Positions 1 through 46,559 of a DNA stretch of 46,559 nucleotides are shown piece by piece (position 1 is the first letter of the stretch; each line of letters starts with the position of its first letter). Source of the stretch: Desulfobulbaceae bacterium (GTDB taxonomy: Bacteria; Desulfobacterota; Desulfobulbia; Desulfobulbales; Desulfocapsaceae). The position numbers were made by a program, and so were the translations under genes. The stretch is from positions 1 to 46,559 of the forward strand of contig JALSMA010000047.1 in assembly GCA_026988015.1 (NCBI GenBank), written 5' to 3'. The notes below the pieces were generated by a model, which was not told where the DNA came from, ran no database searches, and saw only the letters and a list, made by a program, of their open reading frames with translations.

Positions 1-28
1 AGCAAGTACCGTGTTACTATGAGCCATG
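1..28 (-). mobile_element. Start of IS4-type (DUF4372) transposase, cut by window edge
   Basis: A minus-strand ATG at 28-26 is preceded by a good ribosome binding site (AGGAG, 9 bases ahead) and opens a frame that leaves the window after nine residues, MAHSNTVLA. That opening resembles the N-terminus of IS4-family transposases with a DUF4372 domain. Only nine residues are visible, so the family call rests on memory of the N-terminal pattern. The IS end would then lie roughly 100 bases upstream; the stretch at 108-128 contains CCGGACAGCAGTG, which could belong to a terminal repeat, but this cannot be shown without the other end. Confidence 0.45.
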
Positions 29-325
29 GCCTGAATCTCCTTTTGTTATAGGCTGTTAGGGGTAACAACACTATACACAAAAGTAGCCCTTCAGGCCGTA
101 TCTATTTCCTTAACCGGACAGCAGTGAAAGAATATACTTTCCGGGTATAGTTATAAAGAGAAAATCGGATTTATTCATACACTTGGATATCTGTGGCAAC
201 TAAATATATGCAGCAGGCTGTAAAACTCTTGTGGTGTCTTCGTGCTTCGCTGAAATACAACTGGCTTCGTGATTGATTGGAAATTATTGTTTTTTGTAAC
301 ATAGTGAAATAAAGGTTAAAAATAA
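29..325. other. Intergenic stretch between IS start and YkgJ gene
   Basis: About 300 bases without a supportable gene. The left part is probably the untranslated end of the insertion sequence. The part after about 130 should hold the promoter of the following operon, but I see no convincing -35/-10 pair. An AAAGG at 311-315 serves as ribosome binding site for the GTG at 326. Confidence 0.4.
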
Positions 326-1039
326 GTGGATGTGGAAATGGTTCAGAGAAGCACCCAAACTGCATGTAGACAATGCGGTATTTGTTGCAGAAGTGGTGGA
401 GCAGCACTGCACCATGCCGATATTGCCCTGCTTGAGCAGGGTGTGATACCCAGGCGAGATCTTGTTACCATCAGGAAGGGGGAGTTTGCCCATAATCCTG
501 TGAGTAGAAAGGTTCAGCCGACTATGGAAGAAATTGTCAAACTTCGTGGGAAGGGCAGAGGGTGGGAGTGCTGTTACTATGAGCCTGTATCTAAAGGATG
601 TTCCATCTATGGAACAAGGCCTCTGGCCTGTTCCACTTTGAAATGCTGGGCCCCTAGTGAAAGTTTGAAACTTGTGGAAACAGACCTGCTTTCAAGAATT
701 GGAATTTTAGGGACAGACAGTGCTACTATCCTGTTGATTTCAGAGCATGATGGATACTGTCCCTTGCCTGATTTTAAAAACCTTGGATACAATCTGGATT
801 GCCGGGAGAGTGAGACACTGAAACGTCTTGACAAGTCAGTGAATGGCGATATTGCCTTCAGAAATCATGCTGTGACGATTTCAGGAATGGTTTTGGAGGA
901 TGAAATGTTTTTGTTTGGAAGACCTTTGTTTCAGATGCTGCATCCCTTCGGATTAGATATTGTACAGGATGGAATGGTATTGAGTGTGCGGATTAACCGT
1001 AACCGGAAGAGAGGTGCAGGTGAAAAATATCGAGATTGA
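326..1039 (+). CDS. YkgJ-family cysteine cluster (Fe-S/Zn) protein
   Basis: The 237-residue product carries the YkgJ-type cysteine signature: CRQCGICC near residue 15-22, then a CCYY patch, and C-S-I-Y-x3-RP-x2-C further on, with another cysteine shortly after. Family members are thought to bind an Fe-S cluster or zinc; the biochemical role is mostly unknown. The start is a GTG with AAAGG ten bases ahead; an in-frame ATG at 338 is the alternative. The 3' end overlaps the start of a TusA-like gene, and the AGAGG at 1010-1014 inside this gene is that gene's ribosome binding site. The two are therefore translationally coupled, which suggests a joint role in sulfur or selenium chemistry (inference). 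Confidence 0.8.
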   Translation: MDVEMVQRSTQTACRQCGICCRSGGAALHHADIALLEQGVIPRRDLVTIRKGEFAHNPVSRKVQPTMEEIVKLRGKGRGWECCYYEPVSKGCSIYGTRPLACSTLKCWAPSESLKLVETDLLSRIGILGTDSATILLISEHDGYCPLPDFKNLGYNLDCRESETLKRLDKSVNGDIAFRNHAVTISGMVLEDEMFLFGRPLFQMLHPFGLDIVQDGMVLSVRINRNRKRGAGEKYRD

Positions 1040-1241
1040 TTATCGTGGGGATTGCTGAAGAGGGTTTAAAGATGTGCGGGCACGTCTTGGTAAAATGACC
1101 AGGGGCCGGGAGTTTCAATTTATCTGTACCGCAGATATGGCGGGGAAGATGGACAGAATTGTTACTCTGGCAGGGGGAATTATTCGTGCAAAGGATATTC
1201 AAGCAGACGGAACAGTTTTAACGGTGATGAAAGCTGAATAA
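1020..1241 (+). CDS. TusA/SirA-like sulfurtransferase, probable selenoprotein (UGA = Sec13)
   Basis: Reading from GTG 1020 gives 73 codons to TAA 1239-1241, interrupted only by one in-frame TGA at 1056-1058. Both flanks match the TusA fold: strand IEIDYRGDC before the TGA, then helix KDVRARLGKM, the TRGREFQFICTAD turn, and a C-terminal strand ending GTVLTVMKAE. In TusA the active site is CPxP; here the cysteine is followed by the TGA, giving Cys12-Sec13. A hairpin fitting bacterial SECIS rules lies right behind (1069-1088). AGAGG at 1010-1014, inside the upstream YkgJ gene, is a well-placed ribosome binding site. TusA proteins relay sulfur as a persulfide; a Cys-Sec pair would suggest selenium or redox chemistry (inference). 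The alternative is a pseudogene with a nonsense mutation, or reinitiation at GTG 1074. Preservation of both halves and the hairpin favours Sec. Confidence 0.72.
1069..1088 (+). promoter_or_regulatory. Candidate bacterial SECIS hairpin
   Basis: AAGATGTG (1069-1076) pairs over all eight positions (one G-U) with CACGTCTT (1081-1088) around a CGGG loop (1077-1080). The loop begins 18 bases after the TGA at 1056-1058 and has a G at its second position. Bacterial SECIS elements bound by SelB need a stem of this size, a G within the first two loop bases and a spacing of about 16-37 bases, so all three rules are met. The hairpin lies within the coding frame, as expected in bacteria. Confidence 0.65.
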
Positions 1242-1272
1242 CAAAAGGTGACACCGGGGTGTCACCTTTTGT
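1241..1272. terminator. Bidirectional terminator between convergent genes
   Basis: ACAAAAGGTGACACC (1241-1255) is repeated inverted at 1258-1272, giving a strong stem with A-tract on one side and T-tract on the other. It sits between the TusA-like gene (+) and the FrdX-like gene (-), so it can serve both. Confidence 0.85.
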
Positions 1273-1296
1273 ATCACTGCCGAGCAGATTTGAGGA

Positions 1297-2046
1297 TTAC
1301 CATGTTTTACGATCCAGTTCAGCGCCCTGAGTAGAGATCGTGATTTGCTCAACGGGGACGGTTTTACCGGCCCGTTCCATGGCCTGCTTAATGATACCGT
1401 TCATTGCAAAGCAGCAGGGGACTTCCATGATGAGGATGGTTAGGTTTTTTAGATTGCAGCCGGTAATGATTTCTGTGAAACGTTGTACATAGCTTTCCGC
1501 ATCGTCGAATTTGGGGCAACCCATCATAACGACTTTACCGTTAAGGTAATCAAGCTGAAAGTTGGGTGCAGAAATAGCGCAGCAGTCAGCAGCAACCAGT
1601 AGTTCGGCACCCTGAAGAAAGGGAGCAGTGGGAGGAATCAGACGAATCTGTATGGGCCAGTGGGTGAGAGAAGAGGTGCCACCACCAGCTGCCATTGCCG
1701 GTTTGTTCGCAGCCTGACACGGGGTTGAGGGTGCAAACGTCTGCAACTTGGCCGAAGGGCATCCAGAAGGTTTTTGTGCGAGAGCTGCAGATTCTTTTTT
1801 CTGTTTGGCAAGATGCTCTTCTACAGCTTTCTCGTCAAAATCATCGGCTTTACGTTCGATGATTTTCAAGGCTCCGGTGGGACATGATCCCAGGCATGCG
1901 CCCAAGCCGTCACAGAGTTTGTCGGCGATCATTTTTGCCTTGCCGTCAATAATGACAAGTGATCCTTCGGCGCAGTCAGGAACACAGAGCCCACAGCCGT
2001 CGCAAAGTTCTTCGTCAATCTCAATAATTTTCCGAGTAGTTGTCAT
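1297..2046 (-). CDS. FrdX-like ferredoxin-domain protein of the hcp regulon
   Basis: This 249-residue soluble protein has an N-terminal two-cluster ferredoxin domain: CDGCGLCVPDC at about residues 15-25, then CDGLGACLGSCP at about 45-56, where Gly fills the usual second Cys position. A low-complexity linker with scattered Cys leads to a C-terminal domain containing VAADCCAIS, MMGCPKFDD and EVPCCFAMNG. This layout matches the ferredoxin-like protein (FrdX) that accompanies hcp in sulfate reducers. It is presumed to pass electrons to Hcp or a related enzyme; its reaction is not known. The start has GAGGATACCACG directly ahead. An HcpR-like palindrome lies at 2121-2134, 75 bases upstream, matching the one before hcp. 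Confidence 0.75.
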   Translation of the reverse strand: MTTTRKIIEIDEELCDGCGLCVPDCAEGSLVIIDGKAKMIADKLCDGLGACLGSCPTGALKIIERKADDFDEKAVEEHLAKQKKESAALAQKPSGCPSAKLQTFAPSTPCQAANKPAMAAGGGTSSLTHWPIQIRLIPPTAPFLQGAELLVAADCCAISAPNFQLDYLNGKVVMMGCPKFDDAESYVQRFTEIITGCNLKNLTILIMEVPCCFAMNGIIKQAMERAGKTVPVEQITISTQGAELDRKTW

Positions 2047-2120
2047 CGTGGTATCCTCTTTTGAGTGAATTTGTTGTATTTATTTGTAATTCTATTGTAT
2101 CAGAACAACATACAATCTCC

Positions 2121-2134
2121 TTGACCTGGGTCAA
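2121..2134 (-). promoter_or_regulatory. HcpR/FNR-type operator of the FrdX-like gene
   Basis: TTGACCTGGGTCAA is a perfect 14-base palindrome, extended by C and G to 16 bases. It has the form expected for HcpR, the Crp/Fnr-family regulator of hcp genes in sulfate reducers. It lies in the divergent gap between the FrdX-like gene (-) and the antiporter gene (+), so either or both could be controlled. Matching sites stand upstream of hcp and the SulP gene. Confidence 0.65.
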
Positions 2135-2187
2135 GGGGTGTTTTTTTTCTTGATCTTTTTGTTTTCTCATCTGTTTAGGGGGATGGA

Positions 2188-3786
2188 ATGGATATAGTAA
2201 TGATAGTCGTGGCATTTTGCTTTGGTTTTATTATAAAGCAGGTTGGGTTGCCGCCACTGGTTGGGTTTCTAGTTGCCGGTTTTATTTTGAATTGGCTGGG
2301 TTTTGCGGGGGGGGATGATTTAGAGAAGTTTGCTGATACCGGAATTCTTCTTCTACTTTTCTCCATTGGCCTTAAGGTTCGCGTGAAAAGTTTGTTAAAG
2401 GCGGAAATTCTTGTCGTAGCTTCATTGCACATGCTGGTCACTGTGGTTCTTCTCGGCTCACTGGTCTATCTACTCTCATATACAGCCCTCTCTGTTTTTG
2501 CAGGTGTTGATTGGAAAATTTCCCTGCTCATTGCTTTTGCTCTCAGCTTTTCAAGTACTGTTTTTACTGTAAAAGTTATGGAAGAAAAAGGGGAAATGAG
2601 TTCCAAGCATGGTAGTATTGCCGTTGGAATTCTTGTCATCCAGGACTTTTTTGCTGTTCTCTTGCTTACTCTTTCAAGTGGTAAGCTTCCATCTATCTGG
2701 GCTTTTGGTGTTATTGGGCTGCTGGTTTTACGAAAACCATTGATTTCTTTAATGAAAAGAAGTGGTCATGGGGAGTTGCTGGTTCTTTTGGGGCTGTTAA
2801 TACCTGTTGCTGCAGCTAGTCTTTTTGAATTGGTGGGGCTGAAACCTGATCTTGGGGCACTGTTGATTGGTATGTTACTGGCAGGACATCCCAAGAGTAA
2901 TGAGCTTGCAAAGGTTATTTTAAATTTCAAAGATTTCTTACTGGTAGGTTTTTTTCTTACCATTGGACTCTCAGGTTTGCCAGATCTTGTGAGTCTTAGC
3001 GTGTCATTTCTTTTTGTTGTTGTAATGCCATTTAAAGTGGCACTCTTTTACGTTCTTCTAACGCGCTTTAAATTACGGGCTCGTACGGCTACCTTGGCGT
3101 CACTAAGCCTTGCGACATATTCCGAGTTTGGATTGATCGTAGGATCCTTGGGAGCGTCAAAACAGTGGCTCAGTAATGAGTGGTTAGTTATTTTTGCTAT
3201 ATCATTATCACTCACCTTTATACTGGCCTCGCCTTTAAACTCAGCCTCCCTAGTCATCTATCGTCGCTTCCGCACGTTTTTGCGGCGTTTCGAGACAAGT
3301 GAGCGTCTTCCTGATGATAAAATGTTGCATGTGGGAGATGTCGACGGAGTCGTTTTTGGAATGGGAAGGGTTGGTACAGCAGCATACGAAAAACTTAACC
3401 AGCGATACGGCAGAAGGGTGGTTGGGGTGGATTCTGACCAGGAACAGGTGCAGCAGCACCTTGACGATGGATTACACGTTATTCATGGTGATGCTTCTGA
3501 TTATGATTTCTGGGAACGTATTGAAGTACAGGGAGATACAATAAAAACTGTCATGCTGGCCATGCCGTGTTTTGAGGCGAACCTTTATGCAGCCTCTCAA
3601 ATAAGAGAGAGGAGTCCAGAGATCATCATTGCGGCTATTGTTGCTTTTGATGACCAGGTAGAACTCTTGAAAGAGGCTGGAGTTTCATTGGTTTATAATG
3701 TTCACAAGGAGGCCGGTATCGGTTTTGCCGATCATGTCTGCACTCAGGTGAAAATATTGTCGGAGGTAAAGGCGGTCTCTCTCTAG
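2188..3786 (+). CDS. Kef-type monovalent cation:proton antiporter with RCK/TrkA-N domain
   Basis: The 532-residue protein has a CPA2 Na+/H+-exchanger membrane domain of about 12 helices (residues 1-355), starting MDIVMIVVAFCFGF without a signal peptide and including the re-entrant SFSSTVFTVKVMEEKGE region. A cytoplasmic Rossmann domain follows at about 385-520 with GMGRVGTAAYEKL as nucleotide-binding turn and GVDSD as the ribose-binding acid. KefB/KefC-like proteins exchange K+ (or Na+) for H+ and are gated by ligands of the TrkA-N domain. The start is an ATG with GGGGGATGG ahead. It is divergent from the FrdX-like gene across the HcpR-like operator and converges on the next gene with only 2 bases between stops. 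Substrate ion cannot be told from sequence. Confidence 0.85.
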   Translation: MDIVMIVVAFCFGFIIKQVGLPPLVGFLVAGFILNWLGFAGGDDLEKFADTGILLLLFSIGLKVRVKSLLKAEILVVASLHMLVTVVLLGSLVYLLSYTALSVFAGVDWKISLLIAFALSFSSTVFTVKVMEEKGEMSSKHGSIAVGILVIQDFFAVLLLTLSSGKLPSIWAFGVIGLLVLRKPLISLMKRSGHGELLVLLGLLIPVAAASLFELVGLKPDLGALLIGMLLAGHPKSNELAKVILNFKDFLLVGFFLTIGLSGLPDLVSLSVSFLFVVVMPFKVALFYVLLTRFKLRARTATLASLSLATYSEFGLIVGSLGASKQWLSNEWLVIFAISLSLTFILASPLNSASLVIYRRFRTFLRRFETSERLPDDKMLHVGDVDGVVFGMGRVGTAAYEKLNQRYGRRVVGVDSDQEQVQQHLDDGLHVIHGDASDYDFWERIEVQGDTIKTVMLAMPCFEANLYAASQIRERSPEIIIAAIVAFDDQVELLKEAGVSLVYNVHKEAGIGFADHVCTQVKILSEVKAVSL

Positions 3787-3788
3787 TG

Positions 3789-4415
3789 TCAATGTTCCAT
3801 CAGGTACTTTTTGGCACTCGCTGTCTTAAGATCAGGGGCGGTTTTTTCTCCCTTCCTGTCGGCCAGTGCTGTGAGGCGGCAGGCATCAAGATATATATCC
3901 AAGGATGCTTGTTCCGTTGCAGAGCCTGGTTCTTTCCGATTGAGAAGCATGCTGACTGCATTGATTATTGAGCCATCAGCATTGAGAGTCTCAAGAAGAG
4001 CAAGGGGTTCATCAGCGCTAACGAGAAGGGTTGCAGCAAGTACAGCCGCCATGTCTCCACGTTGTTCTTCCCTGCAGAGTTGTTCTGCTATTTCGGTTCG
4101 GATGGTGGCAGTTTTGTAAATATCTTCTTTACCAACGAGCTGCTTTCGGACAGCAATGGCAACTTTGTCTTTGAATAGATTTTTTTGTTTTATCTGGAGT
4201 TCCGGCGGCATAGATCCAAGGCACTGTTCGGCATGGGGGCAATAAGCAGCACAGCCGAAATCAATACGGGGATTTAAAACTCTGTTGCCACATTTTTTGC
4301 AACTGCGCTGGGAATCATCTTTGAAAAATTCGAGTTCGTTACCACAGTGGGGGCAGGGGGCCTCAAAAACAGCTTCGCCATCCCAGTATCGATTGTCCTG
4401 TCCGGGGCATTGCAT
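3789..4415 (-). CDS. Zinc-ribbon protein of the hcp/siroheme neighbourhood, function unknown
   Basis: A 208-residue protein whose first half holds two cysteine pairs typical of a zinc ribbon (CPHCGNE near residue 21 and CKKCGNR near 40), then CAAYCPHAEQC around 55-65. The rest is helical and resembles the tail of proteins sometimes annotated as phosphohydrolases; I see no HD or other catalytic motif. The start chosen is ATG 4415 (MQCPGQDNRYWDG), preceded by AAGGAG. A longer frame to 4496 runs through a dispersed repeat and is not credible as coding. It lies 3' of the siroheme protein gene in the same direction, separated by repeat copy A. A role in nitrosative or redox response is only suggested by position. 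Confidence 0.65.
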   Translation of the reverse strand: MQCPGQDNRYWDGEAVFEAPCPHCGNELEFFKDDSQRSCKKCGNRVLNPRIDFGCAAYCPHAEQCLGSMPPELQIKQKNLFKDKVAIAVRKQLVGKEDIYKTATIRTEIAEQLCREEQRGDMAAVLAATLLVSADEPLALLETLNADGSIINAVSMLLNRKEPGSATEQASLDIYLDACRLTALADRKGEKTAPDLKTASAKKYLMEH

Positions 4416-4431
4416 ATGCTTTCTCCTTAGT

Positions 4432-4510
4432 ACCTGAATTCGTGATGGCTTCGTAATTGTTTTTTTACCATACTGAGATACAAATATAAAATTCACAATC
4501 AGGTATGTTG
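4432..4510 (+). repeat. Dispersed palindrome-ended repeat, family 1 copy A
   Basis: About 79 bases nearly matching copy C at 38255-38334 and clearly related to B (5265-5343) and D (8166-8236). Ends form an imperfect inverted repeat (ACCTGAATTCGTGA against ACCTGATTGTGAAT). The first end also contains a small palindrome of the form GAAxxCGTxAxGGxTTC. The copy stands directly upstream of the zinc-ribbon gene's ribosome binding site, palindromic end towards the gene. Confidence 0.75.
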
Positions 4511-4541
4511 AAAAAAATCAGATTATGGCAGCAGCTAATGT

Positions 4542-5180
4542 TCACGGATTCAAAACCAGTTGCTGTAAGGCCTCAATTCCAAAGCGTTCCATAAAACGTG
4601 CCGTCCGTGAAGCGGGGTGCGCTTTTGCCTGATAAACAGTAAGGCATTTTTTTATAAGGGTAATTATGGAATCATCAGAGAGATTTTTTGCGACAATATT
4701 CCCAAGGCGAGGATTTCCTCCACCATTTCCTCCAAAAATCAGTGACCAGCCACTTTTTGAAGCAAACACGCCAATATCACGAACATAAGGTTCGGTGCAG
4801 CACATACGACACCCGGCAATACCAACTTTCACCTTTGCCTTTAATGGTTCATCAAGGGATATCTTCTCAATCTTTTCTCCAAGTGCCATGGAATCAGCTA
4901 TGCCGTATTTACACCATTTAATTCCGGGACAGGATTGTACATAATGAACCCCGTTTTGAACCTGAGGACGGACATATCCTTGCAGTTCTTTCTGCAACTT
5001 AGGGATCTCGTCCTTATCCATACCAAGGAGTGCCAGGCGCTGGGCACCAGTTATTTTGGTCTTGGGAACATTATATTTATTGATGATGTTGAGAATGATT
5101 TGAAAATCTCTTGGCGCAAAGAGTCCCATGTTCAAGCTAGGCACAACACTGAAGGTCTTTTTAATAGTGGTATTTTCCAT
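4542..5180 (-). CDS. Small siroheme/[4Fe-4S] sulfite (nitrite) reductase-type protein
   Basis: The 212-residue product corresponds to a single ferredoxin-like half plus the siroheme-cluster half of nitrite/sulfite reductases, the size of the small 'assimilatory-type' sulfite reductase of Desulfovibrio. Cluster ligands are visible as SCPGIKWCKYG (C-x5-C) at about residues 85-95 and GCRMCCTEP (C-x3-C) at about 124-132, followed by the glycine-rich FGGNGGGNPR. Such proteins bind siroheme coupled to a [4Fe-4S] cluster and can reduce sulfite or nitrite in the cytoplasm. ATG 5180 is preferred to an upstream TTG at 5198. The Shine-Dalgarno is poor, and a strong terminator stands just upstream (5213-5246), pointing to attenuation or weak expression. 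It lies downstream of hcp in the same direction. Confidence 0.8.
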   Translation of the reverse strand: MENTTIKKTFSVVPSLNMGLFAPRDFQIILNIINKYNVPKTKITGAQRLALLGMDKDEIPKLQKELQGYVRPQVQNGVHYVQSCPGIKWCKYGIADSMALGEKIEKISLDEPLKAKVKVGIAGCRMCCTEPYVRDIGVFASKSGWSLIFGGNGGGNPRLGNIVAKNLSDDSIITLIKKCLTVYQAKAHPASRTARFMERFGIEALQQLVLNP

Positions 5181-5199
5181 GATACTTGAGGATATCAAA

Positions 5200-5246
5200 A
5201 ATAATTAAAAAAGGCAGGGTACGAGGTTTTCACAACGTATCCTGCC
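5200..5246 (-). terminator. Rho-independent terminator immediately upstream of the siroheme gene
   Basis: On the minus strand GGCAGGATACG (5246-5236) pairs over 11 positions (one G-U) with CGTACCCTGCC (5223-5213), loop 12 bases, then a run TTTTTTAATTATTTTT. The T-run ends only about 20 bases before the ATG at 5180. It may simply insulate the gene from hcp, but the placement is also that of a leader attenuator. Confidence 0.75.
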
Positions 5247-5264
5247 TGGAGATGGAAAACATAA

Positions 5265-5343
5265 ACCTGAACCCGTGACGGTTTCATGATTATTTTCAGA
5301 ACCTGTTGAAATGCGAATTTATTAATCGCAATCAGGTATGTTT
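5265..5343 (+). repeat. Dispersed palindrome-ended repeat, family 1 copy B
   Basis: The most divergent of the four full copies, sharing the ACCTGAACCCGTGACGG end, the central part and the AATCAGGTATGTTT end with A and C. It lies in the leader between hcp and the siroheme gene, palindromic end facing the siroheme gene. The rest of the gap (5344-5490) shows no gene; an isolated GAACGTTCAGGGATTC at 5461-5476 resembles the palindromic end. Confidence 0.65.
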
Positions 5344-5492
5344 GGAAAAATCACTTGTCTTCCGATGCATATTTGCTGCTGATACACCCTACTTTCTTTG
5401 AATCCATTGACATGGCATATTACAATCAACGTGTAGGAAAAACCACGCTGCATTACCATTGAACGTTCAGGGATTCAGGGTGAGAAGTAAAC

Positions 5493-5525
5493 CTTCAGGA
5501 GAAACCGGTTAGGTTACTCCTGAAG
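5493..5525 (-). terminator. Hairpin behind hcp
   Basis: CTTCAGGAG (5493-5501) pairs with CTCCTGAAG (5517-5525), extended inside by AACC/GGTT after one mismatch. It starts 16 bases after the hcp stop. The T-run on the minus strand is poor, so it may act as an mRNA-stabilising end or weak terminator. Confidence 0.6.
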
Positions 5526-5540
5526 AGGAATACGTGGAAA

Positions 5541-7181
5541 TTATCCGAGTATGGTTTTCAGATCATCTGCAGCGGTCTCACCGATAGGCATAACGTTGAA
5601 GTTCTCAACCAAGACATTCAGTACGTTTGGAGTAACGAATGCTGGAAGGGAGGGTCCAAGACGGATATCCTTTATTCCAAGACTGAACAGGGAGAGAAGG
5701 ATAACAACGGCCTTCTGCTCGTACCAGGAGAGGATAAAAGAAAGTGGGAGGTCATTGACATCACACTCAAATGCTCCTGCAAGTGCCACTGCGATTTGGA
5801 TTGCAGAGTAGGCGTCGTTACACTGTCCAACATCAAGCAGACGGGGAATACCACCAATATCACCAAGTTTTTTATCAAAGAAGCGGAATTTGCCACAGGC
5901 AAGAGTCAGGATCATACAGTCTTGTGGAATCTCCTCTGCCATCTCTGTGAAATAGTTACGGCCAGGTTTTGCGCCATCACAGCCACCTACGAGGAAGAAG
6001 TGACGAATTGCCTTGGATTTTACCCCTTCGATTATTTTGTCAGCCACGCCAAGTACGGTATTGCGGGCAAAACCAACCATTACTGTGTCATTATCAACTT
6101 CATCGGTAAATCCGGGAAGTGACAGTGCCTTCTCAATGACAGCGCTGAAATCTTTCTCTCCGTCATTGGCCTCAACGTGTTTAACTTCAGGCCATCCAAC
6201 AAGGCCGGTAGTGAATACGTTGTCAATATAGGAATCTTTTGGTTTCTGGATACAGTTTGTTGTGAACAGTATGGCACCGGGGAATTCAGGCATCTCTTTC
6301 TGCTGGTTCTGCCACGCAGTACCATAGTGTCCGTAGAAATGGTCATATTTCTTTAACTCAGGGTATCCGTGGGTCGGAAGCATCTCGCCATGGGTGTAGA
6401 TATCAATCCCTTTCCCTTGGGTCTGCTCAAGGAGCATTGCGATGTCTTTGAGATCATGACCAGAGACCAAGATACATTTATTAGGACGGTGTCCAAGTGG
6501 TACTTCGGTGGGAACAGGATGTCCGTAAGTTCCAGTGTTACCAGCATCAAGGAGTTCCATGGCCCGGATATTTATTTCACCGGTTTTTAAGGCAAGGGCT
6601 ACCAGATCACCAAGTTCCATGTCAGTGGTAAGGGCTGCCATTGCATGGTGAACAAATGCGTATACTTCATCATCTTCCTGGCCAAGAACAGCGGCATGCT
6701 CAGCATAAGCTGCAAGTCCACGAAGGCCATAGGCAGTGATCTGCTTCAGTGACTGAAGATCTTCGTTGGGGTCAAGGGTGTTTATGAAGTTCAGTGCGGC
6801 ACCCTGCTCTTCAAGACCTGCAATGCTCACAGCAGGGCTAAAAGTAAGAGCAGCAGCAGATGACTCTATGGTCCCGCCAGCAGCTTCAACTTTGGTTTTC
6901 AGCTCATCACGAAGACGTACGGTTTTATAGATGAGATCTTCAAATCGGGCAGGATCAAAATCAACATTGGTAAGGCATGCAAATATAGCTTCGCAAACGA
7001 AGGTGTCAATAGCATTATCAATGACGTTTACTTTGCGTCCGGCATCTGCAACAATACAGAGTCCCTGCACGGCATGGGTGAGCAGATCTTCAAGTCCTGC
7101 AACAGCTTCAGTTTTTCCACAAACACCAACGGTGGTGCAGGCAACGCCTTTAGCAGTTTGTTCGCATTGATTACAATACAT
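5541..7181 (-). CDS. hcp: Hybrid cluster protein (hydroxylamine reductase / NO reductase)
   Basis: A 546-residue protein of normal class I/II Hcp length. The N-terminal [4Fe-4S] ligands are Cys3, Cys6, Cys15 and Cys21, a spacing of C-x2-C-x8-C-x5-C as in strict anaerobes. The later part holds the hybrid-cluster ligand region (HGEMLPTHGYPEL, FTTNCIQKP, DVGQCNDAYSA). Hcp acts in the cytoplasm and reduces nitric oxide or hydroxylamine, protecting against nitrosative stress. The start has AGGAGGATATACCCT ahead of ATG. An HcpR/FNR-like palindrome lies at 7318-7331, 137 bases upstream. The FrdX-like gene, its usual electron-transfer partner, is 3.5 kb away on the same strand under the same kind of operator. 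No hcr-like reductase is in the window. Confidence 0.97.
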   Translation of the reverse strand: MYCNQCEQTAKGVACTTVGVCGKTEAVAGLEDLLTHAVQGLCIVADAGRKVNVIDNAIDTFVCEAIFACLTNVDFDPARFEDLIYKTVRLRDELKTKVEAAGGTIESSAAALTFSPAVSIAGLEEQGAALNFINTLDPNEDLQSLKQITAYGLRGLAAYAEHAAVLGQEDDEVYAFVHHAMAALTTDMELGDLVALALKTGEINIRAMELLDAGNTGTYGHPVPTEVPLGHRPNKCILVSGHDLKDIAMLLEQTQGKGIDIYTHGEMLPTHGYPELKKYDHFYGHYGTAWQNQQKEMPEFPGAILFTTNCIQKPKDSYIDNVFTTGLVGWPEVKHVEANDGEKDFSAVIEKALSLPGFTDEVDNDTVMVGFARNTVLGVADKIIEGVKSKAIRHFFLVGGCDGAKPGRNYFTEMAEEIPQDCMILTLACGKFRFFDKKLGDIGGIPRLLDVGQCNDAYSAIQIAVALAGAFECDVNDLPLSFILSWYEQKAVVILLSLFSLGIKDIRLGPSLPAFVTPNVLNVLVENFNVMPIGETAADDLKTILG

Positions 7182-7317
7182 AGGGTATATCCTCCTGATT
7201 ATTTTATAAGTAAAAAACTTCTGTTAACTATGGGGCAGAAAAGAATGATTGTCAACTCGACTCTCCTGTTTTCTGCATCGTATGAGAAGAGTATACACGC
7301 CTAAGGTTTTGGTAACC

Positions 7318-7331
7318 TTGACATAGATCAA
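7318..7331 (-). promoter_or_regulatory. HcpR/FNR-type operator of hcp
   Basis: TTGACATAGATCAA has the TTGA-N6-TCAA form, with one mismatch from full symmetry at the fifth base. It is placed 137 bases before the hcp start and resembles the site at 2121-2134. Confidence 0.6.
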
Positions 7332-7354
7332 AGAACGAGACTTTTTTTATCTTT

Positions 7355-8164
7355 TTATTGTTTTTGGGTACAGCTGGATGCTTGCAGCAGCAGGGTGGAG
7401 TCGGTTCCATCCCTGAATGGCCTGAAATCATAGTCGCCATAGAGCAGATAATCAGTAAAGCCACAGTCTGTGAAAATTTGTAACCATTGCTGCAGTGAAA
7501 AGCCGGCAAGAAAATGGCTGTGCCTGAAGTTTTGACGGAGGAGAGGAGGGTATGCGGGGCGGGGTCGGTAGCGTTCCTCAAGGAGGATTTCACCACTTTG
7601 GGCATCATGGCTGCGCAGAGTTTCCTTTATCAGTTTACCTCCATTCCTCATGGGGAATATCTGAAACTGGAATATTTTATCATCACCTGAGTGCTGTTCA
7701 GGAGAAGCAGGGATGTGGAGCTGTAGAAGAAGGGTGGCATCTGGTTTGAGGAGAGAATGAATCTGGTGGAGGCATTTTTTTATTACCTGTTTGTTACGTA
7801 AAAGGTTAAGGGTATTATAAGGGATGAGGATGTGGTCAAACTGGCAGGTGAAAGCTATTTCTGTCATATCCATGCAGATACATTCAAATGTGTTTCCATG
7901 GCTATCCCTTGCTTGTTGCAGCATATCAAGAGATAGGTCAACACCAATGACCCGACGTTCCTGGCTGCTGAGGGAGTTGCTGATTCTTCCTGTACCACAG
8001 CCTAGTTCGAGAAGGAGTGCCCTTTCTTTACAACTTTGCTGATAAAACTGTATGTCCCTGGTAAAATGGTTCATCTCCAGGGAATAAAAGTCAGCATACC
8101 GTTTTGCGCTTATGGGTAGAAAAATCTCTTCCGGTTCCCTGTGTTTATTGAATGAATCATTCAT
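7355..8164 (-). CDS. Class I SAM-dependent methyltransferase
   Basis: The 269-residue protein has the Rossmann motif I LLLELGCGTGRIS at about residues 51-63, the acidic motif II GVDLSLDML at about 74-82, and a motif similar to IPYNTLNLL at about 110. These are typical of SAM-dependent methyltransferases of the Methyltransf_11/25 group. The substrate is unknown; the C-terminal half has no recognisable specificity domain. ATG 8164 abuts repeat copy D and shows no clear ribosome binding site. It reads towards hcp, and the hcp operator lies in the gap between them, so it is probably transcribed separately from its own weak promoter. Confidence 0.75.
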   Translation of the reverse strand: MNDSFNKHREPEEIFLPISAKRYADFYSLEMNHFTRDIQFYQQSCKERALLLELGCGTGRISNSLSSQERRVIGVDLSLDMLQQARDSHGNTFECICMDMTEIAFTCQFDHILIPYNTLNLLRNKQVIKKCLHQIHSLLKPDATLLLQLHIPASPEQHSGDDKIFQFQIFPMRNGGKLIKETLRSHDAQSGEILLEERYRPRPAYPPLLRQNFRHSHFLAGFSLQQWLQIFTDCGFTDYLLYGDYDFRPFRDGTDSTLLLQASSCTQKQ

Positions 8165-8165
8165 T

Positions 8166-8236
8166 TCTGATTGCGAATTGTATGTTTGTATTTCAGTGTG
8201 TCTTTTTTAACAATTACGACGCCACCACGGATTCAA
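8166..8236 (-). repeat. Dispersed palindrome-ended repeat, family 1 copy D
   Basis: Read on the minus strand this matches copies A and C: GAATCCGTGGTGGCGTCG, then AATTGTTAAAAAAG, then ACTGAAATACAAACATAC, then ATTCGCAATCAG. It fills most of the divergent gap between the methyltransferase and the RNase H gene. Its palindromic end faces the RNase H start codon at 8263, the same relation that copies A-C have to their genes. Confidence 0.7.
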
Positions 8237-8262
8237 AATGTTAGTTATCAGTACCTGATATC

Positions 8263-9195
8263 ATGTCACTTTCTTCGGTTACAATATATACAGATGGCTC
8301 CTGCAGTCCAAATCCAGGTCCCGGTGGATGGGGTGTTGTGATTATACCCGAAAAGGGGAAAAAACGGGAGTTGTCTGGTAAAGTTGATGATACCACCAAT
8401 AATCGAATGGAGCTTTTTGCAGCACTGGAAGCTCTAAGATCTTTACCCGTCTGCTCTGTGGTTACACTCTATACAGACTCCAGATATCTCCAGGAAGGTG
8501 TAAGCTTCTGGATTGAGAGGTGGCGTAGTGATAACTGGCTCACTGCCGCAGGCCAACCAGTTAAAAACAGAGATCTCTGGGAGATCCTTGGTAGTGAACT
8601 GGAACGTCATCGAGTGCAATGGCGTTGGGTTAGAGGGCATGCGGATGATAAATACAATAATCGCGCGGATGAGCTTGCTGTAGCTGCAAGAGGGAGAGAA
8701 ATCCTTCCTCTTCATGACGAATCAGCCATCCATATTTTTATGGGAATAACCTGGCGTCAGAAGAGTGGTACCGGTTCCTGGGCAGCTGTGTTGCGCTACA
8801 GACGACATTTCAAGATAGTTGCTGATACTGTGACGGATTCGTCTGCCAATCGCATTCATATTCAGTCCGCATGCCAGGTGTTAAGCAGTCTGAAGAGACG
8901 CTTACCGGTAAATCTTTATACCAGTTCCAGCTACCTGAAAGAGGGGGCCGGCAGCTGGTTACCAGGATGGATTAGAAATGGCTGGCTCACCAGGGAAGGA
9001 AAAAAGGTGAGTAATGCTCAGGATTGGCAGGTTTTGAGTGGTATCCTCAGTGAGACGGATGTGTCGTTTCATGTCATCGATAAAAATATGCCGCCCTGCC
9101 ACAGTCAGGAGGCAAAAGAACTTGCAATGGAATGGGTACAGGAATTACAGGACGAAATTTCTGCTATACAATCAATGGGGGAAGTAATCCCGTAG
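8263..9195 (+). CDS. rnhA: Ribonuclease HI with a second, inactive RNase H-like domain
   Basis: Residues 1-150 form a complete RNase HI: catalytic Asp11 (YTDGS), Glu50 (NRMEL), Asp72 (LYTDSRYL) and Asp136 (NRADELA), plus the HADD loop at His126. This domain cleaves RNA in RNA:DNA hybrids, as in primer and R-loop removal. Residues about 155-295 are a second copy of the same fold, aligning through WAAVL, LYTSSSYLKEG, a W-x3-W-x3-GWLT patch and KELAMEW. All four catalytic positions are lost: Gly161, His199, Ser221 and Lys285. Normal bacterial RNase HI is about 155 residues, so the gene doubled and the second half kept only the fold, perhaps for hybrid binding (inference). The last 24 bases overlap the convergent regulator gene. 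Confidence 0.88.
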   Translation: MSLSSVTIYTDGSCSPNPGPGGWGVVIIPEKGKKRELSGKVDDTTNNRMELFAALEALRSLPVCSVVTLYTDSRYLQEGVSFWIERWRSDNWLTAAGQPVKNRDLWEILGSELERHRVQWRWVRGHADDKYNNRADELAVAARGREILPLHDESAIHIFMGITWRQKSGTGSWAAVLRYRRHFKIVADTVTDSSANRIHIQSACQVLSSLKRRLPVNLYTSSSYLKEGAGSWLPGWIRNGWLTREGKKVSNAQDWQVLSGILSETDVSFHVIDKNMPPCHSQEAKELAMEWVQELQDEISAIQSMGEVIP

Positions 9196-9810
9196 CAGGA
9201 GGAGGAGCTCATTGCCTCTGCTGCAGTTAAGTTTATGCATTATATTTGTCCGATGGACTCGAACAGTTTTGGGACTGATAAACAGAGTTTCTCCAATTTC
9301 ATCGGGTACCATCCCCTGGGCAAGCAGGTTTGCTATTTCGTATTCTCTTGGTGACAGTATGGAAAGCGCTCCTCTGTCATTTTTCCCTGCCATGAGCTGT
9401 TCGAGGATTTCCGGGGGAAGACATGGACTGAGAAATTTTTTTCCTTGAACTGTTGCCCGAACCGCCGATATGAGGACACTTATTTCATCTATCTTCAGGA
9501 CATACCCTTTTGCTCCTGCATTGAATGCCCGGAAAATAAGATCATTGTTCTGATGCATGGAATAGATGATAATGGATGTTTTTTCAGATGCTGACAGAAC
9601 ATATGGGATAAGATCGATACCGCTGATACCATCCATGCTGATATCGAGTATGGCCACATCAGGTGTGTTTTTTTTAATGACCGGCAGGGCTGAGGTTGCA
9701 GTATTTGACTCGCCAACCACGTCCATATCCGGTTGTTTTTTGAGTACAGAGGTTACTCCATGCCGAATAACAGGGTGATCATCAATAATTACGACGGAAA
9801 TTTTTTCCAC
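9172..9810 (-). CDS. NarL/FixJ-type response regulator (receiver + LuxR HTH), orphan
   Basis: The receiver domain covers residues 1-120 with the DD pair in VVIIDDHPV, the phosphorylation Asp in DVAILDISMDG and the Lys in GYVLKID. A LuxR-type helix-turn-helix follows at about 145-205 (LSPREYEIANLLAQGMVPDEIGE... SPKTVRVHRTNIMHKL). It should bind DNA after phosphorylation. GTG 9810 is chosen as start because GGAG stands 11 bases ahead and the receiver begins right after it; a TTG at 9840 would add ten residues. No histidine kinase adjoins, so the partner is unknown. The 3' end overlaps rnhA by 24 bases in convergent orientation, so transcripts of the two genes could interfere. Confidence 0.85.
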   Translation of the reverse strand: MEKISVVIIDDHPVIRHGVTSVLKKQPDMDVVGESNTATSALPVIKKNTPDVAILDISMDGISGIDLIPYVLSASEKTSIIIYSMHQNNDLIFRAFNAGAKGYVLKIDEISVLISAVRATVQGKKFLSPCLPPEILEQLMAGKNDRGALSILSPREYEIANLLAQGMVPDEIGETLFISPKTVRVHRTNIMHKLNCSRGNELLLLLRDYFPH

Positions 9811-10131
9811 AGTTCTATTTACTCCACAACCTTTTTTCAAGAGTTTGTCTATAAAGGGCCTTTTTTATCTAATTTATCGCTGCTGTGGAAAGGATTATCC
9901 TTGAAATATCAATTGATTATGCCCCGAGGTTTTTTTCTGGGGGAGCTGCGATAAAATTTTTCTAGTGCCTCGATTTAGAGAAAACATTTCATTAATGGAC
10001 GGATATCTGCTAACAGATTAAAATTACATACTAACTGTTAGAGGATGGTATCAGAATCGTCTGTTTAAAGTCAAAGCTTTTCTTGTTCCTGCTGTTTGCC
10101 AGATTTTCAGAAATGGGGTATGTGGAAAAAC
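9811..10131. other. Divergent intergenic stretch before uvrB
   Basis: Roughly 320 bases with no supportable gene. It must hold the promoters of the LuxR-type regulator (-) and of uvrB (+). A small palindrome ATCTGCTAACAGAT lies at about 10005-10018 and CTAACAG recurs inverted 18 bases on; neither fits a LexA box that I know for this lineage. Confidence 0.35.
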
Positions 10132-12147
10132 ATGGATAGACCTTTTGAACTCATAGCACCTTTTTCAGCCTCTGGTGATCAGCCGGAGGCCATTGCCACC
10201 CTTGCAAGGGGCGTGGAATCTGGAGCTCTCAGCCAAGTGCTGCTTGGGGTTACCGGATCCGGGAAAACATTTACCATGGCCTCAGTAATTGAAAAAGTAC
10301 AAAGACCGGCGCTTATTATTGCCCCGAATAAGACTTTGGCGGCACAGCTTTTCTCAGAGTTTAAAGAATTATTTCCCAATAATGCCGTCGAGTATTTTGT
10401 TTCCTATTATGACTATTATCAACCTGAGGCCTATATTCCTTCTTCTGACACGTATATAGAGAAGGATTCAGCAATCAATGATGCCATTGACAAGATGCGT
10501 CATTCCGCCACCCGATCTCTTTTGACCCGAAGGGATGTTATTATTGTCGCTTCAGTTTCCTGTATATATGGTCTCGGGTCTCCGGATGAATACAAAAACA
10601 TGCACCTCTTTCTGCAACGGGATAAGGAATACGCCCCTGAGCAGGTGCAGAGGCGACTGGTATTTATGCTTTATGAAAGAAATGATATCTCCTTTCATCG
10701 TGGTACTTTCAGAGTCCGGGGCGATGTTATTGATATCTTCTTGGTTCATGAAGAAGATCGGGCGATCCGGTTGGAGTTTTTTGGTGATATAGTGGAGTCA
10801 ATTTCAATTATAGATCCATTGCGGGGCACTGTCATTGAGCATCTTTCCGAATATACGGTATTCCCGGGAAGTCATTTTGTAACATCAAAGGATCGCCTCC
10901 AGACTGCAGTGGAAACCATCAAAATTGAATTGAAAGAGCAGCTGAATTACTTTCATAAAGAGAACCGGCTGGTGGAGTTGCAGCGACTTGAACAGAAGAC
11001 CATGTTTGATATTGAGATGATCCAGGAGCTTGGCTACTGTAATGGCATTGAAAATTACTCCAGACATCTCACTGGGAAAGAGCCTGGGCTAGCACCACCC
11101 AACCTGCTCGATTACTTTGAAGATGACTACCTGCTCTTTATTGATGAGTCTCATATCGGAGTGCCCCAGCTTAATGGCATGTATAATGGGGACAGATCCC
11201 GTAAGAAGACTCTGGTTCATTATGGATTCCGGCTTCCTTCTGCCCTTGATAACCGCCCTCTCAAGTTTGATGAATTCAGGCAACGTATCAATCAGGTGAT
11301 TTATGTCTCGGCCACACCCGGGGCTTTTGAGATAGAACAGGCAGAAGGACGTCTTGTGGATCAGATAATTCGGCCCACAGGGCTTCTTGACCCCAGAATT
11401 GAAGTCCGTTCCGCCTCCAGTCAGGTTGATGATCTCCTGGAAGAGATAAGAGTTCGAACTGAAAAAGAAGAGGCTGTTCTGGTTACCACTTTGACCAAGC
11501 GCATGGCGGAAGACCTGACGGATTATTATGAAAAACTTGATGTGAAGGTTCGTTACCTTCATTCAGATATAAAAACTCTTGAGCGAATTGAATTGATAAG
11601 AGATCTGCGCAAGGGGGAGTATAATGTTCTGGTGGGGATTAATCTTTTACGGGAAGGACTTGATATCCCAGAGGTTTCGCTGGTGGCAGTACTTGATGCT
11701 GATAAGGAAGGTTTTCTGCGTTCCGAACGTTCTCTGATCCAAATTTGTGGCAGAGCAGCCCGCAATGAAGAAGGGATGGTTATCCTGTATGCTGATGAAA
11801 TTACGGGGTCGATGCAGCGCACAATGGATGAAACTGAGCGAAGAAGGGAAATCCAGACAGCATATAATACAGAACATGGTATTGTGCCGCAGACGATACG
11901 GTCAAAGGTTAAGGATACCTTGCAGAAACATCTTGAGGCAAGTGGTTATAAGGCAGCTGATGACCATGGCATACTGACGGCTGCTGAGGACCTTCCCGTC
12001 TATTACAGTATTAAAGAGCTTGAAGCAGAGATAAAAAAACTTGAAGCTGAAATGCAGGATGCCGCCAGAGAACTGTCCTTTGAGAAAGCAGCCGCACTTC
12101 GTGACAGAATTAAGGCCATTCGGAAACTGGAGATAGAGATAGGATGA
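10132..12147 (+). CDS. uvrB: Excinuclease ABC subunit B
   Basis: The 671-residue protein is the DNA-damage-verifying helicase-like subunit of nucleotide excision repair. It shows the start motif [20 protein letters not shown], Walker [11 protein letters not shown], the beta-hairpin [12 protein letters not shown] used to probe the lesion, the DESH box, and the GRAARN motif VI. A C-terminal UVR motif (residues about 630-665, [23 protein letters not shown]) binds UvrA/UvrC. Start choice: ATG 10132 aligns with known N-termini; TTG 10096 and ATG 10120 are in frame but would add unrelated residues. The stop overlaps the next gene by ATGA, so it is co-translated with the acyltransferase gene. Confidence 0.97.
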
Positions 12148-12815
12148 AATATGGATTCTGGTATCGCTTTGCACTGTGGCTGGTACCCCGGCTGTTTTCC
12201 TGGATAGCACTGATTTTGTTCAGTACTTGTAAAATACGGGTACATGGCAAGGAGCATTTGGACAGCATAACGGCTCGGAAAGAACCTGCAGTTGCCAGTT
12301 TTTGGCATTACTCCATCCTCTTGATACTTTTTTTTATGCGGAAAAAGAATGGTGTTGCCATGGTAAGTGCCAGTAAGGATGGTGAATTTGTTGCTAGGAT
12401 TGTGAAGGGAATGGGCTATGAGACTGTTCGTGGTTCGAGGAAAAAAGGGGGACTCCAAGCTATTAAGGGACTGATACGCCACATGCGTAATGGAAAAAAT
12501 GCGGCTATTGTAGCTGATGGTTCACAGGGGCCGGAGCGGGTGGTACAGGCTGGGTGTATAGTGCTCGCCTCGCGTGTCCAAGCTCCTGTATTGCCACTTA
12601 TCTGGTCATGCAGCCGGTATAAACGTTTTGGTTCCTGGGATGGCACAGCCCTGCCATTACCCTTTGCAACCATAGATTTTTTTTATGGCGAGCCACTTTA
12701 TGTCCCACCAAATATTAAGGCTGATGAGATTGAGACGTATCGACTGTTGTTGGAAGAGCAAATGAATCGCATGTACAGAGAGGCGTGGGAGTTACATGGA
12801 AGGACAACACATTAA
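12144..12815 (+). CDS. DUF374 lysophospholipid acyltransferase-family protein
   Basis: A 223-residue protein with an N-terminal hydrophobic helix (about 8-28) and the DUF374 signatures FWHYSILL at about 52-59, VSASKDGEF at about 75-83 and [15 protein letters not shown] at about 120-135. DUF374 proteins belong to the PlsC-like acyltransferase clan and are usually linked to envelope lipid or lipid A modification; the acceptor is not known. The start overlaps the uvrB stop (ATGA), making a tight pair with uvrB, and the CbiA-type gene follows after 56 bases. Membrane association at the cytoplasmic face is likely. Confidence 0.85.
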
Positions 12816-12871
12816 ATAATTACAGATGGGGCTGGGGTGCTCTCCTGTTTATAAAAAAATAATAGAAAGAT

Positions 12872-14251
12872 ATGACAAGAGGAATCGTGATTGCTGGTCT
12901 TGCAGGCGGCTCAGGGAAGAGTGTGGTGTCCGTTGGCTTGACAGCAGCGTTGGCAGAGTCCGGCTGGGTGGTGGTGCCTTTTAAAAAAGGACCTGATTAT
13001 ATCGATGCCGGTTGGATGAAGCTCGCTGCTGGGCGGCAATGTTATAACCTGGATCCCTTCCTGATGACTGAAGAATCAATACAGCAGTCATTTCTGAAAC
13101 ATTCCAGTGGCGCGGATTTTGTTGTGCTTGAGGGAAACCGTGGACTATACGATGGTGTTAATGCAGATGGTGGGTATTCAACGGCTGAACTGGCTTTGTC
13201 GCTCAGGCTTCCTGTGCTGCTGGTGGTCAACTGTACGAAGACCACGCGGACTGTTGCTGCCATGGTTCTCGGTTGTATGAAACTCGATAAGAGAATTAAA
13301 ATCTGTGGGGTGGTATTAAATCAGATTGCGACCAAGCGGCATCAGGCTGTGGTCACCGAAGCAGTTGAAAAATATACAGGACTGCCGGTTCTCGGTGCCA
13401 TTCCCAGAATGAAACGGGATATTTTTCCCATGAGGCATTTGGGAGTCACACCGCACCAGGAGTATGAGGGGAGTGAAGACGCTATGGCTCTGCTGGCTGA
13501 GACTGCAGCTGCCAACCTCGACCTTGATCGAATTACGGGCCTGATGGTGCAGCTTGATGAATGGAGCCCTGTAGAGAGTAACGTACTACCAGAAAAGAAA
13601 CTCCGGATAGGGCTGCTCATGGATGCTGCCTTTCAGTTTTATTATTCAGAAAACCTCGAGGCTCTGGAGTTGGCAGGCGCTGACCTTATCAGCATCAATG
13701 CACTGGAGGAGAAAGAGCTTCCAGCACTCGACGGGCTCTATATTGGTGGTGGCTTTCCGGAGACCAGTGCAGGGAAACTTGCCGCAAATGTTTCTTTCCG
13801 TGATTCTGTGAAAGCAGCAGCGGATTCCGGCCTGCCAATTTATGCTGAATGTGGCGGGCTTATTTACCTTGGAAGTTCCATCAAAATTGATGGAGAGGAG
13901 TTTTCCCTTACAGGTGTGTTTCCCGTTCGTTTCGGGATGTCCAAAAAACCACAGGCCCATGGTTACTCAATCTTCGAGGTGAGTAAAAACAACCCATTTT
14001 ATGAAGTCGGTACAGAGGTAAAAGGGCACGAATTCCGATATTCGGTAATCCTCGAGTGGCTTGGAGAATCAAGGAATCTGGCGCTTGAAATGAAGAGGGG
14101 AGTAGGTTTTATGGATGGCCGCGATGGCCTCTGTTACAAGAATGTTCTGGCTCTTTATACTCATGTACATGCGCTTGGTACACCCGAATGGGCAACGGGA
14201 TTTATGAAACGTTGCTATGAGTTGCGGACAGAAAGGGAACAGCAGAACTGA
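12872..14251 (+). CDS. CbiA/DsrN-type a,c-diamide synthase (cobyrinate or siroheme amidase)
   Basis: The 459-residue enzyme has the CbiA layout: an N-terminal P-loop (GLAGGSGKS, residues 9-17) with the substrate motif KKGPDYIDAGW at about 38-48, then a C-terminal class I glutaminase with nucleophile Cys327 in YAECGGLIYLG and a late His in THVHALG. It uses glutamine and ATP to amidate carboxylates a and c of a corrinoid or sirohydrochlorin-type ring. In sulfur bacteria a homologue, DsrN, amidates siroheme for dissimilatory sulfite reductase. No other cobalamin gene adjoins, so this lone copy may be either. It follows uvrB and the acyltransferase gene; a strong terminator follows it. Confidence 0.85.
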   Translation: MTRGIVIAGLAGGSGKSVVSVGLTAALAESGWVVVPFKKGPDYIDAGWMKLAAGRQCYNLDPFLMTEESIQQSFLKHSSGADFVVLEGNRGLYDGVNADGGYSTAELALSLRLPVLLVVNCTKTTRTVAAMVLGCMKLDKRIKICGVVLNQIATKRHQAVVTEAVEKYTGLPVLGAIPRMKRDIFPMRHLGVTPHQEYEGSEDAMALLAETAAANLDLDRITGLMVQLDEWSPVESNVLPEKKLRIGLLMDAAFQFYYSENLEALELAGADLISINALEEKELPALDGLYIGGGFPETSAGKLAANVSFRDSVKAAADSGLPIYAECGGLIYLGSSIKIDGEEFSLTGVFPVRFGMSKKPQAHGYSIFEVSKNNPFYEVGTEVKGHEFRYSVILEWLGESRNLALEMKRGVGFMDGRDGLCYKNVLALYTHVHALGTPEWATGFMKRCYELRTEREQQN

Positions 14252-14320
14252 ACTGTTTTAATTAACTAAACACCCGAACCCGTCACGGATTCACGTAAAC
14301 AGTTCAACTCTGCTGTTTTT
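14240..14320. terminator. Bidirectional terminator with nested palindrome in its loop
   Basis: CAGCAGA (14240-14246) pairs with TCTGCTG (14309-14315), and TGAACTGTTT (14249-14258) pairs with AAACAGTTCA (14297-14306); TTTTT follows at 14316-14320. It separates the convergent CbiA-type (+) and Fe-S subunit (-) genes. The loop carries an extra palindrome GAACCCGTCACGGATTC (14276-14292), which resembles the end of repeat family 1. Confidence 0.75.
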
Positions 14321-14329
14321 GTCTGGGTT

Positions 14330-14782
14330 CTACACCTCCTGGAGGGTGACAAATTTAAGAGCATGGGTGGTGCACTTTGTTACACAGGCAGGTTTTAAGC
14401 CCTCGTCAACTCGATCCATGCAGTAATCACACTTCACAGCTTTCTTAGTCTCCGGATTTAACTGCGGAATGGTCCATGGGCAGGCTCCTGCACATGCCAT
14501 ACAGCCAACACAGGTTTCCTGATCAATGTAAACGATTCCATCGGCTCTTTTGATCATGGCACTGGTTGGGCAGATGGGCACGCAGAATGGATCTTCACAA
14601 TGGTAGCAGGATCGAAAAGAAAAATCAGTCTTTGGGACTCCTTTTACCACGGTTAATTCTTTGTGATCAATTTCGCAGAGATATGGTCCAACCGGAAGCC
14701 CCTTGTTGGTCTTGCAGTGTACCTCGCAGCCGTGACAGCCTATGCATCTCTTGGAATTGAGGTAGATCATATATTTGTTCAT
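14330..14782 (-). CDS. Ferredoxin-like electron-transfer subunit of molybdoenzyme (PsrB/PhsB/DmsB type)
   Basis: The 150-residue subunit has four cysteine sets typical of the four-cluster ferredoxin chain of CISM enzymes: CIGCHGCEVHC at about 13-23, CYHCEDPFCVPICP at about 59-72, CVGCMACAGACP at about 91-102, and CDYCMDR then CVTKC near 117-135. It would carry electrons to or from the catalytic subunit. There is no signal peptide, as expected. It is shorter than PsrB/DmsB (about 190-205), mainly lacking the C-terminal extension that contacts a membrane anchor. Its start overlaps the molybdoenzyme stop (ATGA), so the two are co-translated. A terminator follows. Confidence 0.88.
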   Translation of the reverse strand: MNKYMIYLNSKRCIGCHGCEVHCKTNKGLPVGPYLCEIDHKELTVVKGVPKTDFSFRSCYHCEDPFCVPICPTSAMIKRADGIVYIDQETCVGCMACAGACPWTIPQLNPETKKAVKCDYCMDRVDEGLKPACVTKCTTHALKFVTLQEV

Positions 14783-16893
14783 AGTTCGACCCTCCTCTTG
14801 GGGTTACGGACACTTCGGCGAACTACAACAAAGGATTCGCAAAGGTTAATGGCACCCCCTGCCTTGTCCCAGTCGTCTAGTTTACCAACCATCAGTTTCT
14901 GGTCACTGAGACCAGCATGATACGCCCTTGTCTGCAATGGAATCTGTCTTCCGAAACCATGGACAGTGTAAACAGCTTCGGGATGTATATAGTCAACCAC
15001 ATGGGCATGAATGGTCCCTGAGTAGCTTTCGTCCTCTGCAGCAACATCAACTAAATCACCATTGGCAATACCAAGTTTGTTAGCGGCACGCCTGTTGATC
15101 CATAATGTGTTTTCAGGCATCAGTTCGGAGAGGAGTGGGTTGTTTATGGTATGCCCATGGGAATGAACAGCTGCTCTACCGTATACAAGACGAAACATTC
15201 CTTTGGGTGGTTTTATGGGGGACTTGTACTCCTTCAATGACGGAAGACCTGCCTCCTCAAGTTTTTGGGAGATTATTTCAATTTTACCTGATGGCGTTCC
15301 AAACTGGCCATCAAGATTCTCTGGATCATACATGATTTCTTTGTCAGTGAGCGAAACAAAGCCCTTTTCATCAAAATCATCTATTGTGTAACCAGTAGGT
15401 TCCAGTTGCCAGTTCCAGAGTTCTTCGATAGTCTTATACGGAAAATGGTCTCCAATATTTACTCGATCAGCCAGCTGTTTGAATATCCACCAGGCTGCTT
15501 TGGTGTCAAACTCAGGTTCAACTGCTTTTTTGCGAACAGCGAGCCGAGGTTTTAATCCTTTTTGGACACAGATGGTGTTGTCACGTTCGAGATAGGTTGA
15601 TTCCGGGAGAATGACATCCGAATACCAGCCAAATTCACTGTAATGGGTGTCGATGGACACCAAAAGGTCACAGTGGTCAAATGCAATTTTCTGGCGTTGC
15701 GGATCTGGCATGCCACAGAAGGGATCATGCCGCATGGCAATCCATGCCTTAACCGGATAAGGATCCTCAGTTTCCATGGCATCAAAGAAGAGATGAGCCA
15801 GGCCCGGCCCTTTATCGAAGTGTTTATATTTCCAGCCCACACCATCAGCTCTTTTGATATCAGGTTTTGGGAAGTCGAGACCACGTATGGATTTTACGCC
15901 ACAGTCACCGGGACCCTTTGGGATAATAAGCCCCCCTCGCTGCTCAATGTTACCCATTAAAATGTTGAGCATATGAAGACCACGGCTTGCATAAAAAGAA
16001 TCTTTGTAACGGGAAAGGTTCCATCCCGGGTGAAAGATAACCTTTGGCATGACAGGGATTATCTCATCAATGAAGGCGTGAATGGATTTCTCCTTGATTC
16101 CGCATTCCTTAGCAGCCCAAGCTGGACTATACTGTTCCACAAAGTAGCTTAGTTCATCGAATCCGGTTACATAACGGTCAATAAAAGTGCTGTCATAGAC
16201 GTCCCTTCTGATGATCTCATGGATCATCGCAAGAATAAGTGCGTAATCGGTACCAGGCCGCACTTGGAAAAAACGATCAGCTTTGAGACCTGTCATGGTT
16301 TGCCGTACGTCAACATAGGTGAGTTTTCCACCCTTTTCCAACATTTCCATGGTCTGGAGGTTTTCACCGATCCGCAACGAAGCAAACATGTTGCGACCAA
16401 AAAGAACCAGGTGCTTGGCATTTTTAATATCGTAAATAAACCCTTTTCGGCCAACTCCGTTTAGGGAAAGACTGGCATGATGGGTGTTTCTGCCACAGGT
16501 ACTATCGTGGTTTGTATAGTTGGGTGAGCCGAAGGCATGAATAAAGGTTTTATACATATTCTGCCAGGGGCCACCTCTCGATGAGAGTACAACGGACTCC
16601 GCCCCATGTTTTTCCTTAATCTTCAGTAGCTTATTGCTGATATAGTCAAGAGCTGTGGGCCAGCTTACCTTTTGCCAGCGTCCGGCTCCACGACCGCCTT
16701 CACGAATCAGAGGCTGTCTGGGACGCTCTGTATCTGCGACCAGAGCAGAACCTGCTGATCCTTTGGCACAGAGGGCGCCACCGAGGATATGCTGATTCCC
16801 TTCTATCCAGGTAACTTTATTGTTTTCGGACTCCACCCGGATGGGACAGCGCACAGTGCACATTCCGCAGATGGAGTAAACAGATTTTTTCAT
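14779..16893 (-). CDS. Molybdopterin oxidoreductase, PsrA/PhsA-like, without Tat signal
   Basis: The 704-residue catalytic subunit begins with [4Fe-4S] ligands CGMCTVRC and a fourth Cys in GALCAKG, followed by the CISM domains. Cys in HDSTCGRNTHHAS is the probable Mo ligand, as in polysulfide and thiosulfate reductases. The stretch DTHYSEFGWYSDVILPEST is also typical of that group. The start is ATG 16893 with GGAGG ahead; a longer frame to 17082 overlaps the upstream gene and is rejected. No twin-arginine signal is present, so it probably stays in the cytoplasm, unlike most PsrA/PhsA enzymes. Substrate is unknown; the TauE/SafE permease upstream points to a sulfur oxyanion (inference). Confidence 0.85.
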   Translation of the reverse strand: MKKSVYSICGMCTVRCPIRVESENNKVTWIEGNQHILGGALCAKGSAGSALVADTERPRQPLIREGGRGAGRWQKVSWPTALDYISNKLLKIKEKHGAESVVLSSRGGPWQNMYKTFIHAFGSPNYTNHDSTCGRNTHHASLSLNGVGRKGFIYDIKNAKHLVLFGRNMFASLRIGENLQTMEMLEKGGKLTYVDVRQTMTGLKADRFFQVRPGTDYALILAMIHEIIRRDVYDSTFIDRYVTGFDELSYFVEQYSPAWAAKECGIKEKSIHAFIDEIIPVMPKVIFHPGWNLSRYKDSFYASRGLHMLNILMGNIEQRGGLIIPKGPGDCGVKSIRGLDFPKPDIKRADGVGWKYKHFDKGPGLAHLFFDAMETEDPYPVKAWIAMRHDPFCGMPDPQRQKIAFDHCDLLVSIDTHYSEFGWYSDVILPESTYLERDNTICVQKGLKPRLAVRKKAVEPEFDTKAAWWIFKQLADRVNIGDHFPYKTIEELWNWQLEPTGYTIDDFDEKGFVSLTDKEIMYDPENLDGQFGTPSGKIEIISQKLEEAGLPSLKEYKSPIKPPKGMFRLVYGRAAVHSHGHTINNPLLSELMPENTLWINRRAANKLGIANGDLVDVAAEDESYSGTIHAHVVDYIHPEAVYTVHGFGRQIPLQTRAYHAGLSDQKLMVGKLDDWDKAGGAINLCESFVVVRRSVRNPKRRVEL

Positions 16894-16918
16894 TATAATT
16901 CCTCCGTAAAAGAGATTG

Positions 16919-17548
16919 TCAGGCGTATTCGGATGAAGTGCCCTGCTGTTCATTGAGAGTAGCAACAATTTTTTTTCGTTGGTACTTCGTGGCATATTTT
17001 GCCACAAGATACCAGGAAGCGTAAGTAAACAGCAGTGAAACAATGTAGAAAAAAATGGAACCAATGATAAGTGGTTCGCCACTGGCTGTGCCGATCTGGA
17101 TGATATGGTGCTTTCCTGTCAGCAGCATAAGTGTGTCTGGGCGATAAGTCGCGTTAATGTAGGATATTACCATAAGAACAGGAAGGTACGTTGTGGCAAG
17201 ACTCAGTAGCAGGCCTTCAAGAAAATAGTCGTAATAGCACTTGTTCAATTTTGCCTTGTCAATGTTTTTTGCCATCCGGGAACCCTTTTCCCGGTCTTCA
17301 CACCGCATTGCCTCCTCACGAACACTGAGCCAGTAGTAGAACTGTTTCTCAAGTTCCCTGTGGCGTTTAGTGCGACACTTTTTACCAAGGAATTTCGTTG
17401 TACAGACAGTGATAATCGCCAGCAGCATAATGATTCCTGCCGGTCCGATAAAGGGCTGCAGTGGTGATAGCAGTGAGTCGACAGCAGTCGCGGTAGTCAG
17501 TATTAACGCGTAAATATGTTCCCAGGCCCGGTCTAAGATGTATTCCAT
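16919..17548 (-). CDS. Three-helix membrane protein with coiled-coil hairpin (possibly Oxa1/DUF106-like)
   Basis: A 209-residue membrane protein I cannot name. Helix 1 lies at about 32-52 (GPAGIIMLLAIITVCTTKF). A charged, helical stretch follows at about 55-105, then helix 2 at about 110-135 (GLLLSLATTYLPVLMVISYI) and helix 3 at about 165-190 (IIGSIFFYIVSLLFTYASWY). TM1, cytosolic coiled coil, TM2, TM3 is the layout of DUF106/EMC3/TMCO1 proteins of the Oxa1 superfamily; that similarity is in shape, not shown by alignment. The gene lies 25 bases before the molybdoenzyme start and 95 behind the TauE gene. It may anchor the cytoplasmic molybdoenzyme or help insert the permease (both inference). 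Confidence 0.75.
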   Translation of the reverse strand: MEYILDRAWEHIYALILTTATAVDSLLSPLQPFIGPAGIIMLLAIITVCTTKFLGKKCRTKRHRELEKQFYYWLSVREEAMRCEDREKGSRMAKNIDKAKLNKCYYDYFLEGLLLSLATTYLPVLMVISYINATYRPDTLMLLTGKHHIIQIGTASGEPLIIGSIFFYIVSLLFTYASWYLVAKYATKYQRKKIVATLNEQQGTSSEYA

Positions 17549-17580
17549 AATGTTTCTTTATACCTGAAAGAGGTTGTTTG

Positions 17581-17621
17581 ATGAATGAAGCTGAAAAGTA
17601 ATGTTTTTCAGCTTCATTCAT
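17581..17621 (-). terminator. Long hairpin between permease and downstream genes
   Basis: ATGAATGAAGCTGAAAA (17581-17597) pairs perfectly over 17 bases with 17605-17621, loop of 7. On the minus strand it starts about 20 bases after the permease stop, but the T-run behind it is weak. It probably reduces transcription or protects the permease mRNA end, setting the ratio of permease to the genes that follow. Confidence 0.65.
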
Positions 17622-17643
17622 CTACGGTACTGTATAGATTATA

Positions 17644-19341
17644 TCAGATCCAGTATTCAATCTTGAGAAATCTGAAGAACAGAAAGAAGAGAGTACATGC
17701 AAGCACTATCTTCAGAGTTTTTTCGCTGAACATCTTTTGACAGCGACTGCCCAGCATACCACCTGCAAAACCACCAATGATGATGGCTCCTGCAAGAACC
17801 ATATCCGGTAGATAACCGTTAAGGATATACCCTATAAAGGAACCGACACTTGAAAAACAGGTTCCTATCAGGGAAATCGGGACCGCAACATACATTGGCA
17901 GTGCAGCAATTGTTGTCATCATCGGAACCAGCAGGAATCCACCACCGATACCAAAGGCGCGGGAGGCTATACCAACGATGATTCCGAGAAATGCAAAGAG
18001 AAGCGGGTTGATCCGGAATTCCTCGCCCCAGAACTTAAAACGGTAATCAGTGAAACCAGTTTTAACAGGCTCAATGGAACCCATTTTAACTGCTTTGCCG
18101 GTTTCTTTTGCCTCTTTTACCGCAGCGTTAAACTTCTGGGTCATGGCCTTGATATTTTGTCGCTTATTCATGGCCGCAGGTCTCATTTCCATGAGAGTCT
18201 TGATACCCATGATAACCACAAGAACACCAAGCCATTCCTTGTATGCCTTCATGGAAAGATACTGGGTTACATAGCCACCAAGCCATACCGAACCAAGAAA
18301 AATACCTGCTCCAAAGGAAAGTCCTACTGGCCATGCGACACGTTTTTCTACAAAAGCAAAGCGGTAGAAGGATCCCAAGGGGGAGAACAGGGTTAATGCT
18401 ATATTGGATGGACGAAGTACGTTTGCAGCGTTGATACCAACAGGACCAGCCGTTTGAACAAAAAGGGCCTGAAATGCACCCATAAGCATACCACCTGCAG
18501 CTCCGATCATTGAGAAATATGTTCCAACAAGGATAGCACCGATGACAATAATAAGTGGATTCATATAACGGTAGCCTTTGGCTAGCCAGAATCCGTTTCC
18601 TTCAATTGTGTAGCTGCCGTCTTTGCTGCCATTTACATAGACATCAAAGGTCGTGTCTGGTGGGGTGTGTCGGAAGGAGGCAAATGATGCAGTGAATTTT
18701 CCTGTATTACGATCAAGGTTGATGGTGGTTCCTTTGTCCCAGTAGTTACCGGTCTGCTGAGCATCACCAATAACACTTCTGGCAAAGATGACAATTTTAC
18801 CTTCTTTGTTACCTTCCTTAACTATTGTGTTGATTCCATAGGTGTCCTCATGGCCAAACTTGAGGAAATTCCACTGCGCCTCAGTCTTGATTGGACCCAT
18901 CATCTCTTTGGCGCCAACATCCTGGTAGTTCTTTTTGAGTTTGAACATGGTGGTGTTGTACAGTCCCTGTCCCTTTTTGAACAGAAAGGAAGGGCCACCA
19001 AATTTCTTATTTATATCTTCACCAAAAGAATCCCGGTCGGTGGTGATCATATAGTAGAGTGGTGGAATGCTGGTGTCTGGAGAAAATCCCGCTTTTTCTC
19101 CTTTTTTAGGGAGTTTCTTCTTTTCAAACTTACCGGTGGCGTCTGAGGGTTTGAACATTTTCTGCTGAGCAATGGCTATATAGAGCTCTTGGTCGGGTTG
19201 GATTTGACCCTCAATGGTCACAATTTCACCCGCCTTGTACTTTTCAGACGAGATGGTTGTTTTTGCCAGGCAACTTCCCTGTAAAGCAAGAAGCCAGATT
19301 GCTACCACTATTATTGGTATTGACAGTCTGTTGTATTTCAT
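17644..19341 (-). CDS. TauE/SafE-family anion permease with large extracytoplasmic N-terminal domain
   Basis: The 565-residue protein opens with a signal peptide (residues 1-26, cut near SCLAKT). A 230-residue periplasmic beta-rich domain follows (about 27-255) that I do not recognise. The permease domain (about 262-565) has two TauE/SafE halves, with GTYFSMIGAAGGMLMG and GIASRAFGIGGGFLLVPMM as the matching inverted-repeat starts, separated by a cytosolic stretch at about 395-440. TauE/SafE members export sulfite or sulfoacetate, or move other sulfur-containing anions. Usual length is about 250-310, so the N-terminal domain is an added module, perhaps a ligand-binding or delivery domain. AAGGAG precedes the ATG. 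It heads the molybdoenzyme gene set. Confidence 0.85.
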   Translation of the reverse strand: MKYNRLSIPIIVVAIWLLALQGSCLAKTTISSEKYKAGEIVTIEGQIQPDQELYIAIAQQKMFKPSDATGKFEKKKLPKKGEKAGFSPDTSIPPLYYMITTDRDSFGEDINKKFGGPSFLFKKGQGLYNTTMFKLKKNYQDVGAKEMMGPIKTEAQWNFLKFGHEDTYGINTIVKEGNKEGKIVIFARSVIGDAQQTGNYWDKGTTINLDRNTGKFTASFASFRHTPPDTTFDVYVNGSKDGSYTIEGNGFWLAKGYRYMNPLIIVIGAILVGTYFSMIGAAGGMLMGAFQALFVQTAGPVGINAANVLRPSNIALTLFSPLGSFYRFAFVEKRVAWPVGLSFGAGIFLGSVWLGGYVTQYLSMKAYKEWLGVLVVIMGIKTLMEMRPAAMNKRQNIKAMTQKFNAAVKEAKETGKAVKMGSIEPVKTGFTDYRFKFWGEEFRINPLLFAFLGIIVGIASRAFGIGGGFLLVPMMTTIAALPMYVAVPISLIGTCFSSVGSFIGYILNGYLPDMVLAGAIIIGGFAGGMLGSRCQKMFSEKTLKIVLACTLFFLFFRFLKIEYWI

Positions 19342-19375
19342 CTTTTCTCCTTCACTGTGTTTGAATTACGATCTT

Positions 19376-19414
19376 CAGAGAGGAACCCGCACGGGTTCGT
19401 TGCTCTCCTCTGCG
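19376..19414. repeat. Hairpin with family-1-like palindrome
   Basis: GAACCCGCACGGGTTC (19383-19398) is a perfect palindrome of the same type as the end of repeat family 1, flanked by purine-rich and CTCTCCTCT-type complements. It lies between the receiver gene and the permease gene and has no T-run, so it is not an evident terminator. Confidence 0.45.
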
Positions 19415-19472
19415 TGATCTCTTCTCTCAACTTTTACTGACTCCTGTTCGTGGTACCTCCTTTTCGTTTCTC

Positions 19473-19850
19473 TTATTTTTCAGTGTGACAGGAACAACTG
19501 AGTACATTTTTAACCTTCTGTTCAAGAACATCGCGGTCAATAGGCTTAATACAGAATTCATTGGCTCCGCGCTTCATAGCTTCACTGGCAACTGCGGCGT
19601 CAGGATATCCTGTGAGGATAATTGATTTAATGAATGGGTTTATCTGTTTGAGTACAGACAGCACATCGAGTCCACTCATTTTTTTTAAATTAATATCCAG
19701 AATGGCCAAGTCCACATCATGTAACTCTGCGTGGGTGATGGCATCTTCCTCTTCTGTAAAGGTGTAAACAGTGTGTCCTCTTTTTCTTAGAATTTTTCCT
19801 ATGATTATTGATGAGTCACGAATATCATCTAAAGATATTATGGTTGCCAT
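19473..19850 (-). CDS. Single-domain response regulator
   Basis: The 125-residue receiver has the acidic pair in ISLDDIRDS, phosphoacceptor Asp in LAILDINLKKMSG and the Lys in FCIKPIDRD, and ends without an output domain. It may relay phosphate to another protein, such as the NtrC-type activator encoded upstream, or regulate by binding a partner. ATG 19850 is chosen because it follows the kinase stop by four bases and GGGAG lies ahead; a frame opening at 19898 would overlap the kinase gene and lacks a ribosome binding site. It is the last gene of the membrane protein-kinase-receiver operon. Confidence 0.85.
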   Translation of the reverse strand: MATIISLDDIRDSSIIIGKILRKRGHTVYTFTEEEDAITHAELHDVDLAILDINLKKMSGLDVLSVLKQINPFIKSIILTGYPDAAVASEAMKRGANEFCIKPIDRDVLEQKVKNVLSCSCHTEK

Positions 19851-19854
19851 GGCT

Positions 19855-21450
19855 TTATCTGAATCTCCCAGTTTCACTGTGGCTCGCTGTGATGCCATGC
19901 TGCTTTTTCGGTACTACCGGAAGAATGACATGAAATGCTGTTCCTGGAGTTGTATCCCCGCTTTCAGTCTCTATCACAGGACTTTCAACATCTATTTTAC
20001 CCTCGAGTTCCTCTATGATTCCGTATGATACGGAGAGGCCGAGTCCCGTGCCTTTACCGACAGGTTTTGTTGTAAAAAACGGCTCAAAGATGTTTTGACG
20101 AATTGCATCTGTCATGCCATGACCTGTATCCCGAAAGGTGGCTATTACCTCTTTGCTGTCATTGCTGTTTCTTGTACTGATGTACAAATCACCCGATGTC
20201 ATATCTTCCATGGCATAATGGGCATTGTTTATTAAGTTGATAAAGACCTGGCGTAGTTTTTCAGTATCAGCTGTCACTGTGTCAAGGTTTGGGGCAAGAC
20301 TTTTGTGGATAGTTATATGGTCCATGCTCAGAGAGTGTTCTGTTACAGCAATAACCTCAGAGATAATTTTATTGAGGGAGGTGTCCTCTCTTGAACTTTC
20401 AGATTGTCTGGAAAAATTTAAAAGATCGAAGACAATTTTCTGACAGGCTTTCGTCTGTCTTTCAATGGCCTTGAGACTTTCTCCAACCTCAGTATCAGCT
20501 GGAAAATCGTCTTTCAATAACTGAGCATATCCAAGAATAACGCCAAGAGGAGTGTTGATTTCATGAGCGACACCTGCTGCCATCTGTCCAATGGAGGCCA
20601 TTTTTTCACTGGCGGCCAGCTGAGCCATCATGGTTTTCAGGCGGGTGAGGTCTTTTGCAATGCCCTCACAACCAGTAAACTCACCGTCTTCGTTGTGGAT
20701 AGCATTGGCTGAGAGCAAGACATAGATGATGCTGCCGTCGGCCTTCTTGAACTCCACTTCAAGGTCTTCAACAAAGCCTCGAGTAAGGATTTCTTCAAAG
20801 TATGCATCAAGAGCATCTTCATTGTAGAAGATGTTATGCAGCTCAAGTCTCGGGGGTTCACCAAACGCGTAACCCAGCATCTCAAGGCCGGATGCGTTCA
20901 TATTCACCAGTCTGTTGTCGGCATCACAAAAATAGACCATGTCTTTTGAATTAATGAAAAAATTTCTAAATTTCTTCTCTGATGCTGAAAGTTCTTTGGT
21001 GCGATTTTCTACCATTTCTTCAAGGTGGGCATTCATTTCATGGAGTTTACTTCCGGTTTGCTGTAGTTCTTTGTTTGCTGCTTTAAGGCTTTTTGCTTTT
21101 TCCTCAATGGCACGGTATCCTTCGATCCCTTTATGATAATAAATTGTTACAGCAGCCAGCGAGGTCATGAGGAGAGTGTTGAATCCACCTGCCAGGGGAG
21201 CAAGAGTCTTCCACTGCTCGGTATTGCCACTGATAAGGAGAACCTGTTTCACGAGATGTCCCATGGCCCGCGAAACTGCAAAGGCCGCAAGGGTCATGCA
21301 GAAGTAAAAAAGAAATCCCCAGAGAAAATTATCAGGTTGTTTTTTTGTTAGTAAATAGGCGTATTGCAGGGATAAAAATGAAAAAACAATAATAATCAGG
21401 GAGCCAGCCATATCAGTAAAATCAGTGGGAAACATAGGAAGACTGTTCAT
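19855..21450 (-). CDS. Membrane PAS-domain sensor histidine kinase
   Basis: The 531-residue kinase has three to four N-terminal membrane helices (about 15-105) with little periplasmic sequence, a coiled coil at about 112-160, a PAS domain at about 160-270 with PAC-like end (GCEGIAKDLT), the HisKA dimerisation helix with phosphorylated His296 (GVAHEINTPLG), and HATPase motifs (NLINNAHYAME, DTGHGM, GKGTGLGLS). The integral membrane sensor without a large outer loop suggests detection of a membrane or redox signal. It overlaps the preceding His-rich membrane protein gene by ATGA and is followed four bases later by the receiver gene. The three form one unit. Confidence 0.93.
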   Translation of the reverse strand: MNSLPMFPTDFTDMAGSLIIIVFSFLSLQYAYLLTKKQPDNFLWGFLFYFCMTLAAFAVSRAMGHLVKQVLLISGNTEQWKTLAPLAGGFNTLLMTSLAAVTIYYHKGIEGYRAIEEKAKSLKAANKELQQTGSKLHEMNAHLEEMVENRTKELSASEKKFRNFFINSKDMVYFCDADNRLVNMNASGLEMLGYAFGEPPRLELHNIFYNEDALDAYFEEILTRGFVEDLEVEFKKADGSIIYVLLSANAIHNEDGEFTGCEGIAKDLTRLKTMMAQLAASEKMASIGQMAAGVAHEINTPLGVILGYAQLLKDDFPADTEVGESLKAIERQTKACQKIVFDLLNFSRQSESSREDTSLNKIISEVIAVTEHSLSMDHITIHKSLAPNLDTVTADTEKLRQVFINLINNAHYAMEDMTSGDLYISTRNSNDSKEVIATFRDTGHGMTDAIRQNIFEPFFTTKPVGKGTGLGLSVSYGIIEELEGKIDVESPVIETESGDTTPGTAFHVILPVVPKKQHGITASHSETGRFR

Positions 21451-21926
21451 TTGCCCTCTTCCTCACTCTTGAACGCCCCAAGGTACAGAGAGCGCAGGCA
21501 TAAGTACAGACAGAGTATCGCAGGAACACTGAAAACATGATCGAGTTTGGTAAAGTAATACAGAAGCTTTGTGGGGGTGAGGGGAGCAGTCATCCTCGCA
21601 GAAAGGTATCCGGATTCCTGTATTATATCGCCTGGTAGAATGAAATCGCCGACCCAGTGACCGGTGAAGGCGACTATATTCCACAACAGCATAAAAATGC
21701 AGAACAACTGGAGGAAACGCCATCCTTTTTCGGGAAATGAACTTCTTCGAATATCCCAGAACAGATAGCAGAGTGCTGCGATAAAAAAGATGTGGGCCAG
21801 CTGATGCACATATAATCCCTCAGGGGCTGTATGGGATTGGAGTGCCTGGGCATGAGCAGGAAAAATAAAAAATACTGCAAGGAGGAGCAAACAGTATTTC
21901 GGTTTTATTTTTCTGAAAAGAATCAT
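21447..21926 (-). CDS. Small His-containing membrane protein, partner of the sensor kinase
   Basis: A 159-residue protein with signal-peptide-like start (residues 1-28, AHAQA) and three further hydrophobic helices at about 42-58, 70-92 and 122-148. Histidines 41, 45, 90 and 130 sit at or near helix ends, the kind of arrangement used to bind a b-type heme or metal; this is inference. I do not recognise the family. ATG 21926 has TGGAG just ahead; the TTG at 21941 is less likely. It overlaps the kinase gene by four bases (ATGA), so it probably acts as a sensory partner of the kinase. A sigma-54-like promoter lies at 22069-22086. Confidence 0.75.
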   Translation of the reverse strand: MILFRKIKPKYCLLLLAVFFIFPAHAQALQSHTAPEGLYVHQLAHIFFIAALCYLFWDIRRSSFPEKGWRFLQLFCIFMLLWNIVAFTGHWVGDFILPGDIIQESGYLSARMTAPLTPTKLLYYFTKLDHVFSVPAILCLYLCLRSLYLGAFKSEEEGK

Positions 21927-22068
21927 AGGACTCCAGTGCAACTTTTATGTGGCAGTAAGAAGAAGGACTGTTCAGCCTGATCGTCTGGCCAATGACTGAA
22001 ACATGGTTAAAAAAAGGTCTTCACTACCATGACGAGGTTACTTTGCTGACCCACATCTGCTTGCCATA

Positions 22069-22086
22069 TTGCACAAGTAATGCCAG
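22069..22086 (-). promoter_or_regulatory. Sigma-54-like promoter of the membrane protein-kinase-receiver operon
   Basis: On the minus strand CTGGCATTACTTGTGCAA has GG and GC exactly ten bases apart, as the -24/-12 elements of sigma-54 promoters require, with TGGCA at -24 and TGCAA at -12. It lies about 140 bases before the 21926 start, and an NtrC-type activator gene lies directly upstream. The rest of this gap (21927-22221) shows nothing else I can assign. Confidence 0.5.
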
Positions 22087-22221
22087 AAATAACAAATATC
22101 CTTGTGACTGTGAATTATTGTAATATCAGTACTGTGGGTCTGGGGGGAACGGTCGGATGGTGAAATGTAGCTTTACCGGAAAGAACTTCTGGTGCAACAG
22201 AAAGGGCTCAGTGCAACATAT

Positions 22222-23646
22222 TTACTGCGCTGACTGCTTGAAATGGTCGGATTTCAAAGAGTATTTTCTCATGAGTCGCTGAAAAGCCTGACGCTCCATA
22301 CCACTGCTTTTGGCTGCTGCAGAGACGTTGCCACCATGACTGAGGAGCTCATGGTTGAGATAGTTGATAGTGAATCGTGAAAGTAGTTCCTCTTTGGCTT
22401 GTTTGTAGGTGGTCTCATAAGTTTTCTCGGAAATGGGTATGTCCGAAGAAGGGTGGCCGGGTAAACCTTTATTGAAGGTACTGCACAGATCTGCGGGGGT
22501 CAATACCGTATCAGTTGCAAGCAGTACAGCTTTATTAATGGTATTCTGAAATTCACGAACATTGCCTTTCCAGGTCCTGTGTATGAGATACTGCAGGGAC
22601 TCATTACTGAAAGAGAGGCCGTTTCTTCCATATTCTGCTTCAAACTTTTTCAAAAAGTGTATGGCCAAAAGGGGAATGTCTTCTCTTATTTCATTAAGCG
22701 AAGGTAATACTATGCTCATTACATTGAGGCGATAGTAGAGATCTTCTCTGAACTCACCCCTTGCTATTTTCTCTTCAAGGTTCTGATTGGTAGATGCCAG
22801 GATCCGGACGTCTACCTTAATGGTCTTTGTCTGTCCCAGTGGCTGGAATTCCTTCTCCTGGAGGACGCGCAGTAATTTTGTTTGCAGGCTTACCGGAATA
22901 TCTGCAATTTCATCAAGTAAAATCGTAGAGCCGTCAGCTTCCAAAAACAAGCCATCTTTGTCACGGTCTGCTCCTGTAAAGGCTCCTTTGCAGTAGCCAA
23001 ACAGTTCACTTTCAAGGATCGGTTCCGGCAATGCGGGGCAGTTGACAGTGATCATCTTTTTAGCGGAACGTTTTGATGCTAAATGGACAGTGCGTGCGGC
23101 CACCTCTTTGCCGGTCCCAGACTGGCCGCGGATAAGGAGGGTAGCATCACTCTCTCCGTATCGGGTCAGGAGCTCAACTGTTTGGCGGAGGGCTTTTGAA
23201 TTTCCAATAAAATCTGTGGGATTACAGTTGTTTAAAACTTGTTTTTGCAGTCGTTGGTTCTCACGAAGGAGTCTGGTACGTTCCAGGGCTCGTTTCACAA
23301 CCCTACTTATTTTGTCATTGTCAAAAGGCTTTTCAAAAAAATCATAGGCACCATTCTTAAGTGCTTTGACTGCAAGTTCAACAGTACCATAGCCAGTCAT
23401 AATAATAGTGGAAATGCTAGTGTCAGTAGCCTGTATAAAGTTTAGAAGCTTCATGCCGTCTATTTCAGGCATGATAATATCGGTGAGAACCACATCAGGA
23501 TGCCAAGAGTCAACGAGCTGTTGCGCTTGGGCACCGTTGGCGGCAAGTGAGACTTCACAAGCACATTTTTGCGACAAAACCTTTTTAAGAAGATTTAGAA
23601 GATCCACCTCGTCATCGACAATAAGTAGTCGCATTTTTGTTTCCAT
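22222..23646 (-). CDS. NtrC-family sigma-54-dependent response regulator
   Basis: The 474-residue activator has a receiver domain (about 5-125; DD pair in LLIVDDEVD, phosphoacceptor Asp56 in VLTDIIMPEIDG, Lys in FFEKPFDND), an AAA+ domain (about 150-390) with Walker A RGQSGTGKE, the sigma-54-contacting YCKGAFTGADRD loop and Walker B LLDEIADI, and a Fis-type helix-turn-helix at the end (GNVSAAAKSSGMERQAFQRLM). It activates sigma-54 promoters by ATP-driven remodelling. ATG 23646 is chosen; ATG 23634 with GGAA ahead is nearly as good. A frame continuing to 23838 crosses the upstream gene's end and is rejected. Natural partner: the sensor kinase encoded next in the same direction. Confidence 0.92.
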   Translation of the reverse strand: METKMRLLIVDDEVDLLNLLKKVLSQKCACEVSLAANGAQAQQLVDSWHPDVVLTDIIMPEIDGMKLLNFIQATDTSISTIIMTGYGTVELAVKALKNGAYDFFEKPFDNDKISRVVKRALERTRLLRENQRLQKQVLNNCNPTDFIGNSKALRQTVELLTRYGESDATLLIRGQSGTGKEVAARTVHLASKRSAKKMITVNCPALPEPILESELFGYCKGAFTGADRDKDGLFLEADGSTILLDEIADIPVSLQTKLLRVLQEKEFQPLGQTKTIKVDVRILASTNQNLEEKIARGEFREDLYYRLNVMSIVLPSLNEIREDIPLLAIHFLKKFEAEYGRNGLSFSNESLQYLIHRTWKGNVREFQNTINKAVLLATDTVLTPADLCSTFNKGLPGHPSSDIPISEKTYETTYKQAKEELLSRFTINYLNHELLSHGGNVSAAAKSSGMERQAFQRLMRKYSLKSDHFKQSAQ

Positions 23647-23756
23647 GGAATCAGTACTGTTTATGGGGTCAGGCTCAACCCCAGACTGGAAAAATCTGCT
23701 GGAAGGTATATTGGTCTGGGGAGGGTGTGACAAGCGTGTAGTATCGGGGCTGCCAG

Positions 23757-24119
23757 CTAGTGGGTTACCGGCATGGTGCCAAGTACTTTGGCATTTATCA
23801 TCTCTTTTTCCTTGTCGTTGGGTTCTGGTTTCGACCAATGGATAAAGGCCTCAGTTACCCGCATAAAGTCACCATCATCCTTTTTGCACTTGTCACATAT
23901 ACTTTCTGCCTGATCACGATAGATGATAAGCTTGGACGCGGGTTCACCATCCTTTGCAACTGCAGCCATTTTTTTGCAGCCGCATTCAAGACGGACAATC
24001 ACGACCCCAATTCCTTCCGGACTGCCTTCAAGGATTCCCTCCACCATGGCTTCTTCGTTTTTTTCAGCAACCAGAGCTTTGTTTTTGATTTTTTTTGATG
24101 ATTTTTTCTTTTTAATCAT
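23757..24119 (-). CDS. Small Lys-rich protein with CxC...CxxC zinc site, unknown function
   Basis: A 120-residue protein starting with a strongly basic run (MIKKKKSSKKIKNK) and then a compact domain holding ECGCKK near residue 46 and ICDKCKKDDGD near 73, likely four zinc ligands. GAGAG stands ahead of the ATG. Not recognised. It lies 110 bases upstream of the NtrC-type gene in the same direction and may be co-transcribed with it. Codon pattern and the Cys pairs support a real gene despite its small size. Confidence 0.6.
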   Translation of the reverse strand: MIKKKKSSKKIKNKALVAEKNEEAMVEGILEGSPEGIGVVIVRLECGCKKMAAVAKDGEPASKLIIYRDQAESICDKCKKDDGDFMRVTEAFIHWSKPEPNDKEKEMINAKVLGTMPVTH

Positions 24120-24572
24120 ATTATCTCTCTCAGCGGGTCATATGTTATTCTGTAACCGCGACTGCTTTGTGATTGTTTCCTTGGCAGCATATTGAGGCGC
24201 AGATGTACGATTTGCTGTCAGCTATGTTTGAAGAAACCACCGGTTGTTTGTCGGTGATGTATTCAGTACCAGTGAATGTTCACGGATTAAGTTACTATGT
24301 GAAAATTGAAGCAATGATATTATAAGACAGATGGGCCTGGGGTCAATCCTTTTTTGTCTGTGGAGAGATGTAATTTTAAACTCAGACGCAGTTGTTTTAT
24401 CAATCGGGAATTCCCTGGAAAAGGGGCGGATTATGCTTGACAAAAAACAGGTGGTGAATTAATTGACTATACACGAAACAAGTGTTCCAGTATGGCTTTG
24501 ATGCTTATGGAGACTGAGACAGATACCCTTTTGTGTCTGTTTTTTATTTCTTTAATATTTTAGGAGGTTGTT
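24120..24572. other. Intergenic region before ferredoxin gene
   Basis: About 450 bases with no supportable gene. It includes GAATGTTCACGGATT (24273-24287), shared with 4539-4552 and related to the end of repeat family 1. TTGACA at 24437-24442 with TAATTG 17 bases on is a weak promoter candidate for the ferredoxin. A terminator at 24519-24545 follows it. Confidence 0.4.
24519..24545 (+). terminator. Terminator just upstream of the ferredoxin gene
   Basis: ACAGATAC (24519-24526) pairs with GTGTCTGT (24533-24540, one G-U), loop of six, followed by TTTTTATTTCTTT. It stands about 30 bases before the ferredoxin ATG and downstream of the only promoter-like sequence, so it could attenuate the gene or end a separate short transcript. 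Confidence 0.65.
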
Positions 24573-24761
24573 ATGGCTTGGGAAGTAATTGTAGATAAAG
24601 ACAAATGTGTTGGTGATGAAGAGTGCGTAGATGCATGTCCCGCTCAGGTTTACGAGATGGTAGACGGTAAAGCTGAGGTTGTTGAAGAAGATGAGTGTCT
24701 CGGTTGTGAGACCTGCGTTGAAGTTTGTCCTGAGGGTGCCATCACTGTAACTGAAGTCTAA
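24573..24761 (+). CDS. Ferredoxin with Asp-substituted cluster site (Desulfovibrio Fd III type)
   Basis: A 62-residue ferredoxin with AGGAGG ahead of its ATG. The second site is a normal [4Fe-4S] motif, CLGCETCVEVCP. In the first site, C12-VG-D15-EE-C18-VDA-C22-P, Asp15 stands where the second Cys is expected. The same Cys-to-Asp change in Desulfovibrio africanus ferredoxin III gives a [3Fe-4S] cluster that converts to [4Fe-4S] or mixed-metal forms. Low-potential electron carrier in the cytoplasm; partners not evident from the neighbours. It is a single-gene unit with terminators on both sides. Confidence 0.93.
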   Translation: MAWEVIVDKDKCVGDEECVDACPAQVYEMVDGKAEVVEEDECLGCETCVEVCPEGAITVTEV

Positions 24762-24784
24762 GTCACTTAGAAAGCAGTTAGTTT

Positions 24785-24828
24785 CAAGCCCATTCTCCCC
24801 CTTTAGGGGGGGGATGGGCTTGTCTTAT
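24785..24828 (+). terminator. Ferredoxin gene terminator
   Basis: CAAGCCCAT (24785-24793) pairs with ATGGGCTTG (24814-24822), with further C5/G5 pairing inside, and TCTTATTT follows. It begins 24 bases after the ferredoxin stop. Confidence 0.85.
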
Positions 24829-24949
24829 TTATGGGGGCATCAGAGTTTGTTGTAACGGTAGAAAAGTTGTATATGTGATGATTACAGTATTTTTGCTGTT
24901 CCAATGTACTTTGCTGTTGATTTCTTTTGAACTGGCCACATTGCTGATT

Positions 24950-24988
24950 AAAGGAGTTATCTGGTCTGGTACCAGATAACTCCTTTTT
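24950..24988 (+). terminator. Strong terminator before small membrane protein gene
   Basis: AAGGAGTTATCTGGT (24951-24965) pairs perfectly over 15 bases with 24971-24985, followed by TTT. No gene lies between this and the ferredoxin terminator, so it either backs up that terminator or ends a short untranslated RNA from about 24840-24950. It can also stop transcripts from the right. Confidence 0.75.
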
Positions 24989-25006
24989 GAAACTTACCAG
25001 GTTCCA

Positions 25007-25441
25007 ATGGTTGGAAAACTCTCACAACTTAAACCCGGTGCCTCCGTGTTGGTGCACCTGTTTGTCGCAGCATCAATCTGGGCTGTTGTTGGCATCTCCC
25101 TCATGGTTAAGGGAACAATATGGCTTGTTGCCACCGAACAAATGTGGCTGGTTATGCCGGCAGTACTTTTTGGAACTGTAAAATCCAGGTATATGCTTGA
25201 TCGTTCTGCCCGCAAAAGTATAACTCGTATAATTGTCACCCGTGACGGGCGGTGTGTTGGCGGGGTTTATTCCTATAAAGCCTGGTTGCTGGTATTTCTG
25301 ATGATGTTGACTGGGTTTCTGATGCGTAGATCCTCACTGCCAAGGGAATTTCTCGGTTTTTTCTATTTTTCCATCGGTTGGGCACTTCTTTATTCTTCCA
25401 GGAATGCCTGGATAGCCTGGCGCCAATATGGGAAACCGTAA
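25007..25441 (+). CDS. Small four-helix membrane protein, unknown function
   Basis: A 144-residue hydrophobic protein with helices at about 14-34, 43-57, 89-104 and 111-127 separated by short loops; a basic loop (KSRYMLDRSARKSITR) lies in the middle. Not recognised, no catalytic motif seen. It has an ATG with a modest AGG ahead and lies 35 bases upstream of alr in the same direction, so it is likely in the same operon. The strong terminator 20 bases before its start means its promoter must overlap or lie very close. Confidence 0.65.
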   Translation: MVGKLSQLKPGASVLVHLFVAASIWAVVGISLMVKGTIWLVATEQMWLVMPAVLFGTVKSRYMLDRSARKSITRIIVTRDGRCVGGVYSYKAWLLVFLMMLTGFLMRRSSLPREFLGFFYFSIGWALLYSSRNAWIAWRQYGKP

Positions 25442-25476
25442 AACGGAACTGCAGGTTGTTATGGGATCAAAAAACT

Positions 25477-26604
25477 ATGATTGGTTCATCTTTTAATAAG
25501 GTTACTGTCAGTTTATCCGCTTTATGCCATAATTATCACTTGTTGAGGAGGCGGGCCGGTGAAAATGTAAAGCTGCTTGCCATGGTTAAGGCTGATGCAT
25601 ATGGTCATGGTATGATCAAGGTGGCTCGTGAACTAAGCAAAGTGGGGTGCGAAAGTTTTGGTGTTGCCGAACTGTGTGAGGCCATTAATCTGCGAGAAGC
25701 TGGAATCAAAGGAGAAATATTTGTTTTTCTCGGGTTCCCCATTGCTGATGCTGCTTGTTTTTTTGACTATAATCTGACTCCGATTATCTTTGATATTGAG
25801 AGTGCCGAGGTCCTGTCTTCTAAGGCAGTAATGCGTAACCAGGAAATACGGGTTCATGTTAAAGTCGATTGTGGCATGACCCGGCTCGGTATTTTTCCAG
25901 AGGATTTTGAGAGTTTCAGTGCGGAACTGGCAATGTTGCCGGGTATTGTCCTGGCAGGAGTTGCGAGTCACTTTCCAAGGGCTGACGAAGCAGATTCTGA
26001 TAACACCATAGAGCAGTTTGAACGGTTTTTGAGAATACTGCCGTATGCCTTGACCAAAGATGATCTTGTCAGGCATACGGCAAACTCTGGTGCCATTCTT
26101 AATTTTCCTGAAACCTGTTGTGAGATGGCCCGGGCTGGTATAGCACTATATGGATATTATCCGGATGGTGTAGCGGGGATAGCTGCTGAAAAAAAAGAAA
26201 AGCTGCAGCCGGTGATGTCTTTTAGTAGTCAGGTGCTTCAGGTAAAGATTGTACCTGCTGGTGTCGGGGTGAGTTATGGCCACTGTTTTATTACAAGTAA
26301 ACCCACCCGTCTTGCAGTATTGCCAGTCGGATACGAAGATGGGCTGTCACGCAGTTTGTCGAACAAGGCAGAGGTTCTTATCGGTGGTAAAAGAGCAAGA
26401 ATACGAGGCAGGGTCTGCATGAATTTGTGCATGGTTGATGTCACTGATATTGAAGGTGTTACCGTTGGAGATGAGGTTATATTTTTAGGGCGGCAGGGAA
26501 AGGATTGCATAAGCAGTGACGAAATTGCAGGGTGGATGGACAGTATCTCCTATGAGGTACTCTGTCTTTTTGGAAATAACAATGAACGAAAGTATATAGA
26601 ATGA
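25477..26604 (+). CDS. alr: Alanine racemase
   Basis: The 375-residue PLP enzyme interconverts L- and D-alanine for peptidoglycan. Lys38 in AMVKADAYGHG binds PLP, and Tyr267 in GVGVSYGHCF is the second catalytic base. The start is ATG 25477 (MIGSSFNKVTVSL) with GGGA ahead; an open frame from 25378 runs back into the preceding gene and is rejected. Its stop overlaps the argS start by ATGA, so both are translated together. Length is normal. Confidence 0.95.
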   Translation: MIGSSFNKVTVSLSALCHNYHLLRRRAGENVKLLAMVKADAYGHGMIKVARELSKVGCESFGVAELCEAINLREAGIKGEIFVFLGFPIADAACFFDYNLTPIIFDIESAEVLSSKAVMRNQEIRVHVKVDCGMTRLGIFPEDFESFSAELAMLPGIVLAGVASHFPRADEADSDNTIEQFERFLRILPYALTKDDLVRHTANSGAILNFPETCCEMARAGIALYGYYPDGVAGIAAEKKEKLQPVMSFSSQVLQVKIVPAGVGVSYGHCFITSKPTRLAVLPVGYEDGLSRSLSNKAEVLIGGKRARIRGRVCMNLCMVDVTDIEGVTVGDEVIFLGRQGKDCISSDEIAGWMDSISYEVLCLFGNNNERKYIE

Positions 26605-28268
26605 TTCTTGAACGGTTACAGAAGCTGGTCGATTCCTGTTTTGACAAGGGTGTCAGTGAAAGGAAGTGGTCCTCTAAGACTGCTGGTAAATATTCCCTTG
26701 AAGTTCCCAAACGTGAAGGACAGGGGGATTTCTCCACCAACATGGCCATGGTCATGGCCGGGATTGAAAAGAGAAATCCGCGTGATCTTGCTGTTGTAAT
26801 CTCCGAGATGCTTAGTGATAATACTGAACTGATAGAAAAACTTGAAATTGCGGGTCCTGGATTTGTAAATATTTTTCTGAAGCCTTCAGTATGGCAGGGA
26901 GTACTCACTCCTGTGCTGAGCCTCGGCGCAAAATATGGGTATTCCAGTATTGGCAAGGGAAAAAAGGTGATGGTTGAGTTTGTCAGTGCCAACCCCACTG
27001 GTCCGCTCAGTATTGGTCATGGTCGCCAGGCAATCCTCGGTGATGCTATTGCGCGGTTGCTTGAAGCCACTGGTCACTCTGTGTATAGGGAGTATTATTT
27101 CAATGACGCCGGCCGTCAGATGCGTGTTCTTGGTGAATCCACCCGTGCAAGGTATCTTGAGTTGCAGAACAAACCATTTGAATTTCCAGAAGATGGTTAT
27201 CAGGGGGATTATATACGGGAAATTGCGCAGGAACTCATTGATGAGAAAGGTGATGCCCTGGTTACTGAAAAAGATTCTCTCCCCTTTACCGAAAAGGCAG
27301 TGGAGCTGATCTTCAGTGGTATCTCTTCCACCTTGAAACGGATGGGGATAGTTTTTGATAATTACTATAACGAACACTCCCTCTATGATGAGGGCCATAT
27401 TGATTCGGTGGTCAAAGCACTGCGCGATAAGGGGCTTGTCTATGAGAAAGATGATGCTGTCTGGTTCAAAACAACCGAGTTTGGCCATGAACAGGACAGA
27501 GTTATTATCAAGAAAACAGGAGAGCCAACATACCGGCTCCCCGATATTGCCTATCACCGTGAGAAATTCCGTCGTAATTTTGACTGGATGATTGATGTCT
27601 TTGGTTCGGATCATATTGCAACGGTGCCGGATGTTATGGCTGGTCTAGAGGCACTTGGCTATGATTCCAGTAAGGTCACTGTGGTACTGCATCAGTTTGT
27701 GACCCTTACCAGAAACGGTAAACAGGTTAAAATGTCAACCAGGAAGGCCACTTTCGTAACCGTTGATGAACTACTCGATATGGTCGGTACAGATGTTGCC
27801 CGCTTCTATTTTATGATGCGCAAGGCAGACAGTCAGCTTGAATTTGATCTGGATCTTGCCACCAGCGAGGAAAAGGAAAACCCTGTTTATTACGTCCAGT
27901 ACGGTCATGCCCGCCTTTGTTCAATACTGCGGCGTGCCCGGGAAAACGGGATAAGGATACCGGAGGTGAGTGATGTGGATCTTTCTTTGCTCAAAGAACC
28001 AGAAGAGTTGCAGCTTTTAAAGCGAATAGCTTCGTTCCCTGCATCCATTCAAGCAGCGGCACTTGATCTTGAGCCGCATCGTGCCATCTTTTTCCTGATG
28101 GAACTTGCGGGGGAATGGCATAGTTATTATAACAAACACAAAATAATAGATCCTGAAAACGTCGAACAGAAAGTCACCGATGCCCGTCTCTGTCTTGCTA
28201 CAGCGTTGCAGCAGGTTTTTGAAAATGGATTGGAGATGCTTGGTTTGAGTGCTCCTGAAAAAATGTAG
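26601..28268 (+). CDS. argS: Arginyl-tRNA synthetase
   Basis: The 555-residue class I synthetase charges tRNA-Arg. It has an N-terminal Add-1 domain (about 1-110), the HIGH-type motif in SANPTGPLSIGHGRQ at about 130, the KMS-type loop KMSTRKATF near 380, and a DALR anticodon-binding domain at the end with LARG-like sequence (YVQYGHARLCSILRRA). Start overlaps the alr stop by four bases. It lies in an operon-like run alr-argS-small membrane protein-GNAT-secA. Confidence 0.97.
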   Translation: MILERLQKLVDSCFDKGVSERKWSSKTAGKYSLEVPKREGQGDFSTNMAMVMAGIEKRNPRDLAVVISEMLSDNTELIEKLEIAGPGFVNIFLKPSVWQGVLTPVLSLGAKYGYSSIGKGKKVMVEFVSANPTGPLSIGHGRQAILGDAIARLLEATGHSVYREYYFNDAGRQMRVLGESTRARYLELQNKPFEFPEDGYQGDYIREIAQELIDEKGDALVTEKDSLPFTEKAVELIFSGISSTLKRMGIVFDNYYNEHSLYDEGHIDSVVKALRDKGLVYEKDDAVWFKTTEFGHEQDRVIIKKTGEPTYRLPDIAYHREKFRRNFDWMIDVFGSDHIATVPDVMAGLEALGYDSSKVTVVLHQFVTLTRNGKQVKMSTRKATFVTVDELLDMVGTDVARFYFMMRKADSQLEFDLDLATSEEKENPVYYVQYGHARLCSILRRARENGIRIPEVSDVDLSLLKEPEELQLLKRIASFPASIQAAALDLEPHRAIFFLMELAGEWHSYYNKHKIIDPENVEQKVTDARLCLATALQQVFENGLEMLGLSAPEKM

Positions 28269-28285
28269 TAGCTGTAGGCAGGAGT

Positions 28286-28549
28286 ATGGCCACCAGGAAA
28301 CGAAAAAAAACCGTCAAAAAGATCAAATTCCAGCTTACTAGAAGCGGGATTTTTGGAATTGCTGTTGTCTGTTTTTGTATATTTCTGTGGATGTTCCTGG
28401 TAGGCGTGTGGGCTGGTCAATCACTGTTGTATCCTCCAGTGAAATCGTCAACGTTATCTTCTGGTTTGTCAGGTGGTGGTGAAGGACACCAGGTTCTGGA
28501 AATTATTCAGCTTGAAGCAACGAAAAAAAAGAAAATAATCAGACACTGA
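28286..28549 (+). CDS. Small single-helix membrane protein after argS
   Basis: An 87-residue protein with a strongly basic start (MATRKRKKTVKKIKF), one membrane helix at about 24-43 and a short, Lys-ended tail. The layout recalls the N-terminal part of SPOR-domain cell-division proteins that often follow argS in deltaproteobacteria, but no SPOR domain is present. It may be a shortened relative or an unrelated small protein. It has GGCAGGAGT ahead of its ATG and only 17 bases separate it from argS. Confidence 0.6.
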   Translation: MATRKRKKTVKKIKFQLTRSGIFGIAVVCFCIFLWMFLVGVWAGQSLLYPPVKSSTLSSGLSGGGEGHQVLEIIQLEATKKKKIIRH

Positions 28550-28561
28550 ACATTCTGCGAT

Positions 28562-29026
28562 ATGGTACGAAATGCCACCATGAGTGATGTGAAGCAAATC
28601 CACACTCTCCTTAATCATTATGCTGACAGAGGATTACTCCTTGGGCGATCTTTCAGCTCGCTTTATGATCAGTTACGTGATTTTAAGGTCTCGGTGGATG
28701 CCGACGGGACTTTGCTTGGGGTATGTGCCTTGCATATTATCTGGGAGGATCTTGCAGAAGTTAGATCACTTGCTGTTACAGAGGGCTCTCAGGGAAAACA
28801 ACTGGGGCGGGAACTGGTAAGAGCCTGCCTGGAAGAGGCTAACCATTTTGGTATAAACAAAGTCTTTACTTTGACCTATCAGGCTGGTTTTTTCCGAAAA
28901 CAGGGTTTTAAAGATATTGATAAGAGTAAACTGCCCCATAAGATCTGGAGTGATTGCCTGAACTGTCCAAAGTTCCCGGACTGTGATGAAGAAGCACTCC
29001 AATGTATTGTCTCTGATACCTTATGA
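28562..29026 (+). CDS. GNAT acetyltransferase, probable short N-acetylglutamate synthase
   Basis: The 154-residue protein is a complete GNAT domain: VRNATMSDVKQIHTLL at the start, the beta4-alpha3 acetyl-CoA site AVTEGSQGKQLGRELV at about 75-90, and GFFRKQGF near 115. A Cys-rich tail (DCLNCPKFPDC) follows. This pattern matches the short class of ArgA-like N-acetylglutamate synthases found in deltaproteobacteria, which make N-acetylglutamate for arginine synthesis. Its position behind argS fits. The bifunctional argJ is 9.5 kb away, so the cell would have both the feeding and recycling steps. Family confidence is high; exact substrate is inferred. Confidence 0.75.
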   Translation: MVRNATMSDVKQIHTLLNHYADRGLLLGRSFSSLYDQLRDFKVSVDADGTLLGVCALHIIWEDLAEVRSLAVTEGSQGKQLGRELVRACLEEANHFGINKVFTLTYQAGFFRKQGFKDIDKSKLPHKIWSDCLNCPKFPDCDEEALQCIVSDTL

Positions 29027-29063
29027 TTTTGTATAATCTCAATTAATAGAGTGAATTGCTGCC

Positions 29064-31622
29064 ATGATAGGAAAAGCATTAACAAAGATTTTTGGAAGTA
29101 GAAATGACCGCGTTTTAAAGCAGATCCAGCCCATTGTTAACCGCATAAACGAACTTGAAAGCAGTGTTGCATCGCTTGATGATGCCCAGCTTGCGGCACG
29201 GACCGTGGATTTTCGTGAGCGTATCGCAAAAGGTGAGGACTTGGACAAGATTCTCCCAGAAGCCTTTGCAACCATGCGCGAAGCCGGTAAGCGAGTTCTT
29301 GGGGAGCGTCATTATGATGTTCAGCTCATTGGTGGTGTTATTCTTCATCAGGGAAGAATTGCCGAGATGAAGACCGGTGAAGGAAAAACTCTCACCTCAA
29401 CACTTCCTGTTTACTTGAATGCCCTTTCCGGAAAAGGTGTTCATCTGGTTACCGTGAACGACTATCTTGCAGCACGTGATGCCGACTGGATGGGTAAAGT
29501 TTACAATTCACTGGGTATTTCAGTTGGGAAAATAATCCATGATATGCCTGACAGTGAGCGGCGTGAGGCCTACGCCGCAGATGTGACCTATGGTACCAAT
29601 AATGAGTTTGGTTTTGATTATCTTCGCGACAACATGAAGTTTGATATGGAAGAATTTTGTCAGCGAGGGTTTAATTTTGCCATTGTGGATGAAGTTGATT
29701 CCATCCTTATTGATGAAGCTAGGACTCCCCTCATTATTTCAGGACCTGCCGAAATATCCACTGAGATGTACCAGAGTGTGGATAAGATTATGTCTGCATT
29801 TAAGAACGAGGAACATTATGTGGTGGATGAAAAGGCCCGGCAAGTTTCCCTCACTGATGATGGGGTTGCTCTTGGTGAGGAATTACTGGGGGTGGACAAT
29901 CTCTATGAGGCTGATGCAATAGAGCAACTGCATCATCTCAACCAGGCTCTGAAAGCTCATACACTTTTTCAACGAGATGTGGATTACATCGTGAAAAATG
30001 GTGAAGTAATTATCGTAGATGAGTTTACCGGCCGTACCATGGAGGGAAGGCGGTATAGTGATGGTCTTCATCAGGCACTTGAGGCAAAAGAGCACGTTAA
30101 GATTGAAAAGGAGAACCAAACCCTTGCCTCAATTACGTTCCAGAATTACTTCCGAATGTATGACAAACTTTCCGGGATGACCGGTACTGCTGATACTGAA
30201 GCAGCAGAATTTAAAAATATCTATGACCTTGATGTGGTCATCATGCCCACCAACATGCCGATGGTGCGTAAAGATTTACCAGACGTTATTTATAAAAATG
30301 TGGCTGCCAAGGATAGGGCTGTTGTTCGTGAGATTAAAGAACTGCACGAAAAAGGACAACCAGTTCTGGTTGGTACGATATCCATTGATGTTTCTGAAAA
30401 AATATCAAGAATGCTCAAAAAAGAAAAAGTTGAGCATGAGGTCCTGAATGCCAAACAGCATGATAGGGAGGCAGAGATTATTGCCCATGCCGGACAGTAC
30501 GGAAAGGTCACTATCGCAACGAACATGGCCGGTCGCGGTACTGATATCAAGCTCAGCCCTGAGTCAAAAGAGGCTGGCGGCCTTCACATCCTTGGTACTT
30601 CCCGCCATGAATCCCGACGTATTGACAATCAGCTTCGTGGGCGATCAGGGCGGCAGGGCGATCCCGGTTCATCTCGCTTCTTTCTGTCCCTTGAAGACGA
30701 TTTGCTTCGTATCTTCGGGTCCGGTCGTATTTCCGGAATCATGGATAAGCTTGGGATGGAGGAAGATGAACCCATTGAGCATAATATTATTTCAAAAGCC
30801 ATTGAGAATGCCCAACGGAAAGTTGAGGGGCACAACTTTGATATCCGTAAACATCTGCTGGAATACGATGATGTAATGAGTAAACAACGTGAGGTGATTT
30901 ATCGCCAGCGTCGTGAAGTTCTCTCCGGGGAAAATTTGAATGAAGTCATTGCCGATATGATGGCCGATCAGGTTGAATTGGTGGCTGCACAGTTTGCAAA
31001 TACCCGTCTGGCTTCAGAAGATTGGGACTGGGAAGGATTTGAAGAGCAGATGATGGAACTCTTTCATATCACCCCTGACTGGACAGATGCAGACCGGACA
31101 GGAATGGATGAAAACAGTTTCAGGGAAAAGTTAACTGAGATGGTAACTGCGCAGTATGCCGAACAGGAAGCCCATAATGGACCTGACACCCAGCGACACC
31201 TTGAAAGGGTCATTCTGCTGCAGATGGTTGACACTCACTGGAAGGATCACCTTCTTTCCATGGATTACTTGAAGCAGGGAATAGGTTTGCGCGGATATGG
31301 CCAGAAAAAGCCCTTGGATGAATACAAAAAAGAGGGCTATAATCTCTTCCTGAGAATGATTGAAACAGTTAAACAGCAGACCATATCAACCCTTATGCGG
31401 GTAAAAGTCGTTCATGAAGATGATGTGGAACGACTGGAGGCCGAGAGGAGAGAGCGGCTCGAAAGGGAACGCGCACAGGCGAAACTCAACAAGGGTGCAG
31501 CTGGGGAGGCGGTTCCTGTTGCCAAACCGGAAAAAAGAGACGGTGAGAAAGTAGGGCGTAATGCTCCCTGTCCTTGTGGTTCAGGTAAAAAATTCAAAAA
31601 ATGTTGCGGTAAACCAAATTGA
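29064..31622 (+). CDS. secA: Preprotein translocase ATPase SecA
   Basis: The 852-residue motor drives Sec-dependent export. It shows Walker [11 protein letters not shown] near residue 105, [20 protein letters not shown] (DEAD-type Walker B region), [16 protein letters not shown], and the nucleotide-binding domain 2 motif [13 protein letters not shown] and [12 protein letters not shown]. The C-terminal zinc-binding motif [14 protein letters not shown], which binds SecB and lipids, is intact. An ATG with a weak ribosome binding site follows the GNAT gene by 38 bases, so it is the last gene of that run; a strong terminator lies at 31909-31938. Confidence 0.98.
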
Positions 31623-31664
31623 CATGACAGAAACCGTTCGTGTATTGAATACAATGGTGGTAAA

Positions 31665-31854
31665 CGCTTAAAAAGTTAAAATAATCGATGGCTAAGCAGG
31701 CAGGTGTAAACTTCGAAAAACTGTAGATTTGAGGCACCCATTTTGTGTTTAATTTCGGCGTGCTGGGATACGGCGAAACTATACAGATAATGTACTCTGA
31801 GGCATTTCCCGAAGGGCGCACAACGAAATAGGTGAAGAGTTTTTGAGACGCATC
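31665..31854 (+). repeat. Dispersed repeat, family 2 copy 1
   Basis: About 190 bases related to 39801-39955. Shared blocks include GATGGC-TAAG, TTAGATG/TAGATTTGAGGC, GTTTAATTTCGGC-TACT/TGCT-GGG, CAACGAA, and AGGTGAAGAGTTTTTGAGACGC-ATCA. It sits behind secA, before the secA terminator. Ends are weakly inverted (TAAAAAGT and GTTTTTGAGACG). It has no open frame worth calling. Confidence 0.65.
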
Positions 31855-31908
31855 AGTGGTAAAAGTTGTTGCTCTTATGGCAACAATAAAATATAGACAA
31901 CCTTCTCG

Positions 31909-31938
31909 AAGTCACAGGGACTCCCTGTGACTTTTTGT
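31909..31938 (+). terminator. secA operon terminator
   Basis: AAGTCACAGG (31909-31918) pairs with CCTGTGACTT (31924-31933) around a short loop, followed by TTTGTTTTT. It stands almost 290 bases behind secA because repeat family 2 copy 1 lies between. Confidence 0.85.
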
Positions 31939-31939
31939 T

Positions 31940-32330
31940 TTTAATGTGACCCTTTAAGCAGGTTTATCACGAAATGAGATGCGTCCTTCTGCATAAACGC
32001 CATCATCTTACCCCTTCTTCTCTGATGTGGTAGGGCTTCTTTCATGTGTAAATTCTTTTATCCAACAGGTCGTTATACTGTTGCCTTATTGATCAAGGTG
32101 CTGAAAAAAAACTCCTTGTAATGGGATAGTTGCAGAGATTGAATCAGATCAACGCTGTTGCCTTGTAACCTTTTTTTATCATGTCACGTCAATGATGAAT
32201 CGTCGAAAGGGTATACGCCAATTCAACGTTGATGAAACACGATTATATTACACTTAGAGTGTTCAGCCTGATTAATGCGGTCTTATTTGCCGCTGACGAT
32301 CGGCAAGAATACAGAATGTTTCTTTGAAAT
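31940..32330. other. Leader region of the SulP gene
   Basis: About 390 bases without a gene. It contains TTGATCAA at 32089-32096 and the HcpR/FNR-like palindrome at 32139-32152. No convincing -35/-10 pair or riboswitch was recognised. Confidence 0.4.
32139..32152 (+). promoter_or_regulatory. HcpR/FNR-type operator upstream of the SulP gene
   Basis: TTGAATCAGATCAA has the same TTGA-N6-TCAA form as the sites before hcp and the FrdX-like gene. It lies 178 bases before the SulP start; a second TTGATCAA is 50 bases further upstream. Confidence 0.5.
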
Positions 32331-33908
32331 ATGAAAAGATTTAAATTAATAGAAAGAAAATCAGGCTCCATTAAGGATGATATTCTTTCAGGCCTGACAG
32401 TTGCCCTGGCCCTTGTTCCTGAAGCAGTTGCCTTTGCATTTATTGCTGGTGTTTCACCAATAGTAGGTCTTTATGGTGCTTTCATGATGGGTCTGGTTAC
32501 TTCGGTTATTGGGGGGCGGCCAGGAATGATATCCGGAGCTACTGGGGCTACCGCTATTGTAATGGTTTCCCTTGTGAAGACGGGTACAGAGATGGGTGGA
32601 GAAGGTGCTGGACTTCAGTATCTTTTTGCAACACTTCTGCTTGCGGGATTGATTCAGATCATGGCAGGAGTTTTTCGTTTTGGGAAATTTGTAAGACTCA
32701 TACCGCATCCTGTTATGATGGGCTTTGTTAACGGTCTGGCAATAGTGATTTTCACAGCTCAACTGGGAATGTTTAAGGTTGATGGCTCATGGATGCAAGG
32801 GGAGGAATTATACACAATGCTAGGGTTGGTTGCCTTGACAATGGCCATCCTCTATCTCTTTCCAAGGATAACCAAAAAAGTGCCAGCTGCCCTTGTCGCC
32901 ATTTTATCTGTGTCCCTGCTTGTTATATTTACTGGACTCGATACCGCAACGGTATTGTCATTTGTGCAGGCCAACGGGGGGAGTGGTATCCAGGCAGGTC
33001 TTCCGGTTTTTAATGTTCCTGTTATTCCCTTTACCCTTGAAACGCTTTCTTTTATCGCACCTTATGCTGCTATTATTGCAGCAATTGGTCTGATCGAATC
33101 CCTGATGACCTTAAATCTTATTGATGGATTAACCAATACCCACGGTAATGCGAATAAAGAAAGTATTGCCCAAGGGACAGCGAATATTGTTAATGGTTTT
33201 ATGGGGGGGATGGGTGGATGTGCAATGATAGGCCAAAGTATTATTAATATCAAATCAGGCGGTCGCGGTCGATTGTCAGGGATTGTTGCAGCGTTATCCC
33301 TGCTCATCTTTATTCTATTTGGAGCTGTCTATATTGAGATGATCCCCATTGCAGCACTTGTCGGTCTCATGTTTATGGTTGTTGTTGGGACATTTGCCTG
33401 GAGTACCTTCAGTGTCATTGACCAGATTCCGTTGGCAGACGCACTGGTTATTCTCCTGGTGACTGTTTTAACCGTCATGTTCGATTTAGCCATAGCTGTT
33501 ATTGCCGGGGTGATTGTTTCCGCACTTGTGTTTGCCTGGGAGAATGCGCTACGTATCAGGGCCAGAAAACATATTGATGAAGACGGTGTAAAGCATTACG
33601 AAATATTTGGACCACTCTTTTTTGGCTCGGTGCAGCTGTTTAACAGTAAATTTGATGTGGAAAATGATCCTGACCGCGTAATTATTGATTTCAAGGAGTC
33701 TCGGGTAGCCGATCACTCGGGTATTGAAGCTATTAACCAACTGGCCCAAAAATATGAGCAGGCAGGAAAGAAAATCAGCCTGCTTCACCTCAGTCCGGAT
33801 TGTCGGAAATTAATTGATAAGGCTGATAAGCTTATCCGTGTCGATATTACTGAAGATCCTGAATATACAGTGGTTGTGCAGGGGTTCGAGGATTATTCCA
33901 CCGCGTAA
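32331..33908 (+). CDS. SulP-family anion transporter with STAS domain
   Basis: The 525-residue protein has the SLC26/SulP membrane domain (about residues 15-400) with the early signature GLTVALALVPEAVAFAFIAGVSP and GATGATAIVMVSL, then a cytoplasmic STAS domain at about 425-520 (ESRVADHSGIEAINQL). SulP proteins carry sulfate, bicarbonate or other anions, often with H+ or Na+. For a sulfur organism sulfate is a natural candidate, but bicarbonate is possible. An HcpR/FNR-like site upstream suggests redox control. No close neighbour in the same direction; a terminator follows. Confidence 0.9.
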   Translation: MKRFKLIERKSGSIKDDILSGLTVALALVPEAVAFAFIAGVSPIVGLYGAFMMGLVTSVIGGRPGMISGATGATAIVMVSLVKTGTEMGGEGAGLQYLFATLLLAGLIQIMAGVFRFGKFVRLIPHPVMMGFVNGLAIVIFTAQLGMFKVDGSWMQGEELYTMLGLVALTMAILYLFPRITKKVPAALVAILSVSLLVIFTGLDTATVLSFVQANGGSGIQAGLPVFNVPVIPFTLETLSFIAPYAAIIAAIGLIESLMTLNLIDGLTNTHGNANKESIAQGTANIVNGFMGGMGGCAMIGQSIINIKSGGRGRLSGIVAALSLLIFILFGAVYIEMIPIAALVGLMFMVVVGTFAWSTFSVIDQIPLADALVILLVTVLTVMFDLAIAVIAGVIVSALVFAWENALRIRARKHIDEDGVKHYEIFGPLFFGSVQLFNSKFDVENDPDRVIIDFKESRVADHSGIEAINQLAQKYEQAGKKISLLHLSPDCRKLIDKADKLIRVDITEDPEYTVVVQGFEDYSTA

Positions 33909-33916
33909 AAATTTCT

Positions 33917-33956
33917 TAATACAATTTTTCCCCCTGAGGGAGGCAGAATTGTATTA
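33917..33956. terminator. Bidirectional terminator between SulP and ppk2 genes
   Basis: TAATACAATT (33917-33926) pairs with AATTGTATTA (33947-33956); the interior also pairs through CCCT/GGG. It separates the convergent SulP (+) and polyphosphate kinase 2 (-) genes. Confidence 0.75.
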
Positions 33957-34005
33957 CACTTATTCAAGGTGTCCGGGTTGATCGGTATTTGCAGACCCCG
34001 GGTTA

Positions 34006-34926
34006 TTAGCCGTGCAGGTTTTTGGGGTTCATGATGTTAAGTTCCATGTGGTGGAGCTCGTCAATGCCTGAGACAATGATTTCAGGATCACATTCCAATT
34101 GTTCTGCTGGAAGTTTGTCGGCATATTCCATATTGGACAATATGTGCTTGATACAGTTTATTCTTGCCTTTTTCTTCACATCTGAACGGACAATGGTCCA
34201 AGGGGAGATGGTTCTGTTGGTCTCTGATAACATCTGGAATTTTCGTACTGAATATTGGTTCCAGTATTTTTGGGCCAGATTGTCGACGGGAGAGAGCTTG
34301 TACTGTTTTAAGGGATCAAGCTTTCGTGAATCAAAGCGTTCTTTCTGTATGTCCTTGGAAACCGAGAAGTAAAATTTAAAAAGTTTGATACCATCTTTGA
34401 CCAGAAGTTCCTCCAGCATTGGAACATCTTTTAAAAATCGTTTGTTTTGCGCATCTGTGCAAAACCCCATGACGGGTTCTACCATGGCGCGGTTGTACCA
34501 GCTGCGGTCAAAAAGTACAATTTCTCCAGCGGCGGGGAGATGTGGGGTGTAGCGCTGGAAATACCACTGGGTTGTCTCGGTTTCGTTGGGCTTTGTGAGC
34601 GCGGTTACTCTTGTGTTTCGAGGATTGAGATTGGCGGTAATACGCTTGATGGTGCCACCTTTTCCAGCTGCATCTCGACCTTCAAAAATAGCAAGTACCC
34701 GGTCACCTGTTGCCTGCATATGCTTCTGCAGTTTCATCAACTCGATCTGAAGGATTTTTAGCTCCTTTTCATACTCCAAGTGCCATCTTTTTACCTGAAT
34801 GGTTATCTTTCCCTTACCGGGCTTTCTCTTTTCATTTTTTAGAGCTGTTCCTTCAAGGAGCTTGAAGGCTTCCCATTGCAGTTGCTTCTGATCTTTTTTT
34901 TGTTTTTTGTTCTTTTTTACTGCCAT
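34006..34926 (-). CDS. ppk2: Polyphosphate kinase 2 family protein (copy 2)
   Basis: The 306-residue enzyme has the PPK2 Walker A GRDAAGKGGT at residues 83-92, the Walker B/lid region LFDRSWYNRAMVEPVMGF at about 138-155 and the arginine-rich lid (ERFDSRKLDPLKQYKLSP). PPK2 enzymes move phosphate between polyphosphate and nucleotides, in the cytoplasm. The N-terminus is a run of lysines (VKKNKKQKKDQK), which may contact polyphosphate or be unfolded. AAGGAGAATCAA precedes the ATG. The gene follows its paralogue by 10 bases in the same direction. Whether it favours ADP, AMP or GDP cannot be told here. Confidence 0.92.
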   Translation of the reverse strand: MAVKKNKKQKKDQKQLQWEAFKLLEGTALKNEKRKPGKGKITIQVKRWHLEYEKELKILQIELMKLQKHMQATGDRVLAIFEGRDAAGKGGTIKRITANLNPRNTRVTALTKPNETETTQWYFQRYTPHLPAAGEIVLFDRSWYNRAMVEPVMGFCTDAQNKRFLKDVPMLEELLVKDGIKLFKFYFSVSKDIQKERFDSRKLDPLKQYKLSPVDNLAQKYWNQYSVRKFQMLSETNRTISPWTIVRSDVKKKARINCIKHILSNMEYADKLPAEQLECDPEIIVSGIDELHHMELNIMNPKNLHG

Positions 34927-34936
34927 TTGATTCTCC

Positions 34937-35905
34937 TTAACTCAAGGGGGTACCATACCGTTTTTTTTGTTTGTTCATGATTTTCAGTTCTCGATTTCCC
35001 GAGATTACGATATCTGAGTCAATGGAAAAGTCGAGGGTTCGGCTGCGGCCTCGATATTTAACAGAACTGAGGATTAGTTTCATGGTTTCGCGGCGTGCAA
35101 GGTGTTTATCATCTGATCGAATAATCCACCATTTAGACTGTTTAGTGTGGGATTTCTGGAGAAGGGTTCGCTTCTTTTCAGTAAACTCATCCCAGAGTTC
35201 TTGAGCCTGCAGGTCGACTTCGCTGAGTTTCCATTGTCGTAAAGGATCGTTTTTTCTTCTTTCAAAACGTCTTGCCTGTTCTTCTTTAGTGACTGAAAAA
35301 TAGAGTTTTAGCAGGATGGTTTTTCCACCGTCAAGGATGAAATTCTGTTCGTAGGATGTGACCTTTTTAAGAAAACGGCGATATTGTTCTCTGGTACAGA
35401 ACCCCATGACGGGTTCCACCATGGCACGGTTGTACCAGCTGCGATCAAATAAGACGATCTCTCCGGCATGTGGAAATCGTTCTATGTAACGCTTCATGTG
35501 GAGTTCTGTCTTTTGAGTATCTGTCGGTTTCCCTAATGCTTCGACACGATAGCGTTTTTCGTTCATATAGCGGGCAACTCGACGAATTGTACCACCTTTG
35601 CCGGAAGCATCACGACCGTCGAAAAGAATGATCATTTTTTTTCCGGTACGTTCCAGGTGAGACTGCATCTTAATAAGTTCTGCCTGATAGGGCTTGAGTT
35701 CTTCTGAATTATAGTATTTCAGAAGGGCTGCTTCAACGATCTCTTCCTTGTGTTTCTCTTTGAGAACGGACAGTATCTTTTGTGTTTTTTCACAAGGTGG
35801 TTGAGATTTGAAATCTTTGTCAAGTTTTTTGACAAGTTTTCGAATGGTGGCGGTACTACCTTGTTGTTCGCAGTCTGAAGGTGTTTTCTGTTTTTTTGGT
35901 GGCAT
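34937..35905 (-). CDS. ppk2: Polyphosphate kinase 2 family protein (copy 1)
   Basis: The 322-residue paralogue of the following gene has Walker A GRDASGKGGT at residues 97-106 and the same LFDRSWYNRAMVEPVMGF block, plus an N-terminal helical extension of about 20 residues. Overall the pair are clearly homologous but well diverged outside the motifs, so the duplication is old or the two were acquired separately. Likely differing nucleotide preference (inference). It is the first of the tandem pair, and a 70-base gap separates it from the metallophosphoesterase gene upstream. Confidence 0.92.
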   Translation of the reverse strand: MPPKKQKTPSDCEQQGSTATIRKLVKKLDKDFKSQPPCEKTQKILSVLKEKHKEEIVEAALLKYYNSEELKPYQAELIKMQSHLERTGKKMIILFDGRDASGKGGTIRRVARYMNEKRYRVEALGKPTDTQKTELHMKRYIERFPHAGEIVLFDRSWYNRAMVEPVMGFCTREQYRRFLKKVTSYEQNFILDGGKTILLKLYFSVTKEEQARRFERRKNDPLRQWKLSEVDLQAQELWDEFTEKKRTLLQKSHTKQSKWWIIRSDDKHLARRETMKLILSSVKYRGRSRTLDFSIDSDIVISGNRELKIMNKQKKRYGTPLS

Positions 35906-35975
35906 GTTATCTGTTACCTGAGAGAAGATTGATGTTGTGAATAAATGTAGCAGTTTAAAAGTTCTGCATCAACTA

Positions 35976-36692
35976 TTAATTGAGTTTTCTTCCCATTTGA
36001 TACATACGTTCATATATTTTAGGTAAATTATGTTTTTTTATGGCCATGACAGTTTCGTCGATCAACCAGGAAATACGGTAAAATTCTGTAACAACCCGAC
36101 CATTTGTAATTGTCAGGACGGCGCATGAGGCAGCGGGGTTTGAATCAAACATGCGCCCGACACTTCCAGGGTTGATAAAATGATGATCGTTGCTTTTTAT
36201 GTGGTATGGGTAGTGGGAGTGACCTGTGATGATAATATCTGCTGCTGTAAGGCTTGCAAGTCTGCTGAAGTGCGCAGGGGGGGTGTTAGGGGACAGGAAT
36301 TCATCAGGGTCTTGAGGGCTACCATGAAAAATTCCCAGGCTGTATCCATTTCCCTCGATACTGCCGGTCTTTTTTAAAGAGAGGATGAATTCTTTTGATT
36401 TGGAATCAAGTTGGGCAGCCGTCCAAGTATACATAATACGCTTATCCGGCTTGCTGGGTTTTTTGAAAGTTCTACCTTTGAGTAATTTTACTATCTTCCG
36501 ATCGGTATTGCCGAGGATGGAATATACACTGTTGTCAGAGAGCCAGTGAAGTGTTTCGTTAGGGAAAGGGGCATAAACCAAGGAGTCTCCACAATTTATA
36601 ATTGTGTCAAAAGTGGTGTTTTTAAAGTGTTTCAGAACAGATTTTAAAGCCGGAAAATTAGCATGTATGTCAGATATGAGTAGTATCTTCAA
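35976..36692 (-). CDS. Metallophosphoesterase, YfcE/MJ0936-type
   Basis: The 238-residue protein shows the calcineurin-like metal site in order: DIHAN near residue 8, GDSLVY at about 39, GNTDR near 61, a later His in FHGSP and the closing GHSHYPYH near 160. Two divalent metals are expected and the substrate is a phosphodiester or phosphomonoester. Its stop-to-start neighbours are close: cls ends 8 bases behind it upstream, and ppk2 follows. A link to polyphosphate or lipid phosphate turnover is only positional. Confidence 0.85.
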   Translation of the reverse strand: MKILLISDIHANFPALKSVLKHFKNTTFDTIINCGDSLVYAPFPNETLHWLSDNSVYSILGNTDRKIVKLLKGRTFKKPSKPDKRIMYTWTAAQLDSKSKEFILSLKKTGSIEGNGYSLGIFHGSPQDPDEFLSPNTPPAHFSRLASLTAADIIITGHSHYPYHIKSNDHHFINPGSVGRMFDSNPAASCAVLTITNGRVVTEFYRISWLIDETVMAIKKHNLPKIYERMYQMGRKLN

Positions 36693-36700
36693 GTTGTTAC

Positions 36701-38206
36701 CTACAGCAGAGGGCCAATGATCAAGGCCGCATTTTCAAGAAATTGTTTTCCCATCGAGCGATTGGAGCATTCGGCAATGGTGATGGTTCGGGATTTTTCT
36801 TCATAACAGCTTTGGATGTGGCGCAGTCTCTTGGTGAAGTCCTGATTGTAGATGAAAAGTGTTGCCTCAAAGTTGAGCCAGAAACTTCTCATGTCAAGAT
36901 TGACTGAACCAAACAGAGCAAACTCATCATCAATTGTGATCGTTTTTGAGTGTAGCAGGCCGCCCCGAAATAGTTTTATGGTGACACCTTCACTGAGCAG
37001 ATCTTTATAGCGTGCACGGCTTGCATACTGAACCAGTCTTGAGTCAACCTTTTCAGGCACAATTATAATGACCTTTACTCCACGCTGGGAAGCGGATTGC
37101 AGTGCTGTAAGAATGGATTCGTCCGGCACGAAGTAGGGTGTGGTAAGGGTTATATTCTTCCGTGAGGCATAAATCGTTGTGAGTAGGAGGTTGTGGATGG
37201 CATCAGGGGAAAATCCAGGGCCGGATGGTACCAACTGTACAGGGACGTCGCCGCATTTTGGCTGATGGGTGATGTCTGCAATCTGGCGAACATGCATGAT
37301 ATCCTGATCAAGTGAACGGTTACTGATCTTTTCTGAATCGGTTTCGAGGAACCAGTCACTTATGAAGGTGCCTGCAAGGGCTTCTACCACAGGACCCTGG
37401 ATACGAACCATGGTGTCAACCCACTGTCCAACTCCCGAGTCCCGTTTGAAAAAGTGTGGATCAACCATATTCTGGCTTCCCGTGTAAGCAGTCTTTCCGT
37501 CTATTACAACAATTTTACGATGATTGCGGATATCTACTCTTACAAACAGTGCTTTGATGAAACCTGCTGGTAGCTCTTCTTCTATCTTCACCCCGGCATC
37601 AGCCAACTCCTGTATCTTTTTTCCTTTTAAAAACTCCTTTGAACCAATGGAATCAATGAGAATTCTGCAGGTGACACCACGTTCGGCTGCACGAATAACT
37701 GCTGCTGCCACCTCGTCTGCTGTTCCCCCTTCATGCCAGATATAAAATTGCAGATGGCAGGTAGATCTCGCTGTATCAATATCCTTAATTATCGAGCGCA
37801 TTATTTTTTCTGGCTCTTCAATGAGTTCCAGGCAGTTGCCATCCATTGCCGGGATTCCTATAAGACTTATGGCCTGACGATGGATAGGTTTGAGCTCGGG
37901 GTGCAGGTTAGACCATTCAACCGGAGCAATGGAATGGAGCGACTCAAGCCATTTCCGATAGTGGTTTAGCGATTCCTGAGCACGTTTTGCCCGGGTCTCG
38001 CCAATCCTGTTTTCTCCAAAGAAGAGGTAGATTACAGCACCCAGGAAAGGGAGCAGGAGTATCACGACAAGCCAGGCGAGGGTTACGCCATATTGCCTCT
38101 TACGCATAATCACCCGAATTGAGAGTCCCAGTCGAACCAGGAAATCAGTGAGGGGAATAACTACGGCGAGAAGATTGGTGCTCCAGTGAATAGTTTCTGT
38201 TTCCAT
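36701..38206 (-). CDS. cls: Cardiolipin synthase (phospholipase D family)
   Basis: The 501-residue membrane enzyme joins two phosphatidylglycerols. Two N-terminal helices (about 10-30 and 42-63) are followed by two HKD motifs: His229/Lys231/Asp236 in NHRKIVVIDGKTAYTGSQN and His419/Lys421/Asp426 in LHSKTITIDDEFALFGSVN. The start is ATG 38206 (METETIHWS), matching typical Cls length; a longer frame to 38344 only translates repeat copy C. The gene leads a run with the metallophosphoesterase (8 bases) and the two ppk2 genes. Confidence 0.93.
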   Translation of the reverse strand: METETIHWSTNLLAVVIPLTDFLVRLGLSIRVIMRKRQYGVTLAWLVVILLLPFLGAVIYLFFGENRIGETRAKRAQESLNHYRKWLESLHSIAPVEWSNLHPELKPIHRQAISLIGIPAMDGNCLELIEEPEKIMRSIIKDIDTARSTCHLQFYIWHEGGTADEVAAAVIRAAERGVTCRILIDSIGSKEFLKGKKIQELADAGVKIEEELPAGFIKALFVRVDIRNHRKIVVIDGKTAYTGSQNMVDPHFFKRDSGVGQWVDTMVRIQGPVVEALAGTFISDWFLETDSEKISNRSLDQDIMHVRQIADITHQPKCGDVPVQLVPSGPGFSPDAIHNLLLTTIYASRKNITLTTPYFVPDESILTALQSASQRGVKVIIIVPEKVDSRLVQYASRARYKDLLSEGVTIKLFRGGLLHSKTITIDDEFALFGSVNLDMRSFWLNFEATLFIYNQDFTKRLRHIQSCYEEKSRTITIAECSNRSMGKQFLENAALIIGPLL

Positions 38207-38254
38207 AATGCAAGGTAACGGCAGGGGTAAAGGATTGCTTCTGGTATGCAACGA

Positions 38255-38334
38255 TCTTGAATTCGTGACGGCTCTAAAAATGTTTTTTATAACATACTGA
38301 AATACAAATATAAGATTCACAATCAAGTATGTAA
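38255..38334 (+). repeat. Dispersed palindrome-ended repeat, family 1 copy C
   Basis: Close match to copy A over TTGAATTCGTGACGGCT, then a T-rich middle, then CATACTGAAATACAAATATAA and ATTCACAATCAAGTATGT. It stands about 50 bases upstream of the cls start codon with its palindromic end towards cls, between cls (-) and argJ (+). Confidence 0.75.
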
Positions 38335-38510
38335 AAAAGAGCACTCGCCTCCTTTCGAGGCGTTAGGTCATGGATTCGGGACGATACTGTGCAACAAATT
38401 TACTCTGATACCGGAAAAATGTAAAACCACTTATTTTTCACTGGCATTCTGTTCCTTTGGAATGGTATTGTCAACATCTGAGATTTTCACACTGGAGAGG
38501 GAAAATTATT

Positions 38511-39695
38511 ATGAAAATTAAAGGATTTTCAACATCTGCCGTAGCCGCCGGAATACGCTACAGTGACAGGCTGGATCTTGGCCTTATTTACAGCGATGTG
38601 CCTGCGGTAACTGCCGGTGTTTTTACAACAAATCAGGTAAAGGCTGCACCTGTTCTGATCGATAAGGAACGGCTGATGCAGGGGCGTGCTCAGGCAATTC
38701 TTGTGAACAGTGGCAGTGCCAACGCCTGTACAGGTGAGCAGGGAATGAAGGCTGCACTTACCACCAGTAAACTTCTTTCAACCCACCTGAAAATAGATGA
38801 CAATATGGTACTTCTCTCCTCCACCGGAGTGATTGGGGAGCAGCTTGATGTCGGGGCTTTTCGTTCTGCCATGGACAAGCTTGTTCAGGGTCTGGGAGAA
38901 GATCATTTCGAGGATGTTGCCCATGCAATCATGACCACAGATACGGTACCCAAGGTGGTTACACGATCGGTGATAATAGGTGAGCAGGAAGTCAAGTTCA
39001 TGGGGATGGCAAAAGGAGCAGGGATGATAATGCCCAATATGGCCACCATGCTCTCTTTTGTGATTACTGATGCCCAGATCAGCTTTCCGGAGCTCCACGA
39101 CTCTCTCAGGCAGGCAACTGATAGAACCTTTAACAGGATCACCGTTGATGGTGACACCAGCACCAATGATATGGTTCTTGTCATGGCAAATGGTGCAGCC
39201 TCTAACCCATGGATAGATGAGGACAACCCCAATGATAAACAGATATTCCAGGACACCCTGGAAGCAGTGCTTAAGGATCTTGCCTTGCAGATTGTGAGTG
39301 ATGGGGAAGGGGCCAGTAAATGTATTACCATCCGTGTCTGTGGCGCCCGTGGAGAGGCAGATGCTGAACGGATGGCAAGGACAGTTGCAAATTCTCCACT
39401 GGTAAAAACTGCTTTTTTTGGTGAGGATGCCAATTGGGGACGAATATTCGCAGCGATGGGGCGATCTGGGGTTCGGTTTGACCCTGATACTGTGGACATT
39501 GCTTTCGGTGATGTGGTTATCGTTCGTGATGGTTTGGCTGTAGGTCCGTCTGCAGAGAAAGCAGCGACCCTTTTGCTTAAGGAAAAACAGATTGCAGTGT
39601 GTATTGATCTTAAAGATGGTGTAGGGTGTGAAGAAGTGTACACCTGTGATTTTTCACTGGATTATGTGAAAATTAACGCGGACTATCGTTCATGA
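38511..39695 (+). CDS. argJ: Bifunctional ornithine acetyltransferase/N-acetylglutamate synthase
   Basis: The 394-residue enzyme transfers acetyl from N-acetylornithine to glutamate. The self-cleavage site lies between Ala and Thr179 in PNMATMLSFVITDA, which makes alpha and beta chains; the conserved TVDGDTSTND follows at about 211-220. ATG 38511 has GAGAGGG ahead and begins MKIKGFST; an in-frame upstream start at 38457 has no ribosome binding site. It is a lone arg gene here; the short NAGS-like GNAT is 9.5 kb to the left. Downstream are repeat family 2 copy 2 and a parA-like gene. Confidence 0.96.
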   Translation: MKIKGFSTSAVAAGIRYSDRLDLGLIYSDVPAVTAGVFTTNQVKAAPVLIDKERLMQGRAQAILVNSGSANACTGEQGMKAALTTSKLLSTHLKIDDNMVLLSSTGVIGEQLDVGAFRSAMDKLVQGLGEDHFEDVAHAIMTTDTVPKVVTRSVIIGEQEVKFMGMAKGAGMIMPNMATMLSFVITDAQISFPELHDSLRQATDRTFNRITVDGDTSTNDMVLVMANGAASNPWIDEDNPNDKQIFQDTLEAVLKDLALQIVSDGEGASKCITIRVCGARGEADAERMARTVANSPLVKTAFFGEDANWGRIFAAMGRSGVRFDPDTVDIAFGDVVIVRDGLAVGPSAEKAATLLLKEKQIAVCIDLKDGVGCEEVYTCDFSLDYVKINADYRS

Positions 39696-40062
39696 CTGCT
39701 TTTTTGGGTATTCTTCTTCAGTCTGTTTTGGCCCAGGTCTGAATCCGTGAGTGGGTGATATGCAGCTAGGGTTTCTAACGCACCGGATTGTTAAATTTGA
39801 CAATCTCGTAAAAAGGTCAATTGATAGATGGCCAAGTAAAAAAATTTAGATGCGAGGCGTATATTTCATGATTGATTTCGGCCTACTAGGGTTCGTCGTA
39901 ATTGAACAAAAAATACAGCAACGAAGCAGGTGAAGAGTTTTTAAGACGCCATCAAATTTATATTTGAGGTTCAGTGTATTACCAGGAAAAGTAATGACGA
40001 ATTCGTCACAGATTCTGATTGTTTTATGAGTATAACATATTCTATGAGGACCGGTTGGTATA
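39696..40062. other. Repeat-bearing gap between argJ and ParA-type gene
   Basis: The gap holds GAATCCGTGAGTGGGTGA at about 39740, repeat family 2 copy 2 (39801-39955) and, at 39999-40015, GAATTCGTCACAGATTC, another palindrome of the family 1 end type, about 50 bases before the ParA-type start. No gene is supported here. Confidence 0.5.
39801..39955 (+). repeat. Dispersed repeat, family 2 copy 2
   Basis: About 155 bases matching the copy behind secA (31665-31854): AGATGGCCAAGTAAAA, TTTAGATGCGAGGCGTA, ATTGATTTCGGCCTACTAGG, CAGCAACGAAGCAGGTGAAGA then GTTTTTAAGACGCCATCA. It appears more intact than copy 1. Orientation is the same in both copies, each behind a housekeeping gene on the same strand. 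Confidence 0.65.
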
Positions 40063-40797
40063 ATGAATAGTATTGCTGTGTATTCAAGCAAAGGTGGTGT
40101 TGGAAAAACTGCCGCTGCTGTTAACCTAGCTTATGACAGTTCACGTCGCGGTAAGAGGACGTTACTCTGTGATATGGATCCGCAGGGGGCCTCGAGTTTT
40201 TATTATCATGTCAGTACTAAGGGGAAATTTTCAAAAAAACAGTTCGTCAAAGGGCGTCTTAAGAAGTTTATCAGCACAACTTTATACCCGAATCTTGAAC
40301 TACTTCCTGCCCATTTTTCCTTTAGAAACCTGGATTTGGCACTCGATAGTGACAGAAGGGATGAGCTGAAGATTCTTTTTAACAGCATAACAGATAAATA
40401 TGACGTACTTATATTTGACTGTCCTCCTAACATGACTCTCCTTTCTGAGAATCTTATCACAGCTGCAGATCAGGTGGTGATACCGGTTATCCCCACAACG
40501 CTCTCCATTCGTGCTCTGGCACAGCTTATAAAGTTTTTTGATAAGATTGGTGCAGATCAAAACAAGTTACGTGCTTTTTTTTCCATGGTTGAACGCAGGA
40601 AAAATATGCATGTGGATATGGTAAAAACATATAGAAAGAAAAAGGTGTTTTTCAAGGCACTGGTTCCTTATCTTGCAGATGTTGAAAAGATGGGTATTAA
40701 TCGTGCTCCTGTTGCTGTCACAACACCAGGTTCACCAGCAGCTGTCGCTTATGACAGGTTATGGATGGAAATCTGGAAGCGAAGGGCTCGTGATTAA
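40063..40797 (+). CDS. ParA/Soj-family ATPase, orphan
   Basis: The 244-residue P-loop ATPase has the deviant Walker A SKGGVGKTAAAVNLA (residues 9-23, with the signature Lys10 before GG), Walker A' CDMDPQGAS and Walker B VLIFDCPPN. ParA-type proteins move or position DNA or protein cargo by dimerising on DNA. No parB or centromere-like site is nearby, and the genome region is chromosomal in character, so cargo positioning or regulation is as likely as partition. Start ATG 40063 has GAGGACCGG ahead. Followed 18 bases later by an MFS gene. Confidence 0.88.
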   Translation: MNSIAVYSSKGGVGKTAAAVNLAYDSSRRGKRTLLCDMDPQGASSFYYHVSTKGKFSKKQFVKGRLKKFISTTLYPNLELLPAHFSFRNLDLALDSDRRDELKILFNSITDKYDVLIFDCPPNMTLLSENLITAADQVVIPVIPTTLSIRALAQLIKFFDKIGADQNKLRAFFSMVERRKNMHVDMVKTYRKKKVFFKALVPYLADVEKMGINRAPVAVTTPGSPAAVAYDRLWMEIWKRRARD

Positions 40798-40815
40798 AAT
40801 AACTTTTCATCTTCA

Positions 40816-42009
40816 ATGAAACAACACCCACTTTATCCAGTGCTCGGTGGTCTGGTTTTTCTGTCGCTGCTTTTTTTCCTGAATTTCACTTCCCGGGTTA
40901 TCTTTTCACCACTCCTTCCCGTTATAGAGAAGGAGATGGGGATAGATCATGTGCAGTCGGGATCATTTTTCCTATTTATTTCTGCAGGCTATTTTATTTC
41001 GATTCTACTGTCTGGTTTTGTGTCAGCTCGTATCAATCATAAGCGTACCATCGTGCTTTCTTCTGTTTCACTCGGATTGGCATTGTTTGTTCTAAGCAGC
41101 TGTTTCACCTTGGTAACCCTGCAGGGGGGACTTTTTCTGTTGGGGCTTGGGGCTGGACTCTATTTTCCCTCTGCCCTTGCCACCATATCAGGCCTTGTGT
41201 CACCAGCCTATCTTTCCAGAGGTATGGCAATACATGAACTTGCCCCCAATATAGGATTTGTCGCGGCGCCACTTTTTTGTGATATTGTTCTTATGTATTT
41301 TTCGTGGCGCATGGGGCTTGCGCTGATTGGGGTACTGATTGTCATACTTGGAGTGATGTATGGTTTCAGTTCCATGGGATCAACTGTAAAAGGGACGGCT
41401 CCAGACCTGTCAGCATCATGGATGTTTTTCAAGATGCCCCTGTTCTGGGCAATGGTTGTGCTGTTTTCGCTGGCCATCTGTTCAACCCTTGGCATTTATG
41501 CGATGGCACCGCTCTTTCTGGTCAATGACCATGGAATGGATCCTGGAAAGGCCAATACACTTCTCTCCATTTCTCGAATAGCTGCTGTTGTAATGCCCCT
41601 GGCTGGTGGTTGGTTTGGGGATCGATATGGGAAGCAACTTGTTATGGCTCTGATACTTCTTGTTACAGGGATACTCACTGCATCAATGGCAATGGTTGGA
41701 AATGGGAATTGGCTGATCTTTCTGGTGGTGGCACAACCTCTTTTTGCGGTTTGTTTTTTTCCAGCAGGATTTGCAGTGTTAACAAATCTTGGCCCCCCTA
41801 AGCATGGAAGTGTTGCTGTTTCTCTGTGTTTGCCTTTAGCTTTTCTCATTGGTGGCGGTATGATGCCAACTTTGATCGGTTTTATTGGTGACCTGTATTC
41901 TATCAGTGTCGGTTTTGTTGTTATGGGCTGTTTGATGAGTGCTGGTGGGGTCATTTCTTTATTTGTCACTTTGATAATGACAGGAAAAAATGATATTGTG
42001 GCACAATAA
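40816..42009 (+). CDS. Major facilitator superfamily transporter
   Basis: The 397-residue protein has 12 predicted membrane helices, with the loop 2-3 segment SARINHKRTIVL in the place of motif A and a conserved GGWFGDRYGKQLV in loop 8-9. The phrase LSRGMAIHELAPNIGFVAAPL in helix 4-5 is like MFS sugar/organic acid carriers, but substrate cannot be assigned. It starts 18 bases after the ParA-type gene and may be co-transcribed; no known partner genes around. Confidence 0.85.
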   Translation: MKQHPLYPVLGGLVFLSLLFFLNFTSRVIFSPLLPVIEKEMGIDHVQSGSFFLFISAGYFISILLSGFVSARINHKRTIVLSSVSLGLALFVLSSCFTLVTLQGGLFLLGLGAGLYFPSALATISGLVSPAYLSRGMAIHELAPNIGFVAAPLFCDIVLMYFSWRMGLALIGVLIVILGVMYGFSSMGSTVKGTAPDLSASWMFFKMPLFWAMVVLFSLAICSTLGIYAMAPLFLVNDHGMDPGKANTLLSISRIAAVVMPLAGGWFGDRYGKQLVMALILLVTGILTASMAMVGNGNWLIFLVVAQPLFAVCFFPAGFAVLTNLGPPKHGSVAVSLCLPLAFLIGGGMMPTLIGFIGDLYSISVGFVVMGCLMSAGGVISLFVTLIMTGKNDIVAQ

Positions 42010-42052
42010 AGATATTTACAGTGAAAAGAGGAAGTTTCTCATAACATGAAAG

Positions 42053-42280
42053 ATGGGTATGCCCGGTCGTCCAAATTGTATTCAGTGTATTCATTACTAT
42101 GTTACCTACAATCCGGTGAATCCATATGGTTGCAGGGCAATGGGGTTTAAATCGTCCCAAAATCCAGCGTTGCTGGTTTATACTTCTTCCGGAATTGAAT
42201 GCCAGGTTTTTAAAAAGAAAATATCACCCGATGGAAACAAAGAATCAACGGGTGGTTCCAGGGGCGGTCTTGTCGCCTGA
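42053..42280 (+). CDS. Small conserved Cys-rich (zinc-binding) protein
   Basis: A 75-residue protein with C-x2-C-x-HYYVTY, then PYGCRAMGFKS, and SSGIECQVFKKK near residue 50. The four Cys and one His look like a single zinc site. I recall this pattern as conserved in short proteins of many proteobacteria, with no known function. ATG 42053 and ATG 42059 are both possible; ribosome binding site weak. It lies 16 bases before avtA and 43 after the MFS gene. Confidence 0.7.
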   Translation: MGMPGRPNCIQCIHYYVTYNPVNPYGCRAMGFKSSQNPALLVYTSSGIECQVFKKKISPDGNKESTGGSRGGLVA

Positions 42281-42295
42281 AAATGGAGATATATT

Positions 42296-43549
42296 ATGAA
42301 ATTATCACAATTTGGTGAACAGTTTACAGGCGGTGCCGGAATTCTCAGTCTCATGGATGATCTTGGCAATGCGCTTGCCACTGGTGGTGATGATATGATT
42401 ATGATGGGCGGTGGAAATCCCGGGCATGTACCGGGATTTCAGAAGATTATCCAGAAACGCCTGCAGGATCTTGCTGCCGATACCGGGTCATTCCAGAAAC
42501 TGATTGGGGTTTACGATCCTCCGCAGGGAGAAAAGGATTTTGTGGATGTCCTTGCAAGCCTGCTGAGTCGAGAATATGGCTGGGACGTCGGGCCCGAGAA
42601 TATTTGTCTTACCAATGGCAGTCAGGCCGGTTTTTTCCTTCTCTTTAATATGTTTGCAGGAAAACATTCGGATGGAACCACTAGAAAAATACGTCTTCCA
42701 CTTGCTCCGGAATATATAGGGTATGCTGATCTTGGTACCAGTGAGCCATTTTTTGTGTCTACTAGGCCCCGAATAGAATTACTTCAGGACAACCAGTTTA
42801 AGTATCATGTGGACTTTAATAATCTCAGCATGGGAGTTGAAACAGGAGCGATCTGCGTTTCTCGTCCTACAAATCCCACAGGAAATGTACTTACAGACGA
42901 GGAGATTGTAAAACTGGATACCCTGGCAAAAGAGCATGGGGTTCCCCTTATACTAGATAATGCCTATGGGGTTCCTTTTCCAGGGATAATATACACCTCA
43001 GCCAAACCTGTCTGGAATGAGAATATCATTGTCTGTCTCTCCTTGTCAAAACTTGGACTCCCTGCTGCAAGAACTGGAATCATGGTTGCCCGCAAGGAGG
43101 TAATCAACGCTGTATCAGGTATGAACGCCATTATGAATCTTGCCACTGGCAGTTTTGGCGCCATGCTGGCTCATGAACTTGTTGAAAGTGGTGAGGTATT
43201 GAATGTGAGTCAGAATGTGATTAAACCTTTTTACCAGCAGAAAATGGAAAAAGCTGTGGAGAATTTTCATGCAGCACTGGATGGCACCCCTTATAAACTG
43301 CATAAGCCTGAGGGGGCAATGTTTCTTTGGCTCTGGTTTAGGGATCTTCCCATCACCAGTCATGAGTTGTACCAGCGTTTAAAAAAGAGAAATGTACTTG
43401 TTGTTTCCGGACATTTCTTTTTTCCTGGCCTGGAACAAGAGTGGCAGCACCAGAAAGAATGTATCAGGGTGACCTATTCTCAGGATGAAAAACAGGTTGC
43501 CCGAGGCATCAAGATCATTGCAGAAGAAGTCAAAAAGGCATATTGCTGA
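42296..43549 (+). CDS. avtA: Valine-pyruvate aminotransferase
   Basis: The 417-residue class I/II PLP aminotransferase matches AvtA: MKLSQFGEQFTGGAGILSLMDDLG at the start, MMGGGNPGHVP, the NPTGN substrate site in RPTNPTGNVLTD, and the PLP lysine in SLSKLGLPAARTG. AvtA makes valine from 2-ketoisovalerate using alanine. Cytoplasmic, about normal length. AAATGGAGATATATT precedes the ATG. Its stop overlaps the ATG of the MORN protein gene (TGATG), so translation of the two is coupled although their roles look unrelated. Confidence 0.93.
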   Translation: MKLSQFGEQFTGGAGILSLMDDLGNALATGGDDMIMMGGGNPGHVPGFQKIIQKRLQDLAADTGSFQKLIGVYDPPQGEKDFVDVLASLLSREYGWDVGPENICLTNGSQAGFFLLFNMFAGKHSDGTTRKIRLPLAPEYIGYADLGTSEPFFVSTRPRIELLQDNQFKYHVDFNNLSMGVETGAICVSRPTNPTGNVLTDEEIVKLDTLAKEHGVPLILDNAYGVPFPGIIYTSAKPVWNENIIVCLSLSKLGLPAARTGIMVARKEVINAVSGMNAIMNLATGSFGAMLAHELVESGEVLNVSQNVIKPFYQQKMEKAVENFHAALDGTPYKLHKPEGAMFLWLWFRDLPITSHELYQRLKKRNVLVVSGHFFFPGLEQEWQHQKECIRVTYSQDEKQVARGIKIIAEEVKKAYC

Positions 43550-45285
43550 TGGAGAAAATAGTGGCGCATACAGGAAAACTACAAATCATGGCCATGGTGT
43601 TTGGAGTGGTCTTTTTTTATGGTGTCGCAAGTTATGCCGGATGTGTGAAGGGTGACTGTAAAAATGGCCAGGGTGTGCTGGTTCATGAGGACGGCAGGAC
43701 TTATACCGGTCAGTTTGTTCGTGGTGCCATTGAGGGAAAAGGGGTACTCACTCACCCGGATGGGACCCGATACAGTGGTGATTTCCAGAAAGGTGTCTAT
43801 TATGGAAAAGGTGTGTTGACCAGTCCAGACGGCAGAGAGTATGACGGTGAGTTTCGCTCGGGTATTATTAATGGTCGTGGAGTACTGACTTTTAAGGATG
43901 GAAGGAAATATGAAGGGGAGTTCCTTCTTGGACGTTATCATGGGGATGGGAGTATTATCTATCCTGATGGTAGATATTACGTCGGTGATTTTAGAAACGG
44001 ACTCCTTGAAGGGAATGGTAAGCTGACATATCCCGACGGTACCTATTGGAATGGAGAATTTCATAACGGACAGCCCGCAGGCAGAGGTGTCAAAACTTAT
44101 GTAGACGGTAGTAAATATACGGGTGAATTTTATGGAGGTGAACGTCGGGGCCAGGGAATCTGGGAGGGTGCTGATAAAAGCTACTATGAAGGTATTTTTT
44201 CCGGGGACAAATATAACGGTTCAGGAGTTCTTACCTACCCTGATGGCAGAAAATACAGTGGTCAGTTTGTTGATAATTATCGTCATGGAGAAGGCGAGCT
44301 CACCTACACCGACAATACGCGGTATGTCGGTCAGTTTGATCATGGACTACCGCATGGGCATGGAATATTTTACTACTCTGATACCAGTCGCTATGAAGGC
44401 AGTTTTGCTAAGGGGCAACGTTCTGGGATGGGAAAGCATTTTTATGCAGACGGATCCTGGTACGAAGGTGAGTTTCGGGCTGGAAAACCTAATGGAACCG
44501 GAAGCCTTACACTAAAAGATGGTACTGTTTTTACCGGGGAGTTTATCGATGGTCGCCCGGTGGTGAAAACTGCTGCTGCAACAAAGAAAGGTCCGGAAGA
44601 AAAAGACAACTCTGTCATAGTTCATGTTCCAGAAGAAAGTATATCGGTACAGGAGACAGGAGGAGGTAGCTATATCTTCCACAATGGAAGAATTTGCAGG
44701 GCCGAAGATAAACAGCCCCTCACCGGAAAGGTAAGTTATCTGTTTACTGATGGCACGTTTTATAAGGGTACTGTACGTGATGGTCTTATGGATGGACGGG
44801 GGGTGATTGAGTATGCCAATGGAGATGTCTATGAAGGTAGTATTGTAAAAGGAAAACTCCATGGAAGTGGTGTATACAGGTATACCAATGGACGACGTTA
44901 TGAGGGAGATTTTGCCCACGATATCAAAGAGGGAACCGGCATCTTTACCTATCCCGACGGATCCAGATATGTGGGGCAGCTGAAAAAAGATCATTTTTCT
45001 GGAAATGGCAGTTATTATTTCAGCGATGGCAGCCACTATGAAGGGGAATTCCGGGTTGGCCGATTTTACGGTAATGGTAAGCTGACCTATGCGGATGGAA
45101 GTGTGATAACTGGAGAGTTTCGTGATGATATGCCCCATGGCGAGGCAGTTCTGGTTTCTGCTGATGGCAGTCGTTATGAGGGTGAGTTTCATATGGGGCG
45201 CCGTAACGGTTTTGGAAAATTGACCACAGAGAGTGGAAAAGTGTATGAAGGTCAGTTTAAAGATGATGAATTTTTACGGCAGTGA
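43549..45285 (+). CDS. Secreted protein of about 21 MORN repeats in two blocks
   Basis: The 578-residue protein starts with a signal peptide (about 1-30, VASYAGC; a weak lipobox is possible with the Cys). MORN repeats of 23 residues (Y-x-G-x-F-x2-G-x3-G-x-G-x6-DG) fill the rest. About 13 units come first, then a 65-residue linker (around residues 345-410, rich in Lys, Glu and Val), then about 8 more. MORN repeats form a long beta-sheet groove that can bind lipids or proteins. Being exported, this one likely acts at the cell envelope; its partner is unknown. Its start overlaps the avtA stop and its end abuts the DUF4177 gene. Confidence 0.9.
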   Translation: MEKIVAHTGKLQIMAMVFGVVFFYGVASYAGCVKGDCKNGQGVLVHEDGRTYTGQFVRGAIEGKGVLTHPDGTRYSGDFQKGVYYGKGVLTSPDGREYDGEFRSGIINGRGVLTFKDGRKYEGEFLLGRYHGDGSIIYPDGRYYVGDFRNGLLEGNGKLTYPDGTYWNGEFHNGQPAGRGVKTYVDGSKYTGEFYGGERRGQGIWEGADKSYYEGIFSGDKYNGSGVLTYPDGRKYSGQFVDNYRHGEGELTYTDNTRYVGQFDHGLPHGHGIFYYSDTSRYEGSFAKGQRSGMGKHFYADGSWYEGEFRAGKPNGTGSLTLKDGTVFTGEFIDGRPVVKTAAATKKGPEEKDNSVIVHVPEESISVQETGGGSYIFHNGRICRAEDKQPLTGKVSYLFTDGTFYKGTVRDGLMDGRGVIEYANGDVYEGSIVKGKLHGSGVYRYTNGRRYEGDFAHDIKEGTGIFTYPDGSRYVGQLKKDHFSGNGSYYFSDGSHYEGEFRVGRFYGNGKLTYADGSVITGEFRDDMPHGEAVLVSADGSRYEGEFHMGRRNGFGKLTTESGKVYEGQFKDDEFLRQ

Positions 45286-45308
45286 TACTGAAACTGATGG
45301 AGCCAGAT

Positions 45309-45707
45309 ATGCGATGGAGTTATAAAACTGTCCATTTCAGCCTGAAAAAGGAAGGATTTCTTGGCAGTGTATTTCTTGATGAGGCTGAAATAGAAGTCTC
45401 TTTAAATGAATTTGGGAAATCCGGATGGGAGTTGGTTTCCTTTATGGAAGTAAATGATGGCCTGATTGCTGTTTTTAAACAACCTCTGGCGAGTGGTATC
45501 TCGGATCTCAGCGTACAGGAAACTGGTGAAGATGTCTTTGAACCATCGAAATCAGGATCACTCCCTGCAAAAACAGAACCCGTAGAAGACATACAGCATG
45601 AACCTGAATCCCTGGCGCAGGAGGCGGCGGTTAAGAACAGTAACGCAGATAATGAGTCCGGTTCTGATAGTGAAGAGGGGGACGTGGGATCTATCAAAAT
45701 ATTCTGA
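45309..45707 (+). CDS. DUF4177 protein with acidic tail
   Basis: A 132-residue protein. Residues 1-65 (MRWSYKTVHFSLKKEG ... GWELVSFMEVNDGLIAVFKQ) match the DUF4177 pattern of about 60 residues with the G-W-E-L-V core. The remaining half is an acidic, Ser/Glu-rich unstructured tail. Start ATG 45309 has GGAG six bases ahead and fits the domain start; GTG 45282 and ATG 45297 are in frame alternatives. It follows the MORN gene directly. Confidence 0.75.
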   Translation: MRWSYKTVHFSLKKEGFLGSVFLDEAEIEVSLNEFGKSGWELVSFMEVNDGLIAVFKQPLASGISDLSVQETGEDVFEPSKSGSLPAKTEPVEDIQHEPESLAQEAAVKNSNADNESGSDSEEGDVGSIKIF

Positions 45708-45746
45708 TGTCAGAATGATGGTGATAACAGTGCAAATATTGCGTAC

Positions 45747-46188
45747 ATGAAAGACTTTACAGGTGAAACCAGTGATCTGCAATCCTGGATGGTCACCATC
45801 AGACGGCACATCCACGAAAATCCTGAAGGACTGCTACTTGAGATGGATCTTCCTGGCAGGATACGAATTCTCTTCCAACCTGCCGAGGAGAGTGGCCGTG
45901 GCGCAGACAAAATGATCAGGGAAGGTGCTGTAAAAGACCTTGTGGCAATATTTGGTGGTCATATAGACACCCATTATGAGACTGGAGTTATTACCGTTGA
46001 TGAAGGTATAATATGTGCCTGTGAAACCCTTTTATTATCCGTCTGGAAGGTAGTGGCGGACATGCTGCCAGGCCTCATGAGTGTAAATATACCATTGTTG
46101 CAGCAGCAGGCCTCATTACTTCACTGCAGTCTCTGGTGTCAAGAGAAATTGATCCTAATCATTCGGCCGTACTAGGTGATAAGTAATC
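45747..46188 (+). pseudogene. Decayed M20-family amidohydrolase
   Basis: Three pieces of an M20D amidohydrolase are recognisable. The start has RRHIHENPEG; the next piece, in the same frame, is GRIRILFQPAEESGRGADKM, GGHIDTHYETG and a conserved turn. About 80 residues that hold the HACGHDGH metal site are missing between them. Near 46040-46050 the frame shifts: the following GSGGHAARPHE and SLQSLVSREIDPNHSAVL are readable only in another frame, which ends at TAA 46186-46188. The C-terminal domain is absent. So it is an internal deletion plus a frameshift plus truncation, and no active enzyme can be made. Confidence 0.8.
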
Positions 46189-46559
46189 GCTTTCAGAGTA
46201 TAGCAGGAGGACTAAGATTCCGTAAAATTCCGGGGTGATTTTCCAGGGTTTCTTGACGAAAACACCTCTTTGGCTGCCTGTGGCAGCGCTTTTTCGATCA
46301 GTTTTCTTGGCCACACTGATTGTAGCGCAGACAGCGACCTGCAATCCCTGAAAAATTTTCAGTAAGAAGTAAAATCAGACTACAAAACCAGCTGGAGAAA
46401 TGCAAATTTTTTCTGCGAAATCCGCCAACGGTTTATTTGGTATAGTTTTTTTGCAGTCAGAATGATCTCGGACGCAGCATCGGATTGAAGACAAAACAAA
46501 GTGCCGGTATGCGCCATAGATCGAGATGCTCGACTATTCTTCGGATAGCTTTAGGTTCA
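46189..46559. other. Right-edge stretch, nothing assignable
   Basis: About 370 bases behind the pseudogene. Short open frames exist on both strands but none with a believable start, ribosome binding site or family match. It may be further remnant DNA. Confidence 0.4.

Follow-up and report, generated by a model that had tools for sequence, protein, structure and literature searches.

The window considered here is a stretch of 46,559 nucleotides from a Desulfobulbaceae bacterium (GenBank assembly GCA_026988015.1, contig JALSMA010000047.1, forward strand). Close to its left end lies a small gene, designated Sec-TusA below, which is embedded between a YkgJ-type gene on the same strand and a ferredoxin-type gene on the opposite one. 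The features of this locus were as follows:

326..1039 (+): YkgJ-type CxxCxxCC protein (PF03692), overlapping the start of the putative selenoprotein
1010..1014 (+): probable ribosome binding site AGAGG, 5' of GTG 1020
1020..1241 (+): Sec-TusA gene, putative 73-residue selenoprotein, GTG start at 1020, TAA stop at 1239-1241
1056..1058 (+): TGA, candidate selenocysteine codon 13, directly after Cys12 (TGC)
1069..1088 (+): putative SECIS hairpin, stem 1069-1076/1081-1088 (8 pairs), loop CGGG 1077-1080
1297..2046 (-): 4Fe-4S ferredoxin-type protein, convergent neighbour

The frame running from 1020 to 1241 contained one in-frame TGA only (1056-1058, codon 13). Its position directly behind the presumed active-site Cys, as given in the initial annotation, was read in the window sequence itself. 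Translation from GTG 1020 had been proposed as well, and this start was retained: AGAGG is found at 1010-1014, the YkgJ frame (326-1039) shares 20 bases with the start of the Sec-TusA gene, and the start was further supported by five relatives (L250, L252, L254, L261 and L263), which displayed ATG at the same place. Mechanical ORF calling on the window yielded only a 55-aa ORF from GTG 1074. In 8 out of 8 comparisons, third codon positions were the most variable ones both before and after the TGA, the part preceding it being only 21 bases long.

The initial annotation had proposed a check for selA, selB and selC; selA, selB, selD and tRNA-Sec were all encountered in the same genome and all scored over their cut-offs, with 597 bits for SelA (cut-off 268), 375 for SelB (242), 374 for SelD (125) and 76.1 for tRNA-Sec (47). 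The gene for SelD displayed one in-frame TGA of its own (G000:C17:37204-38145). Among 14 control genomes, five exceeded the cut-off for tRNA-Sec, two for SelB, one for SelA and two for SelD, so that a tRNA match alone is weaker evidence. At E <= 1e-60, SelB was present in 74 out of 82 genomes of the order bearing the Sec-TusA gene and in 143 out of 175 lacking it; as these incidences are similar, co-occurrence adds little. One of the eight gene-bearing genomes without SelB (G003) was 98% complete.

Downstream of the TGA, the eight-pair hairpin with a CGGG loop had been described as lying within known bacterial SECIS limits, and its geometry was confirmed. It begins on base 11 after the TGA and has G as second base of its loop, which lies 18 bases away from the TGA. 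The limits stated in PMC13188914 are a loop of 3-9 nt, a stem of 4-16 bp, a G within the first two loop bases, a distance of 16-37 nt from the UGA and an MFE <= -7.5; the window hairpin, with a loop of 4 nt, a stem of 8 bp, G in second place, a distance of 18 nt and an energy of -8.6 kcal/mol, falls within all of them. Compared with shuffled sequences, the 37-nt piece folding at -8.6 kcal/mol reached a z of -1.95 and the 45-nt piece a z of -1.51, while pieces of 61 nt and 81 nt did not stand out from them (z 0.02 and -0.36, respectively). A scan of the window with Rfam gave no match over cut-offs. Taken singly, the window hairpin is only weakly above chance, whereas with the family comparison it is far above chance; given the modest result on one sequence, the case was built by comparison.

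For this comparison, the proteins of the family were recoded with synonymous codons drawn from each locus, the kinship of the sequences being left uncorrected. The set comprised 63 genes, L023, which is without TGA, being left out. The full 7-bp stem was present in 57 of them, as against 1.5 expected under synonymous recoding, and 429 out of 441 stem pairs were kept where 282 were expected. Of the remaining six genes, four were one pair short and two (L019 and L030) were without this stem. Folding energies lay under the synonymous mean in 61/63 genes, with a mean z of -1.5, although 22/63 failed to reach a z of -1. In several stem pairs both partners had changed, for example from A-T to G-C or from G-C to A-T. 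All 113 anchored TGA loci had G as second base of the loop; 100 of them displayed seven pairs, ten six pairs, one five pairs and two three pairs (L224 and L250 were mis-anchored by the pattern, and L201 and L265 unanchored; L224 was read separately).

Relatives were gathered by six-frame searches in which the U of the window protein, used as query, was replaced by Cys, a substitution by which any Cys homologue would score higher. These searches uncovered a family with the motif D-Y-R-x-D-C-U. In 76 related genomes, 30 matches were distributed over 23 genomes, and 29 of the 30 displayed the in-frame TGA (one of these 29 also a TAA). Profile A1 found matches in 82 out of 257 genomes of the order and in 30 out of 395 genomes from the phylum; 26 of the latter carried one TGA each, and the other four gave weak matches without the motif, which were dropped as non-members (L096, L098, L099 and L100). 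Profile A5, built for outer members, matched in 18 out of 55 genomes of another class, with one TGA in 18/18 matches. A search of an 84,980-species collection with one pattern yielded 26 loci; viral contigs, searched with the same pattern, and plasmids contained no family match. Among named records, the family occurs in Desulfocapsa and Desulfogranum mediterraneum DSM 13871 (L059), and further ones bear labels such as Desulfobulbaceae and Desulfocapsaceae.

The working set of 121 genes consisted of 120 fetched stretches plus the window; 120 were counted, as L265 was a fragment of fewer than 60 residues. L015, L058 and L114 represent one gene broken by TAA, which was left out of the 64-row alignment, and L265 is the same broken gene. 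Further matches, besides the four weak ones, lie outside this set: G005:C82 and G019:C231, with one TGA each, and the partial G480:C155, G543:C173, G611:C108 and G610:C227, the one from G610 with a TAA.

The 120 sequences displayed U (TGA) at the Sec column in 115 cases, Leu in four and TAA in one. The preceding column was occupied by Cys in 114, by Thr in four, and by Ile and Ala in one each. Two genes kept U without the preceding Cys (Thr in L239, Ala in L243), which suggests that, of the Cys-Sec pair, Sec may be the more essential residue. Homologues with Cys at the Sec codon had been expected; none were found (0/120 in the set, with TGA in 18/18 matches of another class and one pattern covering the space outside the phylum), which makes the case stranger than first supposed. 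Relatives that all stop or carry Pro at this codon, the contrary outcome envisaged beforehand, were not encountered either, TGA being kept together with the covarying hairpin. To judge from the genomes searched, the family is seemingly Sec-only.

One genus, whose genes lie directly behind tatC, appears to have lost the pair. Its members range from CU with six to seven of seven stem pairs (L203 and L217) through Thr-U with five of seven (L239) to Thr/Ile-Leu encoded by TTA or CTG (L204, L205, L195 and L206), and these four lost-codon loci beside tatC kept only three to five of seven pairs. This seems to depict a stepwise loss of Cys-Sec accompanied by decay of the SECIS hairpin, the order of steps being deduced from the sequences. 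The coincidence of codon loss and hairpin decay forms a natural loss series and thereby a natural control. In L224 the Sec codon is replaced by TAA while the hairpin is intact, which points to either a recent loss or an error in sequencing. SelB was retained in three of the four genomes with the Leu form.

With regard to structure, an AlphaFold2 model based on 24 sequences reached a pLDDT of 88.9 and a pTM of 0.74, the four other models scoring 75-81. Its predicted beta-alpha-beta-alpha-beta-beta topology follows the order of the TusA fold. Compared with solved structures, the six best rows were YeeD/TsuB, TusA and SirA-like proteins, with Z from 11.0 to 8.6 over 70-73 residues; the first unrelated row had a Z of 8.4, from which the lowest TusA-type value (8.6) is not separated. 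The five best Foldseek chains were likewise of the TusA family, with weak E-values (best 0.0023). On the strength of the model, a TusA fold of the Sec-TusA protein is highly probable.

Sequence libraries were less accommodating. No scanned member exceeded the PF01206 gathering score of 28.6 bits in Pfam; the best, the outer member L084, reached 20.3 bits (TusA match at E 5e-4, below cut-off), one inner member matched TusA at E 0.11, and the window protein had no Pfam match at E up to 1. NCBIfam (release 20.0) placed 29 inner and nine outer members in no accepted family at E up to 1, and Pfam likewise assigned none to the 29 inner members or to the outer ones scanned. Alignment to a TusA profile with hhalign (17 sequences from 24 TusA loci, seven of which did not fit the pattern) gave probabilities of 1-3%, and the local mode omitted the motif; the TusA label consequently rests on the predicted fold. 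The 'TusA-like' designation of the initial annotation, given by eye, therefore stood as far as the predicted fold is concerned (AlphaFold2, solved structures, Foldseek) and fell as regards Pfam membership. By the Pfam standard or the CPxP motif the protein is not filed as TusA, despite its predicted fold. A PDB sequence search with A1 gave a single match, attributed to chance.

The selenocysteine had also been placed at the first Pro of CPxP, and a global profile alignment returned this register with low confidence, Cys12 falling on the TusA Cys and Sec13 on that Pro. Counting back from the common M-x-x-G would give the same register. CPxP itself is absent and replaced by C-U-x-G/A; on the ungapped register, Asp45 and Asp51 of TusA would be absent too.

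Several known systems bear comparison. TusA (E. coli YhhP; PDB 1dcj, 3lvj, 3lvk) and SirA-like proteins (PF01206) resemble it in predicted fold and length, with Z 9.6-8.6 over 70-73 residues, and likewise have the reactive residue where helix 1 begins, but the family described here differs by CUxG/A with selenocysteine, by having no Pfam match over cut-off and by an identity of only 13-17% in structural alignments. Cys19 of TusA accepts sulfur from IscS (PMC2854127). The best structural match was YeeD/TsuB from thiosulfate uptake (PDB 8k1r and 8j4c, Z 11.0 and 10.6), although YeeD acts with the transporter YeeE. The SirA-like YedF/FdhU (TIGR03527) is a precedent for a TusA-type domain tied to selenium metabolism (PMC5322559, PMC2432076); it combines TusA with a C-terminal DsrE domain and carries CPxP, in contrast to the single 73-aa domain with Sec, and neither the window protein nor the members compared with NCBIfam matched TIGR03527. 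Adjacent Cys-Sec is shared with SaoL, SaoC, HgcA, MbdU, KCU-star and CopZ-type form 2 (PMC13188914 Table 1), which however possess other domains and gave no relevant NCBIfam match to the 29 inner and nine outer members.

A 2026 review (PMC13188914) tabulates 119 prokaryotic selenoprotein families, and no TusA/SirA entry was found in its Table 1. No Sec-containing TusA-type protein occurred among the literature matches listed, in part the best 20 of 204, with Haft and Tolstoy 2025 and Haft and Gwadz 2023 lying outside this scope. The families that the review credits to Haft and colleagues all have identifiers in NCBIfam or Pfam, two libraries without a match to the Sec-TusA family. The suggestion of a new or under-annotated selenoprotein agrees with the NCBIfam result and with this table. 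Judged by comparison of sequences, the Sec-TusA gene of the window almost certainly encodes a real selenoprotein. Together with its relatives it very probably represents a genuine selenoprotein family, apparently unlisted so far, that combines a TusA-like fold with a Cys-Sec pair. The absence of a Cys form from the genomes searched would keep it hidden from Cys/Sec-pair searches. A family extending across many genera and seemingly Sec-only would show a missed class of selenoproteins.

Genes surrounding the family varied between lineages and recurred within them. A selenium metabolism-associated LysR gene (LysR_Sec_metab, over the NCBIfam cut-off) lay directly upstream in eight loci from two families, at about 15 bases or less in seven and at 149 bases in one. 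Three loci of one genus, two of which were scanned with NCBIfam, displayed selB upstream on the same strand, with a gap of about 19-31 bases between its end and the conserved domain. A NifS-like desulfurase was found downstream in one locus (475 of 531 bits, below the model cut-off). Because neighbours change between lineages, the selenium-related ones could be lineage accidents; two separate selenium links (selB and LysR) amid changing neighbours nevertheless favour a role in selenium metabolism.

In the mechanism proposed here, SelB and the SECIS hairpin would insert selenocysteine at UGA codon 13, a step that comparative genomics supports. The chain would adopt the predicted TusA-like fold and, on the register deduced above, present Cys12-Sec13 at the start of helix 1, where TusA carries Cys19, its sulfur acceptor, and the first Pro of CPxP. 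Sec would be the reactive atom. A partner would supply it with either an oxidised substrate or a chalcogen, namely selenium or sulfane sulfur, and the adjoining Cys would resolve the loaded Sec via an S-Se bond. The product would act as a selenium or sulfur carrier or reductant within selenium metabolism, as supported by the adjacent selB, selenium-LysR and single NifS-like desulfurase genes. To the full statement (selenoprotein, TusA fold and mechanism) we attach about an even chance; a role in selenium handling, suggested by the neighbours, has slightly less than even prospects, and that the protein is a carrier as opposed to a pure redox protein is rather doubtful.

A thiol/selenol redox protein, in which Cys12-Sec13 would cycle between the reduced state and the selenenylsulfide to reduce disulfides, peroxides or nitrosative products and which would play no part in selenium supply, is a minority possibility that leaves the selB and selenium-LysR neighbours unexplained. 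The TusA fold, moreover, is a carrier fold, and the redox genes near the window gene lie on the opposite strand. This reading draws on the vicinal Cys-Sec, on the expectation that most uncharacterised selenoproteins are redox proteins (PMC13188914), on the ferredoxin-type gene that follows on the other strand in 24/121 loci (within 200 bases in ten) and on the sulfite/nitrite-reductase-type and hybrid-cluster genes that come after it in the window. A binder of metals or organometals, whose Cys-Sec pair would hold a soft metal (Hg, Cu, As) and hand it on with YkgJ as partner, is improbable: several CU-pair families are metal-related by name (SaoL, HgcA, MbdU, CopZ-type; PMC13188914 Table 1) and YkgJ, with its putative zinc/iron-chelating domain, adjoins on the same strand in 15/121 loci (12 upstream, three downstream), but it is missing from most loci, and the annotated neighbours, a minority of the clusters, hold no gene for metal transport or resistance, L197 having an iron-transfer P-loop NTPase. 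That the TGA is a terminating nonsense codon, with the downstream 55-aa frame as a separate gene or remnant, as mechanical ORF calling and the two copies broken by TAA (L224 and L265) might suggest, has next to no likelihood in view of the conservation of both TGA and hairpin among the relatives, the third-position variability on both sides of the TGA and the Sec machinery of the genome.

A TusA-fold selenium carrier with obligate Sec might in addition report selenium status, since a protein made only when selenium is plentiful would do so, and might thereby link supply to SelB and the selenium-LysR; we regard this extension as unlikely. The family as such would place Sec on a sulfur-carrier fold, and it offers a definite candidate for the way in which cells carry or sense selenium.

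Other neighbours were lineage-specific and comprised tatC, CreA, a CbiK-like gene and DusB; a further neighbour cluster is presumably polyphosphate kinase. A gene of the metallo-beta-lactamase fold (PF00753) lay upstream of selB in L210 (411-3091 (-)) and of the selenium-LysR gene in L169 (4237-5974 (+)). On the minus strand of the window, the ferredoxin-type gene, a gene for an unannotated 235-aa protein and the sulfite/nitrite-reductase-type (PF01077) and hybrid-cluster (PF03063) genes formed one block (1297-7181), the members of which recurred near the selenoprotein gene in other genera, in 10, 8, 8 and 7 of 61 loci, respectively.
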